A stretch of DNA of 64,000 bases from an uncultured Bacteroidia bacterium (GTDB lineage: Bacteria; Bacteroidota; Bacteroidia; Bacteroidales; Prolixibacteraceae): contig CAIYPA010000458.1 of NCBI GenBank assembly GCA_903927965.1, positions 1-64,000 of the forward strand. Direction: 5' to 3'. Positions 1 to 64,000 of this stretch are shown here, in pieces. The notes under the pieces are model-generated. The model had not been told where the DNA came from and made no database searches. It saw only the letters and a list, made by a program, of their open reading frames with translations. How positions within the stretch are numbered: position 1 is the stretch's first letter; each line of letters opens with the position of its first letter. The translations under genes were made by a program, and so were the position numbers.

Positions 1-1380
1 CTAGTTACATTCAGTGCTTTGATTGTAAGTCTGTTTTTCACCTTCATCATTCTTAAAAACTTCTATTCGTTTATTGATATCCCGGCAGGTTATACCCCTG
101 AAATGGGATGGTCGGCAGTACTGTTTATCTTTTCCCTTTTATTTTCTGGTGGGATTCTCTCCGTGATTTTCTCATTTTTCAATATAAACCTTGAATCCTT
201 ATCCAATTTATTGAAGAAAAATGACAGTGGTTATACCGGTCGGGAGAATGTATTCGGAAAATGGAGTGTGATCCTTCAATTTGTAGTTGCACAGGCAGTT
301 ATTATTGCAACCTTGTTTATTGTGAAACAAATCTATTTTATTAACCATCAGGATCTTGGGTATAACACTCAAAATGTAATGGTTGTAAGGTTACCTGGAG
401 GTGCAAAATCGCAGATCAATGCTTTGTCGGGTGAATTGCTGGCCGACCCTAAAATAAAAGGAGTTGCTTTCAGTTCTGTAACTCCGGCTGAAACGAACAA
501 CTTTACGAACATCACGATGTTTCGGAACAATGAGAAAATGACAATAGATGCTGAACTAAAATCAATAGATACTTCATATATTAACTTATACGCACTAAAA
601 TTGATGGCAGGAGAGAATCTTGCTGCCACAGATACCGCTTTCAATATTATTGTAAATAAAGAATTGATCACTGAAATAGGATTTAAAACTGTTGATGAGG
701 CCATAGGGGCACGTGTTGAAGGGTTTAGGAGAAATGGGGCAACCATAAAGGGGGTTGTAAATGATTTTTATTCAGGTTCATTGCACGACAAAATTAGGCC
801 TGTCATACTAATGGCCAATCCAAATGGGTACAGTACAATGAGTATAAAGCTTGCCGATTCAGGGGGTGGCCATACTTTCATATCGGACGATATTCAGAAA
901 GTGAAGAAAGTCTGGAATCAGCTGATTCCCAATCAGGATTTTGAATATCAGTTTTTAAGCGACAGGATCGACAATTTTTACAATTCTGAGTACAAAGCGA
1001 TGAACCTGTTTTTGATTTTTGCCTCGGTTACCATCTTTTTATGCATATTGGGAATTTTGGGGCTCTCTCTGAGCATGAATGAGAAGCGGATAAAAGAGAT
1101 CGGTATCCGAAAGGTTAACGGTGCTACTGTAACCGAAATTCTGACTTTGCTCAACAGTGATTTTGTAAAATGGGTGGCAATTGCATTTGTTGTCGCAGCT
1201 CCAATCGCCTGGTATGCAATGTTTAAATGGCTCGAAAACTTTGCCTACAAAACAAACCTGAGTTGGTGGGTCTTCGCCATTTCGATGATAATAGCACTTG
1301 TAATTACCTTAATAACAGTAAGTTGGCAAAGTTGGAAAGCGGCTGCACGAAATCCGGTGGAAGCTCTTCGCTATGAGTAA
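1..1380 (+). CDS. ABC transporter permease, FtsX/MacB type (5' end outside window)
   Basis: The reading frame is open from the first base, so the N-terminal part lies outside the window; 459 codons are visible. The visible part has two hydrophobic segments near its start, a periplasmic MacB_PCD-like region, then the C-terminal FtsX domain with three membrane segments. The motif EKRIKEIGIRKVNGA before the last helices and the ending NPVEALRYE are shared almost word for word with the permeases at 1467 and 8110, so the three are paralogues. Such permeases pair with a LolD/MacB-type ATPase (one is at 5871) to move peptides, lipoproteins or drugs across the envelope. The substrate cannot be told from sequence. 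Confidence 0.9.
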   Translation, partial: LVTFSALIVSLFFTFIILKNFYSFIDIPAGYTPEMGWSAVLFIFSLLFSGGILSVIFSFFNINLESLSNLLKKNDSGYTGRENVFGKWSVILQFVVAQAVIIATLFIVKQIYFINHQDLGYNTQNVMVVRLPGGAKSQINALSGELLADPKIKGVAFSSVTPAETNNFTNITMFRNNEKMTIDAELKSIDTSYINLYALKLMAGENLAATDTAFNIIVNKELITEIGFKTVDEAIGARVEGFRRNGATIKGVVNDFYSGSLHDKIRPVILMANPNGYSTMSIKLADSGGGHTFISDDIQKVKKVWNQLIPNQDFEYQFLSDRIDNFYNSEYKAMNLFLIFASVTIFLCILGILGLSLSMNEKRIKEIGIRKVNGATVTEILTLLNSDFVKWVAIAFVVAAPIAWYAMFKWLENFAYKTNLSWWVFAISMIIALVITLITVSWQSWKAAARNPVEALRYE

Positions 1381-1383
1381 TAT

Positions 1384-1416
1384 AAACCTTCAAGGTTTCA
1401 AAAACCTTGAAGGTTT
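1384..1416. terminator. Palindromic hairpin between two permease genes
   Basis: AAACCTTCAAGGTTT (1384-1398) and AAACCTTGAAGGTTT (1402-1416) form a perfect 15-bp stem with a 3-base loop, starting 4 bases after the stop codon. Each arm is itself a palindrome. No strong T-run follows, so it may be a weak terminator or a REP-like repeat. Related palindromes lie at 60261 and 61323. Confidence 0.6.
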
Positions 1417-1466
1417 AGTAATTAAGTAATTAATTGATATAATGAATATTAAATACGGCTAAGGTT

Positions 1467-3791
1467 ATGTATTTAAAAGGAATGATAAAGATTACACTGA
1501 GGAATTTTCAAATTAATATTGCCTCAACTGCAATAAAGATGCTTGGTTTGGCCATAAGTATCGCTTCGGTGATCGTTATTTGGGCCTATGTGATCAATGA
1601 AAACAAGTTTGACAAGGGAACACCTGGAAGCAATCGTATTTTCCGTTTGGAGTCAAACTGGGCCAGTATGCCCTCTTTTCTTGGCCATGCAATGAATCAG
1701 GATTTGACTGCAGACATCAAAGCTACACGTCTAAATTTTTGGGGTGATGTAGGCATCCAGGTTGACAATGTTCCTTTCAACCTAAAAAACTTCGCTTTTG
1801 CAGATAGTACCTTTTTTAAGGTTTTCCCACTTGAATTTGTTGCCGGAAATCCAGATGCGGCAATGATCCAACCATTCTCTTTGGTGCTTACTGAATCGCT
1901 CGCAAAAATATTATTTAAAAGGGGTGATGCACTTGGGAAAATAGTCCGGTTTGAGAACAAGTTCGATTTTACGGTTACCGGAATCATTAAAGATCAACCT
2001 TATCTCCATTTTAAAGTTGACCTTCTGGCTTCCATGGTCAGCCTTGAACAGATCGGGTACAAGGGGATCCTTAAACAGTATGATGGTTGGAGCTATCCAA
2101 CTTATCTGTTGATGCCGGAAGGTTCAAAAACAATAGATTATGAGGAAAAGGTGAAGGGTTTCTTGAAGAAGGTGGGATATAAGGAAGGTTTCCGGTTACG
2201 TCCGTTCAATGAAATCTATTATTCGCCCGAAATTGAGAACGAAAGCAATACCAAACATGGCAACCTGTTGTATAACAATATACTGATTGCTGTTTCAATT
2301 TTTATCCTATTGCTTGCCGCTATTAATTTCATCAATCTGACCATTGCAAATGCAGTTTCAAGATCGAAGGAGGTGAGCATCAAAAAACTACAGGGTGCTT
2401 CAGTTCATCAGTTGGTGGCCCAGTTTCTTTTTGAAACAGTTCTGATTATCATTATTTCCGTTGGATTGTCTTTTGTTTTCCTTGCGATATCCAATTCGCT
2501 GTTAAGTTCATTATCAGGTTTTTATATTCTTCCTATTGAATTGTGGACTGCTCAAAATCTGTTGATTTTTTGTACCGGTCTTTTTGCCTTTATCCTCCTC
2601 GCTGGAGTTTATCCAAGCCTTTATATCAGCTCTTATACTGTCAATGCAAACAAAGGGAAGTCTTCAGGAGCCGTAAACCATAATTTGGTTCGCAATGGTT
2701 TGATTATCTTTCAGAACCTCGTTTCCATTACATTAATCTGCTGTACATTGATCGTTAACCAGCAATTCCGGTACATGAACAAAAAGGATTTGGGGTTCAA
2801 TAAAAAGGATCTCGTTAATCTAAAACTAAACGCCCAGTTGAAAGATCATTTGGATTTGTTTAGGGAAAAGTTATCCAAATATCCTGAAATTGTAAGCCTC
2901 TCCTATTCCAGCAGGATTCCCGGAAATTATTGGGGATCATGGTGTTGTGTGAAAATTGAAGGTAAAGAAAACAAGTACTTTAACAACTATGTCGATCAGG
3001 ATTACCTTAAAACCATGGGGATCAAAATCAAGGAAGGTCGTGACTTTTCGTTGGACAATCCAGGTGACCTGAAAACGACTTATCTGATCAATGAGACAGC
3101 AGTAAAACTTTATGATCTGAAAAATCCGATCGGACAGATCATTATTCCAGGCAATGGCATTCAGGGTCAGATTATCGGGGTCATCCACGATTTTCATTAC
3201 AGGGGGTTAAACTACGAACAGTCACCATTATTGCTATTTTATACTCCTGAATATCTGAATTATGTGAACATAAAAATTGCCACTACCAATATTCCTCTGG
3301 CACTTGAACGGATAAAGGAGGTTTGGGGCGAGGTATGCCCTGCGTTTGCATTCGAATATAACTTCCTGGATGAAACATTTGACTTACAGTACAAGTCTGA
3401 AAAGAAATTTGAAAACCTTCTCTTTGCGTTTGCTTTACTTGCTGTATTCGTCGCAAGCATTGGGCTGTTTGGCCTTTCAATTTATGGTACCGAACGGCGG
3501 ATCAAAGAGATTGGCATCCGCAAAGTCAACGGTGCCAAAGTTGCTGAGATATTGATGATGCTGAATAAAGGCTTCATAAAATGGGTGGTGATTGCTTTTA
3601 TAATGTCTATTCCAATCACGTGGATTGCAATGGATAAATGGCTTGAAAACTTTGCTTTCAAAACAAACCTGAGTTGGTGGATTTTTGGGATAGCTGGATT
3701 ATTGGCTTTATTAATTGCGTTAATCACTGTGAGTTGGCAAAGCTGGAGGGCAGCTACGCGAAATCCTGTCGACGCGTTACGGTACGAATAG
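1467..3791 (+). CDS. ABC transporter permease, FtsX/MacB type
   Basis: A full-length 774-residue permease. A first helix near residues 20-45 is followed by a periplasmic MacB_PCD-like domain (about 50-250), a first FtsX domain with three to four helices (about 265-430), a second periplasmic region, and a C-terminal FtsX domain (about 650-765). It carries ERRIKEIGIRKVNGAKV and ends NPVDALRYE, close to the flanking paralogues. Duplicated FtsX halves are typical of Bacteroidota macrolide/antimicrobial-peptide-type exporters. The ATG at 1467 is directly followed by the expected short cytoplasmic stretch. Its stop runs straight into a G-rich heptad repeat tract. Confidence 0.93.
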   Translation: MYLKGMIKITLRNFQINIASTAIKMLGLAISIASVIVIWAYVINENKFDKGTPGSNRIFRLESNWASMPSFLGHAMNQDLTADIKATRLNFWGDVGIQVDNVPFNLKNFAFADSTFFKVFPLEFVAGNPDAAMIQPFSLVLTESLAKILFKRGDALGKIVRFENKFDFTVTGIIKDQPYLHFKVDLLASMVSLEQIGYKGILKQYDGWSYPTYLLMPEGSKTIDYEEKVKGFLKKVGYKEGFRLRPFNEIYYSPEIENESNTKHGNLLYNNILIAVSIFILLLAAINFINLTIANAVSRSKEVSIKKLQGASVHQLVAQFLFETVLIIIISVGLSFVFLAISNSLLSSLSGFYILPIELWTAQNLLIFCTGLFAFILLAGVYPSLYISSYTVNANKGKSSGAVNHNLVRNGLIIFQNLVSITLICCTLIVNQQFRYMNKKDLGFNKKDLVNLKLNAQLKDHLDLFREKLSKYPEIVSLSYSSRIPGNYWGSWCCVKIEGKENKYFNNYVDQDYLKTMGIKIKEGRDFSLDNPGDLKTTYLINETAVKLYDLKNPIGQIIIPGNGIQGQIIGVIHDFHYRGLNYEQSPLLLFYTPEYLNYVNIKIATTNIPLALERIKEVWGEVCPAFAFEYNFLDETFDLQYKSEKKFENLLFAFALLAVFVASIGLFGLSIYGTERRIKEIGIRKVNGAKVAEILMMLNKGFIKWVVIAFIMSIPITWIAMDKWLENFAFKTNLSWWIFGIAGLLALLIALITVSWQSWRAATRNPVDALRYE

Positions 3792-4102
3792 CGTGGAGCG
3801 CGGGGCATGGTGCTTGGGGCATGGTGCTTGGAGCTTGGAGTTTTGGGCAGGGGCTTGGAGTGGGAAGAAGGAATAAAGGAGACCGGAAAACGGATTTGGA
3901 TTCAAAGCACCAGAGGTGCGGAATATTGGTAGAAATGGAATCAGGTCCCTGACAGAGCGGCGCAATCAGGAAGTAAGGAATAGGACAAATTCACCTTGCG
4001 CCGTAATGCAACAGTCTGAATATTGAAGGATGAAATTAGTGAAGTGAGTTTTTTTGAAACTATGATTAACTATGAAAAATAAGAAGTCTAAAGGTTTGAT
4101 TT
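3792..4102. other. Gene-free stretch with repeats
   Basis: No gene is supported. It holds a G-rich heptad tract (3795-3865), a short perfect hairpin GCACC-AGA-GGTGC (3907-3919), an 8-bp inverted repeat CGGCGCAA/TTGCGCCG (3958-3965 and 3996-4003), and one copy of a dispersed repeat (4040-4063) seen again at 37587. Confidence 0.6.
3795..3865 (+). repeat. G-rich heptanucleotide tract
   Basis: Starting at 3802 the sequence can be cut into sevens: GGGGCAT, GGTGCTT, GGGGCAT, GGTGCTT, GGAGCTT, GGAGTTT, then degenerate units. It directly follows the stop codon of the permease. A similar tract follows the paralogous permease at 10507, and period-7 tracts of another composition lie near 39066, 39337 and 41475. 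Confidence 0.7.
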
Positions 4103-4309
4103 TCAAAATTTTTCAAGAAAATAACTAGGAATTACGATGGAAATATTTTCAAATTTTGATTTAAACAAAATGGTATTAAGTTCCAAAAAGGTATTTTTCG
4201 ATCTTAAAACATTATGGTTTTTTACAGCTTTTTCAAATGCTTTGAATGGGATCGAATCTTTAAGTAATGCAGCACTTATCAAAACGTTATTATCAAATAC
4301 GATTTTCAT
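4103..4309 (-). pseudogene. PIN-domain toxin with apparent internal deletion
   Basis: The 68 residues begin like a normal PIN ribonuclease (MKIVFDNNVLISAAL, holding the first acidic residue) and end like the normal C-terminus of this Bacteroidota PIN family (a KI-V-PS-FLEKF type ending). The central half that should carry the remaining active-site acids and the TGD loop is absent. Family members are about 130-140 residues, so roughly 65-70 residues seem to have been lost in frame. The ATG abuts the antitoxin stop, as expected for a toxin-antitoxin operon. The toxin is likely inactive. A small intact protein of another kind cannot be excluded. Confidence 0.65.
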
Positions 4310-4516
4310 CTATTTTCTTAATAACTCATTTAATTTTTCCTCTGTAAGGCCTTGCTTCGCAGCATATACTCCAATATCTTCCATAACCTGCAGGATAGGT
4401 CGTGGTTCAGAAACCCACAGATCGATAAGCTGTGTAAGCTCCAATTTTTTGTCTTCGGATAATGAATTTATTCTTTCCGCTGTATCGTTCTTTACCTGTA
4501 ATGTAATAGCTTTCAT
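4310..4516 (-). CDS. Antitoxin partner of the PIN toxin remnant
   Basis: A 68-residue acidic/basic helical protein (MKAITLQVKNDTAERINSL at its start) of the small antitoxin type found upstream of PIN toxins in Bacteroidota. Its stop codon is immediately followed by the toxin ATG, a typical toxin-antitoxin junction. By analogy it would bind and neutralise the toxin and repress the shared promoter in the 35-bp gap to the gene at 4552. Family assignment rests on size, context and general character, not on a strong motif. Confidence 0.65.
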   Translation of the reverse strand: MKAITLQVKNDTAERINSLSEDKKLELTQLIDLWVSEPRPILQVMEDIGVYAAKQGLTEEKLNELLRK

Positions 4517-4551
4517 GGGTCGATCAATTGATATTACAAATATACGAAATA

Positions 4552-5715
4552 TTAAAATTGGGGCAAATAATTAAAGATAAAAGCTTTCAGGGAGCAAATC
4601 CTGATACGTTCTTTGAAAAGATAATCATCAGAAGAAGGTGTAATGACATAGTTCATCGGTGCGTTTAAATCTTCAAAGGCGATGAAATTGCCTTTGGACA
4701 GTTGTGGCGAATTGGAATATTTGATTTCGGCAGTAGCAACAACGGTTAACCCCTTGGTAATTACCAGATCGACTTCAGCTCCATTGTGCGTCCGGTAAAA
4801 ATATAGGTCCAACTGATTCTTTTTTAAAGCCTGTATTTGATTGATCACAAACGATTCCCATGAACTTCCGACAATCGGATTTCCTGAAAGGCTGTTAAGA
4901 TCGGTAACCCCAACTAAATGGTGGAGGATACCGGTGTCAGCAAGGTAAACCTTGGGTGTCTTGACCAAACGTTTTGATATGTTCCACGAAAAAGGGTGAA
5001 GGCTCTTTAATAAAAACGCTTCTTCCAGAAAGTCAACGTATCGTTTGATGGTTGGTGTAGATACTCCAAGTGAATTCCCCAATGTGGTTGCATTAAACAG
5101 TTGTCCGTTTAAATGAGCCATCATCGTCCACAGATTACGGATGATTTTTGGCGAAGCATTTAGTCCCAACTGCAACAAATCGCGGTTCAGATAAGTACTG
5201 ACAAAGTTCTCCATCCAACGGTACGCCAGATCATTATTTTTGGCAAACAGTACTTTTGGAAATCCACCCTTGATCCACAAGTCGTTCAGTGTGATGGTTT
5301 CAGGAGCTTCAAGGATATCGAATGGCTGCAATTGATGGTAGGCAATCCGTCCTGCCAGTGACTCTGAAGAATGTCGGATTAGCTCTGGTGAGGCTGAACC
5401 CAATAACAGAAATTGTCCAGGCTCACGGGTTTTGTCAACCAAAGCCCTTAGAAGTGGAAACAGTTCCTTTTTAATCTGAACTTCGTCAATGACAATTAGT
5501 TTATCCGAATGTTGTGATAAAAACAGCTCTGCCTCATTCAGCTTGAACAAATCCGACTGTAGTTCCAGGTCAAGATAAAGCGTTGGTTTGGAGGAATCAG
5601 AGATGATCTGTTCTGCCAAAGTTGTTTTGCCAACCTGGCGGGGACCAATGATGGATGCAACCGGGAAAAAACTCAGTGAATCCTTAATGTCCGTAAAGAT
5701 TCTTCTGTTGATCAT
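4552..5715 (-). CDS. AAA-family ATPase with DUF4143 domain
   Basis: The 387-residue protein has an N-terminal AAA domain with Walker A GPRQVGKT (about residues 24-31) and Walker B LIVIDEVQ (about 73-80), and a sensor-like LLLGSASPEL. The C-terminal half matches DUF4143, including the conserved GAEVDLVI region near residue 310, which resembles a restriction-like nuclease fold. These proteins are common, mobile and of unknown function; roles as toxin-like or nucleic-acid-processing ATPases are speculative. It lies on the strand opposite to the ABC genes and separates permease from ATPase, so with the PIN pair it looks like an insertion into the ABC cluster. Confidence 0.9.
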   Translation of the reverse strand: MINRRIFTDIKDSLSFFPVASIIGPRQVGKTTLAEQIISDSSKPTLYLDLELQSDLFKLNEAELFLSQHSDKLIVIDEVQIKKELFPLLRALVDKTREPGQFLLLGSASPELIRHSSESLAGRIAYHQLQPFDILEAPETITLNDLWIKGGFPKVLFAKNNDLAYRWMENFVSTYLNRDLLQLGLNASPKIIRNLWTMMAHLNGQLFNATTLGNSLGVSTPTIKRYVDFLEEAFLLKSLHPFSWNISKRLVKTPKVYLADTGILHHLVGVTDLNSLSGNPIVGSSWESFVINQIQALKKNQLDLYFYRTHNGAEVDLVITKGLTVVATAEIKYSNSPQLSKGNFIAFEDLNAPMNYVITPSSDDYLFKERIRICSLKAFIFNYLPQF

Positions 5716-5731
5716 GTTTTATGAGATTTAA

Positions 5732-5802
5732 TTTTAAATTTTCATGGCAAATATACTAATTAATCCATGAAAATTTAAAATCAAATTTTAAAATTTCATG
5801 GA
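5732..5802. promoter_or_regulatory. Inverted-repeat operator-like site in a divergent intergenic region
   Basis: TTTTAAATTTTCATGG (5732-5747) and CCATGAAAATTTAAAA (5765-5780) are exact inverse complements separated by 17 bases. A third related half (about 5783-5802, AAATTTTAAAATTTCATGGA) follows. The site lies between divergent starts (AAA-DUF4143 at 5715 and the ABC ATPase at 5871), so it could control either or both. The regulator is unknown. Confidence 0.5.
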
Positions 5803-5870
5803 TAGATTAAAATATTTTAGATTGATAGTTCTGAAATAAAATACATTATAAACTATTTAAATTGCTGAAT

Positions 5871-6548
5871 ATGATTCAATTATCGCACATTAACAAGTAT
5901 TACGACTCCAAATTTCAACGCACCTATGTTTTGAAGGACATCATGCTCGATGTTAAAGAAGGGGAATTCCTGAGCATCATGGGCCCAAGCGGATCTGGAA
6001 AGTCAACTTTACTGAATATCATTGGTTTGCTGGATGCCCCTTCAGACGGTAAATATGAACTGTTTGACAAATCGGTCCTTGAGCTCAAGGAGAAAGCCAA
6101 AGTGGATTACCACCGCAATTTTATGAGCTTTATTTTCCAGGCCTACCACCTGATCGAAGAGATGACCGTTTATGAGAACATCGAAACTCCGCTGATCTAC
6201 AAAGGGGTAAAGAGCCGAGATCGTCAGGCAATGGTGGCAGACTTACTCGACAGGTTCAATATGGTAGCAAAAAAAGACCTTTTCCCGCAGCAACTTTCGG
6301 GAGGGCAGCAGCAATTGGTCGGCATTGCAAGGGCAATTATCAGTAAACCAAAGCTTTTATTAGCCGATGAACCTACGGGAAACCTTCATACCACTCAGGG
6401 GGAGATGATCATGGAGACCCTCAAAGAATTGAATAAAGAAGGGATGACCATTATCCAGGTCACCCACAATGAAAGGTTTGCGGGATATGGCAAACGGATC
6501 ATCAGATTAGAAGACGGAAATATCCGATCCAATAATATAATCTTATAA
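5871..6548 (+). CDS. ABC transporter ATP-binding protein, LolD/MacB type
   Basis: A 225-residue ATPase: Walker A GPSGSGKST at residues 38-46, Q-loop in FIFQAYH, signature LSGGQQQ near 142, Walker B LLLADEP near 163, and the H-loop His in QVTHNE. The ATG at 5871 is preferred over an upstream TTG. It should energise the FtsX-type permeases at 1, 1467 and 8110, being the only such ATPase in the cluster. Odd points: the D-loop, normally GNLD in this family, reads GNLH, and the usual Arg after LSGGQQQ is Leu. Both could slow or alter ATP hydrolysis. The next gene follows within 12 bases. Confidence 0.95.
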   Translation: MIQLSHINKYYDSKFQRTYVLKDIMLDVKEGEFLSIMGPSGSGKSTLLNIIGLLDAPSDGKYELFDKSVLELKEKAKVDYHRNFMSFIFQAYHLIEEMTVYENIETPLIYKGVKSRDRQAMVADLLDRFNMVAKKDLFPQQLSGGQQQLVGIARAIISKPKLLLADEPTGNLHTTQGEMIMETLKELNKEGMTIIQVTHNERFAGYGKRIIRLEDGNIRSNNIIL

Positions 6549-6559
6549 TTCAATGGATT

Positions 6560-8098
6560 ATGAAATACTTAAAAATCAGCCTGTTTCTATTCTTATTGGT
6601 TGGCACTTCCTGTCACCGCAACAAGATGAAAACCGACAAAAATGCGTTGGTTAACCAGATCCTAACGGAAGAAGAACAATTGGCTCAGCGAGAAAAACTT
6701 CGCGTGGAACAAGAGAAACAATTGGCCGACTCGCTTGCCAAATTGCCCAAAGGGTTCAGGTTTAAGGAAGACAGGAGTGTTGATCCGCAGAAACCTCCTG
6801 TTGTGATCGACATTGCAGGAAGCCTTGAAAACATCGCGGAGGTCAAACTTTCAGATGTGGCATCCGACATCAAATATATCAGAATGGACAAGGTTCCGGA
6901 TCTTAACCTGCCATCAACGATGAAGTACAAATACTATATGATGGACAACTACATCGTCGCACTGAATATTTACGGAACTCATCTGTTTTCAAAAGAAGGC
7001 AAATATATAAGGACAATTGTCAAAAGCGAGATTACAGGTGCTGAATATGATGTGAAAGACAACCGGCTAAAAGTCTGGATGGATTATACTTTGATTGGTG
7101 GCGGGACATCTGTCTGGTCACGTGGCAACAGCTTGTTTTATACTTATATAAATAACATTACCAGTCAGTACTACATCATGGAATATGACTGTACTCAGGA
7201 TCAGCCAACACCCGGAAATGGTTTCGAACCTGAAAATCAGAACGGGATTACAGGTCTTGGAAAAGTGCTGATAGACATGAACCATGGGAAAACTACACCA
7301 CCTGCACCACGCAAACATCAGGGGATGTGGAGCAATAGCCCTGAGGGAATATATGAAACAATGGGTGTTTTTTCACCCGACCGCAATACATATGTCAACA
7401 GCAATAGAAGAAATAAAGATATGTTGGGGATACTTAATCTGCGGGGTGATACACTTGCTTTGTTTGTTAAACTGGAACAATTGAAAAACTATACGAAATC
7501 GTTGATGCGCGGAACCGACGGGGGAACGCAATATGAAAAGGGGGGTGACTACTTTTTCCGGACCGATTTTAACGATACTATTTTTCAGGTCGTCCCGCCT
7601 AACCGGATCATACCCGTTTATGTTTTTAACCTTGGAAAATACAAAGTGAGTAAACAGGAGGGTGTCGATCCGGGTGTAAGCCTTGAGGGAAAGATCATTC
7701 CACAGGAATTTGCTGATACAAAGGATTACCTGTTTCTGACATTTACTAAGGATAATTATGATTGTCCGAATACGCGTAAAAACAAAAGTGTCAAAATTTA
7801 TTCTGCCCTGTTCTCAAAAAAGAATGGGAAGTTGCAGATTGTTAAGAGTGATCCACTTGATTATGAGGCATCTATTCTTGAGAACAATTTGGATGGTGGT
7901 TATCCTGTCTGGCCATTATCGTATATGGTTGGCAATAAGGGTGAATTGATGCTTTCGCTGAAAGGAAACAACCTGAAATCATGGGTCAAAGGTGCGCCCT
8001 TTCAAAAATCAACAGCACCTGCTGATAAAAAGGAAAAGCTCAAGCAATTTGCCAGTTCTGTTGGCGATCAGGACGATATTTTAATGATTGTACAGTAA
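6560..8098 (+). CDS. Lipoprotein with six-bladed beta-propeller-like domain
   Basis: The 512-residue protein starts with a lipoprotein signal peptide (hydrophobic stretch, then GTSC, Cys18). A charged, probably coiled-coil segment spans residues 36-62. From about residue 82 it shows the VIDI...LSDVASDIKYIRMD opening typical of the Bacteroidota six-bladed beta-propeller lipoproteins (DUF4934-like). It lies between the ABC ATPase and the permease with gaps of 11 bases on both sides, so the three are co-transcribed and it may be an accessory or sensor lipoprotein of the exporter. The propeller assignment is by pattern only. Confidence 0.8.
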   Translation: MKYLKISLFLFLLVGTSCHRNKMKTDKNALVNQILTEEEQLAQREKLRVEQEKQLADSLAKLPKGFRFKEDRSVDPQKPPVVIDIAGSLENIAEVKLSDVASDIKYIRMDKVPDLNLPSTMKYKYYMMDNYIVALNIYGTHLFSKEGKYIRTIVKSEITGAEYDVKDNRLKVWMDYTLIGGGTSVWSRGNSLFYTYINNITSQYYIMEYDCTQDQPTPGNGFEPENQNGITGLGKVLIDMNHGKTTPPAPRKHQGMWSNSPEGIYETMGVFSPDRNTYVNSNRRNKDMLGILNLRGDTLALFVKLEQLKNYTKSLMRGTDGGTQYEKGGDYFFRTDFNDTIFQVVPPNRIIPVYVFNLGKYKVSKQEGVDPGVSLEGKIIPQEFADTKDYLFLTFTKDNYDCPNTRKNKSVKIYSALFSKKNGKLQIVKSDPLDYEASILENNLDGGYPVWPLSYMVGNKGELMLSLKGNNLKSWVKGAPFQKSTAPADKKEKLKQFASSVGDQDDILMIVQ

Positions 8099-8109
8099 AT
8101 CAGATTGAT

Positions 8110-10506
8110 ATGAACTACTACTTAAAATCGACAATCAGGAACTTGTCCAAAAAGCCGGTCTATTCATTGATCACGTTTGCCGGATTTACACTCGGGATTG
8201 CTGCCGGATTACTCATTTATTTATGGGTTTTCAATGAGCTCAACACCGATAAATTCCATCCCGGGTTCGATAGGATCTACCGTGTTTTGACACTTTCAAA
8301 ACAGGGTGAAGAAATCGTGGAATCTCCTAATTGCTATCCTGCTGTGGCCCAGACCATGAAAGGTGCGTATCCACAAATTGAAAGTGCTGCCTATATCAGT
8401 TTCAGTTCCGAGGATTCACCCCTGAAATTGGAAGGGGGCAGCGAGAAAATTGAAGCCAGGAGTTGCACGGCAAATGAAGATTTCTTCAAGATCTTTTCCG
8501 GTTTTCAATTTCTGGAGGGCAAACCTGAAACCGCTTTTACTGAAGCCAACAACATTATCCTATCCGAAAAGGTAGCCCTGAAATTGTTTGGCGAAAAACC
8601 TGCCCTAGGCAAAAATGTTGTCAGCGATAAGTATTCTACTGAAATATATACAGTTAGTGGGGTTGTGCGAATTCCTGAAAATAGTCACCTCGATTTTGGG
8701 TACATGGCTTCGGGGAAAAGTAGCAGATTGGGCGATGTCGCGAATAGCTGGCAGGACAAGGGATGGTCACGGGTTTACATCAAACTTGCCGAAAATGCCG
8801 AAATCAACGATCAGTTTCTTTCATTGATCAGCAACCACATCAACCGGTATTCGAGGTTTACGGATAAGCTAATCTTTCAGCCTATTTCCGATATCCATCT
8901 GTATTCTGATTATGAGTCGTTTCTGGACAAGAACCTAAGCAGTTACAAATACGTCTGGATCTTTTCCGGATTGGCGCTGCTCATTATCCTGATGGCGTCG
9001 TTCAATTTCTCGGTCCTATCAGTTGCACGTGCATCAGAACGTTCGACCGAAATCGGGATCAAAAAAGTAAATGGTGCCGACCGTTTCCACCTGTTGAAAC
9101 AGTTTATGGGCGAGTCGATCATTCAGGCAATTGCAGCAACACTTCTAGCTATATTCTTGATCTGGCTGTTGTTGCCCTGGTTCAATCACCTTTCGGGAAA
9201 GGAACTCCATCTTGTTTTTTCGATCAAATTAACATTCAATTTGTTATTAATCACGTTGCTAACGGGTATAATTTCAGGTGCTTATCCTTCGCTGTTCCTT
9301 TCATCGCTAAACCCGACCGGAATTTTCAGGGGTGGCAGCATCACAGGTTCCAGGGCAGGATTTATCCGGTTGTTGGTAACTGTTCAGTTTACGATCGCCA
9401 TTTTCTTTATGATTGCCACCTCTTTTTTTATCAAACAGCTCAACTATGTCAGGACCAAAGACCTTGGGTTGAACCACCAGAATATTGTGGTCATCCCGAC
9501 AGGTTTGTGGTACGACAACAAGTCTTTCAAGGATGAACTGCTAAAGAACCCAAATATCCAGGGTGTTTCGGCCAGCGTTTATGCACCGGTTGATTTTGAA
9601 TGGAAATCCACGATTGCATTGAACCATCAGGGAGTAATTGATAGTCTGAACGTTTCACAATTTTGGGTGGATGAAGATTTTGCCAAAACCTACCAATTGG
9701 AAGTTGTGAAAGGTCAGTTTCTGCAAATGGATTACAGTGCCTACTGGAAAGAAAATGAAAAAGCAGGAAAAAGAGGGAAAGAAGAGAAGGATAATGCTGT
9801 TTCCATTCCCGTTGTGATCAACGAAACTGCCGAAAAACTGCTTGGGTTTGCCGATCCGATCGGACAGCGGTTTGGTGAAAATGTGATCGTCGGGGTGGTA
9901 AAAGATTTTCATTTCCGCCCATTACAGTATCCAATCGGACCGGTGATCCTTTCGAATAATCCTGAAAATATCATGACAATGAACGTAAAAATATCGCCGG
10001 AAAACAAGTCCGAATCATTAAAATATATACGTGATGTTTATGGGAAATACCGCGACCAACGCAACCTTTCGTACAGTTTCTTTGATGATTTGCTGAACGA
10101 AAAATACAAGGAAGAGGTGCAGCTTAAAAATATGTCAGTGGCTTTTTCTATCCTCGCGATCCTCATTTCGGTTTTGGGGATTTTGGGAATGGCCGTTTTT
10201 TCAATCGACCGGAGGGTCAAGGAGATCGGTATCCGTAAAATCAACGGGGCCAAAGTTTCGGAAGTGATGGCGATGCTCAATAAGGACTTTGTAAAATGGG
10301 TTTTGATCTCTTTTGCAATTGCCTCACCCATTGCAGGATACGTCATGGTAAAATGGCTTGAAAATTTTGCATATAAAACAACCCTGTGCTGGTGGGTTTT
10401 TGCTTTGGTGGGGTTGTTGGCATTGATAATTGCTATAATCACTGTAAGTTGGCAAAGCTGGAAGGCTGCAACAAGGAATCCAGTAGAGGCATTGAGGTAC
10501 GAATAG
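8110..10506 (+). CDS. ABC transporter permease, FtsX/MacB type
   Basis: 798 residues, with the same layout as the permease at 1467: helix near residues 15-40, MacB_PCD-like periplasmic domain, first FtsX block (about 285-450), second periplasmic block, and C-terminal FtsX domain with DRRVKEIGIRKINGAKV and a NPVEALRYE ending. A short lysine/glutamate-rich insertion sits near residues 550-565. It is the last gene of the ATPase-lipoprotein-permease operon. Like its paralogue it is followed directly by a G-rich repeat tract, which suggests that the gene and its 3' flank were duplicated together. Confidence 0.93.
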   Translation: MNYYLKSTIRNLSKKPVYSLITFAGFTLGIAAGLLIYLWVFNELNTDKFHPGFDRIYRVLTLSKQGEEIVESPNCYPAVAQTMKGAYPQIESAAYISFSSEDSPLKLEGGSEKIEARSCTANEDFFKIFSGFQFLEGKPETAFTEANNIILSEKVALKLFGEKPALGKNVVSDKYSTEIYTVSGVVRIPENSHLDFGYMASGKSSRLGDVANSWQDKGWSRVYIKLAENAEINDQFLSLISNHINRYSRFTDKLIFQPISDIHLYSDYESFLDKNLSSYKYVWIFSGLALLIILMASFNFSVLSVARASERSTEIGIKKVNGADRFHLLKQFMGESIIQAIAATLLAIFLIWLLLPWFNHLSGKELHLVFSIKLTFNLLLITLLTGIISGAYPSLFLSSLNPTGIFRGGSITGSRAGFIRLLVTVQFTIAIFFMIATSFFIKQLNYVRTKDLGLNHQNIVVIPTGLWYDNKSFKDELLKNPNIQGVSASVYAPVDFEWKSTIALNHQGVIDSLNVSQFWVDEDFAKTYQLEVVKGQFLQMDYSAYWKENEKAGKRGKEEKDNAVSIPVVINETAEKLLGFADPIGQRFGENVIVGVVKDFHFRPLQYPIGPVILSNNPENIMTMNVKISPENKSESLKYIRDVYGKYRDQRNLSYSFFDDLLNEKYKEEVQLKNMSVAFSILAILISVLGILGMAVFSIDRRVKEIGIRKINGAKVSEVMAMLNKDFVKWVLISFAIASPIAGYVMVKWLENFAYKTTLCWWVFALVGLLALIIAIITVSWQSWKAATRNPVEALRYE

Positions 10507-10550
10507 CATGGGGCAAGGGGTAATGGGGCATGCGGCATAGGGCAGGCCGG
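10507..10550 (+). repeat. G-rich heptad-like tract after permease
   Basis: Units such as GGGGCAA, GGGGTAA, GGGGCAT and GCGGCAT run directly on from the stop codon, resembling the tract at 3795 behind the paralogous gene. It is short and degenerate. Confidence 0.55.
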
Positions 10551-10687
10551 TAGATTGAGGTCAATAAATTTGCCCATAACACTTAATTGGTAACCACGTT
10601 AAAAAAAATGATTTTGAAAATTAGGTTATAAACCTCAACTATTCACAATCAAAGAAAAGGTTAACTTTGAAACAAAAAAAGAGGGTC

Positions 10688-10891
10688 ATGATAATTGAAC
10701 GGACAGAAAAAGAAGTTATTATTAGGTTACCATCCTATGTGGACACAAATGGTTTGCAGAGATTTGTGGATTACCTTGCTTATAAGGAGGCAACCGCGTT
10801 GTCGAAAGCAAATCAATCGGCTGTTGATATTTTGGCAAAAGAAATTAAAAAAGGATGGTGGGAGATAAACCGTCGCCGCCTTGTTAAATGA
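10688..10891 (+). CDS. Antitoxin of intact PIN toxin pair
   Basis: A 67-residue protein beginning MIIERTEKEVIIRLPSYVDT. The ATG at 10688 is preferred over a TTG seven codons upstream. Size, the beta-strand-like start and helical tail, and the 4-base ATGA overlap with the downstream PIN gene fit a toxin-antitoxin operon. The N-terminus resembles small antitoxins that precede Bacteroidota PIN toxins of this subfamily; no named family can be given with certainty. Confidence 0.75.
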   Translation: MIIERTEKEVIIRLPSYVDTNGLQRFVDYLAYKEATALSKANQSAVDILAKEIKKGWWEINRRRLVK

Positions 10892-11337
10892 AAATAGTCG
10901 TTGAAACCAATATTATATTCAGTGCATTGCTAAATTCGAATACTACGATCGGGGATCTTTTATTAAGCCCAGACAAGTACTTTGATTTTTACAGTTGCAA
11001 TTACATGCGTTATGAAATTCAAAAGCATTGGCCACGGCTTAAAAATATCTCTAAGTTATCTGATGAACAACTTGAGATTTCCTACTCGCATCTTCTTTCA
11101 AGACTAAAATTTATCAATGAAGAAATAATTCCTGTAGAAATCTGGTTAGAAACTGAAAAAAATATAAAAGACATTGATATAGATGATATCGATTTTGTGG
11201 CGTTGACAAAATTTTTACGGGCAACATTATGGACAGGAGATAAGATTCTTTATAATGGCCTAAAGAAAAAAAACTTCATAAAAATTATTAATACTCCTGG
11301 ATTACAATCGCTTAGTTTTATTAAAAGTGGGAAATAG
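10888..11337 (+). CDS. PIN-domain toxin (putative endoribonuclease)
   Basis: 149 residues with the PIN fold markers in order: KIVVETNIIFSALL at the N-terminus, a central acidic MRYEIQKHW, DIDIDDIDFVALTKFL near residues 95-110, and the C-terminal LWTGDK. Such proteins cleave RNA through a cluster of three to four acidic residues. The first active-site residue is Glu (VETN) where Asp is usual, a conservative change. The start overlaps the antitoxin stop by 4 bases. Unlike the pair at 4103-4516, this toxin has full length and all acidic positions. Confidence 0.85.
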   Translation: MKIVVETNIIFSALLNSNTTIGDLLLSPDKYFDFYSCNYMRYEIQKHWPRLKNISKLSDEQLEISYSHLLSRLKFINEEIIPVEIWLETEKNIKDIDIDDIDFVALTKFLRATLWTGDKILYNGLKKKNFIKIINTPGLQSLSFIKSGK

Positions 11338-11629
11338 GTATTTGGCTGTAGGTAATAATTTGCGAGGCAGCACCTAAAATTCAAAGGTTGGTATGAAAAG
11401 CCCCCTGCTTTAGTTTGGAAGTAATCATCAGGACAAATGAACCGAACCCTTGAATGTAGATTGCAATAAAAGTCCGAATTTTAAATAAGCATCTCTGCAA
11501 TGATTTCAACTTGTATTTAATTGAATTTCAATATAATATGTACTAAGTAAAATAAATTTGATAAGCGGTCAAACATTATTTCACATTTTTCCAACCTTGA
11601 TAGCCATCGTTTGAACGCCTGCCAAAACC

Positions 11630-12346
11630 TTATTTGCCTTTTTTTATTGTATAACTAAAAGTCAACCAAGCCCTTAATCCTTCCCATTTTGGGACAACGG
11701 CCTTTCCGGTTTCGGTATTCGACATTGTTTTGTCCTTATTATCAGATAAATAGAATGCTTTTGCCCCCATTGGGAATGAATACCCTATATTCATCCCGAA
11801 AGTAAAGAACATGATCGGATAAGAAATACAAATTCCAGGTTCAAGTGAGAAACTTTTAGCCTTTAAATTGAATTTTTCGTTGATCAGCAAACTATCTGCA
11901 ACGTTGAAATATTCGTCGGTGCTTAACCTTGTTGTCGATTTTTCGGCAGATGTATAAAACGACACTTGTAATGTATTGATTTTCACTACTTCAACTTCAG
12001 CATAAATCCCCGGCGATATCGCATTGACGTTCATATCAAACCTATATTCCCCCGAATAATCCTTAACCGAGATTCTTGACCCTGTCGATTGGTAGGAGAG
12101 GCTTGCGCCGATGCTGATCCGATTGAATTTTACCAGAATTGCGGGGCGGTAAGTCCAATATGGTGGAAAGTCTGAAACGACCTTTGCTTCAAAAGGCAAC
12201 GTTTTTAAGAGCGATTGATTTAAACCTTTAAGATCCGACATTGAATAGTTCCCTATCCCGGTCTGAAACATCAGGTCGTACTCTTGGGATTTTGCCTGAA
12301 GTGAAATGACCAGCATTAAAATTACAATCGGAGCTATTTGTTTCAT
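11630..12346 (-). CDS. Secreted outer-membrane beta-barrel-like protein
   Basis: 238 residues with a cleavable signal peptide (about 1-20, ending LQAKSQ) followed by alternating amphipathic strands rich in aromatic ends and glycine, such as SIGASLSYQSTGS, FGMNIGYSF and AWLTFSYTIK, which suggests a small outer-membrane beta-barrel. It starts 6 bases after the stop of the lipoprotein gene and is probably co-transcribed with it. Function is not recognised. Confidence 0.7.
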   Translation of the reverse strand: MKQIAPIVILMLVISLQAKSQEYDLMFQTGIGNYSMSDLKGLNQSLLKTLPFEAKVVSDFPPYWTYRPAILVKFNRISIGASLSYQSTGSRISVKDYSGEYRFDMNVNAISPGIYAEVEVVKINTLQVSFYTSAEKSTTRLSTDEYFNVADSLLINEKFNLKAKSFSLEPGICISYPIMFFTFGMNIGYSFPMGAKAFYLSDNKDKTMSNTETGKAVVPKWEGLRAWLTFSYTIKKGK

Positions 12347-12352
12347 TTTTAT

Positions 12353-14197
12353 TTATTGGATAAAGTAGATCACCCCTTTGGTACTGATGATGGCATGGTT
12401 GGTCAAAATACAGCTTTGCATACACTGTTGTGCATTCATATTCACAGGGACCTGGCTGACAAATGTCCCATCTTCAAGTTTTCGAACTTTCAGATAACCT
12501 GCGTTGTAAGAGAGTATCTCCTGGTTCAAAAAATCAATATTGACAAGGTTTGGGTCATTTAAGGGATATTGTGCAATTGTCGAAAAGTCGGCGCAGCTTT
12601 TGATCGTAATGGTTGTTCCATCATAAAGAACTAGCCTATTGGGATTTAATGCATCAAACTGGTAGTATTGCGGAGCGGTAGTTTGTAGCGTGCTCCAGAT
12701 TTCGGTGAACTGACCGTTTGAAAAATGGAGGAGCTTTAAATTGTAATTCTTTGCAAAAATGTAATCGCCATTCGAAGAAGCCATTACATCATTTGGGTAG
12801 AAATATCCCGTATTGTAATATCCCAATTGGGTATCATTAATAAAATCATAAACATAAAATCCATGCGTATCGTTCAGGATGATTGCAGTTCCGACATCGG
12901 AAACCGGAATCTGGGGGAAATAGTATTGCCCTGACAGAACCCTTACATCCCGGTTTATAGAATGTTGAAAATCAGCAGTATTCATAAACCTTACGGTACC
13001 AGTACAAAAATTATGGGGACTGATATACTTACCTGCCGGGGAGACTTGATAGCTTGTAAATTCACTGGAGCATGAAGTTGCGGCGGATTGGACCCGGTCC
13101 AGGATTCTTTTTTGCGACAGTGAATATTTGTATAGGCTATCGTAACCTGCTGTATAAATGAATTCATCCTTACTTACAGCGTGTGGAATAAAATAGCTTT
13201 CGTTTTCAAACCGTTTAAGGGAGAAGCCCAATGTCATCGCCTGGTACAGATCGTATTTATAGGTATAGATGAGATTTGCCTTGAAACTATTGGCACGTGG
13301 GACCACTTTCAGGATGAGGGCAATGTCATCACCAAAAAGGGCATTTGTGACAACATATGAAGTATCGTTGACATATTGGGTCGATTTAACTACCTTATAA
13401 TTCATACCATTTGCATCGCTTTGCCTTACCTCATATTTTTGTAATGCATTGTAATATTTGCACTTGTCCCAGCTAAATACATACTTGTTGTCAGCGGATG
13501 CAACGAAGTGGACTTTTGGAAATTGAGCAGCTACATCAAGATAACCCCAGCGTATTCCGGTACCATCCCTCCTGACAGCCATTACTTCATACCGCGTCCC
13601 TTCTCCGATGTAGGTGCTGTCGATGAACGTAGTCGATATGGTATGCGACATGGCCTTGTCATAATCGTTCCTGTAAACAATAAATTCTTGCAGGTCAGAT
13701 CCAAGATATCCAGTCCAGGCAATTTTCAGGAAACCATTCTCAAAGGTTGAAGTCAATTGCGCATAGAAATTTTTTATGACGATGATCTTCCATGAGTTCG
13801 TTAAGGAATAGGTCTCAGCACCAACAATATCGGCAAGACTTCCGGTTGCAGAATTTGTAACAATTTGGACAGTAGCCGTATGCATTCCTTCAGAAAGATT
13901 TCTGTGATCAATATAGAAATATCCACTGTCAGCTTCCACCATCGATTTTTCAGTTTGGTCAATAAAAAACCTTACTGACTTGATCTGATGGTTCGGGCTT
14001 TTAAATTTGAATTTGATGCTCTTGTCATCATAAATGTAAATGGTTTCTTTGTCAAGATCCAATGCAACCATTTGTATTTCAGGGGTTACATTTTCTTTGA
14101 CAGGTTGGATATAGATTTGGGTTGTTTCATATTTGCAGGCATACGACAAAACCATCGTCAGGATAGCAAACAGAAATCCAGTCACATTTTTTTTCAT
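12353..14197 (-). CDS. Large lipoprotein, fibronectin-like and propeller-like regions
   Basis: 614 residues starting at the ATG at 14197 (a TTG four codons upstream is less likely). The signal peptide ends in LSYAC, giving a lipidated Cys21. Residues about 40-130 resemble an Ig-like domain (KFKFKSPNHQIKSVRFFID), about 135-310 resemble fibronectin type III repeats (FLKIAWTG...EFIVYRNDYD; FSWDKCKYY), and the rest has repeating strand patterns like a beta-propeller. Likely surface or periplasmic; it may act with the downstream barrel protein. No specific function is recognised. Confidence 0.7.
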   Translation of the reverse strand: MKKNVTGFLFAILTMVLSYACKYETTQIYIQPVKENVTPEIQMVALDLDKETIYIYDDKSIKFKFKSPNHQIKSVRFFIDQTEKSMVEADSGYFYIDHRNLSEGMHTATVQIVTNSATGSLADIVGAETYSLTNSWKIIVIKNFYAQLTSTFENGFLKIAWTGYLGSDLQEFIVYRNDYDKAMSHTISTTFIDSTYIGEGTRYEVMAVRRDGTGIRWGYLDVAAQFPKVHFVASADNKYVFSWDKCKYYNALQKYEVRQSDANGMNYKVVKSTQYVNDTSYVVTNALFGDDIALILKVVPRANSFKANLIYTYKYDLYQAMTLGFSLKRFENESYFIPHAVSKDEFIYTAGYDSLYKYSLSQKRILDRVQSAATSCSSEFTSYQVSPAGKYISPHNFCTGTVRFMNTADFQHSINRDVRVLSGQYYFPQIPVSDVGTAIILNDTHGFYVYDFINDTQLGYYNTGYFYPNDVMASSNGDYIFAKNYNLKLLHFSNGQFTEIWSTLQTTAPQYYQFDALNPNRLVLYDGTTITIKSCADFSTIAQYPLNDPNLVNIDFLNQEILSYNAGYLKVRKLEDGTFVSQVPVNMNAQQCMQSCILTNHAIISTKGVIYFIQ

Positions 14198-14348
14198 AAA
14201 ATTATACAATGATAATAATTTGAGGCAAAGGTAACCTTTTAAACGGAGGGGATGTATGTTTCCAAATCAATAATTTGAAATCCAAAAAAATACCAACATC
14301 TTTGTTGTACAAATTTTAAAGACAAAACATCAAATTAATAATCAAAAA

Positions 14349-15107
14349 ATGAAAACACTCTTAATTACCCTTGTTGTATTTTTTATCCTCAACCTCGCAT
14401 TTGATTGCCAGGCACAAACTGCAAAGCCTACTCCAACTCCCGACCAAATTATTGCCAACCTCAAAGCGGAAAACGATCGGTTGAAAAGCGATTGGGCCAA
14501 TCTTGGACGTTTTCGCGATGACAACAAAAAAGTTGGTTTGCCTGCAAAAGGTGAAAAACGGGTTGTCTTTATGGGCAACTCCATAACAGAAGGTTGGATC
14601 AGGTCAAGGCCCGATTTTTTTGCCGGGAAACCTTACGTCAACAGGGGGATCAGCGGCCAGACCACACCCCAGATGGTTATCCGTTTCAGACCCGATGTGG
14701 TCAACTTGCAACCTTCTGTAGTCGTGATACTTGCAGGAATCAACGATATCGCCGGAAATACAGGTCCTTCGACCCTCGAAATGATCGAGGACAATTTAAT
14801 GGCAATGGCAGAAATGGCAAAAGCCAACAAAATCAAGGTCGTAATGTCTTCGGTACTTCCGGCATTCGATTTTCCCTGGAGGCCGGGAATGCAACCTGCA
14901 GAAAAGGTGATCCAGTTGAATACCTGGATTAAAAAGTACGCCGAATCACATGGATGCATTTACCTCGATTATTTTACTTCAATGGTAGATGAGCGCAAAG
15001 GGTTGCCAGCCAAATACAGTGGCGACGGAATCCATCCGAACAAGGAAGGATACCTTGTGATGGAGCCGTTGGTTGAAAAAGCCATCCATCAGGCACTGAT
15101 CAAATAA
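14349..15107 (+). CDS. Secreted SGNH/GDSL hydrolase
   Basis: 252 residues with a signal peptide (about 1-22). SGNH blocks are all present: GNSIT with nucleophile Ser78, GISGQTT supplying the oxyanion Gly, AGIND with the Asn, and DGIHP with Asp226 and His229. Family members are lipases, acetyl-xylan/rhamnogalacturonan acetylesterases or platelet-activating-factor-acetylhydrolase-like esterases. Position beside GH3 and esterase genes suggests removal of acyl groups from plant polysaccharide. The ATG follows an AT-rich leader after a divergent gene. Confidence 0.92.
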   Translation: MKTLLITLVVFFILNLAFDCQAQTAKPTPTPDQIIANLKAENDRLKSDWANLGRFRDDNKKVGLPAKGEKRVVFMGNSITEGWIRSRPDFFAGKPYVNRGISGQTTPQMVIRFRPDVVNLQPSVVVILAGINDIAGNTGPSTLEMIEDNLMAMAEMAKANKIKVVMSSVLPAFDFPWRPGMQPAEKVIQLNTWIKKYAESHGCIYLDYFTSMVDERKGLPAKYSGDGIHPNKEGYLVMEPLVEKAIHQALIK

Positions 15108-15309
15108 CCTTGATTTAGGCCCAAAACCCTTGTATCAGCTGTTCATACTAAACCTCAGTGTGAACCTCATTTTCCTGTCTTTTTAAACCTTTGGAAAGAA
15201 TAATTGTCTTAGTGATGCTTTAGATAATCTGAAGCTTTGCTAAGAGGAAAATCGATTTCCCGTGTAACGATGACTCTTGTAAAATACTACAAACTAATTA
15301 AATAAAAAA

Positions 15310-17412
15310 ATGGAAACATCCCGATTTTCTTTGGTCAAAATGAAACCTGTGTTTCGTTTTGCGGTTCTGGTTTTATTGGTTTTAACCTCTGGTTCAAATT
15401 CGTTCGGTAAAAAAGTTGTTCAGCCGGTTTTGGGGTATCGTAGTGTTAACATTTTGAAAATAGGGAACCTCGAATTCAAGGATCTCAACAGGAATGGACA
15501 ATTGGATAAATATGAAGATTGGCGGTTATCACCTGAAGAAAGAAGTGCGGATTTGCTTTCAAAAATGACTGTTGAGCAAAAGGCAGGCTTTATGTTGATC
15601 AACACAGTCTCCATGATCGGTGCAAGAAAAGCTGAAGCTGAAGGTTTGGTTGCCAGCGATTTTAATGAAACAAGCCAGGGTCAGGGTGGCTTCGGGGGAG
15701 GAGCCCCTGGTGGTAGGAGAGAAGGCCGAAGTCAGCCAACCACAGGAGTTGGTGCTGTTCTTGCCAATATGAGTGGCGGTGGGGGTATCACCAAATTTGT
15801 CAAGGAGTACAACAATCGCCATTTTATTTTTAGGATGAACGAAAGTGCAAAAAATACTGCCGAATGGGCAAATAAGTTGCAGGCACTTTGTGAAAGTCAG
15901 CCCTTGGGAATCCCCGCCATTATAGCGTCTAATCCACGGAATAATATTACTGTCAATGCATCACTGGGTACAAGCGCGGGAGCGACCATTTTTTCGACCT
16001 GGCCGGGCGAATTGGGCTTGTCTGCCATGCACGACCTGAAATTGACAAGGGAATTTGCAGATATTGCGCGTCAGGAATGGCTTGCAGTTGGGTTGAGGAA
16101 GGGGTATATGTACCAGGCGGATCTTTCAACAGAGCCAAGATGGTCTAGGATCAACGGAACATTTGGGGAAGATGCGGAATGGGTCGCAAAAATGGTCACA
16201 CAAATCATCCTGGGTTTTCAGGGAGAAAAACTGGGTTCCGGTTCTGTTGCATTGACAACCAAGCACTTTCCTGGAGGTGGTTCAGGAGAAGGTGGACAGG
16301 ATTCACACTTTGAATGGGGCAAAAAAGAGGTCTATCCCGGGCATATGTTTGAAAATAACCTGATTCCCTTTAAAGCCGCGATAAAAGCAGGCACTTCGGC
16401 CATAATGCCTTATTACTCCCTTCCATCCGGTACCCAATATGAGGAGGTCGGGTTTGCATTCAACAAGGGTGTCATTACTGATTTGCTCAGGAACAAAATG
16501 GGATTCAAAGGAATCATTAACTCTGATACAGGTCCCCTTACTGGTATGCCCTGGGGCGTAGAGACCCTCACCAAACAAGAGCGTTACAAGAAAGCAATTG
16601 AGGCAGGTGTCAATATTTTCTCAGGGGAATCGGATCCAGCAATGCTGATTGAAGTGATCAATAAGGGAATGGTCGATATGAAATACATTGACAACTCCGT
16701 TCTACGACTTCTCAACGAAAAATTTCAGATGGGATTGTTTGAAAATGCCTATGTTGATGAAAATGCGGCGACCGCAATTGTAAACAATGCAAAATTTAAG
16801 GAACGGGCCGATCTGGCACTCCGTAAATCCATTGTCCTTTTGCAAAATGAAAACAAGGCATTACCGGTACAATCGAAAACAAAAATCTATTTTGAAACTT
16901 ACTCTAAAAGTTCAAGGGATAAATTGTCCGAACCAGGATCTGTTTATAATCTGAATGATAACAGGTATCCTGTTACATTCGTAAAATCCCCGGAAGAAGC
17001 AGATGTTGTGCTTTTATGGCTAATACCTGCCGGAAATTCGCTTTTTGGTTCTACCGGGGCACCTGTATCTGTTTCATTGTCAAAAAGTTCTGTAGATGTG
17101 GACTATGTTAATAAGCTAACGGCGAAGAAACCGACCATTCTGGTCATGAGCTACACGAATCCATGGGTAATCAATGAGATTTACAACGACAAAACCAAAG
17201 GCAACATTAAAGCCGTCCTGGCAACGTTTGGGACAACTGCCGATGCACTTCTGGATGTAATCACCGGAAAGTTTAACCCAACTGGCAAAATGCCTTTTTC
17301 AACACCAGTTTCCGATGAAGCCGTCACCAATCAGAAAGAGGACGTTCCGGGTTATCTTGAAGGGAAAGGCTATGCGTTGTTCAATTGTGGCGATGGAATC
17401 AGCTATAAATGA
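15310..17412 (+). CDS. Glycoside hydrolase family 3 (beta-glucosidase-like)
   Basis: 700 residues. A signal peptide follows either Met1 or Met11 (15340). An EF-hand-like calcium loop DLNRNGQLDKYED is near residues 57-69, then the GH3 N-terminal barrel with TKHFPGG near 317-323 and the nucleophile Asp406 in INSDTG, and the GH3 C-terminal domain from about 500 (RKSIVLLQNENKALP) where the acid/base residue would lie. The usual fibronectin-like tail is absent. A glycine-rich insertion (about 124-140) is unusual. Likely periplasmic or outer-membrane exo-acting beta-glycosidase; the substrate is unknown. Confidence 0.93.
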   Translation: METSRFSLVKMKPVFRFAVLVLLVLTSGSNSFGKKVVQPVLGYRSVNILKIGNLEFKDLNRNGQLDKYEDWRLSPEERSADLLSKMTVEQKAGFMLINTVSMIGARKAEAEGLVASDFNETSQGQGGFGGGAPGGRREGRSQPTTGVGAVLANMSGGGGITKFVKEYNNRHFIFRMNESAKNTAEWANKLQALCESQPLGIPAIIASNPRNNITVNASLGTSAGATIFSTWPGELGLSAMHDLKLTREFADIARQEWLAVGLRKGYMYQADLSTEPRWSRINGTFGEDAEWVAKMVTQIILGFQGEKLGSGSVALTTKHFPGGGSGEGGQDSHFEWGKKEVYPGHMFENNLIPFKAAIKAGTSAIMPYYSLPSGTQYEEVGFAFNKGVITDLLRNKMGFKGIINSDTGPLTGMPWGVETLTKQERYKKAIEAGVNIFSGESDPAMLIEVINKGMVDMKYIDNSVLRLLNEKFQMGLFENAYVDENAATAIVNNAKFKERADLALRKSIVLLQNENKALPVQSKTKIYFETYSKSSRDKLSEPGSVYNLNDNRYPVTFVKSPEEADVVLLWLIPAGNSLFGSTGAPVSVSLSKSSVDVDYVNKLTAKKPTILVMSYTNPWVINEIYNDKTKGNIKAVLATFGTTADALLDVITGKFNPTGKMPFSTPVSDEAVTNQKEDVPGYLEGKGYALFNCGDGISYK

Positions 17413-17503
17413 GGGTAATAATTAAAAGAGTTTTAGGTTTTTATCTCATCTGATTTGAATCCCGTTAAGGATACAATATCGGTAGAAAATTCAATATTTA
17501 CGA

Positions 17504-17535
17504 GGGGATTCGTCCCGGAAGGGACGAAATCTCCC
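17504..17535. repeat. Strong palindromic hairpin (TTCGTCCC-GGAA-GGGACGAA)
   Basis: A perfect 8-bp stem TTCGTCCC (17509-17516)/GGGACGAA (17521-17528) with a GGAA loop, extendable with flanking GGGGA and TCTCCC. It lies between GH3 and the esterase, 20 bases before the esterase ATG, and has no clear T-run. It could be an mRNA-stabilising element or a dispersed palindrome. Confidence 0.55.
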
Positions 17536-17554
17536 ATTTTAACAAATTAGTTCA

Positions 17555-18730
17555 ATGAAAAAACTATTCTTTTTTGTCATGGCAGTTTTTGCAATGCAAA
17601 GTTTTGACCTATTTGCCCAGCAAGCTTTATGGGGCGGCCCCCAAATTGTATCTCCCGAAGTCAGGGACGACAAAACGGTGACCTTCCGTTTTCAGGCACC
17701 CAATGCCAAAGAGGTGAAAATATCGGGCGACTGGATGCCTGCTGGTCAGGATTGGAAACCTGGATCAGAAGCAATGACCAAAGGCGAAAAAGGGATCTGG
17801 ACTTATACGACGGCGGCCATGCCATCCGATTTGTATGGTTATTCTTTTACTGTTGACGGTCTGAAAACCACCGACCCAAACAACGTTTACCTGATCCGCG
17901 ACGTGGCATCGGTCACAAATGTGTTTATTGTGAAAGGGGATAAAGGCGATTTGTACAGTGTGAACAAAGTGCCTCACGGAACAGTATCGCGCCAATGGTA
18001 CAACTCTCCCGGAAACGGAATGGAACGACGGATCACGGTTTATACACCTGCAGGTTACGAAACATCCAAAGAAAAATACCCGGTCTTGTACCTGTTGCAC
18101 GGTATGGGCGGTGACGAAGAAGCCTGGATTGCCTTGGGCCGTACTTCCCAAATCCTCGATAACCTGATTGCTCAGGGGAAAGCAAAACCCATGATCGTGG
18201 TGATGTCGAATGGGAACGTGGCACAGGAAGCTGCTCCCGGCGAATCGAGCATTGGCTATTACAAACCTACCATGCAGTTACCCAATACGATGGATGGCAA
18301 ATTCGAGGAGACCTTTATGGACGTGGTCAAATTTGTGGAAAGCAACTATCGCGTAAAAGCTGAAAAATCGGGACGTGCCATTGCTGGTCTATCTATGGGC
18401 GGATATCATTCACTTCACATTTCAAGGTATTATCCCAATACTTTCGATTACGTAGGTTTGTTTTCTGCAGCAATCATTCCAAATGACAAAGTCAAATCAA
18501 AAGTTTATGAAAATATTGACGAAACGTTGAAAGCCCAGTTAAAAAACGGATATAAACTTTATTGGATAGGGATTGGCAAAGCCGATTTTCTGAATAAAAA
18601 TGTAAAGGAGTTTCGTGAAAAACTGGATGGCATAGGCATGAAATATACTTACTGCGAAACCGAAGGTGGCCATACCTGGACCAACTGGAGGGTTTACCTT
18701 TCGGAATTTGCACCGCTGTTGTTTAAGTAG
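17555..18730 (+). CDS. Secreted esterase with N-terminal CBM48-like domain (CE1-like)
   Basis: 391 residues: signal peptide (1-21, ending LFAQ), an immunoglobulin-like E-set/CBM48 region (about 35-125, with VTFRFQAPNAKEVKISGDW), then an alpha/beta-hydrolase of the esterase D/feruloyl esterase type. LLHGMGGDEEAW marks the start of the fold, GLSMGG holds nucleophile Ser280, and GGHTW near the end holds the catalytic His. This combination is common in Bacteroidota xylan and pectin degradation clusters (feruloyl or acetyl esterases). It follows the GH3 gene on the same strand. Confidence 0.9.
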   Translation: MKKLFFFVMAVFAMQSFDLFAQQALWGGPQIVSPEVRDDKTVTFRFQAPNAKEVKISGDWMPAGQDWKPGSEAMTKGEKGIWTYTTAAMPSDLYGYSFTVDGLKTTDPNNVYLIRDVASVTNVFIVKGDKGDLYSVNKVPHGTVSRQWYNSPGNGMERRITVYTPAGYETSKEKYPVLYLLHGMGGDEEAWIALGRTSQILDNLIAQGKAKPMIVVMSNGNVAQEAAPGESSIGYYKPTMQLPNTMDGKFEETFMDVVKFVESNYRVKAEKSGRAIAGLSMGGYHSLHISRYYPNTFDYVGLFSAAIIPNDKVKSKVYENIDETLKAQLKNGYKLYWIGIGKADFLNKNVKEFREKLDGIGMKYTYCETEGGHTWTNWRVYLSEFAPLLFK

Positions 18731-18793
18731 GAATTGAGGTCAATTCTGAAAAATAATTAAGTCAGATTATTGATAAACAATTAATTAAATGAT

Positions 18794-20398
18794 ATGACCA
18801 GAATTCTGATTCTATTGATGCTCCCTCTGATTTTGGCCTTTGCACCGGTTCAAAAGGGCAAAACTATTCAAAAGGGGAAAACCATTCACAAGGGGAAAAT
18901 AGCTCAACAGGCAAAACCTGTTCAGAAGGGAAAACCGATTGAAGTGAACAGCGTGAAAACCGATGCCGGATTGGTTTCCGGAATAACAACCGGTGATCAG
19001 GTTGTTAAAGTATTCATGGGCATCCCGTTTGCAGCACCACCTGTAGGTGATTTGCGATGGAAAAGTCCACAGCCTGTTCATTCATGGGATGGGATCAAGT
19101 CCTGCAACACTCCTCCAGCTTCGGCGATGCAGGCACCTCCAAAGCCATTTATGTGCTGGTCGAAGGAATTTATGGCCCCCGAATCTCCATTGAGTGAAGA
19201 CTGCCTTTATCTGAATGTTTGGACCACTGCGAAATCGGATGTTGAAAAACTACCTGTGATCGTTTGGATCCATGGTGGGGCATTTACAGGCGGATCTGGG
19301 ACTGTCCCTCTTTACAATGGTGAAGGGATGGCAAGGAAAGGTGTCGTTTTTGTGACGATCAATTACCGCCTCGGGATATTCGGGTTTCTGGCCCATCCGG
19401 ATCTTTCTGCCGAATCCGAAAACAAGACTTCCGGCAATTATGGAATCCTTGATCAGATTGCTGCCCTAAAATGGGTGAAAAAAAACATTGCCGCTTTTGG
19501 GGGCAATCCCGACAATGTTACAATTGCGGGACAATCGGCCGGATCGTTCAGTGTCAATGCACTTGTCGTTTCTCCATTTGCCAAAGGTTTGTTTCATAAA
19601 GCAATAGCCCAAAGTGGTGGAATGTTTGGAAAGAACCTTTCTTTGAGCAATTCGTTGCAGGATGCCGAAAGGGCCGGAGTAAAGCTGACCCAAAAATTGG
19701 GTTTGACCTCGATCTCCCAACTTAGGGCAATAAAGGCAGACTCATTGTTGAAAATCCAGGGCCGTTTTGGTTTAACGGTCGATAACATTGTACTCCCGCC
19801 ACCTTCTGAAACTTTCACCGCCGGCAAACAAAATGATGTTCCTTTACTGACCGGCTGGAATGCCGACGATGGTGTTTCTTTTGGCCCTTCGCCATCTGCT
19901 GAAAAATTCAAGGAAAATGCAAAAAAACAATATGGTGAAAAAGTTGAAATCTTCCTGAAACTTTTTCCTGCAAATACTGAAGATGAAGCCAAACAATCGC
20001 AAAAGTTGATTTCACAATTGAATTTTGGTTGGAACAACTATACCTGGGCGAGGATGCAAAATGTGTATGGCACTGGTAAAGCTTACTTGTACTACTTCAA
20101 GCGTGTTCCACCAGGGGAACCCAACTATGGTGCTTTCCATTCGGCTGAGTTTGGCTATGCTTTGCACACCTTGAAATTCTGGGACCGTCCGTTTACGGCT
20201 GTTGATTATAAACTTGAAGAAGCTATGAGCAGTTACTGGGCTAATTTTGCCAAAACTGGCAATCCAAATGGGAATGGATTACCGATGTGGCAGAACTTCG
20301 GAGTCAACAGGCCGGTTATCATGGAGTTGGGAGACCAAATTAAAAGTTCGCCACTTTTACATCAGGATCAACTCGATTTTCTAACCAAAGTGAATTAA
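18794..20398 (+). CDS. Type B carboxylesterase (COesterase)
   Basis: 534 residues. A short signal-like start (ILLMLPLILAFAP) is followed by an unusual lysine-rich hexapeptide repeat region (residues about 18-52, units like QKGKTI). The esterase domain shows FMGIPFAAPPVGDLRW, SEDCLYLNVW, VIVWIHGGAF (oxyanion hole) and GQSAG with Ser248. The C-terminal WANFAKTGNPNG motif is present. It hydrolyses carboxylic esters; the natural substrate is unknown. The stop codon overlaps the ATG of a remnant coding a second copy of the same C-terminal motif. Confidence 0.92.
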   Translation: MTRILILLMLPLILAFAPVQKGKTIQKGKTIHKGKIAQQAKPVQKGKPIEVNSVKTDAGLVSGITTGDQVVKVFMGIPFAAPPVGDLRWKSPQPVHSWDGIKSCNTPPASAMQAPPKPFMCWSKEFMAPESPLSEDCLYLNVWTTAKSDVEKLPVIVWIHGGAFTGGSGTVPLYNGEGMARKGVVFVTINYRLGIFGFLAHPDLSAESENKTSGNYGILDQIAALKWVKKNIAAFGGNPDNVTIAGQSAGSFSVNALVVSPFAKGLFHKAIAQSGGMFGKNLSLSNSLQDAERAGVKLTQKLGLTSISQLRAIKADSLLKIQGRFGLTVDNIVLPPPSETFTAGKQNDVPLLTGWNADDGVSFGPSPSAEKFKENAKKQYGEKVEIFLKLFPANTEDEAKQSQKLISQLNFGWNNYTWARMQNVYGTGKAYLYYFKRVPPGEPNYGAFHSAEFGYALHTLKFWDRPFTAVDYKLEEAMSSYWANFAKTGNPNGNGLPMWQNFGVNRPVIMELGDQIKSSPLLHQDQLDFLTKVN

Positions 20399-20559
20399 TG
20401 TCTGGGGCATTGCTCCAATTTATGAAAACCGGCAATCCTAATAAGGGTGGCCTTCCTGAATGGAAAGCCTATACAACTGGGAAAGGGGAAACGATGGTTT
20501 TAACCGATCAACCGGAGTTGAAAAATGACCCGGATCGTGAAGCAAGAAAATTAATTTGA
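20398..20559 (+). pseudogene. C-terminal remnant of a second type B carboxylesterase
   Basis: A 53-codon reading frame starts at the ATG overlapping the previous stop (TAATG). Its product contains FMKTGNPNKGGLPEWKAYT and ends NDPDREARKLI, the standard carboxylesterase C-terminus. The first residues (MSGALLQF) align with MSSYWANF of the intact gene upstream. It lacks signal peptide and active site, so it is best read as the tail left by deletion after a tandem duplication, or by recombination between two esterase genes. It ends 8 bases before a terminator. Confidence 0.75.
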
Positions 20560-20567
20560 ACTAATAA

Positions 20568-20600
20568 AGGGGCCGGAATAAATCCGGCCCCTCTCTTTTT
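20568..20600. terminator. Intrinsic terminator between esterase and amt
   Basis: AGGGGCCGGA (20568-20577) pairs with TCCGGCCCCT (20583-20592); CTCTTTTT follows on the plus strand. It lies between convergent genes and could serve both. Confidence 0.85.
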
Positions 20601-20624
20601 ACTGAAAACAAACACTATTCTGAA

Positions 20625-21998
20625 CTAATCGGTCTCATTATAAGCCATTTCATTGTGTTGGGTAAGATCAAGTCCGTAACTTTCTTCCTCTTCCGATACA
20701 CGGATACCCAAGGTCTTTTCAACAATTTTGAAGATAACTGCAGTAAGTACACCTGAATAGACCAGAGTACTGAGAATTGCAATCACCTGGATCCACACCT
20801 GATGTGTATTGCCTGAAAAGGCTCCACTGTAGGCAGATTGGATAACGGGTGTTGCAAAAAGCCCTGTTGCAAGCGCACCCCAGATCCCGCCAATTCCATG
20901 CACACCAAATGCATCCAGAGAGTCGTCATATCCCAATTTCGCCTTGACCACACTGACCATGAAGAAACAGAAAACAGATACAAGTAAACCGATAATGATA
21001 GCACCGGTCACATCGACAAATCCAGCTGCAGGGGTAATGGCAACCAAACCAGCTACAGCACCCGTACAAATACCGACAACCGTTGGTTTCTTGTTGATAA
21101 ACCAGTCAAGGAGTGCCCATGAAAGCGCTGCTGAAGCTGCAGCAATGTGTGTGACAAGAAAAGCACTTGCGGCAAGGCCATCAGCTGCCAATCCACTTCC
21201 GGCATTGAAACCAAACCAACCAAACCACAACAGGGCAGCTCCAATCACAACCAGAGGTACATTATGAGGGACAGTAATGTGTTGACCAGCCGGGAGTTTC
21301 CTTTTGCCCAACATGACAGCAGTAACCAATGCAGCTATACCAGCATTGATATGGACAACTGTTCCACCTGCAAAGTCGAGTGCACCTAATTTGAACAACC
21401 ATCCGTCAGCTGACCAAACCCAATGGGCTACAGGATTGTAAACTAAGATTGCCCAAGCAACAGTAAAGATCAAAAAACCACGGAATTTAATTCGTTCTGC
21501 AAATGCCCCAATTATCAAAGCAGGTGTTATTACTGCAAACATGCACTGAAACAAGATAAAAATAAGATGTGGAATTCTCTCAGTAGCCTGGGATATATAA
21601 TAAGGGCTAACATCATTGATGCTGATGCCTTTCAAAAATGCCCAGTCAAACCCTCCGATGAAGGGTGCCAGAAAACCTGTTGATGAACCAAATGCATTGC
21701 TGTACCCGAATGCGACCCATTCAAGACTGATCACTGCGGTTATGATAAAACACTGCATCAAAACGTTAAGGATATTTTTACTACGGACCAAACCGCCATA
21801 GAAAAGCGCCAATCCAGGGATGGTCATCAACATAACAAGGGCAGTTGCAACGATCATCCATGCGGTATTGCCAGCACTGATAAAAGGAACGGGAGTAGCT
21901 GCAGCAGCAGGGGCAGCAGTCTGAGCAAAGGAAACAACCGGCAAAACCATTGACAATCCAATTGGTAAACCTATATATCTTAAATACTTTTTAATCAT
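20625..21998 (-). CDS. amt: Ammonium transporter (Amt)
   Basis: 457 residues from the ATG at 21998; the longer frame upstream would run into the P-II gene. Signal-like first helix (VLPVVSFAQ), then eleven membrane segments with Amt hallmarks: GLALFYGGLV, the periplasmic gating aromatic region, DFAGGTVVHINAG with the pore His, and DDSLDAFGVHGIGGIWGA with the second pore His. It imports ammonium across the inner membrane. The P-II gene lies 19 bases upstream, as in classical glnK-amtB pairs, so P-II is expected to block the channel when nitrogen is plentiful. Confidence 0.96.
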   Translation of the reverse strand: MIKKYLRYIGLPIGLSMVLPVVSFAQTAAPAAAATPVPFISAGNTAWMIVATALVMLMTIPGLALFYGGLVRSKNILNVLMQCFIITAVISLEWVAFGYSNAFGSSTGFLAPFIGGFDWAFLKGISINDVSPYYISQATERIPHLIFILFQCMFAVITPALIIGAFAERIKFRGFLIFTVAWAILVYNPVAHWVWSADGWLFKLGALDFAGGTVVHINAGIAALVTAVMLGKRKLPAGQHITVPHNVPLVVIGAALLWFGWFGFNAGSGLAADGLAASAFLVTHIAAASAALSWALLDWFINKKPTVVGICTGAVAGLVAITPAAGFVDVTGAIIIGLLVSVFCFFMVSVVKAKLGYDDSLDAFGVHGIGGIWGALATGLFATPVIQSAYSGAFSGNTHQVWIQVIAILSTLVYSGVLTAVIFKIVEKTLGIRVSEEEESYGLDLTQHNEMAYNETD

Positions 21999-22017
21999 GG
22001 CTTTAATTTTTAGTCTT

Positions 22018-22365
22018 TTATATTTTATCATACAACGATTCGTCACCACGGTCACCTGTCCTGATACGGATCGACTGCTCAATTTGGGTCACAAAAATCC
22101 GTCCATCGCCACTTTCACCAGTAAAGGCAGACTTAAGAATGGCATTGATTGATTTTTCGAAATTGATGTCCCTGACTACAAATGAGACATACATCCGGGC
22201 CACTGCATTCACGTCATAGGCAATTCCCCTGAAAATAAGTCCTTGTCTGGCTGTTCCCTGTCCTTTTACTTCCCACCAGGAGAGAAAGTCGATGTCTGCT
22301 TCATGTAATGCGACACGTACTTCTTCAAATTTGGATTTTCGTACAATAGCCTCAATTTTCTTCAT
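22018..22365 (-). CDS. glnB: P-II nitrogen regulatory protein (first copy)
   Basis: 115 residues covering the whole P-II fold: MKKIEAIVR at the start, T-loop around residues 37-54 with RGIAY (Tyr50 aligned with the uridylylated Tyr51 of enteric GlnB), and the GDGRIFV ATP-binding B-loop followed by RIRTGDRGDESL. It should sense 2-oxoglutarate/ATP/ADP and gate the downstream Amt. The T-loop sequence departs from the enteric type on both sides of the Tyr. Confidence 0.95.
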   Translation of the reverse strand: MKKIEAIVRKSKFEEVRVALHEADIDFLSWWEVKGQGTARQGLIFRGIAYDVNAVARMYVSFVVRDINFEKSINAILKSAFTGESGDGRIFVTQIEQSIRIRTGDRGDESLYDKI

Positions 22366-22753
22366 AGCGATAAAATTTTGAATTAATAAAAACAGGAATT
22401 GGCTTTTCCTGAAGACTAAATTTTTAAAATAATTTGTACTGGCAAAAATAATTTAATAATTTTAAATACCCATAAAATAATGGGGTAATATTTGAAATAA
22501 AACACAATAAGTTAACATAGAACCTAAAATATATGGGGTATTAAGCGAATAAATGTAAAAAAATATAAAGTAGCCCCATTTTGTAATTTACGGTTCTTAT
22601 TTTTCGGATCGAAAAAAAGAGGCCTATCTTATGATAAGCCTCTTTACCCAAAGGGTTCATTGAACTTTTAGACAAGGTAGATCGGGATTATCCCGGTATA
22701 AATTCTCAAATTATTGATCTCCGAACTGTATTTTGCCAGGATACAATGCTGCA
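22366..22753. promoter_or_regulatory. Intergenic region between two P-II/amt operons with repeated boxes
   Basis: No gene is seen. It should hold the promoter of the leftward glnB-amt pair. Two related boxes occur: AAATACCC-N10-GGGGTAAT (22464-22489, partly palindromic) and AACCTAAAAT-ATATGGGGTATT (22521-22542). They share the ATACCCC/CCTAAAAT words with repeats upstream of the second amt operon (25461-25600). A terminator for the upstream operon lies at 22616-22645. Confidence 0.5.
22616..22645 (-). terminator. Intrinsic terminator of the upstream amt-glnB operon
   Basis: AAAGAGGC (22616-22623) and GCCTCTTT (22638-22645) form the stem, with CTATC/GATAA partly extending it. On the minus strand it is followed by a T-run (plus-strand A-run 22612-22618). 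It lies 109 bases beyond the end of the second P-II gene. Confidence 0.75.
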
Positions 22754-23104
22754 CTAATCCTTGTTGTACATCGAATCGTCGCCACTTTCGCCTGTACGGA
22801 TTCTGTACGACTCTTCAATTGGCGAAACAAATATTTTTCCATCACCAACCTGACCTGTATAAGCTGTTTTTAAAAGACAATCCACTGTTTTTTTCAGGTT
22901 GATATCCCGGACTACGATAGTAAGTGTCCTGCGGGAAATAAATTCTGTGTCGTCAGATGTCCCTCTGTACGAGCCTTTCCGTTTTTTTTCGTTGCCGACC
23001 CCAACTGTTTCGTAGTAGGAGAAGAAATCTATGTCAATGGCATGAAGGGCCTCTTTTATCTCCTGGAACTTGGACACACGGATGATCGCTTCTATTTTTT
23101 TCAT
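22754..23104 (-). CDS. glnK: P-II nitrogen regulatory protein (second copy, altered T-loop)
   Basis: 116 residues from the ATG at 23104. The P-II core is intact (MKKIEAIIRVSKF, GDGKIFVSP, RIRTGESGDDSM). The T-loop reads SYRGTSDD, so the position of the enteric uridylylation Tyr51 is Asp51. It therefore cannot be modified at that residue as in Escherichia coli; control may rest on effector binding alone. It is the third gene of a leftward operon behind the outer-membrane protein and Amt, 55 bases after the amt stop. The symbol is by position next to amt. Confidence 0.93.
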   Translation of the reverse strand: MKKIEAIIRVSKFQEIKEALHAIDIDFFSYYETVGVGNEKKRKGSYRGTSDDTEFISRRTLTIVVRDINLKKTVDCLLKTAYTGQVGDGKIFVSPIEESYRIRTGESGDDSMYNKD

Positions 23105-23158
23105 TTCAAAAATGTATTTAAGATATATCAAATTTAAAAATAACTAATCATACTTTTA

Positions 23159-24700
23159 CTAGTCATGGTAAGCTTCTGCGCCATGTTCAAAGACATCAAT
23201 ACCACCTGTACCGGTTTCACCTGCTGCTTCGACTCGAAGTTTGTAAGGATAAGGCAATTTGCTAACGGCTAGCATCAACAACATAGAAACAGCAAAGGTT
23301 GCAACGGTAATTGTAAAACTTCCAATCGCCTGTGCTGTAAGAACATCAAAACCTCCACCGTAGAAAAGGCCGGTCACAGGGGCAGAGTTATCAGCACCTG
23401 TTGGACCTGTGGCACCATATTGTCCACTTGCAAATAGTCCAAGTGCCAGCGTTCCCCAAATACCATTAAAGCCATGGACAGAGACTGCCCCAACCGGGTC
23501 GTCAATCCTTAGGTATTCCATCAGGTAAATTCCACCAAAAACAATAACACCGGCGACTGCTCCAAGAGCGATGGATCCAAGCGGGGACACCCAATAACAT
23601 GGGGCGGTTATGGCCACAAGTCCGGCCAGCAAACCGTTAACTGCAAACCCTGTGTCAAATTTTCCTTTGAAAGGACCGATCCAGAGTGCGCACAACAAAG
23701 CTGATAATGACCCGGCACAGGCAGCTAGGGTTGTATTGGCTGCAATTCGCCCAATTCCTTGAAAGTCCATGGCAGAAAGCGTGCTACCCGGATTAAAACC
23801 ATACCAGCCAAACCATAGCAAAAAAGCACCTACTGCTGCCAATGGAAGGTTATGTGCTGCAGGCAAACCACCCCTGACATGGTCGTCGCGCAAAAATACA
23901 CGGCCGATACGTGGTCCCAGAACTATGGCACCTGCCAATGAAACCACTCCACCAATGGTATGAACAACAGTGGAACCTGCAAAATCGCGGAAGCCCTGAC
24001 CCAATGAAGCGTAGAAATGGTCCGGAGTGCCCATTAAGGCAAGGAAACCATCAGGACCCCAGGCCCAGTGGCCTATAATCGGATATATAAAAGCTGTTAC
24101 ACCGATACTGTAAATAATATCGCCACGGAAGCTTGTACGGCCAATCATCGCACCTGAAGTGATCGTAGAGGCGGTATCAGCGAATGCAAACTGAAAAATC
24201 CAGTGGGCCAATATGGCAACACCTGTTGCACCATAAGTATCAGGAACACCTTGCAGGAAAAACCAATGGTAACCAATAAATCCGTTGCCTTCGCTAAACA
24301 TGAACGCATAACCAATTGCATAAAAGGAGATTCCGCAAATTGCTGTATCTAAAATACATTCAACCAGAATGTTGACACTTTCACGTTTTCTGGCAAAACC
24401 AGCTTCCAACATCACGAAACCAGCCTGCATCCCAAAAACCAAAAAGGCAGCCACAAGTGTCCATAGGGTATTGATCGTATTGATAACTGCTGTTTCATGA
24501 GGAGTATAGGTTTCGGCGGCCATTGCCTCAGTACCTAACATTCCAGGTAAAATCATCATTGCAAATACTACGAGAAGCAAACCAATCATTTTGCCTGCAA
24601 GAATTGTCACACCCAATTTCCAGTTTTTGGGTTTTGAAATGTTTTCGCTAATCCTGGCGAAAAATGGAGCCTCGGGAGGGCTAATCGCTCTTGATTTCAT
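23159..24700 (-). CDS. amt: Ammonium transporter (second copy, longer)
   Basis: 513 residues with a hydrophilic N-terminal stretch of about 28 residues before the first helix, then a periplasmic AETYTPHETAV loop and eleven helices. Hallmarks: GFVMLEAGFARKR, FADTASTITSGAMIGR, DFAGSTVVHTIGG with pore His, and DDPVGAVSVHGFNGIWG with the second His. It belongs to the longer Amt type with MLEAG, divergent from the copy at 20625 (GLALFYGG), so the two are not a recent duplication and may differ in affinity or regulation. It lies between the outer-membrane gene and its own P-II. Confidence 0.96.
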   Translation of the reverse strand: MKSRAISPPEAPFFARISENISKPKNWKLGVTILAGKMIGLLLVVFAMMILPGMLGTEAMAAETYTPHETAVINTINTLWTLVAAFLVFGMQAGFVMLEAGFARKRESVNILVECILDTAICGISFYAIGYAFMFSEGNGFIGYHWFFLQGVPDTYGATGVAILAHWIFQFAFADTASTITSGAMIGRTSFRGDIIYSIGVTAFIYPIIGHWAWGPDGFLALMGTPDHFYASLGQGFRDFAGSTVVHTIGGVVSLAGAIVLGPRIGRVFLRDDHVRGGLPAAHNLPLAAVGAFLLWFGWYGFNPGSTLSAMDFQGIGRIAANTTLAACAGSLSALLCALWIGPFKGKFDTGFAVNGLLAGLVAITAPCYWVSPLGSIALGAVAGVIVFGGIYLMEYLRIDDPVGAVSVHGFNGIWGTLALGLFASGQYGATGPTGADNSAPVTGLFYGGGFDVLTAQAIGSFTITVATFAVSMLLMLAVSKLPYPYKLRVEAAGETGTGGIDVFEHGAEAYHD

Positions 24701-24721
24701 TTTGTAAATTTTTAGAGTGAA

Positions 24722-25372
24722 TTATAAAGAGATGGCAACCACATAAAATATCTGTTCCTTATTGGGGTTCACGATAATTGAACCAGTAAGGGGTATTGAA
24801 AAGCTCTCGCTGAACTTAAGGTTTTTAGTTGTGGATATTCCAATGTTACAGACCTGGAAGGAGGCATCGTTGGTGTACCAGCCATCGCCTGCCCCAACAA
24901 AAAGTTTGACAGTTGAAAACTGATACCCTGCTTCGAAATATTTATCGTCACCCACTGACCCGGAAGCAGAATTGAATATATAGTTACCGCTTAAGCTGAA
25001 TTTTCCAACTGCATATCCAAGGTTTGCTTCGAAAGCGTGTACTTTTTTCGCAAAAAGCATGGATGAATTGTAATGGTAATCGGTAACTCCCAGTGATAAT
25101 CCCGACTTGAACGCATACGATGCAAATAGGTCAGCTTCCTGTGGAGCACCCGTGGTCAGATCGCCGGATCCCCATGCGCCAATCGAAAAACCACCATCAA
25201 CATACTTTACGGTTGGCTGGATACTAAATAAACCTGCCTGTGAGCCTCTCCAGATGTAACTATTTACCAAATCTGCACCTGCTGTCCATGCACCTTTGGA
25301 ATCTTGTGCCTTACTTGAGAAAGTTCCTGCAAGAAGGAATACAATTACGAACAAAATAGAAAATTTTTTCAT
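24722..25372 (-). CDS. Putative outer-membrane beta-barrel protein of the amt operon
   Basis: 216 residues from the ATG at 25372. Signal peptide (about 1-22, ending SSKAQ), then repeated amphipathic strands: AGADLVNSYIWRGSQ, the GGFSIGAWGSGDL strand, FASYAFKSGLSLGVTDYHYN and others, with the TorF-like putative porin pattern (N-S-Y-x-W-R-G near the N-terminus). It ends 21 bases before amt, so it is likely the first gene of the amt-glnK operon and may admit small nitrogen solutes or sit with the transporter. Function is inferred from context. Confidence 0.75.
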   Translation of the reverse strand: MKKFSILFVIVFLLAGTFSSKAQDSKGAWTAGADLVNSYIWRGSQAGLFSIQPTVKYVDGGFSIGAWGSGDLTTGAPQEADLFASYAFKSGLSLGVTDYHYNSSMLFAKKVHAFEANLGYAVGKFSLSGNYIFNSASGSVGDDKYFEAGYQFSTVKLFVGAGDGWYTNDASFQVCNIGISTTKNLKFSESFSIPLTGSIIVNPNKEQIFYVVAISL

Positions 25373-25460
25373 GATGATCTTTTTTAAATTAAACAATAAT
25401 ATCGGTATTCAGAACTTTGTATCTTAATTTTAAATTTGAAGAAAAACAAATAAAATTTTT

Positions 25461-25600
25461 AATACCCCCTAATAAATTTATGAACATGGCTCAAAAGTAT
25501 ATTATATTTTCATCATACCCCCTAAAATATTCGATATATGGCTCAAAATAACATTAAATTAACAATGGAACCTAAAATGCAGTAAATATTCCTCAAAATT
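25461..25600. promoter_or_regulatory. Three tandem operator-like boxes, about 50-bp period
   Basis: Copy A (25461-25495) has ATACCCCCTAATAA then ATGGCTCAAAA. Copy B (25514-25548) has ATACCCCCTAAAAT then ATGGCTCAAAA. Copy C (about 25571-25597) has CCTAAAAT then CTCAAAA. The CCTAA words start at 25468, 25521 and 25571, that is 53 and 50 bases apart, close to five helical turns. The gap between the two words is 13-14 bases in each copy. Confidence 0.6.
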
Positions 25601-25677
25601 TGGCCTGGTTTGACAAAATGATATATTGTTGCTTTCAATATAGAATAAAGACAATATAGACATTCATATCATGTCAT

Positions 25678-25708
25678 AATGTCAAAAAATATTAATATTA
25701 TTGACATT
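25678..25708. promoter_or_regulatory. Inverted repeat AATGTCAA/TTGACATT
   Basis: AATGTCAA (25678-25685) and TTGACATT (25701-25708) are exact inverse complements with a 15-base AT-rich centre. It lies 130 bases upstream of the phosphatase ATG. A smaller related palindrome GTCAATTTGAC occurs upstream of gltB (28685-28695). Confidence 0.45.
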
Positions 25709-25838
25709 GTGGTATATTAATTTATAGTTGGAGGAAAATGGTAGATGAGTGAAAGGGAACCATTTTTTATTGAACATATTTGCCAAAGGAGACGTTTACA
25801 ATGAAATTAAATTGTAAATTTGAAAAAAGCATTTGCCA

Positions 25839-27221
25839 ATGAAACGACATATAAAGAAACTGATTTGGTTTGGTATTCCGGTATTGATTGCTGTTTTTGT
25901 CTGGTGGAGATGGGACAATTGGTTCTCCAATGAACCCGAACCACTTTATGTCTCCTCGCCTATGCCTGACAGGATACTTCTCTCGTGGTCGGGCGACCCA
26001 TTCAATTCACGAGATGTAACCTGGCAAGGGGATACCTTGGCAAAAGAGGGGTCACTGCAGATTTCAGGTGGATCAAATCCGGCAGATACCATATTGTATA
26101 GGTCCTCACCCAAAATCATAAGAACATCGGGTGGTGCGGCATCTTACTTTAGAGTTGCCTTAACAAAACTTTTACCCGGCCAAGCCTATCGTTACCGTGT
26201 CGCCAACGGGCCCAACTGGTCCGATTGGTTTACCTTTAAAGTTGACAAACCCACAAATGGTGCTTACTCTTTTATCTATATAGGTGATGTTCAGGATTCG
26301 GTGAACGGCGTTTCCGGCGAATTGTTTCACCGGGCTTATGCCAATCAGCCAGATGCGGCTTTTATGATGTTTATTGGCGATATGATCGAAAGGCCACACG
26401 ATGCCTATTGGGGCGTATGGTTCAAGTCGGGCGGGACGATTTTCCAAACCCTTCCGATTATAGCATCTCCCGGCAATCATGAATATTATAAGGGATTGAT
26501 CCAAACATTGGATAATCGGTGGATGGCCCACTTCCCGTTCCCACAAAACGGACCACCCAATTTTTTGGGACGTACCTGTTATTGGGATTATCAAAATACA
26601 AGGTACATTAGTATTGACAGCAACGGAATCCAAACGATCCCGTCTGCCCTCGAACATCGAAATTGGCTAAAATCCGTACTTGAAAGTACCCATCAAAGAT
26701 GGATCGTTGTCATGATGCACCACCCGCTTTATTCCACAAGCCGTGGCCGTGATTACTTTTATTTCAGGTGGTTGTTCAAATCTTTATTCGATAAATACAA
26801 TGTGGACCTTGTCCTTCAGGGACACGATCATGCCTACGGCAGGTTGGCCCATATTGAGAATTCAGAAGACAACCAAAAACAGGGGCCTGTTTATGTGGTC
26901 ACCCACGCAAGCCCTAAATTGTACGATGTTGGTTTTTCCAAAAAAATGGATATGTTGGCAACAAATACCCAAATGTACCAGTTGCTTGATGTGACCAACG
27001 ATTCGATCAGGTGCAGGACATATACCTATGATGGGACCTTCTTTGATGGATTTACGATCATTAAAAATGGCTCTGGAGACAAGTCTGTAAAAGAATACGC
27101 ACCTTTGAACAGTGATAAATTCCTACAACCAACCAAGAGCTTTATCAGGAAAAGTTCAGAAAAAGAGCTCGAAAAGTACAAAAACGACATGCAGGAATGG
27201 GAAAAAAGCAAATTAAAGTAG
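25839..27221 (+). CDS. Membrane-anchored metallophosphoesterase, purple acid phosphatase-like
   Basis: 460 residues from the ATG at 25839 (TTG two codons upstream is less likely). One N-terminal membrane helix, then a fibronectin-like domain (LLPGQAYRYRVANGPNWSDWFTF) as in purple acid phosphatases. The metallophosphatase motifs follow in order: YIGDVQD, FIGDMIE, PGNHEYY, VMMHHPLY and GHDHAYGR, giving the dinuclear metal site. It should hydrolyse phosphate mono- or diesters at the periplasmic face. The tail is highly charged (KSSEKELEKYKNDMQEWEKS). It precedes argH by 53 bases on the same strand; a functional link is not evident. Confidence 0.92.
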   Translation: MKRHIKKLIWFGIPVLIAVFVWWRWDNWFSNEPEPLYVSSPMPDRILLSWSGDPFNSRDVTWQGDTLAKEGSLQISGGSNPADTILYRSSPKIIRTSGGAASYFRVALTKLLPGQAYRYRVANGPNWSDWFTFKVDKPTNGAYSFIYIGDVQDSVNGVSGELFHRAYANQPDAAFMMFIGDMIERPHDAYWGVWFKSGGTIFQTLPIIASPGNHEYYKGLIQTLDNRWMAHFPFPQNGPPNFLGRTCYWDYQNTRYISIDSNGIQTIPSALEHRNWLKSVLESTHQRWIVVMMHHPLYSTSRGRDYFYFRWLFKSLFDKYNVDLVLQGHDHAYGRLAHIENSEDNQKQGPVYVVTHASPKLYDVGFSKKMDMLATNTQMYQLLDVTNDSIRCRTYTYDGTFFDGFTIIKNGSGDKSVKEYAPLNSDKFLQPTKSFIRKSSEKELEKYKNDMQEWEKSKLK

Positions 27222-27274
27222 GGTTCATCATCAGATTATCGTATTTTTGCCAGTTCAACTGTAATTAGGAACAC

Positions 27275-28624
27275 ATGAAACTTTGGGACAAAGGCACAGC
27301 GATCAATCAACTTATCGAATCTTTTACAATTGGCCGCGACACGGAAATGGACTTTTTCTTAGCCGAATTCGATGTGCTCGGTTCACTGGCCCATATTAAA
27401 ATGCTTGAATCCATCGGATTGCTTTCATCCACCGAACTCGAGTTGCTCAGTGAAGCTCTGCGAGAAATTTATTATGATATCAAGGCCGGTAAATTTGAGA
27501 TAGAAAGTGGTAGCGAGGATGTTCATACACAGGTTGAACTGATGCTTACCCGGAAATTAGGGGATGTCGGAAAAAAGATTCATAGTGGCCGGTCACGAAA
27601 TGATCAGGTACTACTTGATTTAAAACTGTTTACACGAAGCGAAATTAAATCGGTGGTCGATCTGACTGTCGAACTTTTTGAGGTGCTGATTACTCAAAGC
27701 GAAAAATACAAAGAGGTCCTGATGCCGGGTTATACCCATCTGCAGATTGCGATGCCTTCCTCCTTTGGTTTGTGGTTTGGGGCTTACGCTGAAAGCCTGA
27801 TCGACGATTTGATCCTGCTGCAGGCCGCCTACCAATTGGCTGATCAGAACCCGCTTGGGTCTGCCGCTGGTTATGGTTCTTCCTTTCCACTTGACCGGCA
27901 ATTGACAACAGATCTTTTAGGCTTTGAATCAATGAATTACAATGTAGTTTATGCCCAAATGGGACGAGGGAAAGTCGAAAAAACAGTGGCTTTTGCGCTT
28001 GCTTCAATTGCAGGGACCTTATCAAAGTTGGCATATGATGTATGCCTTTTCATGAGCCAGAATTTTAATTTTGTGACCCTGCCCGATGAACTTACTACAG
28101 GTTCGAGCATCATGCCCCACAAAAAAAATCCCGATGTCTTTGAGTTGCTCCGCTCACATTGCAATCACATCCAATCGGTTCCAAACCAGATCTTATTAAT
28201 GACCAACAATCTTCCAAGTGGCTATTTCCGTGACTTACAATTAATTAAAGAAATTTACATTCCCGCTTTCGCTGAGCTGAAAAGCTGTCTTGCAATTGCT
28301 TCGTTTGCAATCAGTAACATTAAAGTAAATGTGAAGATTATGGAAGATCCTCGTTACGATTACGTTTATAGCGTTGAGGAGGTAAACAAAAGGGTTTTGG
28401 AAGGAGTTCCATTCCGCGAAGCTTACCGTCAGGTTGGTGAATTGATCAACAATGGTCAATTTCAGCCAGATAAAAATATTCGTCACACTCATGAAGGGAG
28501 CATAGGAAACCTTTGCCTCAACCAGATAAAAGAAAAGATGGCAAAAGTTATAAGTCGTTTTAAGTTTGGCAGATCTGAAAATGCATTTGGAAAACTACTT
28601 TCCACCGATGATAATCAGGGTTAA
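27275..28624 (+). CDS. argH: Argininosuccinate lyase
   Basis: 449 residues, usual for the family. Cleaves argininosuccinate to arginine and fumarate, the last step of arginine synthesis. Visible motifs: SEDVHTQVE and GKIHSGRSRNDQV-type substrate-binding region (HSGRSRNDQV near residue 102), PGYTHLQIAMP, and the fumarase-family signature GSSIMPHKKNP near residue 277, which contains the catalytic Ser loop. The start LWDKGTAINQLIESFTIG matches Bacteroidota ArgH. The arg neighbours are absent here; it sits next to nitrogen-assimilation genes. Confidence 0.97.
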   Translation: MKLWDKGTAINQLIESFTIGRDTEMDFFLAEFDVLGSLAHIKMLESIGLLSSTELELLSEALREIYYDIKAGKFEIESGSEDVHTQVELMLTRKLGDVGKKIHSGRSRNDQVLLDLKLFTRSEIKSVVDLTVELFEVLITQSEKYKEVLMPGYTHLQIAMPSSFGLWFGAYAESLIDDLILLQAAYQLADQNPLGSAAGYGSSFPLDRQLTTDLLGFESMNYNVVYAQMGRGKVEKTVAFALASIAGTLSKLAYDVCLFMSQNFNFVTLPDELTTGSSIMPHKKNPDVFELLRSHCNHIQSVPNQILLMTNNLPSGYFRDLQLIKEIYIPAFAELKSCLAIASFAISNIKVNVKIMEDPRYDYVYSVEEVNKRVLEGVPFREAYRQVGELINNGQFQPDKNIRHTHEGSIGNLCLNQIKEKMAKVISRFKFGRSENAFGKLLSTDDNQG

Positions 28625-29015
28625 AATGGCCATTATTTCGGCTTTTGTAAAAAGGATTATATCTTTAAAAACGTTAATATAAGTGTCAATTTGACGAAAT
28701 AACCTTGTTTTTTATATCGTATTGATATTTAATAATTTTTTAATATTTGTACCTGAGTGATTGTATATCATGTGTTTGGGTTCAATAATCAGGAGTATTC
28801 CCACTCTGACCAATTGTTTTCAATTATAAAAGTAAAGGTTATTGTTTGTTATTTTAAGGGAAAACACTACTTTTGATTTTAATTATTAAGTAATAGGTCT
28901 TATTTTCTTTCATATTGTTACTCATTATTGAATTTTAATTGAACTTTTACTATTAGATTATCACAATTGCTTCCGATCTGATTTCAGTTAGGGGGTTTTG
29001 CTAATTTTACATCAC
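28625..29015. other. Gene-free leader of gltB
   Basis: About 390 AT-rich bases between argH and gltB. The only structured word noticed is the palindrome GTCAATTTGAC (28685-28695). No terminator with a clear stem, no leader peptide and no known riboswitch was recognised. The gltBD promoter is expected here. Confidence 0.5.
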
Positions 29016-32000
29016 ATGGAACAGAAAAGATTTCCAAAAATTCAGGGATTGTACGATCCCGCCAATGAACACGACGCTTGTGGGATCGGTTTTGTGGCTC
29101 ACATCAAAGGCCAGAAATCACACGATATCATCCAGCGTGGATTAACGGTCTTGTTGAATATGGACCATCGTGGTGCGACAAGTTCTGACAATAAGACCGG
29201 TGATGGTGCCGGTATCCTGATGCAAATTCCGCATGATTTTTATATTTCTTTGAAAATCAGTGTTCCTGAGCGTGGTAAATATGGTACCGGATTGGTATTT
29301 TTACCTGTTAATGAGGAAGAAGCAGATTATTGCGTCGAAGTCCTTAATCGTTTTGTCGAAGCAGAAGGCCTTCAGGTTATCCAATGGCGCCCTGTGCCAG
29401 TCGATAGTTCCGTGATCGGTGAAATTGCCAAACGATCCGAACCACGAATCCGTCAGATCTTTGTTAAGGGGAATTATGAACAGGATATCCTGGAAAGGAA
29501 ACTTTATCTTGCCCGTAAACAGGCTGAAAGGACTGTACGTGGATCCCAACTTGCGGAAAAGGATTCTTTTTATTTGCCTAGCTTTTCAAGTAAAGTTTTG
29601 ATCTATAAGGGTATGTTTACTCCTGGTCAATTACGGGATTACTTCAAGGATCTTACAAATCCAGCCATGACCAGTGCCATTGCCCTTGTCCATTCCCGTT
29701 TTAGCACGAACACATTCCCGACCTGGGATCTGGCACAACCGTTCCGGATGATTGCCCACAATGGTGAAATCAATACGATCAAAGGAAACCGTCAGTGGAT
29801 GCATGCACGTGAATCGCTGCTCGAATCGGATCTTTTTGGCGAAGACCTTGACAAGCTGTTCCCCATCATCGAGCCGGGAAAATCAGATTCCTCCTCATTC
29901 GACAATACGCTTGAATTCCTTCATATGACAGGAAGGAGCATGCCACATTCTTTGTGCATGTTGATCCCGGAATCTTTCAACGAGAAAAATCCGATCCCTG
30001 AGAGCCTCAAGGCATTTTATGAATACCACTCCACGCTGATGGAACCATGGGACGGACCTGCTTCTATGGTTTTCTCCGATGGCCGTTACATCGGTGGCAC
30101 GCTCGACCGGAGTGGTTTGCGTCCTTCAAGGTACGTGATTACCAATCACGATATGATCGTAATGGGATCAGAGGTGGGTGTTCAGGTTTTCCCGGCCAAC
30201 GAAATCAAGGAGAAGGGTCGTTTAAGGCCCGGAAAATTATTGCTTGTTGACACACAGTTGGGGATCATTATTCCCGACCAGGAAGTCAAAGCGGAATTGA
30301 GCCGTAAAAATCCATATATCAACTGGCTGAAAGAGAATAGGTTGGAGCTTGAGGCCATAAAGGTGAAACAGAGGGTATCCTCCGGTATGGGCGATCAGTT
30401 CGCTCCCTACTCTAAAGTATTTGGTTACAGCAAAGAGGAGATGATGCTTATTATCAAAGAGATGGCGGAAACTGCCCAGGAACCGACAAGTTCAATGGGC
30501 AATGATACCCCTTTGGCTGTCTTCTCCGATAAACCAAAGCGTTTTTTCAGTTATTTCCGCCAATTGTTCGCGCAGGTCACCAATCCGCCAATTGACCCGA
30601 TCCGTGAAGGTTTGGTCATGTCGTTGACAAATTACATTGGTTCATTAAGCAGTAATATCCTTGACGATACGCCAAAGCATTGCAAACTGATCAAATTCGA
30701 TAGCCCGATTATTACAAATACCGATCTTGGCAAGATTAAAGACCTTAAACATGAGACATTTACTCATGTGACAATACCCATGCTTTTCTCTGTAAAGGAT
30801 GGTGTTGAAGGTTTCAAGAAAGCATTCAAGGCAATGCTTGAAAGTGCCGAGAAAGCCGTTGATGATAAAAAGAACTTTATCATCCTAACCGACCGCAATG
30901 TTTCGGAAGATATGGTTCCAATTCCATCACTCCTTTCAGTTGCGGCTGTCCATCATCACCTGATCCAGAACAAGAAACGAATGCAGATCGGGATCATTGT
31001 CGAAACCGGCGAGCCACGCGAGATCATGCACTTTGCCCTCTTGTTAGGTTATGGTGCCAGCGTTGTAAATCCGTACCTTGCTTTTGCAGCCATTGATTAT
31101 CTTGTTACTGAGGGTGAAATTAAGTTGCCATATACCGAAGCACGTAAAAATTACATAAAAGCAATCGACAAAGGCCTATTGAAGATCATGTCGAAAATGG
31201 GTATTTCAACGCTCCGTTCCTATCATGGTTCACAATTATTTGAAGCATTGGGTGTTAGTGATGAGTTGATCAATAACTATTTCAAAGGTACCCCTTCCCG
31301 TATCGGTGGTGTGAGCTACGATGAGATTTTTAAGGAGGCGATGATTTTCCATGACGATGCCTATAAAAGTCCGCCCAAAAAAGCATTGTTCTCAACAGTT
31401 GGGGAATACCATTACCGCAACAATGGGGAATTCCATGCATGGAACCCACAAAGTGTTGCCTTGTTGCAATGGGCAACAAAAACCAATGATTATAAGACTT
31501 ATAAGAAATTCAGTAAGCTGGTAGATGAGCAAAATTCGAAACCAGCCTTTGTCCGTGGTGCCTTAAAATGGAAGCTGAATCCGATTCCGATTGAGGAAGT
31601 CGAGTCGGCAGATGAAATCCTGAAAAGGTTTGTGACAGGTGCAATGTCATACGGGTCAATATCAAAAGAAGCCCACGAAGCGCTTGCCATTGCCATGAAC
31701 ACGATAGGTGGCCGGAGCAATACAGGTGAAGGTGGCGAAGATGCAGGACGTTTTGGAACTGACCGGAATTCAAAAATCAAACAGGTTGCCTCAGGCCGTT
31801 TTGGTGTGACCAACAATTACCTGATCAATGCTGTCGAACTTCAGATAAAGATCGCTCAGGGCGCAAAACCTGGAGAAGGTGGGCAATTGCCTGGTTTTAA
31901 GGTAAATAAAATTATTGCGAAGCTGAGACATTCAACACCGGGGATCACTTTGATTTCACCACCGCCCCATCACGATATTTATTCTATTGAGGATCTTGCT

Positions 32001-33533
32001 CAGTTGATCTTCGACCTGAAGAATGTGAATCCTGATGCAAAGGTATCGGTTAAATTGGTGGCCGAATCAGGCGTAGGAACAATTGCTGCTGGAGTTGCCA
32101 AAGGGTTCTCCGATATTATCATTATTAGTGGATGTGAAGGTGGTACAGGCGCATCTCCTGCAAGTTCTATTAAACATGCAGGTTTGCCTGCTGAATTTGG
32201 GATTGCCGAAACGCAGCAGACCCTGGTAATGAATAATTTAAGGGGACGTGTAAAACTTCAGGTTGACGGCCAGTTGAAAACAGGGCGTGATGTTGTGATC
32301 ATGGGGATGTTGGGTGCCGAGGAATTTGGTTTCGCAACAGGAGCCCTGATCTCACTTGGATGTATCATGATGCGCAAATGCCACCTCAATACTTGTCCGG
32401 CCGGTGTCGCAACCCAAAATAAAAATCTAAGGAAGAGATTTTTGGGACGATCTGAATATGTGATCAACTATTTTAAGTTTATATCGGAGGAGATTCGTGA
32501 ATACATGGCTGAAATAGGTGTGCGCAAATTCGACGATCTTGTTGGTAGGGTTGACTGGTTGGAGCAAAACGATGAAGTGAAAAACTGGAAGATGAAAAAC
32601 GTAGATTTTTCCAAATTTCTTCACTATCCTGAGGAAGCCCAGATCTATCCGATCCGCAATACACATCCAAATACGAAGAACCTGGATGATGTAATCGATA
32701 AGACATTGATCCGTGAGGCCAACAAAGCCATCAAGAGTGGCGAAAAAGTGTGGCTGGCTTACGAAATTAACAATGTCATGAGGACCGTCGGAGCCATGCT
32801 ATCAGGAAAAATTTCCAAGCGTTATGGCGAAGAAGGGCTCCCAAAAGATACGATCAACTGTACTTTCAGGGGAACTGCAGGTCAGAGTTTTGGTGCCTTC
32901 CTTGTTAAAGGTGTATCATTCAGACTTGAAGGCGATTCAAACGATTACCTTGGAAAAGGGCTTTCAGGGGGTAAAATAATAGTTGTCCCACCAGTTGGTA
33001 CAACATTCCAACCAGAGAAAAATATAATTGTTGGAAATACAACCCTTTATGGTGCCACAAGTGGCGAAGTTTATATTCAGGGCGTAGCAGGTGAACGTTT
33101 TTGTGTACGGAATTCAGGATCCAAGGCTGTTGTTGAAGGAACCGGCGACCATTGCTGTGAATACATGACTGGTGGACGCACTGTAGTTCTTGGAACTACG
33201 GGACGTAATTTTGCAGCGGGGATGAGCGGCGGTATTGCCTATGTGCTTGACGATAATGGCAATTTCGAGTATTTCTGCAACAAAGGGCTCGTTGAACTGG
33301 GACCTGTTGAGGACAAGGCTGATATCATGGAATTACAGGATATGATCGGGAAACACCTTCTTTATACACAAAGTCCGCTTGCCGGAAAAGTATTGACCAA
33401 TTGGGAAGAGTATCTCCCCAAATTTGTCAAGGTCATTCCTTTGGAGTATAAGAAAGTGTTGAATGAGATGAAATTAAAAGAGGTGAAACGAAAACTTGAA
33501 CTTGCCGAAGATGCACCCGACAGAAGGGAGTAA
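29016..33533 (+). CDS. gltB: Glutamate synthase, large subunit
   Basis: 1505 residues from the ATG at 29016; a TTG six codons upstream is unlikely. The N-terminal Ntn-glutaminase domain begins at Cys22 (HDACGIGFVAHIKG) after a short propeptide. The central FMN-binding synthase domain has GAMSYGSISKEAH, GEGGEDAGRFG and the Cys cluster CHLNTCPAGVATQ for the 3Fe-4S centre. The C-terminal GXGXG helix domain has GLSGGKIIV and GERFCVRNSG. With GltD it converts 2-oxoglutarate and glutamine to two glutamates, completing assimilation of ammonium brought in by the Amt proteins upstream. Confidence 0.98.
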   Translation: MEQKRFPKIQGLYDPANEHDACGIGFVAHIKGQKSHDIIQRGLTVLLNMDHRGATSSDNKTGDGAGILMQIPHDFYISLKISVPERGKYGTGLVFLPVNEEEADYCVEVLNRFVEAEGLQVIQWRPVPVDSSVIGEIAKRSEPRIRQIFVKGNYEQDILERKLYLARKQAERTVRGSQLAEKDSFYLPSFSSKVLIYKGMFTPGQLRDYFKDLTNPAMTSAIALVHSRFSTNTFPTWDLAQPFRMIAHNGEINTIKGNRQWMHARESLLESDLFGEDLDKLFPIIEPGKSDSSSFDNTLEFLHMTGRSMPHSLCMLIPESFNEKNPIPESLKAFYEYHSTLMEPWDGPASMVFSDGRYIGGTLDRSGLRPSRYVITNHDMIVMGSEVGVQVFPANEIKEKGRLRPGKLLLVDTQLGIIIPDQEVKAELSRKNPYINWLKENRLELEAIKVKQRVSSGMGDQFAPYSKVFGYSKEEMMLIIKEMAETAQEPTSSMGNDTPLAVFSDKPKRFFSYFRQLFAQVTNPPIDPIREGLVMSLTNYIGSLSSNILDDTPKHCKLIKFDSPIITNTDLGKIKDLKHETFTHVTIPMLFSVKDGVEGFKKAFKAMLESAEKAVDDKKNFIILTDRNVSEDMVPIPSLLSVAAVHHHLIQNKKRMQIGIIVETGEPREIMHFALLLGYGASVVNPYLAFAAIDYLVTEGEIKLPYTEARKNYIKAIDKGLLKIMSKMGISTLRSYHGSQLFEALGVSDELINNYFKGTPSRIGGVSYDEIFKEAMIFHDDAYKSPPKKALFSTVGEYHYRNNGEFHAWNPQSVALLQWATKTNDYKTYKKFSKLVDEQNSKPAFVRGALKWKLNPIPIEEVESADEILKRFVTGAMSYGSISKEAHEALAIAMNTIGGRSNTGEGGEDAGRFGTDRNSKIKQVASGRFGVTNNYLINAVELQIKIAQGAKPGEGGQLPGFKVNKIIAKLRHSTPGITLISPPPHHDIYSIEDLAQLIFDLKNVNPDAKVSVKLVAESGVGTIAAGVAKGFSDIIIISGCEGGTGASPASSIKHAGLPAEFGIAETQQTLVMNNLRGRVKLQVDGQLKTGRDVVIMGMLGAEEFGFATGALISLGCIMMRKCHLNTCPAGVATQNKNLRKRFLGRSEYVINYFKFISEEIREYMAEIGVRKFDDLVGRVDWLEQNDEVKNWKMKNVDFSKFLHYPEEAQIYPIRNTHPNTKNLDDVIDKTLIREANKAIKSGEKVWLAYEINNVMRTVGAMLSGKISKRYGEEGLPKDTINCTFRGTAGQSFGAFLVKGVSFRLEGDSNDYLGKGLSGGKIIVVPPVGTTFQPEKNIIVGNTTLYGATSGEVYIQGVAGERFCVRNSGSKAVVEGTGDHCCEYMTGGRTVVLGTTGRNFAAGMSGGIAYVLDDNGNFEYFCNKGLVELGPVEDKADIMELQDMIGKHLLYTQSPLAGKVLTNWEEYLPKFVKVIPLEYKKVLNEMKLKEVKRKLELAEDAPDRRE

Positions 33534-33585
33534 AAGGTAGAAGTGAGCAAACGTTGAACACAAACAAAGATTAAAGTTTCAAAAA

Positions 33586-35001
33586 ATGGGAAATCCAAAA
33601 GGTTTTATCGAAATAGGACGTAAAGAGGGTGGTTACCGACCCCTGAACGAGCGGATATTTGATTATGGCGAAGTTGAACAAACGTTGAACGAAAACGACC
33701 GCAAAGATCAGGCTTCGCGGTGCATGGATTGCGGCATTCCTTTTTGCCACAGTTCTTGTCCTGTAGAAAGCAATATTCCTGAATGGCAGGACGCTGTTTA
33801 CAAAAACAAATGGGACGAAGCCTATGACCTGCTCAATGCAACCAATAGCTTTCCTGAGTTTACAGGAAGGGTTTGTCCTGCTCCTTGTGAGAAGTCGTGT
33901 GTTTTGGCTATTCATGCCGAAGCTGTCACCATCCGTGAAAACGAGTGTGCCATCGTTGAAAAAGCTTTCGATTCAGGCTACGTTGTTCCCCAGGTTCCTG
34001 TAAAAAGGACAGGCAAGAAAATTGCAGTGATCGGCTCGGGTCCTGCCGGTTTATCAACTGCCGACGTACTAAATCAGGCTGGTCACACAGTCACAGTTTT
34101 TGAACAGGACGATAAAGTCGGTGGCTTACTCCGTTATGGAATCCCCGATTTCAAATTAAGCAAAACGGTGATTGACAGAAGGATCAATCTATTTGAAAAA
34201 GAGGGCATTACATTTAAGGTAAACACTAAAGTTGGTCAGGATTATCCTGCCGATAAATTGCTCAATGATTTTGATGCAATTTGTTTGGCTTGTGGCGCAA
34301 TGGATCCACGTGATTTGCCTGCCGATGGGCGCGAGTTGAAAGGGATCCATTTTGCGATGGACTTCCTCAAACAACAAAATAAAACCGTTAATGGTGAGCA
34401 CATTGCCGAGGCAAAGCGGATCTCAGCAAAGGATAAAAAAGTGCTTGTGATTGGTGGTGGCGATACTGGTTCCGATTGTGTTGGGACTTCCATTCGTCAG
34501 AAAGCAGCTTCTGTTACCCAAATCGAGATCCTTGCGAAACCATTTGATAAGAGAACAGACGACAATCCATGGCCATTCTGGCCCAATACGCTTAGAACTT
34601 CCAGCTCACATCTCGAAGGGTGTACAAGAAGGTGGAGCCTTGCCACAAAGCGGTTTATTGGTAAAAATGGTCATCTTACTGGAGTTGAGGTTGTCCAGGT
34701 TGAATGGGTTCTTGAGAATGGCCGTATGAATATGAAAGAGGTACCGGGAACGATTGAGGTCATCGAAGCCGATCTGGTACTTTTGTCAATGGGATTTCTT
34801 TCGCCGATCCATGCTGGGTTGCTTGATAGTTTGGGTGTTGAGTACGACCCGCGCGGAAACGTAAAATCAGTTGACAACTCCACCAACCTCGATAAAATCT
34901 TTGTCGCAGGTGATGTTACAAGGGGTGCAAGCTTGGTGGTCTGGGCCATCCGCTCAGGACGCGATGCAGCCAAGAAGATCAATGAATATGTTATGGAATA
35001 G
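33586..35001 (+). CDS. gltD: Glutamate synthase, small subunit
   Basis: 471 residues. The N-terminal Fe-S region holds CMDCGIPFCHSSCPV and CPAPCEKSC, the two Cys groups for 4Fe-4S clusters. The FAD-binding motif IGSGPAGLSTADVL follows near residue 147, and the NAD(P)-binding motif VIGGGDTGSDCVG near 288. It passes electrons from NADPH to GltB. It lies 52 bases after gltB and ends at a strong terminator, so gltBD is a closed two-gene operon. Confidence 0.98.
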   Translation: MGNPKGFIEIGRKEGGYRPLNERIFDYGEVEQTLNENDRKDQASRCMDCGIPFCHSSCPVESNIPEWQDAVYKNKWDEAYDLLNATNSFPEFTGRVCPAPCEKSCVLAIHAEAVTIRENECAIVEKAFDSGYVVPQVPVKRTGKKIAVIGSGPAGLSTADVLNQAGHTVTVFEQDDKVGGLLRYGIPDFKLSKTVIDRRINLFEKEGITFKVNTKVGQDYPADKLLNDFDAICLACGAMDPRDLPADGRELKGIHFAMDFLKQQNKTVNGEHIAEAKRISAKDKKVLVIGGGDTGSDCVGTSIRQKAASVTQIEILAKPFDKRTDDNPWPFWPNTLRTSSSHLEGCTRRWSLATKRFIGKNGHLTGVEVVQVEWVLENGRMNMKEVPGTIEVIEADLVLLSMGFLSPIHAGLLDSLGVEYDPRGNVKSVDNSTNLDKIFVAGDVTRGASLVVWAIRSGRDAAKKINEYVME

Positions 35002-35034
35002 ATAGTTAGAATATTTATCCATCGTAGGATAATT

Positions 35035-35064
35035 AAAAAGGCCGGTCAGATGATCGGCCTTTTT
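35035..35064. terminator. Terminator after gltD; left arm of a flanking inverted repeat
   Basis: AAAAAGGCCG (35035-35044) and CGGCCTTTTT (35055-35064) form the hairpin and a T-run follows on either strand, so it may stop both gltD and the converging gene. Its 24-base core (35039-35062) recurs inverted at 35960-35983 with a single mismatch. Confidence 0.85.
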
Positions 35065-35071
35065 AATGTAA

Positions 35072-35926
35072 TTATAGTTTTTCAATTTCCGAAATTGATA
35101 ATCCCGTCGCATTGCTGATCAATTCATTAGCAGCACCCGCTTTAATCAGATTTTTGGCTATTTCAATATCCCTATTTTTTATGATCCTATCCAATTCATC
35201 GGCTTTCCATGTTTTAACCATACTTGCCTTGTAACTTAGGTCTTCCAGGTATTTGATATATAAAGCTTTCTCCTTTATTGATAATTTGTCAAGTTTCAGG
35301 ATTTCCTTTGCCAGCACTAACCCTTTTGCATTGAACCCTTCGAGAATTTCGTCATTTTTTAAGAAGTAAATCCATTCGTCCAACGTATCCTTTGCAATAT
35401 TGTTAAACTGGTTAACTTTTATTAGATAATATTCTGGAAGCAGTTGAAAAGGATCTGTTTTGTCAAACATCTCCATTTGTTTTGGGGAGAGCTTCAACAG
35501 GTCTGACTTGTGAACACCCTTGAAATCAGTTCTTCCATGATAGATGTAGTCATCACCTTGTCCCAAATCGAAGTAAACAATATTTATGGAATAGACTTTT
35601 TTGATCTTGTCGTAGGGTTCACCGAGATTGATGTATTCGCTGATCACTTTGGCCGTACCATAAATCATCCTTTGAAAGTAATCGTACTCATTCTGATTCT
35701 GAATCTCAATGATCAGCATTTCGCCTTTGCCATCTTCAACCAAAATATCGACCCGGTTAAATTTATCGTCCAAAGAAATCTGATTGGATTCACTGTCTAG
35801 TATTCTGTTGATCTTTAGGTCGGTATATAAAAGTTCAGATAAAAAACCTTCCAGGACTGTGAAATTTGCTTTATTCCTCAGCAGTCTTTTAATTGCCCAA
35901 TCGAACCGGATAAGATTTTTCTGCAT
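35072..35926 (-). CDS. PD-(D/E)XK nuclease-family transposase (Rpn-like, PF12784 type)
   Basis: 284 residues from the ATG at 35926. The N-terminus FDWAIKRLLRNKANFTVLEGFLSELL and the nuclease core DKFNRVDILVED...MLIIEIQNQ (Asp and Glu-x-Gln of the PD-(D/E)XK fold) identify the Rpn/PD-(D/E)XK transposase family, whose members promote recombination or act on DNA. The C-terminus ISNATGLSISEIEKL is a short helical motif shared with the paralogue at 60425 (VATGLSEHEIERL). The gene is bracketed by a nearly perfect inverted repeat, which hints at a self-contained element of about 945 bases. Activity is not shown by sequence. Confidence 0.85.
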   Translation of the reverse strand: MQKNLIRFDWAIKRLLRNKANFTVLEGFLSELLYTDLKINRILDSESNQISLDDKFNRVDILVEDGKGEMLIIEIQNQNEYDYFQRMIYGTAKVISEYINLGEPYDKIKKVYSINIVYFDLGQGDDYIYHGRTDFKGVHKSDLLKLSPKQMEMFDKTDPFQLLPEYYLIKVNQFNNIAKDTLDEWIYFLKNDEILEGFNAKGLVLAKEILKLDKLSIKEKALYIKYLEDLSYKASMVKTWKADELDRIIKNRDIEIAKNLIKAGAANELISNATGLSISEIEKL

Positions 35927-35959
35927 TTTGATTACTTTGTAACAAATATACAAAAAAAT

Positions 35960-35983
35960 AAAGGCCGATCATCCGACCGGCCT
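35960..35983 (-). terminator. Terminator after nitroreductase; right arm of flanking inverted repeat
   Basis: The 24 bases are the inverse complement of 35039-35062 except for one position. On the minus strand the hairpin GGCCGGTC...GATCGGCC is followed by TTTATTTTTTTG, so it also fits a terminator for the nitroreductase gene ending at 35990. Confidence 0.75.
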
Positions 35984-35989
35984 CCATTT

Positions 35990-36619
35990 TTAAATCTGTA
36001 AGAAGAAATCTTCTTTACTAAACCGAACTTTCGGATATTGCTGATATTTATCCGCTTCCGACCGGTAACCTACGGCAAGGATGACTTTGGATTTCAATCC
36101 CAATTTATCAAGCTCCAATATCTTGTCATAGTCATCAGGACTGAATCCTTCCATCGGACAGGAATCAATGCCTAAAATTGCAGATGAAACAAGCCCAAAA
36201 CCAAGGGCAATGTAAGCCTGTTTGCTGGCCCAGTTTTCAAGTTGTTCGGGTGTCCTGCTCCCAACAGTCCCGTTCATCATATTCTGATATTCGGACAAAG
36301 CCTCTTTTGGTGCATTACGGGTTGTGGCAACAAGGTCGATAAATTCATCAACGGTGTTAGTGTCAATTGTTGATTTGACTGCAAAAACGAGCAATGCGGA
36401 ACAGTCAGTAATTTGCGGTTGTCCCCACGAAGCTTTGCGGAGTTCTGCCCTGGTTTCAGGATTTTTCACAACCACAACTTTATAAGGTTGTAATCCAAAC
36501 GATGAAGCGGAAAGGCGGATTGCTTCAAGCAATTTTTCAAGTTCTTCCTCCGATACCTGTTTTGTGGTATCAAAAACTTTTGTAGCGTAACGGGTATTCA
36601 ATGATGATAAAAGTTCCAT
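35990..36619 (-). CDS. Nitroreductase-family NAD(P)H-dependent oxidoreductase
   Basis: 209 residues of the NfsB/YfkO-like nitroreductase family, FMN-dependent and usually dimeric. Motifs: RYATKVFDTTKQVSEEELEKLLEAIRLSASSFGLQPYKVVVV at the start (FMN phosphate and ring contacts), and CPMEGFSPDDYDKILEL near the C-terminal third. It reduces nitro compounds, quinones or similar acceptors. It lies 48 bases after the FtsZ-like gene on the same strand, but no functional link is evident. Confidence 0.93.
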   Translation of the reverse strand: MELLSSLNTRYATKVFDTTKQVSEEELEKLLEAIRLSASSFGLQPYKVVVVKNPETRAELRKASWGQPQITDCSALLVFAVKSTIDTNTVDEFIDLVATTRNAPKEALSEYQNMMNGTVGSRTPEQLENWASKQAYIALGFGLVSSAILGIDSCPMEGFSPDDYDKILELDKLGLKSKVILAVGYRSEADKYQQYPKVRFSKEDFFLQI

Positions 36620-36667
36620 TCTTATAATTATTATTGATCAATACATAGATTACAATTTAGGAACACT

Positions 36668-37321
36668 TTAGTTTACATCAGAGGCCAAAAAATGATCGGA
36701 ATATTTCATATAAAGTTGGTAATATTGTTCATTTCCTTTTGTAAAAGCCTCCCTGACAGTAAGTTTACCGGATTCCTCAAGCATTAGGTTCTGATCAATA
36801 AAATGAATATTTTCGATTTCCTTTAATTCAGATCGTTTTGCAAGGGCAAAGCTGTTTTTTGTCCTGCCTTCGTTGTAGAAAGGCAGACTACAGATCGCCA
36901 TGTGTTTTTTGTCATGAATCTGAAGAAATTCCAATACGCTGCTGATCAAACCGGTTCCAGTTGCCCCTCCAAGTCCTGTAAGTACAATGAAATTGTCGTT
37001 CTGATAAAACAGATTTTTCATTTCGGTCGTTAATGTGATGGATTTCATATAATTCACCCCATGCAAACGGAAATCACGCGGTGCCTCATAGAATATATGT
37101 TTTGTTTCTGCTGAGAGATGCGAAACATAAGATCCTGTTATACAGGTATATTTACCTTTAATCCCTTTCCCTTGCAAATATGCAGCCGCATTTGTACCAC
37201 CCTGACCCAGACCTACAAAATGCAATTTGCCAGTTTGCCTGTTTTCCCTTGCTGAAATCTCCGGCATGAATGCCATTGCCCCAAAAGCCGCCAATCCCCT
37301 GATCATATCCCGTCGTTCCAT
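36668..37321 (-). CDS. Short FtsZ/tubulin-like protein with probable Tat signal
   Basis: 217 residues. The N-terminus ERRDMIRGLAAFGAMAF looks like a twin-arginine export signal. From residue 35 it follows the FtsZ GTPase order: VGLGQGGTNA (36-45, FtsZ nucleotide loop 1), VLTGLGGATGTG (113-124, tubulin/FtsZ signature, consensus GGGTGTG), then SLPFYNEGR (145-153) where FtsZ has a KPF-x-FEG-x-R segment, and IHFIDQNLML in place of the FtsZ nucleotide-contact strand. It stops before the FtsZ C-terminal activation domain. The combination of an exported signal with an FtsZ-type nucleotide-binding core is unexpected. Whether it binds GTP or polymerises is unknown. Confidence 0.7.
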   Translation of the reverse strand: MERRDMIRGLAAFGAMAFMPEISARENRQTGKLHFVGLGQGGTNAAAYLQGKGIKGKYTCITGSYVSHLSAETKHIFYEAPRDFRLHGVNYMKSITLTTEMKNLFYQNDNFIVLTGLGGATGTGLISSVLEFLQIHDKKHMAICSLPFYNEGRTKNSFALAKRSELKEIENIHFIDQNLMLEESGKLTVREAFTKGNEQYYQLYMKYSDHFLASDVN

Positions 37322-37801
37322 ATTGAAGTGTTTTGAAATTTGAACTCAAAAGTACGTGTTGGGTCAGCCAAAATACGGCGCAGTTTAATTTAAACTACAA
37401 ACTTTGTGGGAAATTAAAATGACTATATCAGTGAACAGCAAAGAATGGGGGATTCAGGTATTTCCAAAACCTCAATTATGATGACTTTATGATTTCCCTT
37501 TCTAAATTGAATCAGTGTAAAGTTCTAATTATCTTAAGTACATTACTTTGGAGAAAATACAACAACTTGAATTAACCTGACACGGGGCTGAAGTGAGTTT
37601 TTTTGAACTATAAAAAAAGAAGCTGAAAAGGAAAAAATGCATTGCCAGACTAATTTAAATCATTGATAGATAAATATATAGAAAAAAAAATAAATAAGGT
37701 GGAGTTAAAAACTACTGAAGATTCCAAGGCAATTGAACAGACAGAATTAAATGCCTTGCAATTCCCATTATTTCAACAATATTTCAATGTATTTCCATAT
37801 T
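37322..37801. other. Gene-free stretch between mnmA and the FtsZ-like gene
   Basis: 480 AT-rich bases. It holds the second copy of a 23-base dispersed repeat (37587-37609, also at 4040). A 68-codon plus-strand frame at 37663 overlaps the end of mnmA and has no supporting features. No promoter could be assigned with certainty for the FtsZ-like gene. Confidence 0.5.
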
Positions 37802-38986
37802 TCAAAAAATCACCCCCGACCCAATCACCTCATCCTCCAGATACCAAGCGGCAAACTGGCCGGAAGTAATCCCACGTTGTTCGTCGTCAAATAAAACATA
37901 GGCACCATCGGTTTTCATGTACATCGTCGCTTTTTCGAGGGGCTGGCGGTAGCGGATGCGGAACAGGAATTCATGTTCATCGCCTTCAACCATTGCAAGG
38001 TCGGGCCTTACCCAATGAAGGTCATCTTTGGGGATAAACAAACCTTTACGGAACAGTCCTGGGTGTTCCTTTCCTTCACCCACATAGATAATATTGCGGA
38101 TAACATCGGTAGCCAAAACAAAAAGTGGTTCCTTAAAGCCACCAATATCCAATCCCTTGCGCTGACCTATCGTATAAAAATGGGCGCCATTGTGCTCGCC
38201 AATCACCTTTCCGTTCCAGGGTTTGTAAGGAAAGGCGGAACAGAGCCTAATGAAATTTTCGAGCAAGACAGCCACTTCCTTTTTTTTCGACATAAACGAG
38301 GCGGGAATCTCGATCACGTTCCCTTTCTTTGCGGCCAATTGTTGCTGTAAAAATACAGGTAGGTCAACTTTTCCGACAAAGCAAATCCCTTGTGAATCTT
38401 TACGTTCCGCGGTGATCAGCCCTTGCTGGCGGGCAATTTCGCGAACCTCCGGTTTCAACAAATGTCCAACAGGAAACAAGGCTTTCGAAAGCTGTTGCTG
38501 GTTCAACTGGCACAGAAAATAGCTTTGGTCTTTGTTGGGATCGGTACCTGCCAATAACCGATAGTAAGTTTTTCCATCAACTTCCAAAGTATCCCTTCGG
38601 CAATAATGTCCGGTTGCCACATATTTAGCACCTAGTTCCATGGCTTTGTCCATAAACAGGTCGAACTTGATTTCGCGGTTGCAAAGCACATCGGGATTGG
38701 GTGTACGCCCTTTTTCATATTCCGAAAACATATAATCGACAACCCGTTTCCGGTAAAAATCGGAAAGGTCAACTACATGAAAAGGAATGTCCAGCTTTTT
38801 GGCAATCATCTCCGCAAAGGTCACATCATCTTCCCAGGTGCAACCTGCGGTCAACGTGCCGGTGTTTTCCTTCCAATTGATCATAAACACACCAATCACA
38901 TCATACCCCTGTTCTTTAAGGAGATAAGCGGCTACACTCGAATCGACACCGCCCGAAAGGCCAATAACTACTTTCTCTTTTGTCAT
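37802..38986 (-). CDS. mnmA: tRNA-specific 2-thiouridylase
   Basis: 394 residues. PP-loop SGGVDSS (about 10-16) binds ATP; catalytic cysteines lie in NPDVLCNREIKF (about 101) and GICFVGKV (about 200). YVATGHYCRR and DQSYFLCQL are typical of the family, and the C-terminal domain has EHNGAHFYTIGQRKGL. It makes the 2-thio group of wobble uridine-34 in tRNAs for Lys, Glu and Gln. It reads away from the mntH region and its upstream stretch carries a 24-bp inverted repeat. Confidence 0.97.
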   Translation of the reverse strand: MTKEKVVIGLSGGVDSSVAAYLLKEQGYDVIGVFMINWKENTGTLTAGCTWEDDVTFAEMIAKKLDIPFHVVDLSDFYRKRVVDYMFSEYEKGRTPNPDVLCNREIKFDLFMDKAMELGAKYVATGHYCRRDTLEVDGKTYYRLLAGTDPNKDQSYFLCQLNQQQLSKALFPVGHLLKPEVREIARQQGLITAERKDSQGICFVGKVDLPVFLQQQLAAKKGNVIEIPASFMSKKKEVAVLLENFIRLCSAFPYKPWNGKVIGEHNGAHFYTIGQRKGLDIGGFKEPLFVLATDVIRNIIYVGEGKEHPGLFRKGLFIPKDDLHWVRPDLAMVEGDEHEFLFRIRYRQPLEKATMYMKTDGAYVLFDDEQRGITSGQFAAWYLEDEVIGSGVIF

Positions 38987-39065
38987 ACAGCGGCAAAGTT
39001 ACCGAATTTGGAACAAAGAGGGGAGCCGTGTTGAGATTTTGTGGAGGTTTTTTAGAAAAGCTGTT

Positions 39066-39360
39066 GGCGGCTTGCAACTGGCGGCTGGCACCTTCAATGT
39101 TTAAATGATATCCTGGATTTTAGGAACAGAGAGTGATAGCCTCACTTCAAGTGAGACTATCACTATTTCATTTAATAAATTGAAGCTACTTTTGATTGAA
39201 CCGGAATCCCAAAAACCTTATTTCCTCTTTCCCCAACCTTAGTAGTCGTGTGTCATCCTTCGGTAGCAATCTTATTTACTTTAATTTCTGGTCTTTAATT
39301 ACATCCTGGAGTTTGTCAACATCTGGATTACGGATTGCCAGCCGCCAGTTGCAAGCTGCC
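39066..39360. repeat. Long-range inverted repeat made of heptad units
   Basis: 39066-39089 reads GGCGGCTTGCAACTGGCGGC plus four more bases. 39337-39360 is its inverse complement with one mismatch. Each arm divides into sevens (CTTGCAA, CTGGCGG, CTGGCAC). The word GGCTTGCAACTGGC recurs once more near 41550. Confidence 0.75.
39132..39164. terminator. Terminator-like hairpin inside the inverted repeat
   Basis: AGTGATAGCCTCACT (39132-39146) and AGTGAGACTATCACT (39150-39164) pair with one G-U, with a 3-base loop. No gene ends close by on either strand, so it may mark a former gene or an element. Confidence 0.6.
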
Positions 39361-39448
39361 AGAAACCCTTCTTCGGCAACGAACTAGTCAGCGGTAATTC
39401 AGTTATTCCAATCTGACCAGAAAATTCAAAAAAGGTTAACTTTGCCCT

Positions 39449-40723
39449 ATGTTAAAACGATTGTCCCATTTTTTCAACAATATCGACCGGAAGGATTACC
39501 GGCCAATCTTCGGGGGACTTGAGATTCTCAAGTACCTTGGTCCTGGTCTGCTTGTGACGGTAGGGTTTATCGATCCGGGGAACTGGGCCTCCAACCTTGG
39601 TGCAGGTGCCCAATTTGGTTATACGTTGCTTTGGATGGTCACTTTATCCACCATTATGCTGATCCTTCTTCAGCACAACGTTGCCCACCTTGGGATTGCC
39701 ACCGGTCTTTGTCTTTCGGAGGCCACCACCAAATACATGAAACCTGGTTACTCAAATACAGTTCTGATCACAGCAATCATCGCATCGATCTCCACTTCAC
39801 TTGCCGAAATTTTGGGTGGTGCCATTGCACTTCAAATGCTGTTCAACATCCCGATCCGTGCCGGCGCAATCATGGTAGTTTTGTTTGTTTTGATTATGCT
39901 CTTTACGAACGGATACCAGATGATCGAAAAATGGATCATTGCATTTGTCTCTGTGATAGGGCTTTCCTTTTTGTATGAACTTTCGCTTGTGAACATTGAT
40001 TGGAACACTGCCATCCAGTCATGGGTCACCCCCAGTTTTCCAAAGGGATCTATGGTGATCATCATGAGTGTATTGGGGGCTGTGGTGATGCCCCACAACC
40101 TTTTCCTCCACTCCGAAATTATACAGAGCCGACAGTGGAACCTCCAGGATGAAAAAACAATCAAGAAAAGGCTTACCTACGAATTCCTTGATACACTGAT
40201 CTCCATGTTGATCGGTTGGGCCATCAACAGCGCAATGATTTTACTGGCAGCTGCGACTTTTTATAAAGCAGGTACAATCGTCACGGAATTGCAGCAATCC
40301 CAAAACCTCTTAACGCCATTGCTGGGAATCCACGCTGGAGTTGTTTTTGCGGTTGCGCTTCTTTTTTCGGGTGTCGCTTCGACCATCACATCGGGTATGG
40401 CTGCCGGGTCGATCTTTTCTGGGATATTCAGCGAACCTTACGATATCAAGGACAACCATTCCAGGTTGGGAATCACGATCTCATTTATTGCGGCACTTCT
40501 GATTATTTTTGTCATTTCAAATCCGTTCAAAGGGTTGATCTACTCGCAGATGTTGTTGAGCATCCAGCTTCCTATCACAATTTTTGTACAGGTGTGGCTC
40601 ACTTCGTCCGAAAAAGTGATGGGTAAATACAAGAACAGCAAACGTCACGCCTTTTCACTTTACCTGGTTGGGGCTATCGTAACATTATTGAATATTGCGC
40701 TCTTTTTGAGCTTTATAATTTGA
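39449..40723 (+). CDS. mntH: Nramp-family divalent metal transporter
   Basis: 424 residues with eleven predicted membrane helices. The first-helix metal-binding motif VGFIDPGNWASN and the helix-six motif AVVMPHNLFLHS are both present, as in manganese/iron-importing Nramp proteins. A hydrophilic N-terminus of about 25 residues precedes the first helix. It imports Mn2+ or Fe2+ with protons. The next gene starts 23 bases downstream. Confidence 0.96.
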   Translation: MLKRLSHFFNNIDRKDYRPIFGGLEILKYLGPGLLVTVGFIDPGNWASNLGAGAQFGYTLLWMVTLSTIMLILLQHNVAHLGIATGLCLSEATTKYMKPGYSNTVLITAIIASISTSLAEILGGAIALQMLFNIPIRAGAIMVVLFVLIMLFTNGYQMIEKWIIAFVSVIGLSFLYELSLVNIDWNTAIQSWVTPSFPKGSMVIIMSVLGAVVMPHNLFLHSEIIQSRQWNLQDEKTIKKRLTYEFLDTLISMLIGWAINSAMILLAAATFYKAGTIVTELQQSQNLLTPLLGIHAGVVFAVALLFSGVASTITSGMAAGSIFSGIFSEPYDIKDNHSRLGITISFIAALLIIFVISNPFKGLIYSQMLLSIQLPITIFVQVWLTSSEKVMGKYKNSKRHAFSLYLVGAIVTLLNIALFLSFII

Positions 40724-40746
40724 CCTATAAACTAAATATTTGTACT

Positions 40747-41472
40747 ATGCCGGTTTTAAAGAAACTTCAGGATCCAATCGGGCAAGCCGTTTTGGACTAC
40801 CAAAACGGGATCAGGGGCGAGTCGATCCTTGTAAGAATGAATATTGCAGAGGACGAATTGCTTTCGCCTGCCTATTTTTTCAGGACTTTTGAGCAGATGC
40901 CAGTTCAGGAACAAGAGGCACTTAAACGCTGTTCAGGCAAGATCCTTGATGTGGGCGCGGGGGCAGGCGTCCATTCCATCTGGCTTCAGGAACAAGGATA
41001 TGATGTCGATTCGATCGATATTTCCCCTTTGTCGTGCGAAACCATGGTAAAAAGAGGGATTAAAAATGTATTCCTCAAAGATATTTACCGGTTGGATGAA
41101 ATGAAATACGATACCATCTTGTTGCTTATGAATGGGGCGGGTGTCGCACAGACCCTGGCAGGGCTTGAAGCCTTGTTGCTGCACCTGAAGAGCTTGTTAA
41201 AACCTAGAGGTAAGATTCTTGCCGATTCTACCGATTTGTTGTATTTGTTTACCGACGAAAATGGTGAAACCTGGATCGATATTGCATCGGATACCTATTA
41301 TGGCGAAATGGAATACCGTTTAAGCTATAAGAACATCAAAGGGAAACCGTTCCCATGGTTGTTTGTCGATCCACATACTTTTGCAGATTATGCAAAATTG
41401 TGCGGATTTGAAGTCAAGGAAATTATTGCAGGTGCCCATTATGATTATATGGTGGAGATCGTCGCGGAATGA
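40747..41472 (+). CDS. Class I SAM-dependent methyltransferase
   Basis: 241 residues from the ATG at 40747; a TTG overlapping the mntH end is also possible. The SAM-binding motif I ILDVGAGAGVHSIWLQEQGY lies near residues 68-87, and the acidic loop DSIDISP near 91-97. The substrate is not recognisable. It is probably co-transcribed with mntH, though no functional link is evident. G-rich heptad repeats follow its stop. Confidence 0.85.
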   Translation: MPVLKKLQDPIGQAVLDYQNGIRGESILVRMNIAEDELLSPAYFFRTFEQMPVQEQEALKRCSGKILDVGAGAGVHSIWLQEQGYDVDSIDISPLSCETMVKRGIKNVFLKDIYRLDEMKYDTILLLMNGAGVAQTLAGLEALLLHLKSLLKPRGKILADSTDLLYLFTDENGETWIDIASDTYYGEMEYRLSYKNIKGKPFPWLFVDPHTFADYAKLCGFEVKEIIAGAHYDYMVEIVAE

Positions 41473-41474
41473 AT

Positions 41475-41575
41475 CTGGCAACCGGCTGCTGGCGACTGGC
41501 TTCTGGCGACTGGAGAAAGGAAACCGGAGAATGGGTAGCAACTAGCGGCTTGCAACTGGCTTCTAGCAATCCTTC
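41475..41575. repeat. Heptad-repeat tract with CTGGCGA/CTTGCAA units
   Basis: Units CTGGCGA, CTGGCTT, CTGGCGA and CTGGAGA run in sevens after 41494, and the word GGCTTGCAACTGGC near 41550 matches 39069-39082. It lies between the methyltransferase stop and the convergent OmpA gene. Confidence 0.65.
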
Positions 41576-41622
41576 AAATTTGAACGGTGCCGTTTTTCTA
41601 CTATATTTCTATATATTTCTCT

Positions 41623-43584
41623 TTATTTCAATGATAATATCTTAAATTCAGTCCTGCGGTTTTTGGCTTTTCCTTCTTCTGTTGAATTTTCAGCTATCGG
41701 GTTCGAAAATCCATAACCTTTACTTTTTAAACGGGTCGAAGCTATTCCACTATCTATCAGATATTTAACTACGGCATCTGCACGTTTCGCCGAGAGGTTT
41801 AGGTTGTAACTTTCTGAACCCTGATTGTCGGTATGTCCACCAATTTCAATCACCAGTGTGGCATTTTTCTGCATAAATTCAACAATATCAAGTAGTTGTT
41901 TCTTTGATTCGGACTTTAAACGGAACGAATCGGTTTCGAAAAAAATATTCTTCAAAATTGTAGTTGTACCAATACCAATCGGTTCAAGTTTAATATTCAG
42001 GTTCAATGGCTGTTGCCTGTTGTTCTCTGCCAATAAGTTGAAATTCTCGGAGTGGAAAAGGTAACCTTCCTTCTCAATGTTCAATCCATAATTGCGACCT
42101 GAAGGAAGACAAAAAAGGAATTCACCATTGTTTTCAAACGGGTAGAGGTGTTGGACCGACTTGTTCGTTACCAGATCATTCAGGCCAATTTCTGCAAGTA
42201 CGGTCCGACCTGTAATTTTATCGGAAACATAACCTTTAACCCACGAAACCTGTTGTGGCATATCCTGTTCCGGAAGTGAAAAATTAAAAATATCGCGGCC
42301 ACCAAAACCCGATTGATTTGAGGCAAACCATGCTTTTTTTCCCGAAACCTCAACGACAAGCCCCTCTTCATTCTTCGATGTATTGATCGGATATCCCAAA
42401 TTCCTTGGAACATCAGTTTTCGTTGAGTCAACCTGTACAACGAAAAGATCCTTGCCACCCATTCCCGGCCAATAATCGGAAGTAAAATAAAGGGTTTTAC
42501 CATCGGCATGAATAAATGGGGAGTTGTCGTTCCCTGGTGTGTTCAGCATTTCCATGTTGATGACTTTTCCGTAAACAGGAAAACCATTTTGAGTCACACC
42601 GGTCTGTTCGGCCCTCCAGATGTCCATGTTCCCTTTTCCCCCTTTCCGGTTGCTTGTAAAATAGAGCCATCGTCCATCGGCGGAGATTGAAGGCTGTGAT
42701 TCCCATGAAGCGGAATTGACAGGGCTTCCTAGGTTTACCGGGTTGGACCAAATTCCATTTTGTTTGACCGACATATAGATATCGCAACTACCTAATCCAT
42801 CTTCGCGGCTGCAAGCTGTAAAAAACAGGAGCCTCCCATCAGGTGAAATGCATTGTGCGCCCTCATTGTCATCGGTGTTGATTGGCGGGCCCAATGGTCG
42901 AGCCTTTTGCCATCCGTTGGAGTCTATTCTTGACAAATAGAAATCTTCCTGTGGCATGAATATTTTCTTTCCGGTACTGTCATTTCTGATCAACCGTGTG
43001 AATATAAGTGCATTGGATTCACCATTGAGGCTTGGCCAATATTCCTCTGAAGATGTGTTGATTGCAGGTCCCGCGTTTTCAGGTTGAAAAGGCACGGGAG
43101 ATTTAATGGCCTGGGCTGCAAAACGACACGATAGGAGCAATTGGTTTTCATCGGGTGTAAGGGGCTTTTTCAAACTGTTATAATGTTCGATATTTTTTAG
43201 GGCTTCATCATATTCGGCATCTTTGTAAAGGATTTCCGCCATGTATTTGTAACCCCTTGGAAATTTGTCAATTGCAATCCCTAATCCTTTAATCAATGCA
43301 TCTTTTTCTAGGATTTGCTGATTTGTGCCATGATAAATATCGGCCAACCCAAAATAAGCCATGTAATACTCCGGATAGGTCCGTATGATCTGGTTCAATA
43401 AACCCAGGGCTTTCGATCTGTCACCAACCACGGCTTGAATTTTCGCTTCGTTGTAAAGAGCATCGGCTTTTTTTTCCGAAACTCCGGCTTTTTGGGCAAA
43501 ACTATTGTAAGTAATTGTTAGACAAAGTATTACTAAGATGCATTTTATCATGGACGATTTTTTAAATCTTTCGTAAAATTGCAT
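41623..43584 (-). CDS. OmpA-family protein with TPR and PD40 beta-propeller repeats
   Basis: 653 residues (ATG at 43584; a second ATG at 43551 is also good and gives a tidier signal peptide). After the signal peptide come TPR-like helices (about 40-150), a block of WD40-like PD40 repeats (ISPDGRLLFFTACSREDG, ISADGRWLYFTSNRKGG, HADGKTLYFTSDYWPG), a short carboxypeptidase-like stretch, and a C-terminal OmpA peptidoglycan-binding domain (IGGHTDNQGS, LSAKRADAVVKYL, KNRRTEFKI). This is the standard layout of Bacteroidota outer-membrane/peptidoglycan linking proteins, sometimes tied to gliding or type IX secretion. A role in envelope integrity is likely. Confidence 0.93.
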   Translation of the reverse strand: MQFYERFKKSSMIKCILVILCLTITYNSFAQKAGVSEKKADALYNEAKIQAVVGDRSKALGLLNQIIRTYPEYYMAYFGLADIYHGTNQQILEKDALIKGLGIAIDKFPRGYKYMAEILYKDAEYDEALKNIEHYNSLKKPLTPDENQLLLSCRFAAQAIKSPVPFQPENAGPAINTSSEEYWPSLNGESNALIFTRLIRNDSTGKKIFMPQEDFYLSRIDSNGWQKARPLGPPINTDDNEGAQCISPDGRLLFFTACSREDGLGSCDIYMSVKQNGIWSNPVNLGSPVNSASWESQPSISADGRWLYFTSNRKGGKGNMDIWRAEQTGVTQNGFPVYGKVINMEMLNTPGNDNSPFIHADGKTLYFTSDYWPGMGGKDLFVVQVDSTKTDVPRNLGYPINTSKNEEGLVVEVSGKKAWFASNQSGFGGRDIFNFSLPEQDMPQQVSWVKGYVSDKITGRTVLAEIGLNDLVTNKSVQHLYPFENNGEFLFCLPSGRNYGLNIEKEGYLFHSENFNLLAENNRQQPLNLNIKLEPIGIGTTTILKNIFFETDSFRLKSESKKQLLDIVEFMQKNATLVIEIGGHTDNQGSESYNLNLSAKRADAVVKYLIDSGIASTRLKSKGYGFSNPIAENSTEEGKAKNRRTEFKILSLK

Positions 43585-43630
43585 AAATAATCCGGAAAAG
43601 AATATTCAACGTTGGCCAGTAAATAAAAAA

Positions 43631-43656
43631 ACCGCCCCGGAATAAACCGGAGCGGT
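43631..43656 (-). terminator. Intrinsic terminator of fbaA
   Basis: ACCGCCCCGG (43631-43640) pairs with CCGGAGCGGT (43647-43656) apart from one mismatch, followed on the minus strand by TTTTTT. The loop AATAAA matches the loop of the terminator at 20568. Confidence 0.85.
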
Positions 43657-43678
43657 AAAGAATATTTTATTGCGGTGA

Positions 43679-44758
43679 TTAAATGCTGTTGATGGCATTT
43701 AGATCGTCGAATGCTTGTTTTAAACGTGCGATCAATGATTCTTCACCTTTGCGCAGCCAAACGCGTGGGTCGTAGAATTTTTTGTTTGGTTTGTCGGCTC
43801 CTTCAGGATTTCCGATCTGTCCTTGCAAATAACCATGGTTTGCAGCCTCAAACTTACGGATCCCATCCCAGAATGCCCATTGTGTATCTGTATCAATGTT
43901 CATTTTGACCACACCATAACTGATTGCTTCCCTGATTTCTGCATGTGACGAACCCGATCCGCCATGGAATACGAAATTGACAGGATGCAGATCGGCGATA
44001 CCCAGTTTTTCGCGGATGTATTCCTGAGAATTCTTCAGGATTACCGGCATCAATTTCACATTCCCTGGTTTATAGACACCATGAACGTTTCCAAAAGAGG
44101 CAGCGATCGTAAAATTAGGTGATACTTTGCTTAACTCTTCATAGGCATAACAAACATCGGCAGGTTGTGTATAAAGCAAACTGTTGTCGAGGCCACTGTT
44201 GTCAACTCCGTCTTCTTCGCCACCGGTGATCCCAAGTTCGATTTCAAGGGTCATTCCCATGACGGACATCCGTGCAAGGTAACGTTTGCTGATTTCGATG
44301 TTCTCATCAATTGGCTCTTCAGAAAGGTCGAGCATGTGCGAACTGAAAAGTGGTCTTCCTGTTTCGGTGAAATTCTTTTCACTGGCATCAAGTAAACCAT
44401 CAATCCAGGGAAGTAATTTCTTTGCAGCGTGGTCGGTATGAAGAATGACATGGACACCATACGCTTCTGCAAGTGTGTGGATGTGTTTTGCACCAGCAAC
44501 TGCGCCCAAAATGGCAGCATGTTGACCTTCCATTTTTAATCCTTTGCCAGCGTTGAAGGCCGCGCCTCCGTTTGAATACTGGATCATGACAGGAGCATTG
44601 GCCAATTTCGCAGCTTCCATTACAGCGTTCACCGTTGATGAACCAACTACATTTACTGCAGGAATTGCAAAACCGTTTGCTTTGGCAACTTTAAAAATAT
44701 ATTGCAAGTCGGCTCCGGCTACTACACCCGGCTTAACAACATTTGATATTTTATCCAT
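43679..44758 (-). CDS. fbaA: Fructose-bisphosphate aldolase, class II
   Basis: 359 residues, the long class IIA type. Zinc ligands are in HTDHAAKK (near 110) and in SFGNVHGVYKPG and FHGGSGS; the substrate-binding loop GITGGEEDGVDN is near 188. The C-terminal MNIDTDTQWAFWDG matches the family. It reversibly cleaves fructose-1,6-bisphosphate in glycolysis/gluconeogenesis. It is transcribed alone: terminators or spacers lie on both sides. Confidence 0.97.
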   Translation of the reverse strand: MDKISNVVKPGVVAGADLQYIFKVAKANGFAIPAVNVVGSSTVNAVMEAAKLANAPVMIQYSNGGAAFNAGKGLKMEGQHAAILGAVAGAKHIHTLAEAYGVHVILHTDHAAKKLLPWIDGLLDASEKNFTETGRPLFSSHMLDLSEEPIDENIEISKRYLARMSVMGMTLEIELGITGGEEDGVDNSGLDNSLLYTQPADVCYAYEELSKVSPNFTIAASFGNVHGVYKPGNVKLMPVILKNSQEYIREKLGIADLHPVNFVFHGGSGSSHAEIREAISYGVVKMNIDTDTQWAFWDGIRKFEAANHGYLQGQIGNPEGADKPNKKFYDPRVWLRKGEESLIARLKQAFDDLNAINSI

Positions 44759-44898
44759 AATATGAATTATTAAATAGTAATCTACAAATCTACACCATTT
44801 AAAGAAACTATTATTGGATAAATAGGTTAAGAATTAGTTAAATGAAATTGCTTTTACGTTTTCATCAGGATTTTTACGATCCCATGGTAATCGAACTA

Positions 44899-46986
44899 TT
44901 ATTTTCCCCATATAAAGCGGTAATTGAACCTCCTGTTGGGGGCAGTGTCGCCATCGGTACACAATGAAATGGGGTCGTGAAGGTCTGAGGCATTGTCGCT
45001 CCATTTAAAATCAAAAATGAATTGATTCCTGGTTAAATCCATTAATCTTCGGGGAACCTCAATCTCAATTTTGTTTCCACGGGTAAAATATTTCAGATTG
45101 GAAACCAGTGCCCATTTATTTGTGTCTGAACTGTCATATTTCAACAAAACTGTAGTGTTCTTGTCTTTTATATTTTTATTGATCAGAAAGTCATAACCAT
45201 ACCACCCAGTTTCAGGATTATTGTCAGCATCAATCAGAAGCAGCATCCAATTGTTATCGGTATAGTTGGTAAGCTGATCAGAAGTTTCAGCATAGAAATA
45301 GATATTTGCCTTATTTACAGCTACTTTCGATGTGGTGATGTCGTTTCTACCGGACTGATTGATATAATGCAAACCGCCGTAACCATTATGGTCCCGGTGA
45401 TAAGTATCACCTTTGGTATCGCGGAATTCATTGGTTACCAATTTCCAATCGTCAAATTTCCCATCAATTTGAATGTTTGTCAATCCCTTCTGCACTGGTT
45501 GTGGCCTGACTCCTTTGTACCGCCTGATGTTCTGGGCCATTTGCATATAATAGTTATCGGTATAGCCATCCTTCATGGGTTGAATGCACCTGTTGAACTC
45601 AGCATTGTATTGATCGACAAAGAAATATGGGCTTTCCCGTCGCATGAATGAACCTTTTTTATCACCCTCTTGCTGATATTTGCCGGCTGTCCATTCGTTC
45701 CAATCGTTGATGTAAAGCATTTCCGGGTCCGATTTTAAGGCTTCGTTCCACCGGTCCTGGAAGTATATACCATAACCTTGGGGATTCTTTACCGTTTTTC
45801 CAAGCAAGGGAACATAAGCTGAATCTGCAAGATCATATTGATTGAGCAACGGTTCCCCGGTTTCGCGCCTCCATGATTTTCCGACAAGGCTGGAGGGATG
45901 TTGCGCTGGTGTGACCGCAGCTTCCTCTTTTTTTCCATTGTGGACCGAAACCAAACCATCGGGAGCCATGGCCTTGACTTTGGCGTTTCCAAGGTCATAA
46001 CCAAAGCTCCAATTGTCTTCGGTGCCAATGTATCGTTTGCCTGCCCATTCCCAGTAACCCCACCACATCGTCCTCAGGGTAAAGAAGTTTCTGACCTCTT
46101 TTGTATAATCTTTATAAAATGGTTCTGTAAAATCGGGATCATTAAAATGCGGATGGCTGGAATCGGTTTTTGCCAAAGCATCGTAATGGGGATTGGGCTG
46201 TTTGACATCCTGACCATTGGCATCAAATTTAGGATTCCCATTGTAGAGGAGGAGTGGTTTGCCGTCCCAATAAAACCAAAGATCGTTGAATCGTTTGGTC
46301 TTGTAAATCCTGTCGAAGAGATCCTGGACTACGGTAACGACCTGTCCATTAAATGCCCAGAAACAAAATTGGGGAACTTTGTTGCCTTCTGCTTTCATTT
46401 TGTGCATGGTCTTGAAAAGGACTTCCCATTCGTCCCAATACCTGACAGCATTCGTAACATCAAGTATCAGAACGTCAACCCCTGCATCGGTGAGCATCGA
46501 CATATCTTTGCGGATCACATACTCGTCCTGACTAAGAAAATAACCCATTTCAGGCTCGCCCCAATGGTAAGAGTTTTCCTTCCACAACGGATGTTTTGCA
46601 TCGAGCCTGGCATTCGGGTCGCTTTTCAATACTTTCGAGACATCGGCAGAGTAAGGACTTTTGAAATTGGCAAAGTGATCCTGGGTATGCCATGTGATGT
46701 AAAATATGCTCACGAGCCTTCGTTTATCGTTCTTCAACGGTCCAACATCCATGAAATCAGGCATTTTTCTTCCCAGGGCATCGGTAGCAACCCAAGTATC
46801 CGAATACAGATCACGGAATTCAGTATTGACAGTCGAAGAGTCAGGTGAAGTACACCCCGACGGTTTTAAGTTATTTTGTTTGCCTTTAGACCCTTTTTCG
46901 ATAGCAAAGGCCGACGGGAAAATGAACAATTGGACGACAAGCATCAACAAAAATAAAACCTCTGGACCAGAATATCTATTATTCAT
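44899..46986 (-). CDS. Secreted glycoside hydrolase-like protein (GH71/GH99-like) with C-terminal carbohydrate-binding domain
   Basis: 695 residues with a signal peptide (about 1-28, SAFAIEKG). The N-terminal half contains a barrel-like pattern: VSIFYITWHTQDHF, HWGEPEMGYFLSQDE, ADVDVLILD-like DAGVDVLILDVTNAV, PLLLYNGNP and LYINDWNEWTAG, resembling GH71/GH99-type enzymes. The C-terminal part (from about 515) resembles a CBM9/DOMON sandwich (IQIDGKFDDWKLV, WMLLLIDADNNPETGWYGYDF). Family assignment is by pattern and is not certain. It stands 150 bases before the GH106 gene on the same strand. Confidence 0.7.
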   Translation of the reverse strand: MNNRYSGPEVLFLLMLVVQLFIFPSAFAIEKGSKGKQNNLKPSGCTSPDSSTVNTEFRDLYSDTWVATDALGRKMPDFMDVGPLKNDKRRLVSIFYITWHTQDHFANFKSPYSADVSKVLKSDPNARLDAKHPLWKENSYHWGEPEMGYFLSQDEYVIRKDMSMLTDAGVDVLILDVTNAVRYWDEWEVLFKTMHKMKAEGNKVPQFCFWAFNGQVVTVVQDLFDRIYKTKRFNDLWFYWDGKPLLLYNGNPKFDANGQDVKQPNPHYDALAKTDSSHPHFNDPDFTEPFYKDYTKEVRNFFTLRTMWWGYWEWAGKRYIGTEDNWSFGYDLGNAKVKAMAPDGLVSVHNGKKEEAAVTPAQHPSSLVGKSWRRETGEPLLNQYDLADSAYVPLLGKTVKNPQGYGIYFQDRWNEALKSDPEMLYINDWNEWTAGKYQQEGDKKGSFMRRESPYFFVDQYNAEFNRCIQPMKDGYTDNYYMQMAQNIRRYKGVRPQPVQKGLTNIQIDGKFDDWKLVTNEFRDTKGDTYHRDHNGYGGLHYINQSGRNDITTSKVAVNKANIYFYAETSDQLTNYTDNNWMLLLIDADNNPETGWYGYDFLINKNIKDKNTTVLLKYDSSDTNKWALVSNLKYFTRGNKIEIEVPRRLMDLTRNQFIFDFKWSDNASDLHDPISLCTDGDTAPNRRFNYRFIWGK

Positions 46987-47136
46987 AAAGGAGTTATCAA
47001 TTAGTACTGTTCAATCAGAAATTCAATTCGTTACACAAACAATCACAGTAACTTTAAAGAAGGGCCAAAGTACTTTTTTGACTCTGACCCTAATATTTCA
47101 ACCCATTTCAATCCATTTCCACCTATTTCCACCTTT

Positions 47137-50100
47137 TTAATACTTCGTACTTAATATCTGAACCGGTCCAAACAACCCTGAAGGTTGCAACGGACTTTCA
47201 GGTTTGTAGGGATTTACAGGACACCAGGTTGGACGCTGATCTACTGGTAATTTGCTGTCACCGATCAACCGGTTTACCCATGTATTGACAACCTCAATTT
47301 TCAACTCGTTTTCACCCTCTTTTACAAACTTCGTGATGTCTAGCAGGTAAGGTGTTGTCCAGACGCCTCCAACATAAACTCCGTTCAAGGTAACTTTGGC
47401 CATCGCCGTTAGGCTTCCAAGGTTAATGGAAACTTGTTGATCATTTTGGTTTTGTCCCATATTGAATTTGCAATTATAAGCCGCTGTTCCCGAAAAATAT
47501 TTTATCCTTTCGTCTGCGTTAGTTGTCCAATCCTGTAAAGTTTCAAAAACAACCGGTTGTTCAGGTCCCCTTTGAGCTGGATTGAAGACAACATTCCATG
47601 GACCCTTCAGGTCAACCAGTACATTTGATGCAGGATAGTTGGCTTCTAAGGTTCCAGACAAAGGTTTTTCAGATGGTTTCCTGAATACAACAAACACACT
47701 TTCAAAGGGTTCAAGTTTTATCGGCACTTCGGTCAGATCCTCTTTCTGAACAAACCCGTTCAGCTTTCTGATGTGCCCGGTTGTGGCTTCCCACAATTCC
47801 GGCGATAATCCCTTGACCCTGAATCCTGGGGAAACGACCTTTGGTGCTGAAGTTTGATTCGTGATAAAATAAATTTCACCGTTTTCCATTTTCCGGTGGC
47901 CATAATGGATTGATCGGTCTTCAGGTAAGGCGCAGTCTGGTTTGCAATTGATTAAGGCAAAAGCCTCTTCCATGGTCAATCCGCTCATAATTAATCCTTT
48001 GCCGAATTTGCGCGATTTCACATTTTTGCCATCCACCTCGCCCCAAAGCTCTGATGCAAGGGTTTGCACCTGTTGATCTGCCTGTGGCTGGTTTTGCAGG
48101 CTCGGCGACAGTTTGGGTGCCGGTCCTAAAACTACACCTCCGTCATTGACAAGCTGTTTAATTTTGGTCAACAGTTCTGGCCGCATCGTTTCAAGTTTTG
48201 GAAGTACCATGATCCTGTACTGCGTGCCGTGGGGAAGGGTCAACAATCCATCCTTAACGGTCATAAATTTTTCGATCACCTCGGCATTCATATAGTCGAA
48301 CTGATAACCCACCGGCAAAGCCGGATCGGCAACCCCTGTCATTTTTGGGGCATCTTCGCCAATAAAATAGGCCACATCGGCAACATTCAACCCTTGCTGG
48401 AGCATGAAATTGGTCCTTTTGAGGTATTGGGTATAAACATCCATTTGCGAAAACCAGGTGTTGTTCCGGTTAAACTCATTTCCAAACCAGGCGTTCATCC
48501 CTGGTAGTTTGTCGTCATAAGGCTGTGTAATATAGACATGTAGTAGCGTATTGTTGATCCCTTCGGCAAAGAATCGGTCACCTCGTTGTTTGATGACACC
48601 CGGATAGCGGCTGAAAGGTTTTCCGGAGCAGGTGTTCGATTCGGCTGAAATTTTGTTTTTGCCGTAAATATGGCCACAGGAGGTAGCAGCGCGGTTTTCG
48701 ATATTACCGAGCTCTCCCTCGCTCCAGAATTCACCTGCAATTTCATCCGACTGACCACCGTACATCAGAAATTCGCTTGGAAAACCCCAATGGCCGTAAC
48801 ATTCGAGCCAAGTTTTTAATCCATATTTGTGGCTGATATCCCTCAATCCACCCACATAATCATAGGCCACCTTATCTGCGACCATCCGGCGCATATCCCA
48901 GAGAAAACGGTCTGATGCAAGTTCACTGTTGACCACCATACCTTGATATACAGGAAGATAAGGAATGGCATCATATCCGAAGCGTTGTTTGAACTCTTCA
49001 AGAAAACCATCTGTAAAGTTCTGTCCACCAGTTTCGTAGCTGTCCTGGACAACAACTTTGAAACACCTACGGTCTGCTTCGGGAATACGTTTCAGGACTT
49101 CGCCCATATGGCCATAGAAATGTTTCTCAACATGTGCTTTGCTCATCTTGTCCACTTCGTAACCAGTGGCTTCAGGTGATGCAGGACTGTTTACCGTTCC
49201 GGTAGGGGTCATTCCGGTACGCATGATGATCCATTCCCCTTCAGGTACGTCCCATGTCAGCGTGCCATCGGTACTGAGGTTCTTTGAAAGGTCGGTTACT
49301 TTTGATCCGTCGATGACAATTGAAGGGTCATCTACAACAGGTTGTACGCCCCATTGATAATCTTTCCAGTAGGGAAGTGGGGTGGGGTGCATTTTGGCAA
49401 GGGTTTTCTCACTGTAACGCTCGACTTTAGGAGCAGCACCTATCGTTACTTCGGCCAGCCCACTGTTCAATTTCGCATCCTTGATTACCAGGCGGAAATT
49501 GGTTGATGTGGTTGCCGGAAAGGAGACTACCACAGGCGCATAAGGGTCAAAACCTACATTAAGGGCAGGATTGGAGCGGTTGATCTGAAATTCAGAAAGT
49601 GTCCGGTATTCTCCATGTGCCTCTTTCACCTGAAAAATAGCATTCACAAGCATCCTGGTCTCGGTTGGGCGAACGGATAAACTTCTGGCTGTAAAAGGTG
49701 TTTTAGCTTCAAAATCAATTGTAACCAATCCTTCAACAGGAAAACTGATCCCTGTTTTTTTGTCACCATCCACAATTTTTGAAAGTTGGGGAATGGCAGG
49801 AGAAGAAGTTATCTTTCCATTTAATTGATTAATTACAAGCAGGTTATCTTTTGGAGCGGGAAAAGCGATCACTTTCACATCCTGAAATTCAGCAGTCGGT
49901 TTGTCCATTTTTTGGACCATTTTTATCGGACCTTTGACGCGTAATTCAGATGTGGTCAAATAGCGCATCGCCTGTTCGGCTTTTATCCATGGACCGCCCG
50001 ATTGGCTCCAGCCCGGAGAATTGAAGATGCCGATTTCGATTTTTAGCTCAGTGGCCGTTTTTAACGTCGTGTGCAGGATGTCCCACCACTCTTCGCTGAG

Positions 50101-50379
50101 CATTTTGACTTTCCCGTAAGGGATATCGCTCAACCCGATATTTCCAATAAATGCCCTGTTGATACCAGCTTTTTTCATGGATTGAAGGTCTTTCACGACT
50201 CCCTCTTTTGAGACATTATCGGAGATCCAGTACCAATAAACACCGGTTTGGATGGAATCGGGAGGTGTGACAAAACCACTTTCCAATGCTTCGGGGGATA
50301 CTTTAGTCGGGTTAGTTTTACAGGAAACGGCAAAAAATATCATCGATAGACAGATGACCAGATGAATTGCATTTTTCAT
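47137..50379 (-). CDS. Glycosyl hydrolase, GH106-type alpha-L-rhamnosidase lipoprotein
   Basis: 1080 residues from the ATG at 50379 (an upstream double ATG at 50409 is less likely). The signal peptide ends FFAVSC, a lipoprotein motif. The N-terminus SGFVTPPDSIQTGVYWYWIS, SMKKAGINRAFIGN and IEIGIFNSPGWSQSGGPWI is typical of GH106. A galactose-binding-like module follows, and a sandwich domain with NLGSLTAMAKVTLNGVYVGG is near the C-terminus. It should remove rhamnose from pectin side chains or exopolysaccharide at the cell surface. A divergent AraC-type regulator lies 174 bases away. Confidence 0.88.
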   Translation of the reverse strand: MKNAIHLVICLSMIFFAVSCKTNPTKVSPEALESGFVTPPDSIQTGVYWYWISDNVSKEGVVKDLQSMKKAGINRAFIGNIGLSDIPYGKVKMLSEEWWDILHTTLKTATELKIEIGIFNSPGWSQSGGPWIKAEQAMRYLTTSELRVKGPIKMVQKMDKPTAEFQDVKVIAFPAPKDNLLVINQLNGKITSSPAIPQLSKIVDGDKKTGISFPVEGLVTIDFEAKTPFTARSLSVRPTETRMLVNAIFQVKEAHGEYRTLSEFQINRSNPALNVGFDPYAPVVVSFPATTSTNFRLVIKDAKLNSGLAEVTIGAAPKVERYSEKTLAKMHPTPLPYWKDYQWGVQPVVDDPSIVIDGSKVTDLSKNLSTDGTLTWDVPEGEWIIMRTGMTPTGTVNSPASPEATGYEVDKMSKAHVEKHFYGHMGEVLKRIPEADRRCFKVVVQDSYETGGQNFTDGFLEEFKQRFGYDAIPYLPVYQGMVVNSELASDRFLWDMRRMVADKVAYDYVGGLRDISHKYGLKTWLECYGHWGFPSEFLMYGGQSDEIAGEFWSEGELGNIENRAATSCGHIYGKNKISAESNTCSGKPFSRYPGVIKQRGDRFFAEGINNTLLHVYITQPYDDKLPGMNAWFGNEFNRNNTWFSQMDVYTQYLKRTNFMLQQGLNVADVAYFIGEDAPKMTGVADPALPVGYQFDYMNAEVIEKFMTVKDGLLTLPHGTQYRIMVLPKLETMRPELLTKIKQLVNDGGVVLGPAPKLSPSLQNQPQADQQVQTLASELWGEVDGKNVKSRKFGKGLIMSGLTMEEAFALINCKPDCALPEDRSIHYGHRKMENGEIYFITNQTSAPKVVSPGFRVKGLSPELWEATTGHIRKLNGFVQKEDLTEVPIKLEPFESVFVVFRKPSEKPLSGTLEANYPASNVLVDLKGPWNVVFNPAQRGPEQPVVFETLQDWTTNADERIKYFSGTAAYNCKFNMGQNQNDQQVSINLGSLTAMAKVTLNGVYVGGVWTTPYLLDITKFVKEGENELKIEVVNTWVNRLIGDSKLPVDQRPTWCPVNPYKPESPLQPSGLFGPVQILSTKY

Positions 50380-50553
50380 AATGTGGGGATTTGGATTTTT
50401 TGACATCATTTCAATTCCTTAAGTAAGTTTTTTGATCTAAGAGTTAATTGACTGTTTAGAAAAATCAGTTAATATTGTGGAACCAAAAGTAAGTTTTTAA
50501 ACAATTGCTTTTGCAATCCAGTCCCAGGAATTATTGACATAAATTGAAATGTG

Positions 50554-51435
50554 ATGGAGGATTTCTTCAAATATACGACAAAAAGTAATGAGGATAAAAA
50601 CTGGGGATTGTACATGAACGTGGCAGGATGTGCCAATATCCTGCCAGGAGCCTCCTATCCTCCACCCGGACATCCGGCTGAATACAGTTTTAGCTGGGAA
50701 AACGGACGGATACTCCACGAATTTCAATTGAATTACATAACAAAGGGGGAAGGAGTTCTTGAAACAAAATCGGGAAAATATCCGGTAAAGGAGGGTTCGG
50801 TGATCATCATCTTTCCTGGTATGTGGCACAGGTACAGGCCCACAAAGGAGGGATGGAAGGAACATTACATCGGTTTTAACGGGATGTTCGCCAACCATCT
50901 GTTTGAAAATGAGTTTTTTTCGGGTCGGAACCCTGTTGTACAAATCGGTTTTAATGAACGCTTGCTTCAAAGCTTCTATGAACTGTTCAGCCTTGTTGAA
51001 ATGGAAAGAGCTGGTTATCAGCAGGTTTGTTCAGGTTTGGTCATTTACATCCTGAGTACGATTATTTCCATCAAGAAAAATGAAAATTTTGCTGGCAAAC
51101 AGATAGAACAAACGATCCAGAAAGCCTGCCTTACCATTCGTGAGAATATAGATAAAAACCTTAGTATAGAGCAACTTGCAAGTGATTTGAACATTGACTA
51201 TTCCATTTTCCGCAAAGTGTTCAAGCAATATACCGGTATTCCACCCGGTCAGTACCACCTTTCTTTACGAATCAGGCAAGCCAAGGATTTGCTGATCAAC
51301 ACAGAATTGAGCATCAAAGAGATTTCATATCGGTTGGGGTTCGAATCGATCTTTTATTTTAGCAGGGTCTTTAAATCCAAAACAGGGATCAGCCCCACGG
51401 AATACAAGAATGGACCTAAAGTTGTTAATGGTTGA
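50554..51435 (+). CDS. AraC-family transcriptional regulator
   Basis: 293 residues (ATG at 50554; the preceding GTG codon is less likely). An N-terminal cupin-like ligand-binding domain (residues about 30-150, with LETKSGKYPVKEGSVIIIFP and WHRYRP) is followed by two AraC helix-turn-helix motifs near residues 190-285 (LSIEQLASDLNIDYSIFRKVF; SIKEISYRLGFESIFYFSRVF). It stands divergent to the GH106 gene and is probably its sugar-responsive activator; the inducer is unknown. Confidence 0.93.
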   Translation: MEDFFKYTTKSNEDKNWGLYMNVAGCANILPGASYPPPGHPAEYSFSWENGRILHEFQLNYITKGEGVLETKSGKYPVKEGSVIIIFPGMWHRYRPTKEGWKEHYIGFNGMFANHLFENEFFSGRNPVVQIGFNERLLQSFYELFSLVEMERAGYQQVCSGLVIYILSTIISIKKNENFAGKQIEQTIQKACLTIRENIDKNLSIEQLASDLNIDYSIFRKVFKQYTGIPPGQYHLSLRIRQAKDLLINTELSIKEISYRLGFESIFYFSRVFKSKTGISPTEYKNGPKVVNG

Positions 51436-51852
51436 TAGACTGATAAATGCTATCTGCGATATTCTTTAAAATATCGGCTTGTGCCAACAACATCGCTGTT
51501 ACAAAAACCTTTATATCCTAAAAAACTGGGAGTAGGTGGTAGCGGTTGTTTATCGCCACAAGTGAGGTTAATTCCCATTTTATTGGCTTTTAGTAATTTA
51601 GACTGATTTTAATCTATCATGTCCACATATGATTATATGTCGTAATTAATTAGTAATAAGACTATTAAAAATATTGATTGTAATATCTTTTTGTAAATGC
51701 CAAATTGAATTGTAAGTTTTGGGCTTGGTTGTCCACACCAGACTTGAAATATAATCTTACTTTCGCTTTAGATTGGTTCAAAACATCCCTAAATTTCTAC
51801 CGTCTGGGTAATTTGCGGTTGGGCTCTTTAAAATTTGTTCAAATTCCGAAAA
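51436..51852. other. Gene-free leader of the cytochrome cluster
   Basis: About 415 AT-rich bases between the AraC gene and the cytochrome b-like gene. The only structure noticed is ACATAT-N4-ATATGT (51625-51640). No terminator for the AraC gene and no known riboswitch were recognised. The cluster promoter is expected here. Confidence 0.5.
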
Positions 51853-52716
51853 ATGAAAATAAAACATTCAACGATTCATAAAATCATCATTGCATTTTTG
51901 ATATTGGTTGTACTTCTGACCATTTCAGCCTTATATTATATTGGAAACAGTTACTATTCAACAAGTTTGGAAGAACGCCACTTTCATCCCGACAATGATT
52001 CGCTCATTTCTAGCGGGCCAGTTGGACATGGTTTGGGCGTAATTGGTTCTTTGATGATGGCAGTTGGACTTTTTACTTATATGGCCAGGAAGCGGATCCG
52101 CTTGTTTTCGCGGGTTGGGGTACTTAAATATTGGTTGGAGATGCATATTTTCCTTTGTACTCTGGGACCAGTTCTTGTGTTGTTCCATACGACCTTCAAA
52201 TTCGGGGGGATCGTGGCGGTCAGTTTCTGGTGCATGGTAGCCGTTGTTTTAAGCGGGGTGATCGGAAGGTTTATTTACGTTCAAATTCCCCGGTCCATCG
52301 AGGGGCGTGAACTGAGCCTACAGGAATTGGAAGATCAAAAGCTGGAAACCAACAAGCAGCTCAGGAAAACAATTACCCTCGATGAAAGTATTTATGAGCT
52401 GCTTGACAGCTATTCAGGTAATGAATCCAAGGGGATAGGTAACCAGTTTTTTAAAAGCCGCAAAGAGAGAGTTGCACTTCGCCAACTTAAAACTGAGCTG
52501 AAATTGCAACAGGTTCCAAAAGTTAAAACAAGGGAAATATTACAGACATACAAGGACCAATTGTCACTCAAGAAAAGGATCGACAGGCTAAATATGATGC
52601 AAAACCTTTTTAAATACTGGCATGTAGCCCACCTTCCATTCGCTTTGGGAATGTTGGTCATCATGATTGTGCATGTTACTGTTGCCATCACTTTTGGTGC
52701 AAAATGGATATTTTAA
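51853..52716 (+). CDS. Cytochrome b-like membrane protein
   Basis: 287 residues from the ATG at 51853 (a TTG six codons upstream also fits). About five membrane segments are predicted: one N-terminal, three in the middle and one at the end, with a charged cytoplasmic loop of about 100 residues between the fourth and fifth. Histidines in or at the edges of helices (GHGLG, EMHIF, LFHTTF, WHVAHLPFA, IVHVTV) are suited to bind b-type hemes. It is the first gene of the electron-transfer cluster and the next begins 3 bases after its stop. It is probably the quinone- or flavoprotein-linked membrane entry of the pathway; heme binding is inferred. Confidence 0.75.
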   Translation: MKIKHSTIHKIIIAFLILVVLLTISALYYIGNSYYSTSLEERHFHPDNDSLISSGPVGHGLGVIGSLMMAVGLFTYMARKRIRLFSRVGVLKYWLEMHIFLCTLGPVLVLFHTTFKFGGIVAVSFWCMVAVVLSGVIGRFIYVQIPRSIEGRELSLQELEDQKLETNKQLRKTITLDESIYELLDSYSGNESKGIGNQFFKSRKERVALRQLKTELKLQQVPKVKTREILQTYKDQLSLKKRIDRLNMMQNLFKYWHVAHLPFALGMLVIMIVHVTVAITFGAKWIF

Positions 52717-52719
52717 CCT

Positions 52720-54057
52720 ATGGAATTACTTTTAGAAAAACTGATTACATATCTCGTTGTTGCGATCTTCCTTATCGTGGTTGTGATCATTTATTTAAGA
52801 AAACAAAAGAGGGAATCGAAGATTGTAGATGCAAAAATTGCCATAGCCAAGGAGGAAGGGTTGTATGAGCCTGTTTCGCTGCATCCCGTAATCAATGTGA
52901 ACAGTTGCATCAAAAGCGGTGCCTGCATCACTGCCTGCCCTGAAAAGGATATTATCGGCATCCGAAATGGCAAGGCTACCATTATCAATGCATCACATTG
53001 TATTGGTCACGGCGCGTGTTTTAATGCTTGTCCGGTTCAGGCCATTACTTTATGTATTGGAACCGAAAAGAGAGGAGTCGATCTGCCGCATGTCAACCAA
53101 ACATTTGAATCGAATGTTCCCGGTGTTTACATTGCTGGCGAGATGGGTGGGATGGGATTGATCAAAAACTCGGTTGAGCAGGGGAAGCAAGCCGTCGAAA
53201 ACCTGGTAAAAACGATCAATAAGAATGTTGAAGCCCAATATGACCTGATTATTGTGGGTGCCGGCCCGGCAGGTATATCGGCAACCCTTACCGCTAAAAA
53301 AATGAATATTAGAGCTTTAACTCTTGAACAAGACTCGTTGGGAGGAACAGTTTTTACTTTTCCAAGGTCAAAAATTGTGATGACCTCTTCGATGGATTTG
53401 CCTCTTTATGGTAAGGTAAAACTCTTCGAGACCAGCAAGCTTGAATTGTTGAACCTTTGGAATGAAGTGCTTTCAAAGAATGGGATACAGATTAAAGAAA
53501 ATTCAAAAGTCGAAGCCGTTGTACCCAAAGACAAGCACTTTGTAGTCAAAACACTCAGTGGTGAGGAATTTACTTCGCGAAAAGTATTGCTTGCGGTTGG
53601 CCGGAGGGGATCACCACGAAAACTCAACGTTAAGGGCGAGGAGAGCACGAAAGTCGCCTATCGATTACTGGAGCCAGAATTGATTGAGGATAAGGATATT
53701 GTGGTAGTAGGGGGAGGTGATTCCGCCATTGAGACTGCATTGTTGCTCACCGATCAGAACAGGGTTCATTTGTCCTACAGGAGTGATGTGTTTGGCAGGT
53801 TAAAACCCAAAAACAAGAGCAAAATACAGACAGCTATTGAGGAAGGGAGGATCAAAGTCCTGTTTAACTCAGGTTTGACTGCTATTGAGGATGAGCTGGT
53901 TCGAATCTCGGTAAAAGGTTCCGATCAGGAACTTGTATTGAAAAATGACCTTGTATATATTTTTGCCGGTGGGGAACTTCCTACCCAATTTCTTGAAAAA
54001 ATTGGGATTATGATCAGTACAAAGCGTGGTGAAGCCATTTTAAAGCATGAAGATTAG
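52720..54057 (+). CDS. Membrane-anchored Fe-S/FAD/NAD(P) oxidoreductase
   Basis: 445 residues. One N-terminal membrane helix, then a ferredoxin-like region with CIKSGACITACP (63-74) and CIGHGACFNACP (94-105), a YIAGEMGGMGLIKNS segment, and a thioredoxin-reductase-like flavoprotein: FAD motif VGAGPAGIS near 179-187, NAD(P) motif VVGGGDSAIE near 328-337 and an FAGGELPT ending. Each Fe-S motif has Cys at positions 1, 7 and 11 but lacks the second Cys of CxxCxxC (Ser66, His97). A redox-active CxxC of thioredoxin reductases is absent. It likely passes electrons from NAD(P)H into the membrane and on to the c-type cytochromes encoded downstream. Confidence 0.8.
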   Translation: MELLLEKLITYLVVAIFLIVVVIIYLRKQKRESKIVDAKIAIAKEEGLYEPVSLHPVINVNSCIKSGACITACPEKDIIGIRNGKATIINASHCIGHGACFNACPVQAITLCIGTEKRGVDLPHVNQTFESNVPGVYIAGEMGGMGLIKNSVEQGKQAVENLVKTINKNVEAQYDLIIVGAGPAGISATLTAKKMNIRALTLEQDSLGGTVFTFPRSKIVMTSSMDLPLYGKVKLFETSKLELLNLWNEVLSKNGIQIKENSKVEAVVPKDKHFVVKTLSGEEFTSRKVLLAVGRRGSPRKLNVKGEESTKVAYRLLEPELIEDKDIVVVGGGDSAIETALLLTDQNRVHLSYRSDVFGRLKPKNKSKIQTAIEEGRIKVLFNSGLTAIEDELVRISVKGSDQELVLKNDLVYIFAGGELPTQFLEKIGIMISTKRGEAILKHED

Positions 54058-54087
54058 AACATCAAAGTCCTGATAAGAGATTTAGTA

Positions 54088-55707
54088 ATGAAAAATGTCA
54101 ACCAAAATACCAGTGGAAAATTTATTACCGGGATCATCCTTCTGATGGTTTCAATAAGTGGCTATGGGCAAATATCTCCGGGGGAATTGTCGAAGGTCCA
54201 TGCAAGCCTCGACGGTATGGCCAACTGTACGAAGTGCCATAAATTTGGAGAGAAAATTGCCAACGGGAAATGCCTTGACTGCCACACCGAGATCAAAGCC
54301 CGGACTGACAAAAAAAAAGGTTTCCACTCCTCTTCTGAAGTTTCGGCTAAAACATGTATCACCTGCCACAGCGACCACCATGGCGCTAATTTTGCAATTA
54401 TCCGTTTTGACAAGAACAAGTTTGACCACAACCTGACCGGTTTTAAACTTGAAGGTGTCCATGCAAAAAAAGAGTGCGAAAAATGTCATAAAACAGCCTT
54501 TATTACCGATACCGATCCAAATATTAGAAAGAAAAGTTCGACTTATCTTGGTCTGACGAATGAGTGTTTTGGATGTCATGAAGATGTACACCAAAAAACA
54601 CTTTCAAATACCTGCTCAAATTGCCATTCCAATGAGGCATTCAAACCGGCTTCAAAATTTGACCATTCAAAAGCAAAATATCAGCTTAAAGGAAAACATG
54701 CAACTGTTTTGTGCAAGGAATGTCATAAAACGGTTGTTCAGAATGGTAAAAATATGCAACAGTTTACAGGACTGCAATTTAGCAGTTGTCTCAATTGTCA
54801 TAAGGATGTCCACAAAGACCAGTTTGGCCAGAATTGCACCCAATGCCATACTGAAGAGTCATTTAAGGCTATCAAAGGGATCAGCAAATTTGATCATACC
54901 AAGACTAAATATCTTCTTGTAGGTCAGCACATTACAATTGCTTGTAAATCATGCCATAAGGTGAGCCTTACTGCTCCCTTGCCTCACGAAAAGTGTACGA
55001 GTTGCCACATTGATTACCATAAGGGGGAATTTGCCCAGGCTGGGAAGTCTCCAGAATGTACACAGTGCCATTCTATGGAAGGTTTCAAGAAATCCTCATA
55101 TACAATTGAACAACACAATCAGACTGTCTTTAAACTGGAAGGAGGCCACCTTGCAGCGCCTTGTTTTGAATGTCACAAAAAAGCCAAAGATTGGAAATTT
55201 CGGGAAATCGGAAAAAAATGTTCTGCCTGTCACGAGAATATTCATCGTAATGTTATAGATATCAGGTTTATCCCTGATGATAATTGTGAGAGTTGCCATA
55301 ATGTGAATACATGGAAGGACATCAAGTTCGACCACAAGCTTACCTCCTTCACATTGGAAGGAAAACATACCGGACAAACATGCCGTAAGTGCCATTTTGA
55401 GGACAAACCAGATGGAACATTTTCTCAGAAATTTGCCATCTTAAAAGACGGTTCTTGCGAATCTTGCCATACCGATGTCCATCGTGCCCAGTTTAAGGAG
55501 AACAATGTGACATTGTGTTCAAAGTGCCACGGATTTGAAGGCTGGAAACCAGCGAAGTTCAATCACGACAGCACCAGTTTTAAATTGGATGGGGCACATA
55601 AAAAAGTGATTTGTATTAAATGTCATAAACCTGTAAAGGAAGGTGATACTACTTATATCAATTATAAACTAAAAGACGCCAAATGTACAAGTTGTCATTT
55701 GCGATAA
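54088..55707 (+). CDS. 20-heme c-type cytochrome
   Basis: 539 residues with a signal peptide (about 1-28, ending ISGYGQ) and 20 CxxCH heme-binding motifs by direct count, the first CTKCH and the last CTSCH at the very end. Spacing follows a repeated unit: CxxCH, a W- or F-rich stretch, FDH or FNH, L-x-G-x-H, CxxCH. Extra histidines (FDH, GKH, DVH) could give bis-His ligation. It is exported to the periplasm and likely forms a heme wire. The end overlaps the start of the 28-heme gene by 25 bases in another frame. Confidence 0.95.
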   Translation: MKNVNQNTSGKFITGIILLMVSISGYGQISPGELSKVHASLDGMANCTKCHKFGEKIANGKCLDCHTEIKARTDKKKGFHSSSEVSAKTCITCHSDHHGANFAIIRFDKNKFDHNLTGFKLEGVHAKKECEKCHKTAFITDTDPNIRKKSSTYLGLTNECFGCHEDVHQKTLSNTCSNCHSNEAFKPASKFDHSKAKYQLKGKHATVLCKECHKTVVQNGKNMQQFTGLQFSSCLNCHKDVHKDQFGQNCTQCHTEESFKAIKGISKFDHTKTKYLLVGQHITIACKSCHKVSLTAPLPHEKCTSCHIDYHKGEFAQAGKSPECTQCHSMEGFKKSSYTIEQHNQTVFKLEGGHLAAPCFECHKKAKDWKFREIGKKCSACHENIHRNVIDIRFIPDDNCESCHNVNTWKDIKFDHKLTSFTLEGKHTGQTCRKCHFEDKPDGTFSQKFAILKDGSCESCHTDVHRAQFKENNVTLCSKCHGFEGWKPAKFNHDSTSFKLDGAHKKVICIKCHKPVKEGDTTYINYKLKDAKCTSCHLR

Positions 55708-57764
55708 TCCTTTTATCGCTTGCAATCAATGTTATGGCCCAATCGCCTCATGGAAAGGATTTTAAAGCTGAATGTGTGAATTGCCACACATCTGGGGGGT
55801 GGAAAGAGATGAATGTTAAGCTATTGTTTGACCATGATACGACCAGTTTCAAGTTGGTCGGGCAGCACAAACAGGTGAGTTGTAAAGCTTGCCATAAAAC
55901 ATTGGATTTTAATCTGAAGAAACAGACCTGTGTTGAATGTCATACCGATATGCACAATGGTACGGTGGGCAAAGATTGCGCCAGGTGCCATACACCAAAT
56001 ACCTGGATCATTGAGAATGTGACCGATCTGCATCAGCAGAGCCGTTTCCCCTTACTTGGTGCACACCGTACAGCAAGTTGTGCAGGATGCCACAAATCAG
56101 CATCCACCTTGTTGTTTGAGCACACTGGTATAGAATGTGTCGATTGTCATAAAGTTGATTATCAGAATGCAACGAATCCGAACCATGTGCAGGGAGGTTT
56201 TCCGACATTGTGTACTGAATGTCATCTTGTTGGGACGACAACCTGGAATTCAGGAAAGGTAGCCCATGACTTCTTCCCATTGGTTGGAGGCCATAATGTT
56301 GGTTGTATCCTGTGCCATACAAATGGTCAGCTTACCAAAGTTTCCAAAGAGTGTGTCAGTTGCCACCAGGTGCAGTACAACAATGCCCCTCGACATACAC
56401 AATTGAAATATTCTAACGATTGCACAAAATGCCATACCTCGACAAATTGGTTACAAACCACATTTAACCATTCACTTACGAATTTTCCGCTCACTGGCTT
56501 GCATATACCAGTTGTCTGTGAAAAGTGCCATACGACCACCCTGGCAGGAACCCCCACTGTTTGTAGCGGTTGCCACCTTGGCGATTTCAACAATGCTGCT
56601 ATTCCAAGCCATTTAACTGCAGGTATCCCGAAGACTTGTGAAACATGCCACACGACAGCAGGATGGAAACCCTCGGCATTTAACCACACAACAACTGGTT
56701 TTGAACTGAAAGGTGGACACAAAGCCATTGTACAATGTTCAGCATGTCACAAAGGTACATTGACTGGTTTAAAACCTGAATGTATCAGTTGTCATCAGGT
56801 GCAGTACAATAGTGCTCCTAGGCATTTGCAATTGGGATATCCGACCGATTGTTCTAAATGCCATTCTTCCGATAATTGGCTGCAATCCAGCTTTAACCAT
56901 GCTGGAACTAATTTTCCGCTTGCTGGTTTGCATACAGGTGTTGCCTGCGAAAAATGCCATGTTACCAGTTTAAAGGGAACTCCCACAATTTGCAAAAGTT
57001 GTCACCTCACTAATTTCAATCAGGCTCAGTTGCCCAACCATATCGCTGCAGGGATTACCCAGGATTGCGAAACCTGCCATACACCGGCAGGTTGGAAACC
57101 TTCGGCGTTCAACCACACAACGACAGGATTTGAATTGACTGGGAACCACAAATTGGTTACACAGTGTTCGAGCTGCCATAAAGGAAACCTAACTTCTGCA
57201 AGTCCGTTGTGTATCAATTGCCATCAGGTTCAGTACAATAGTGCATCAGACCATGTAAAATTGGGATATCCGACCGATTGTTCAAAATGCCACAATACAA
57301 CAAACTGGCTCCAAACCAACTTTAATCATGCCACAACAAACTTTCCGTTAACCGGGGCACATGTAACTACAGCTTGTAATTTATGCCATACGACCAAATT
57401 TGCCGGAACGCCGACTTTATGTTTTAGCTGTCACACTACCAAGTACAACAATACGACGAATCCAAACCATCTCACGGCAAAATTCCCGACCAATTGCGAG
57501 TCGTGTCACACAACAACTGCATGGACGCCTGCAACTTTTAACCACGACGGGCAATTCTTTCCGATTTATTCCGGAAAACACAAAAGTGCATGGACGCTTT
57601 GTACCGAATGTCATACTACCAGTAATTATTCAAATTATAGTTGCATCGATTGTCATGAACATAGTAATAAAACTTCTGTTGATAAAACACATAGTGGGAA
57701 GAAAAATTATAGTTATACTAGCACAGCATGTTACAGTTGCCATCCACGTGGCACTGCAAATTAA
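55683..57764 (+). CDS. 28-heme c-type cytochrome with tandem six-heme modules
   Basis: 693 residues: signal peptide (about 1-19, INVMAQ) and 28 CxxCH motifs by direct count. In the middle part a block of about 143 residues with six hemes is repeated in tandem (CHQVQYN begins near 56361, 56793 and 57219), sharing FNHTTTGFEL, HQVQYNSA and GWKPSAFNH wording. The gene thus grew by duplication of a six-heme unit. A likely periplasmic or surface-exposed electron conduit acting with the 20-heme protein and the outer-membrane barrel encoded next. Confidence 0.95.
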   Translation: MYKLSFAIILLSLAINVMAQSPHGKDFKAECVNCHTSGGWKEMNVKLLFDHDTTSFKLVGQHKQVSCKACHKTLDFNLKKQTCVECHTDMHNGTVGKDCARCHTPNTWIIENVTDLHQQSRFPLLGAHRTASCAGCHKSASTLLFEHTGIECVDCHKVDYQNATNPNHVQGGFPTLCTECHLVGTTTWNSGKVAHDFFPLVGGHNVGCILCHTNGQLTKVSKECVSCHQVQYNNAPRHTQLKYSNDCTKCHTSTNWLQTTFNHSLTNFPLTGLHIPVVCEKCHTTTLAGTPTVCSGCHLGDFNNAAIPSHLTAGIPKTCETCHTTAGWKPSAFNHTTTGFELKGGHKAIVQCSACHKGTLTGLKPECISCHQVQYNSAPRHLQLGYPTDCSKCHSSDNWLQSSFNHAGTNFPLAGLHTGVACEKCHVTSLKGTPTICKSCHLTNFNQAQLPNHIAAGITQDCETCHTPAGWKPSAFNHTTTGFELTGNHKLVTQCSSCHKGNLTSASPLCINCHQVQYNSASDHVKLGYPTDCSKCHNTTNWLQTNFNHATTNFPLTGAHVTTACNLCHTTKFAGTPTLCFSCHTTKYNNTTNPNHLTAKFPTNCESCHTTTAWTPATFNHDGQFFPIYSGKHKSAWTLCTECHTTSNYSNYSCIDCHEHSNKTSVDKTHSGKKNYSYTSTACYSCHPRGTAN

Positions 57765-57778
57765 TTCAAATTAGGGCG

Positions 57779-59389
57779 ATGAGAATAATATTCTTCATAT
57801 TTCTGATGATTGGTGTTTCTGTCACTTTGTCCGCACAAGTTGAAAGCGATGAGATTGAAGGATCTGTGACTTTTGTTACCGCACAAAATGTATATGTCAA
57901 ATTTGCATCTGCAAAAAAGATTAAACCCGGCGATAAGATTTTTGTCCGGAAAAACAATGTGCTGGTTCCTGTGCTTGTTGTCGATTATTCCTCCTCGATC
58001 TCATGTGTTGGCAAATTGACTGGAGATCAAAAACTTAAAGAGGGCGATAAAGTGATTGCTTTAATCATTATCGATAAAAGTGAATCTAAAAGGGAACAGG
58101 AAAACAGAAGGGTTGAGGCCATTCCCGTAAGTGATGAAGTTATGGGCAAGTCGGTAAAGGATTCCACCAAAACAGGTCAGGTACGTAAACAGGATGTAAG
58201 GGGAAGATTGCAATTTTCATCTTATTCGAATTTGTCAAACCTTGCAGGAACTGAAAGTCACAGGTTGCGCTATACGATGTCTTTGGATGTATTAAACGTT
58301 GCCGATTCACGTTTGTCATTCGAAAGTTATGTATCGTTTACACACAAGTTAAACGATTGGGCACCAATTAAGGCAGATATTTTCAATGGATTGAAAATCT
58401 ATGACTTGAATTTGAAGTACGAAATAGGAAAAAGTACTGCAATATGGGTGGGACGTAAAATCAACCCAAAAGTAGCGAGCCTTGGGGCAATCGACGGGAT
58501 ACAGTTTGAGTCGGCCGGTAAATATTTTTATTTTGGAGTCGTTGCGGGGATGCGGCCTGATTATACCGATTATGGGTTCAATTCAAAATTGCCCGAATAT
58601 GGTGTCTATTTGGGTCAAACATTGGAAAACAAAAATGGGATGATGCAGACTTCTGTTGCGGTTTTCGAGCAGACGAATGCCGGAAATACCGACCGGCGGT
58701 ATGCGTATTTTCAGCACGACAATTCCTTGTTGAACAATGTCAATTTGTTTGTTTCATCCGAAGTCGATCTATACAAGGTCGTCAATGGTTTGCCGGTCAA
58801 CGGATATACCCTCACCAGTTTGTACGCATCGCTGAATTTTCGGATCACGAAAAGGCTTTCGATCATGGGGTCATACGACAACCGTAAAAATGTGATCTAT
58901 TACGAAACGTTCAAGAACTATGTCGATCAATTGCTCGAAGATGCTTCCCGTCAGGGAGTTCAGGTAAGGATCAATTACCGTCCGATCAACTACATGAACA
59001 TTGGGGTTTCATCGAGTTACAGGTTGCGCGACAAAGATTTTTTACCGACAAAAAATGTAAACGGATATCTATCCTACGGTAAAATGCCTTTGGGTATAAC
59101 GGCCTCATTATCTGGTAATTTAATTCAGACAAGTTATGTCAACGGTTCAGTCTATGGAATAAGGCTCGACAAGAGCCTTATGTCGGGAAAAATGAATTGG
59201 GGGTTGAATTACAGATATGTTGATTACCAATTTGTTAGTAATTCCAATACACTTCAGCAGCACATTGGTGAAGCCGATTTGTCGGTTCAGGTTACACGGA
59301 AGTTCTCATTATCGGTGAATTACGAGGGAACTTTTGAAAAAGTGAACAAATATCACTCAATCTACTTCAGTGCTATCAAAAGATTTTAA
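57779..59389 (+). CDS. Outer-membrane beta-barrel protein of the cytochrome cluster
   Basis: 536 residues from the ATG at 57779. Signal peptide (about 1-18, VTLSAQ), an N-terminal SH3/OB-like region (ITKPGDKIFV-type IKPGDKIFVRKN and KEGDKVIALI, residues about 20-95), then from about 140 a long series of amphipathic strands of outer-membrane barrel type (YRYVDYQFVSNSN, FSLSVNYEGTFEKV) ending in an aromatic Phe (SAIKRF), typical of barrel proteins. In other electron-transfer systems a porin holds multiheme cytochromes across the outer membrane; this could be the local equivalent. No sequence match to a named porin is claimed. Confidence 0.75.
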   Translation: MRIIFFIFLMIGVSVTLSAQVESDEIEGSVTFVTAQNVYVKFASAKKIKPGDKIFVRKNNVLVPVLVVDYSSSISCVGKLTGDQKLKEGDKVIALIIIDKSESKREQENRRVEAIPVSDEVMGKSVKDSTKTGQVRKQDVRGRLQFSSYSNLSNLAGTESHRLRYTMSLDVLNVADSRLSFESYVSFTHKLNDWAPIKADIFNGLKIYDLNLKYEIGKSTAIWVGRKINPKVASLGAIDGIQFESAGKYFYFGVVAGMRPDYTDYGFNSKLPEYGVYLGQTLENKNGMMQTSVAVFEQTNAGNTDRRYAYFQHDNSLLNNVNLFVSSEVDLYKVVNGLPVNGYTLTSLYASLNFRITKRLSIMGSYDNRKNVIYYETFKNYVDQLLEDASRQGVQVRINYRPINYMNIGVSSSYRLRDKDFLPTKNVNGYLSYGKMPLGITASLSGNLIQTSYVNGSVYGIRLDKSLMSGKMNWGLNYRYVDYQFVSNSNTLQQHIGEADLSVQVTRKFSLSVNYEGTFEKVNKYHSIYFSAIKRF

Positions 59390-59479
59390 CAAAAGGATAT
59401 ATTTGCAAAAAAAACGTATTTCGATGAATTACGGGTTGTTTTATTATTAATGTCAGGTAAGTTTATAAAAACAGAAGAA

Positions 59480-60235
59480 ATGAAGAAATTAGTATTTGTA
59501 ATGTTTGTCCTTTCAGTGATAGCTGCTTGCACATCGCCTCAGCAAAAACCTAAAAAAGATACAGCCCAGGCTGGGATACTTAAACAGGTCAAGATAGCTG
59601 AAGTTATTCAGGCTCAGAGTTATACCTATTTGAAGGTTTCTGATGCCCTTGTAGAAAATTGGTTGGCAGTAAACAAGCAGGATTATAAAGTTGGTGCCGA
59701 TTTGTTTGTGAATTACACTACGGCTGTCACGATGGAAAATTTTCACAGCAAAGAGCTGAACCGTGATTTTCCATCGATTTTATTTGTTTCTCAAGTTTCT
59801 GATCAGCAGCAATCGGCTACCGAACAGCCTTCAGGTATGGGTGGTGGCATGGGTGGTGGCATGGGTGGTGCCATGGGCGCACAAATGCCAGCAGGAAAAA
59901 AAGTTGCCCCGGTTCAAGCCAATATAAAGGTTGAACCTATCCCAGGAGGAATAACGATTGCAGAATTGTACGCCAACAAAGCCAAATATGCGGGTAAAAA
60001 GGTGAAAATCAAAGGTTCTGTGGTAAAAGTCAATGATGAGATCATGGGCAAGAACTGGGTACATCTTCAGGACGGCACAAAAAATGGGGATGATTTTGAC
60101 CTTACTTTTACTACAAAAGCTACTGTTGTAGTGAACGATGTTGTTACTTTTGAAGGAGTCGTAGCCATTGACAAAGATTTCACAGCTGGGTATGTCTATC
60201 CTTTGATCGTTGAGGATGCAGAGCTGATTAAATAG
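59480..60235 (+). CDS. Lipoprotein with Gly-Met-rich linker and OB-fold-like domain
   Basis: 251 residues from the ATG at 59480. Signal peptide ends VIAACTS, a lipidated Cys. Residues about 112-135 form a Gly/Met repeat (GMGGGMGG units, 12-base DNA repeat), followed by an OB-like domain with ELYANKAKYAGKKVKIKGSV and WVHLQDGTKNGDDFDL, a pattern seen in small proteins near cytochrome genes. It is the last gene of the cluster, 90 bases after the barrel gene. Methionine-rich stretches often bind Cu+ or shield heme proteins; that is only a suggestion. Confidence 0.7.
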   Translation: MKKLVFVMFVLSVIAACTSPQQKPKKDTAQAGILKQVKIAEVIQAQSYTYLKVSDALVENWLAVNKQDYKVGADLFVNYTTAVTMENFHSKELNRDFPSILFVSQVSDQQQSATEQPSGMGGGMGGGMGGAMGAQMPAGKKVAPVQANIKVEPIPGGITIAELYANKAKYAGKKVKIKGSVVKVNDEIMGKNWVHLQDGTKNGDDFDLTFTTKATVVVNDVVTFEGVVAIDKDFTAGYVYPLIVEDAELIK

Positions 60236-60260
60236 GTTTTCGGATTTAAAAATACATATT

Positions 60261-60293
60261 AAACCCTCAAGGTACCCGATACCTTGAGGGTTT
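60261..60293. terminator. Palindrome, end of the cytochrome cluster
   Basis: AAACCCTCAAGGTA (60261-60274) and TACCTTGAGGGTTT (60280-60293) form a perfect 14-bp stem with a 5-base loop. It ends the cytochrome cluster and precedes the second PD-(D/E)XK gene; a cousin follows that gene at 61323. Confidence 0.75.
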
Positions 60294-60424
60294 GTTGTTC
60301 TTCGAAATTGTGAATTCCGTTAAAAATTCGTATCTTCGTAAAATGTAACAGGTGCAGGAAAACTGGTTCCTTTTATGCCCTCTTACTTTTCAACTTTTTG
60401 TTATAACAGTTAATAAATAAGGTT

Positions 60425-61318
60425 ATGCGATATCTTGATCCAAAAAATGACCTGACTTTTAAGAAAGTATTTGGTGAACACCCGCATCTTTTGAAGAGTT
60501 TCCTGAACGCCGTAATGCCGCTCGAAGAAGGTAAAAAGATTGTCTCCCTCGAATACTTGACTGCCGAATTGGTTCCCGAAATTCCCATGTTTGCGAATTC
60601 AATTGTTGACGTTCGTTGCATCGATGAAAAAGGACAGCAGTTTATCGTTGAAATGCAGATGCTTTGGACAGACAGTTTCAAAAGCAGGGTTCTGTTCAAT
60701 GCATCAAAAGCTTATATCAAACAAGTGGGAAGGGGCTTCCAATACAAAGGCTTACAACCTGTTTACTCGCTCAATATCATTAACGAAAATTTTGACGACA
60801 ATCCAGATAGGTATTTGCATTATTATCAGATCATCCACACCATGGATAGTGAAAAGGTGATGGAAGGATTGGAATTTGTTTTTATCGAGTTGCCAAAATT
60901 TAAAGCAAAGAAATTTACAGATAAAAAGTTGCAGGTGTTATGGTTGCGCTTTTTATCCGAAATTAACGATTTGCAGGAAGGAATTTCTCCTGATTTTTTG
61001 GATGTTCCGGAGATTAAAGAGGCGACTGACCTGATCCTTGAAAGTGGGCTTACCAAAGGTGAACTCGAAACTTACGATAGGTATTGGGATATCATCAGTA
61101 CAGAAAAGACATTTTTAATAGATGCTTTTGACAAGGGTATTGAACAAGGTATTGAACAAGGAATCTGGAAGGGCATCGAACAGGAGAAAAAAGAGTCAGA
61201 CAAGAAGATAAAAGCTGAAAAGTTGGGAATTGCCAGTACCTTGAAAAGGATCGGAATTTTAAATTCGGATATTTCAGTAGCAACGGGACTTTCCGAACAT
61301 GAAATTGAAAGACTTTGA
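60425..61318 (+). CDS. PD-(D/E)XK nuclease-family transposase (Rpn-like)
   Basis: 297 residues: N-terminus RYLDPKNDLTFKKVFGEHP typical of this family, nuclease core SIVDVRCIDEKGQQFIVEMQM (Asp and Glu-x-Gln), and a C-terminal repeat GIEQGIEQGIWKGIEQ before the helical motif DISVATGLSEHEIERL, which is shared with the paralogue at 35072. The members act on DNA or as recombination-promoting nucleases. It is flanked on both sides by a palindrome of the AAACCCTCAAGG family, a layout that parallels the gene at 35072. Confidence 0.87.
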   Translation: MRYLDPKNDLTFKKVFGEHPHLLKSFLNAVMPLEEGKKIVSLEYLTAELVPEIPMFANSIVDVRCIDEKGQQFIVEMQMLWTDSFKSRVLFNASKAYIKQVGRGFQYKGLQPVYSLNIINENFDDNPDRYLHYYQIIHTMDSEKVMEGLEFVFIELPKFKAKKFTDKKLQVLWLRFLSEINDLQEGISPDFLDVPEIKEATDLILESGLTKGELETYDRYWDIISTEKTFLIDAFDKGIEQGIEQGIWKGIEQEKKESDKKIKAEKLGIASTLKRIGILNSDISVATGLSEHEIERL

Positions 61319-61322
61319 TAAT

Positions 61323-61355
61323 AAACCCTCAAGGATTTAAAATCCTTGAGGATTT
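61323..61355. terminator. Palindrome after the second PD-(D/E)XK gene
   Basis: AAACCCTCAAGGATT (61323-61337) and AATCCTTGAGGATTT (61341-61355) pair with one mismatch over a 3-base loop, starting 5 bases after the stop codon. It lies between convergent genes. Confidence 0.75.
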
Positions 61356-61361
61356 ATTTTA

Positions 61362-62465
61362 TTACCTTTTTAACTTGATCACTTCGCTTCCGGCAAGCAG
61401 GTAGGCCCCTGAACCGTAAACCTCCCAGCTATCGGCATTGAAATTTTTCTTCGGATCTGCACCAATCGGTTGTACCCAACCTACATGACCATCTTCTTTA
61501 ACACATTGATTCAATCCAATCCATGCTTTTTCAACAACCGGTAAATAGGTTGATTTGTCGAGGATACCATTGTTTATCCCCCAAGCCATAGCATAACAAT
61601 CAAATCCTGAGCCACTTACTTCGCCACCAGGATAAGAGTCGGGATCAAGCAAGCTGGCACGCCAAAGTCCGTCGGCCTGCTGAATCCCTTTTAACCGTTC
61701 TGACATTGCTTTGAAAATAGTAACATAAAATTCCCGGTTTGGATAGTTGGCCGGAAGTTCATTCAATACCCTTACGAGGCCACCCATTACCCAGCCATTC
61801 CCACGCGACCAGAATATCTTTTTCCCGTTTGCTTCATGGATATCTTTGCCATCGTTTTTGATCACATATTTAAGGTCACGGGCAAAGAGGTGTTCCTCCT
61901 TATCGTAGAGCAGGTCATAACATTCTTTAAAAAGTTGGTCACAATATTTCAGGTAACTATCATTCCCTGTAGCAATTCCCAATTTAACCATCGCTGGTGG
62001 CCCCATAAACAGGGCATCGCACCACCACCATTTGATCACTTCGTTACCTTTGGTAGGATAAGGTTTTTTCATGAAAATGGCCAGCGTATCAATGAAAGGC
62101 TGGATCATCTCCTTTTTATTTTCAATCTTATAAACATCGACATAGGTTTGGCAGATTGCAATATCGTCGGCATGGTACCATCTTTTGCCTGGTTTCCATT
62201 GGTTTGCATTTCCCATGTCGAGCATTGCCTGATAAATCTCTTTGGATTTGGTTGTTTGCCAGGCAGCAGATACCCCGGCATAAAAAGCACCGTTTGTCCA
62301 GTCGGTCAAGGCGTGGTTTGGATTTTTAAGTTGCCATTCGGTTACTTTTTTCATTGTTTTCTTGATGTAACCTGCCGAAAACACTTTTTTGTTGTTTGCT
62401 GGCTTCGCAAAACCCAATACGGTAAATGCAATCAGCACAATTAAGAGGAGAATCTTTTTCATCAT
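61362..62465 (-). CDS. Glycoside hydrolase family 105 (unsaturated rhamnogalacturonyl hydrolase)
   Basis: 367 residues with a signal peptide (about 1-20, TVLGFAKP). GH105 motifs: ALTDWTNGAFYAG, WYHADDIAICQTY, WWWCDALFMGPP, FWSRGNGWVMGGL and GSGFDCYAMAWGINNGIL, matching the alpha6/alpha6-barrel of YteR/YesR-type enzymes. The conserved Asp in the DALFM motif is the expected acid/base. It removes unsaturated galacturonyl ends from rhamnogalacturonan fragments made by lyases. With the GH106, GH3 and esterase genes in the window it suggests use of pectic substrates. Confidence 0.95.
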   Translation of the reverse strand: MMKKILLLIVLIAFTVLGFAKPANNKKVFSAGYIKKTMKKVTEWQLKNPNHALTDWTNGAFYAGVSAAWQTTKSKEIYQAMLDMGNANQWKPGKRWYHADDIAICQTYVDVYKIENKKEMIQPFIDTLAIFMKKPYPTKGNEVIKWWWCDALFMGPPAMVKLGIATGNDSYLKYCDQLFKECYDLLYDKEEHLFARDLKYVIKNDGKDIHEANGKKIFWSRGNGWVMGGLVRVLNELPANYPNREFYVTIFKAMSERLKGIQQADGLWRASLLDPDSYPGGEVSGSGFDCYAMAWGINNGILDKSTYLPVVEKAWIGLNQCVKEDGHVGWVQPIGADPKKNFNADSWEVYGSGAYLLAGSEVIKLKR

Positions 62466-62597
62466 TTAGTCGTTTTTAATTAATCGGATGCAAATATATT
62501 AAATCGTGCAATCGATTGCAATGACAATTAATTAAAAGTTTACATACCCTGGGTGATTCAAGCTGAATTTTGCTTAATATTGCAAAGCTAAAAAACA

Positions 62598-62645
62598 ATG
62601 ATAAATACGATTATTCATAAAGGACATCATCATCACTTGCCATAA
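62598..62645 (+). CDS. hisL: Histidine operon leader peptide
   Basis: A 15-codon reading frame MINTIIHKGHHHHLP then a stop, too short for gene finders. Five of the 15 codons are His, four in a row (62625-62636). It lies 87 bases before the hisG ATG with a terminator hairpin between. This is the classic layout of a his attenuator: at low charged tRNA-His the ribosome stalls at the His run and favours an antiterminator. Confidence 0.8.
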   Translation: MINTIIHKGHHHHLP

Positions 62646-62656
62646 GGTGAACCGGG

Positions 62657-62721
62657 TTGGTACGTCCATAAATATAATACCAATACATTGGCTTACCTTT
62701 AATTACAGGTAAGCCTTTTTT
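62657..62721 (+). promoter_or_regulatory. His attenuator: alternative hairpins and terminator
   Basis: The terminator stem is GGCTTACCT (62690-62698)/AGGTAAGCC (62707-62715), followed by a T-run to 62721. An upstream stem TTGGTA (62657-62662)/TACCAA (62678-62683) can form, and TACCAA can alternatively compete through CCAATACATTGG (62680-62691), which reaches into the first bases of the terminator stem. The switch logic is inferred. Confidence 0.7.
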
Positions 62722-62732
62722 ATTTTACAAAT

Positions 62733-63593
62733 ATGGAGACTATTTTGCGAATTGCTGTTCAGACCAAGGGTCGTTTAAACGAAGATTCAATGACTTTGCT
62801 TGGTGAAACAGGTATAAAACTGGTTACTGGCAGCCGAAGGTTGATTTCTGCCGCCAAGAATTTCCCTTTGGAAGCCTTGTTTTTGCGCGATGACGATATT
62901 CCGCAATGTGTTGCCGACGGGGTTGCGGATATTGGGGTTGTTGGTTTAAATGAAGTACTTGAACAGCAGAAAACCGTGGACATTGTGAAACATCTTGGTT
63001 TCAGCAAATGCCGGTTATCGCTTGCGATTCCTAAAGACATTCAATATATTGGTCTGGAATGGTTTTCAGGAAAGAAAATCGCCACATCTTACCCAAGGGT
63101 ACTTAAGGATTTTCTTTCCAAAAACAATATTGAAGCGGATATTCATTTTATTGCCGGGTCTGTTGAAATTGCACCTGGTATCGGTTTGGCTGATGCCATA
63201 TTCGACATTGTAAGTTCAGGCAGTACGCTGATCAGCAATCGGTTGAAAGAGGTTCAAACTATTATTGAATCGGAAGCTGTAATGGTCGCAACGCCAAACC
63301 TTTCAAAAGAGAAGCAGGCTATTCTCGACGAACTTATTTTTCGTATCGAAGCGGTCGAGAAGGGGAGGGGCAAGAAATACATTTTGCTGAATGCACCAAA
63401 TGATAAACTGGACCAGATCATCCAGGTACTTCCTGGAATGACGTCCCCGACGATTATGCCATTGGCAAGAAGTGGTTGGAGTTCCCTTCATTCTGTAATC
63501 AATGAACGCGAGTTCTGGGAGGTAATTGGAAAGCTGAAAAAAAATGGTGCCGAAGGGATCCTTGTTTTACCTATCGAAAAAATGATTTTATAA
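62733..63593 (+). CDS. hisG: ATP phosphoribosyltransferase, long form
   Basis: 286 residues with the catalytic domain (RIAVQTKGRLNEDSMTLL; VADGVADIGVVGLNEVLE) and the PRPP-binding loop DIVSSGSTL near 170-178. A C-terminal ACT-like regulatory domain (about 215-286) is present, so this is the long HisG form that needs no HisZ and is inhibited by histidine. It catalyses the first step of histidine synthesis. It lies behind the leader peptide and attenuator and 11 bases before hisD. Confidence 0.97.
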   Translation: METILRIAVQTKGRLNEDSMTLLGETGIKLVTGSRRLISAAKNFPLEALFLRDDDIPQCVADGVADIGVVGLNEVLEQQKTVDIVKHLGFSKCRLSLAIPKDIQYIGLEWFSGKKIATSYPRVLKDFLSKNNIEADIHFIAGSVEIAPGIGLADAIFDIVSSGSTLISNRLKEVQTIIESEAVMVATPNLSKEKQAILDELIFRIEAVEKGRGKKYILLNAPNDKLDQIIQVLPGMTSPTIMPLARSGWSSLHSVINEREFWEVIGKLKKNGAEGILVLPIEKMIL

Positions 63594-63604
63594 ATTTATT
63601 CGTC

Positions 63605-64000
63605 ATGAAGATTTACCGCTACCCACTGTTAAAATCGTGGCCGGAAATTACAAAACGGCCATTTGCCGATCATTCAGATAAAATTGAAACTGTCCGCGAA
63701 GTGATGGAGAATATCCGTGAAAATGGAGATGATGCGCTACATGAATATACAAAACGTTTTGACAAGGTCGATCTCGTTGATTTTAAGGTTACTCCCGATG
63801 AAATCGAAGAGGCTGTCCTGAAAGTCGATACAGATCTTAAAAGGGCCATTGCTGTTGCGGCCAATAACATCGACTTGTTTCATGTTGCGCAGAAGATTCC
63901 GCACCGGATTATTGAAACAATGCCTGGTGTTAAATGTTGGCAGAAATCGGTTCCGATCGAATATGTCGGGCTGTATATTCCCGGAGGATCGGCCCCCTTG
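63605..64000 (+). CDS. hisD: Histidinol dehydrogenase (5' part, cut by window edge)
   Basis: 132 codons are visible, starting at the ATG at 63605 and running open to the window edge. The start MKIYRYPLLKSWPEITKRP, then ENIRENGDDALHEYTKRFD and VPIEYVGLYIPGGSAPL, match the N-terminal part of HisD, which oxidises histidinol to histidine with NAD and zinc. The second gene of the his operon, 11 bases after hisG; the rest of the operon lies outside. Confidence 0.95.
   Translation, partial: MKIYRYPLLKSWPEITKRPFADHSDKIETVREVMENIRENGDDALHEYTKRFDKVDLVDFKVTPDEIEEAVLKVDTDLKRAIAVAANNIDLFHVAQKIPHRIIETMPGVKCWQKSVPIEYVGLYIPGGSAPL

Follow-up and report, generated by a model that had tools for sequence, protein, structure and literature searches.

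A conserved candidate electron conduit built around multiheme cytochromes in Bacteroidota

Most of what is known about electron export comes from Shewanella, Geobacter and related bacteria. Bacteroidota are generally regarded as fermenters or aerobes and, to our knowledge, electron paths of this kind are little described among them. The closest described systems at the outer membrane, namely MtrCAB/PioAB (Shewanella, Rhodopseudomonas) and Pcc OmbB-OmaB-OmcB (Geobacter, Ignavibacterium), have a barrel gene next to genes for multiheme cytochromes. For the cytoplasmic membrane, PMC6295460 deals with three families of EET entry proteins, CymA, CbcL and ImcH. Geobacter nanowire cytochromes include GSU1996 (12 hemes) and GSU2210 (27 hemes), and the passages on GSU1996 in PMC10138318 describe repeated three-heme c7-like domains with one His-Met heme per domain. 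Within Bacteroidota, an unnamed seven-gene cluster of the bioanode organism Bacteroidetes_1 consists, as described in the relevant passages of PMC8258643, of six multiheme cytochromes and one predicted barrel, with best matches in Bacteroidetes and Ignavibacteriae.

We analysed a window of 64,000 nucleotides from an uncultured bacterium of the Prolixibacteraceae (contig CAIYPA010000458.1), in which six genes, here called B, F, C20, C28, P and L, would serve the role shared by MtrCAB/PioAB and Pcc, that is, moving electrons across the outer membrane. Unlike these two systems, the unit encodes its own inner-membrane feeder, its cytochromes carry 20 and, in the second gene across relatives, 10–61 hemes, and no lipoprotein cytochrome is seen; in contrast to MtrCAB/PioAB, the barrel, with 22 predicted strands, matches no MtrB_PioB model. 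The presence of a flavoprotein sets the unit apart from the Bacteroidetes_1 cluster as that cluster is described in the passages cited above. We consider it probable, at roughly 60%, that the six genes form one electron conduit spanning the whole envelope, from NAD(P)H to an external acceptor.

The gene unit and its distribution

The six genes are tightly packed on the + strand between positions 51853 and 60235 of the window, in the order B-F-C20-C28-P-L of the ORF list, with a 25-bp overlap between C20 and C28. Reading frames, order, strand and coordinates agree with the six consecutive genes of the initial annotation, apart from small corrections of start sites: B starts at the ATG at 51853 rather than at the TTG at 51835 where the ORF list opens it, P starts at 57779, where its signal peptide begins, and L most likely starts at the ATG at 59480, not at 59450. 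Signal peptides and the lipobox were identified by eye from the sequence rather than with a predictor. A terminator-like stem of 15 pairs lies 3' of the unit (60260..60294, + strand) and is the longest of nine such sites in the region, a number that shows no excess over the 8.1 expected from shuffles; the same holds for matches to sigma-70 promoters (19, compared with 21.2 in shuffles). Contamination of the window was rejected on account of a GC content of 0.416 both inside and outside the unit and of the same block in members of the family. Neighbouring genes in the window resemble polysaccharide-degrading enzymes when read by eye, and the genome carries two COX1 genes.

The initial annotation had proposed a search for the same gene order elsewhere, and the block indeed recurs in many Bacteroidota genomes. 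Gene order was compared at 115 distinct B loci (38 fetched stretches plus 80 named loci, 118 in total, minus one duplicate and two without B). These loci were picked by B or P, so the gene-order counts are conditional on that choice; the genome co-occurrence counts given below are not. F directly follows B at 99 of the 115 loci, is separated from it by one gene at 7 and follows the cytochromes (B-C-...-F) at 5, and is therefore part of the unit at 111. Cytochromes lie downstream of B at 102 loci, and P was found by BLAST at 76 of them; among the other 26, the end of the locus or contig is reached first in 23, and P is present by profile in the remaining three (L081, L086, L088).

Among 395 Bacteroidota genomes, P occurs in 39 and a strong match to B (E<1e-40) in 40, with an overlap of 39 (Fisher 3e-53, kinship ignored); five of the 39 matches to P are partial or weak. 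A further 62 genomes with weak B matches (best E 3e-9, mostly to residues 57–170) were left out. The 40 strong-B genomes comprise the window's own and 39 others, of which 23 were fetched for the counts and five more as a check outside the counts, 28 in all. In these five, the order is B-x-C20-C-P-F in G279 and G440; G074 has C20-C-P-F beside B; G354 has about 10 kb of other genes between B and F-C-C-P, with 16 hemes in the first cytochrome; and G200 holds a remnant, with only a B interrupted by stops and a piece of P. Among 61 relatives, 16 genomes have P and 15 have F (E<=1e-60); the two sets are identical apart from G015, where P starts 214 bases into the contig. Of the 16, 14 were fetched (15 stretches), G000 itself and G015 being left out. 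Occurrence is patchy in the window's own genus (P in 8 of 18 genomes). In a one-genome-per-species collection, a relative of B was found in at least 571 of 587 candidate stretches among the matches listed. Carriers include MAGs of Saprospiraceae and Cyclobacteriaceae, which are largely aerobic groups. Such carriers, the patchy occurrence, the broken units of G354 and G200 and the two COX1 genes of the window's genome speak against the reading as a conduit. Neighbours outside the unit differ between lineages, with a shared downstream gene in L068, L071 and L077 (13 loci, compared by first residues). The gene for a predicted large outer-membrane barrel stands beside those for multiheme cytochromes and is co-inherited with them, a trait shared with porin-cytochrome conduits in general.

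The membrane protein and the reductase

B (51853..52716, + strand) encodes a 287-aa membrane protein that had been annotated as cytochrome b-like. Di-heme b-type membrane cytochromes carry two histidines on each of two transmembrane helices, about 14 residues apart. The model of B (pLDDT 87.2) has five long hydrophobic helices and two histidine pairs with this spacing, His98/His112 (helix 91–112) and His260/His274 (helix 223–284), and these four residues and His257 are each conserved in 30 of 30 aligned sequences, in keeping with the annotation. Pfam gave matches to DUF4405 (13 of 30 relatives at E<=1, best 1.2e-5) and Ni_hydr_CYTB (2 of 30), neither family being found in the window's own B. 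Foldseek with the model gave no match at E<=0.001, a second structure search returned mostly sensor-domain, ABC-transporter and coiled-coil proteins, with cytochrome b561 at Z 7.3 and 7.2, and a PDB sequence profile search gave one meaningless match (E 0.99). Since these searches brought no gain, the cytochrome-b reading rests on the histidine pattern and the weak Pfam matches. We propose that B, loaded with two b-hemes, would act as a transmembrane electron wire. It would thereby share with CymA, CbcL and ImcH the transfer of electrons at the cytoplasmic membrane for EET, but it has no multiheme c-type domain (zero CxxCH), and its partner is an FAD/NAD(P)/Fe-S module.

That module is F (52720..54057, + strand), which the initial annotation described as a membrane-anchored Fe-S/FAD/NAD(P) oxidoreductase and which combines 4Fe-4S and Pyr_redox_3 domains (150 bits, cut-off 30) with a single N-terminal hydrophobic segment as transmembrane anchor. 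Six Fe-S cysteines are conserved in the alignment, as are the glycine motifs for FAD and NAD(P); two Fe-S motifs are without their usual second cysteine, with an invariant His97 in one and Ser66 in the other (window copy). F has seven cysteines, the six of the Fe-S set and Cys112, and the redox-active CxxC of the thioredoxin reductase NAD domain was not found in it. Its profile (A3) matches the YpdA structure 7a7b at 5.2e-48, and the PDB profile search also revealed a resemblance to TrxR-like ferredoxin-NADP reductases (3ab1, 6gas, 5twb). F shares the FAD/NAD(P) Rossmann pair with all of these, but differs from TrxR/YpdA reductases in its fused, anchored Fe-S domain, in the His and Ser at second ligand positions, and in that the C-terminal FAD motif apparently precedes the Rossmann domain.

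Judged by alignment of profiles, F is likely to be circularly permuted. Against a reference of 18 of the 30 reductases found, those of 280–370 aa, residues 116–171 of F align to the C-terminal FAD motif with a score of 29.7 (P 1.8e-4), while 50 column shuffles score at most 19.5, and in three PDB alignments the segment falls at the same site, below significance. HMMER spoke against the permutation: with residues 115–171 moved behind the FAD/NAD part, the score for one thioredoxin reductase was 95.4 bits (mean of 94.2 and maximum of 97.7 in 100 column-shuffled controls), a second reductase showed no gain (44.0, controls 43.6 with a maximum of 44.4), and the segment alone found neither of the two reductases.

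The domain content of F, together with the joint presence and absence of F and P in relatives, supports flavoprotein-mediated NAD(P)H input for the putative conduit. The same conduit could have a quinone-linked inner step, with B as quinol oxidase or quinone reductase and F acting elsewhere, for example in transfer from NAD(P)H to quinone or in reverse reduction of NAD(P)+. CymA, CbcL and ImcH offer the precedent (PMC6295460), and B might have a quinone site at its near-invariant His59 (28 of 30), which adjoins a conserved KPSG...GHG stretch close to one face of the membrane. That F is part of the unit at nearly all loci and directly follows B at most of them suits a direct partner, and we regard the quinone-linked step as a serious possibility that falls short of probable.

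The cytochromes and the outer-membrane proteins

C20 (54088..55707, + strand) and C28 (55683..57764, + strand) encode c-type cytochromes with signal peptides. The heme counts of the initial annotation are exact, with 20 and 28 CxxCH motifs, and a chance origin is rejected by 500 composition-preserving shuffles of each protein (means 0.22 and 0.36, never more than 3). Beyond the heme motifs there are 22 histidines in C20 and 30 in C28, enough for putative bis-His ligation at every heme. C28 consists of three-heme repeats of roughly 71 aa: cut into eight segments, it gives seven of 66–76 aa with three CxxCH each and a last one with six. It matches PF14522 at 1.7e-30 and contains tandem three-heme c7-like domains, as do the Geobacter nanowires GSU1996 and GSU2210; it differs from them in its pairing with a barrel, in the varying heme number of its relatives and in a score below the curated nanowire_3heme cut-off of 40 bits (C28 25.7, C20 19.8). 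No tandem repeat was found by TRF at the DNA level in C20 or C28, which argues against a recent origin of the repeat array in this copy.

Heme numbers were counted in ORFs clear of locus ends and unreadable bases. The first cytochrome is near-constant, with 20 hemes at 81 of 100 loci, 23 at 13, and 19, 19, 19, 17, 15 and 13 at the other six. In the second, heme numbers range between 10 and 61 and change by threes (66 of 83 equal 1 mod 3), and that of L220, apart from these 83, has 64. Such steps would offer a natural series for how the length of a protein wire matters. Variation of this extent would be expected if capacity rather than reach were selected, with the many-heme cytochrome as a periplasmic capacitor and P as a porin that admits a small soluble shuttle or substrate. 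The passages of PMC10138318 on GSU1996 and GSU2210 place both in the periplasm and take them most likely to store electrons, and the part of PMC11495043 on very-high-heme proteins of activated-sludge Bacteroidota offers EET or a capacitor-like role as guesses. A store needs no outer-membrane barrel, however, and the barrel stays with the cytochromes at most loci, as given above; we consider a store unlikely.

Less likely still, the unit could end in a reductase acting on a soluble oxyanion of nitrogen, sulfur or selenium, in the periplasm or outside the cell, in place of a wire to solids. C20 shows weak similarity to ExtN and ExtO from selenite/tellurite operons (E 3.7e-8 and 8.8e-8; about 32 bits, cut-offs 200) and to the DmsE family (3.3e-13; 49.7 bits, cut-off 192), but the six proteins include no molybdopterin or other catalytic family, and a bis-His supply for every heme would be unlike open-site enzymes.

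P (57779..59389, + strand) begins with a signal peptide, followed by a small N-terminal beta domain (about residues 23–97) and, in the AlphaFold model (pLDDT 82.9, pTM 0.63), a barrel of 22 strands (residues 139–535) counted by hand from the DSSP line. The prediction agrees with the outer-membrane barrel of the initial annotation rather than with a periplasmic or unrelated protein. The best structural match is PirA (Z 19.4, 332 residues, 4.6 A), followed by further receptors of the TonB type and porins of the OprD type; the best 50 matches listed do not include MtrB. Membership in the MtrB family was rejected, as MtrB_PioB (PF11854) is absent from P at E<=0.01, and the 12 families that 30 relatives match at E<=1 do not include it. 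The whole genome has no match to PF11854 at E<=0.001, control genomes likewise have none over the cut-off, and a PDB sequence profile search with P (A2) found nothing at E<=1. By Pfam, P is thus no MtrB/PioB homologue, which places the putative conduit outside that known family. Our best reading, on a comparison of barrel families that covers MtrB/PioB, is a porin-cytochrome-type conduit of its own lineage.

No lipobox was seen by eye in C20 or C28, so that no surface-anchored partner is evident; delivery of a cytochrome via transport through the barrel is possible. The proposed membrane-to-surface conduit is partly supported, by the barrel prediction, the conserved gene order and the evidence for flavoprotein input, and lacks an MtrB/PioB-type barrel and a cytochrome lipobox. 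L (59480..60235, + strand) is a lipoprotein with the lipobox VIAAC and possibly an OB-like C-terminal domain; no family model exceeds its cut-off, and L lies 3' of P at only 10 of the 76 loci with P.

Electron path, direction and metal reduction

In the proposed path, F would be anchored at the cytoplasmic face, as the positive-inside rule suggests, and its FAD would take two electrons from NAD(P)H, which two Fe-S clusters would pass on singly to the inner b-heme of B. The outer b-heme would deliver them to periplasmic C20, and C20 and C28 with the barrel P would carry them across the periplasm and the outer membrane to an external acceptor, for example a partner cell, humics, Fe(III) or Mn(IV). 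A more specific version, which we put forward tentatively and hold to be rather doubtful, is a self-contained export from NAD(P)H to the surface that evolved in Bacteroidota independently of Mtr/Pcc, in which a permuted flavo-Fe-S reductase, one of its clusters ligated by His, feeds a wire of two b-hemes straight away and bypasses quinone, and three-heme modules tune the length of the heme wire (10–64 hemes) through a barrel of its own family. If this is true, fermenting Bacteroidota could dump reducing power outside the cell, and with a direct NAD(P)H feeder this step would neither involve quinone nor pump protons, so that electrons would be disposed of rather than respired.

TrxR-like ferredoxin-NADP reductases, which F resembles, can run toward NADPH, and electrons might instead be taken up from Fe(II), Mn(II), partner cells or cathodes through P, C28 and C20 to B, F and NAD(P)+. 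Since c7-type hemes have higher potentials than NAD(P)H, reduction in this direction would run uphill and depend on energy coupling; the six genes encode no ion pump. Conduits of this type can be bidirectional according to the passages of PMC8258643 on the subject. The polysaccharide-degrading neighbours would point to heterotrophy, and uptake appears distinctly unlikely. With export as the preferred direction, so conserved and species-rich a unit would let many Bacteroidota pass surplus electrons to minerals, humics or partners, and its genes would serve as a marker for electron export in the phylum.

The unit could also explain metal reduction by Labilibaculum-like fermenters. The part of PMC5760507 on metal reduction reports that all four described Labilibaculum strains, from two species, reduce Fe(III) and that one isolate also reduces Mn(IV), and points instead to a ferric reductase and NrfHA. 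Counting in favour of a role of the conduit, B is carried by four of the nine genomes in the genus to which two Labilibaculum records (L107, L099) belong, and all four carriers (L107, L099, L213, L214) have the arrangement B-F-C20-C-P, with an extra 135-aa ORF before C20 in L214. Counting against it, B is present in only these 4 of 9, compared with Fe(III) reduction in 4 of 4 strains, genomes and strains being unmatched.

Conservation and gene order of the six-gene unit

The six genes, identified by reading of open reading frames, all lie on the + strand (51853-60235) and encode a cytochrome-b-like membrane protein (B), a membrane-anchored Fe-S/FAD/NAD(P) reductase (F), cytochromes with 20 and 28 hemes (C20 and C28), a predicted outer-membrane barrel protein (P) and a lipoprotein (L). 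The successive intergenic gaps are 3, 30, -25, 14 and 90 bases, the last measured to the revised L start (59480), and a terminator-like stem of 15 pairs (60260-60294) lies 3' of the unit. Reading by eye finds apparent ordinary signal peptides in C20, C28 and P and an apparent lipobox in L. The host genome (7.57 Mb, 98% complete, 4.4% contamination) holds one full match each to F and P, two COX1 genes, and zero matches to the MtrB_PioB family at E<=0.001.

Among 61 genomes (the host and 60 relatives), P is present in 16 and F, at E<=1e-60, in 15; the two sets are identical except for one genome (G015), where P begins 214 bases into its contig. Across 395 genomes of the phylum, P is found in 39 at E<=0.001, five of them with partial or weak matches (G200, G279, G350, G400 and G440), and a strong B in 40, of which 39 also have P; in the remaining one (G421, locus L080) the contig ends inside the second cytochrome. 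Since P occurs in only 8 of the 18 genomes of the window's own genus, the unit is accessory. At least 571 relatives of B were detected in a wider scan, and the named carriers among the best 80 of these include Prolixibacteraceae, Marinilabiliales, Labilibaculum, Saprospiraceae and Cyclobacteriaceae. A further 62 genomes (for example, G189 and G104), many from one family, have proteins, mostly of about 190-220 aa, weakly similar to residues 57-170 of B.

The gene order recurs in other genomes, as the initial annotation had proposed to check: F directly follows B in 99 of 115 distinct B loci, one gene intervenes in 7, 5 read B-C-...-F (C being a cytochrome), 3 loci are truncated or have a reversed gene at their flank, and the last one is arranged otherwise. 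In L068, L069, L070, L071, L077, L078 and L083, B and F are separated by the gene of a membrane-anchored protein some 200 aa long. In the two loci where the intervening gene was scanned for families (L068 and L077) it encodes a TPR protein that resembles the CcmH/CycH TPR domain below the threshold; this protein may be a maturation factor dedicated to cytochrome c. The unit can also break. In G354, where the first cytochrome has 16 hemes, B is parted from F-C-C-P by some 10 kb of other genes, and G200 has lost F and the cytochromes and retains a decayed unit (L219, G200:C56:40000-52000) in which B, interrupted by stops, abuts a C-terminal fragment of P.

The proposed inner-membrane feeder

At the sequence level, known families barely match B: DUF4405 matches 13 of 30 relatives (best 1.2e-5) and does not match the window's own B, and fold searches with the structure model were uninformative. 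The model contains five long helices in the membrane, with a helical insertion separating the last two, and hydrophobic segments are also read in the sequence. In an alignment of 30 proteins, His98, His112, His257, His260 and His274 are invariant and His59 nearly so (28/30). Two-heme b cytochromes usually carry histidine pairs 14 residues apart on two helices; His98/His112 and His260/His274 have this spacing and placement. The basic loop RKRIR (residues 79-83) points to a cytoplasmic position for the end that carries His98 and His260.

F (52720-54057) starts with a single hydrophobic segment followed by basic residues, which suggests that its body is cytoplasmic. The FAD/NAD(P) part is nearest to YpdA and TrxR-like reductases (5.2e-48) but lacks their redox disulfide. 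The motif that in TrxR-like enzymes normally closes the FAD site, here FESNVPGVYIAGE, precedes the first Rossmann domain, and F looks circularly permuted; a profile comparison favours the permutation (P value 1.8e-4, with 50 of 50 shuffles weaker), and a HMMER test did not support it. Both Fe-S motifs of the window's F have the usual second cysteine replaced. Among 21 aligned sequences, His97 is present in all, and position 66 is Ser in 13, Cys in 6 and Thr in 2; it is possible that one cluster is His-ligated and the other three-iron or Ser-ligated.

Multiheme cytochromes and barrel

The heme counts of 20 and 28 claimed at the outset are exact by CxxCH count, and the further histidines (22 in C20, 30 in C28) are enough for a second ligand at every heme. 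Relatives scarcely vary in their first cytochrome: of 100 loci, 81 have 20 hemes, 13 have 23, and six have other counts. C28 matches the Cytochrome_C7 type (1.7e-30) and is a chain of three-heme units of about 71 residues; the second cytochrome of relatives has 10 to 61 hemes in 83 counts, and a later check outside these counts found a complete one of 64 hemes (1661 aa, L220). Of the 83 counts, 66 equal 1 modulo 3 (binomial 8e-18, kinship ignored), so this cytochrome seems to gain and lose complete three-heme modules. In some genomes another large cytochrome follows the barrel; the one in L062 shows 44 hemes thus far. L153 and L150 have giant frames within or beside the unit, with 62 and 63 hemes respectively, that run off the end of the locus.

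The model of P (pLDDT 82.9) has 22 strands, counted by hand, and a small N-terminal beta domain. The known structures nearest to it are those of receptors, porins and ushers (PirA, Z 19.4), a result that any large barrel would give, and a Pfam scan of 30 P members found none of the families in more than 3 members (best E 0.007).

Proposed electron path

The unit is real and conserved, and it is probably an electron conduit of the porin-cytochrome kind. Of the membrane-to-surface conduit initially proposed from sequence, the genes hold, and the role is probable from co-inheritance, domain content and analogy. A later check altered the share of intact units, the number of partial P matches and the length of one cytochrome, and left this probability as it was. 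Electrons would pass from NAD(P)H to the FAD of F, through its two Fe-S clusters to the two b-hemes of B, perhaps without a quinone step, and on to C20, to C28 with P, and to an acceptor outside the cell; the path is probable as far as the b-hemes from domain content and conserved residues, and beyond them from analogy and co-inheritance. The putative B-F feeder differs from known EET entry enzymes.

The available parts of earlier papers describe several possible EET pathways credited to a Prolixibacteraceae genome (PMC10504345), a cytochrome-barrel cluster in a Bacteroidetes anode genome (PMC8258643), OmbB- and MtrB-like clusters in Ignavibacteria (PMC7399161; PMC4245776), and undescribed high-heme proteins, especially in Saprospiraceae, with a guessed role in EET or storage (PMC11495043). 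The terms bacteroid and ignavibacter are absent from the main text of PMC11475568, and such a cytochrome-barrel cluster was not found in the accessible part of PMC13374861. In the passages covered from these open PMC papers, we saw neither this six-gene unit nor the flavoprotein feeder nor the three-heme length series.

Labilibaculum, the genus to which loci L107 and L099 are assigned, was described from Baltic isolates. When fermenting glucose, these divert a minor fraction of their electrons to Fe(III) (PMC5760507; also PMC9765461) and, in one isolate, to Mn(IV), with a ferric reductase and NrfHA named as candidates in the available text (PMC5760507). B is present in 4 of 9 genomes of the genus of L107, all 4 with the order B-F-C20-C-P; as Fe(III) reduction is known from both described species but B is missing from five genomes, this reduction may not need the unit.

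Further multiheme genes occur elsewhere in the host genome. By eye, L175 (G000:C580:17000-31021) has frames with 4, 6, 19 and 7 CxxCH around a small b-type-cytochrome-like protein, and L177 (G000:C258:53000-67000) an 8-heme protein followed by another such small protein. Downstream of the terminator-like stem lies a PD-(D/E)XK family nuclease/transposase gene (PF12784, 60425-61318). The stretch upstream of the unit (44899-51435) encodes an AraC-type regulator (PF12833) and, on the - strand, a pair of large secreted proteins that look by eye like polysaccharide-degrading enzymes; the regulator's target may be these putative degradation genes rather than the cytochromes.
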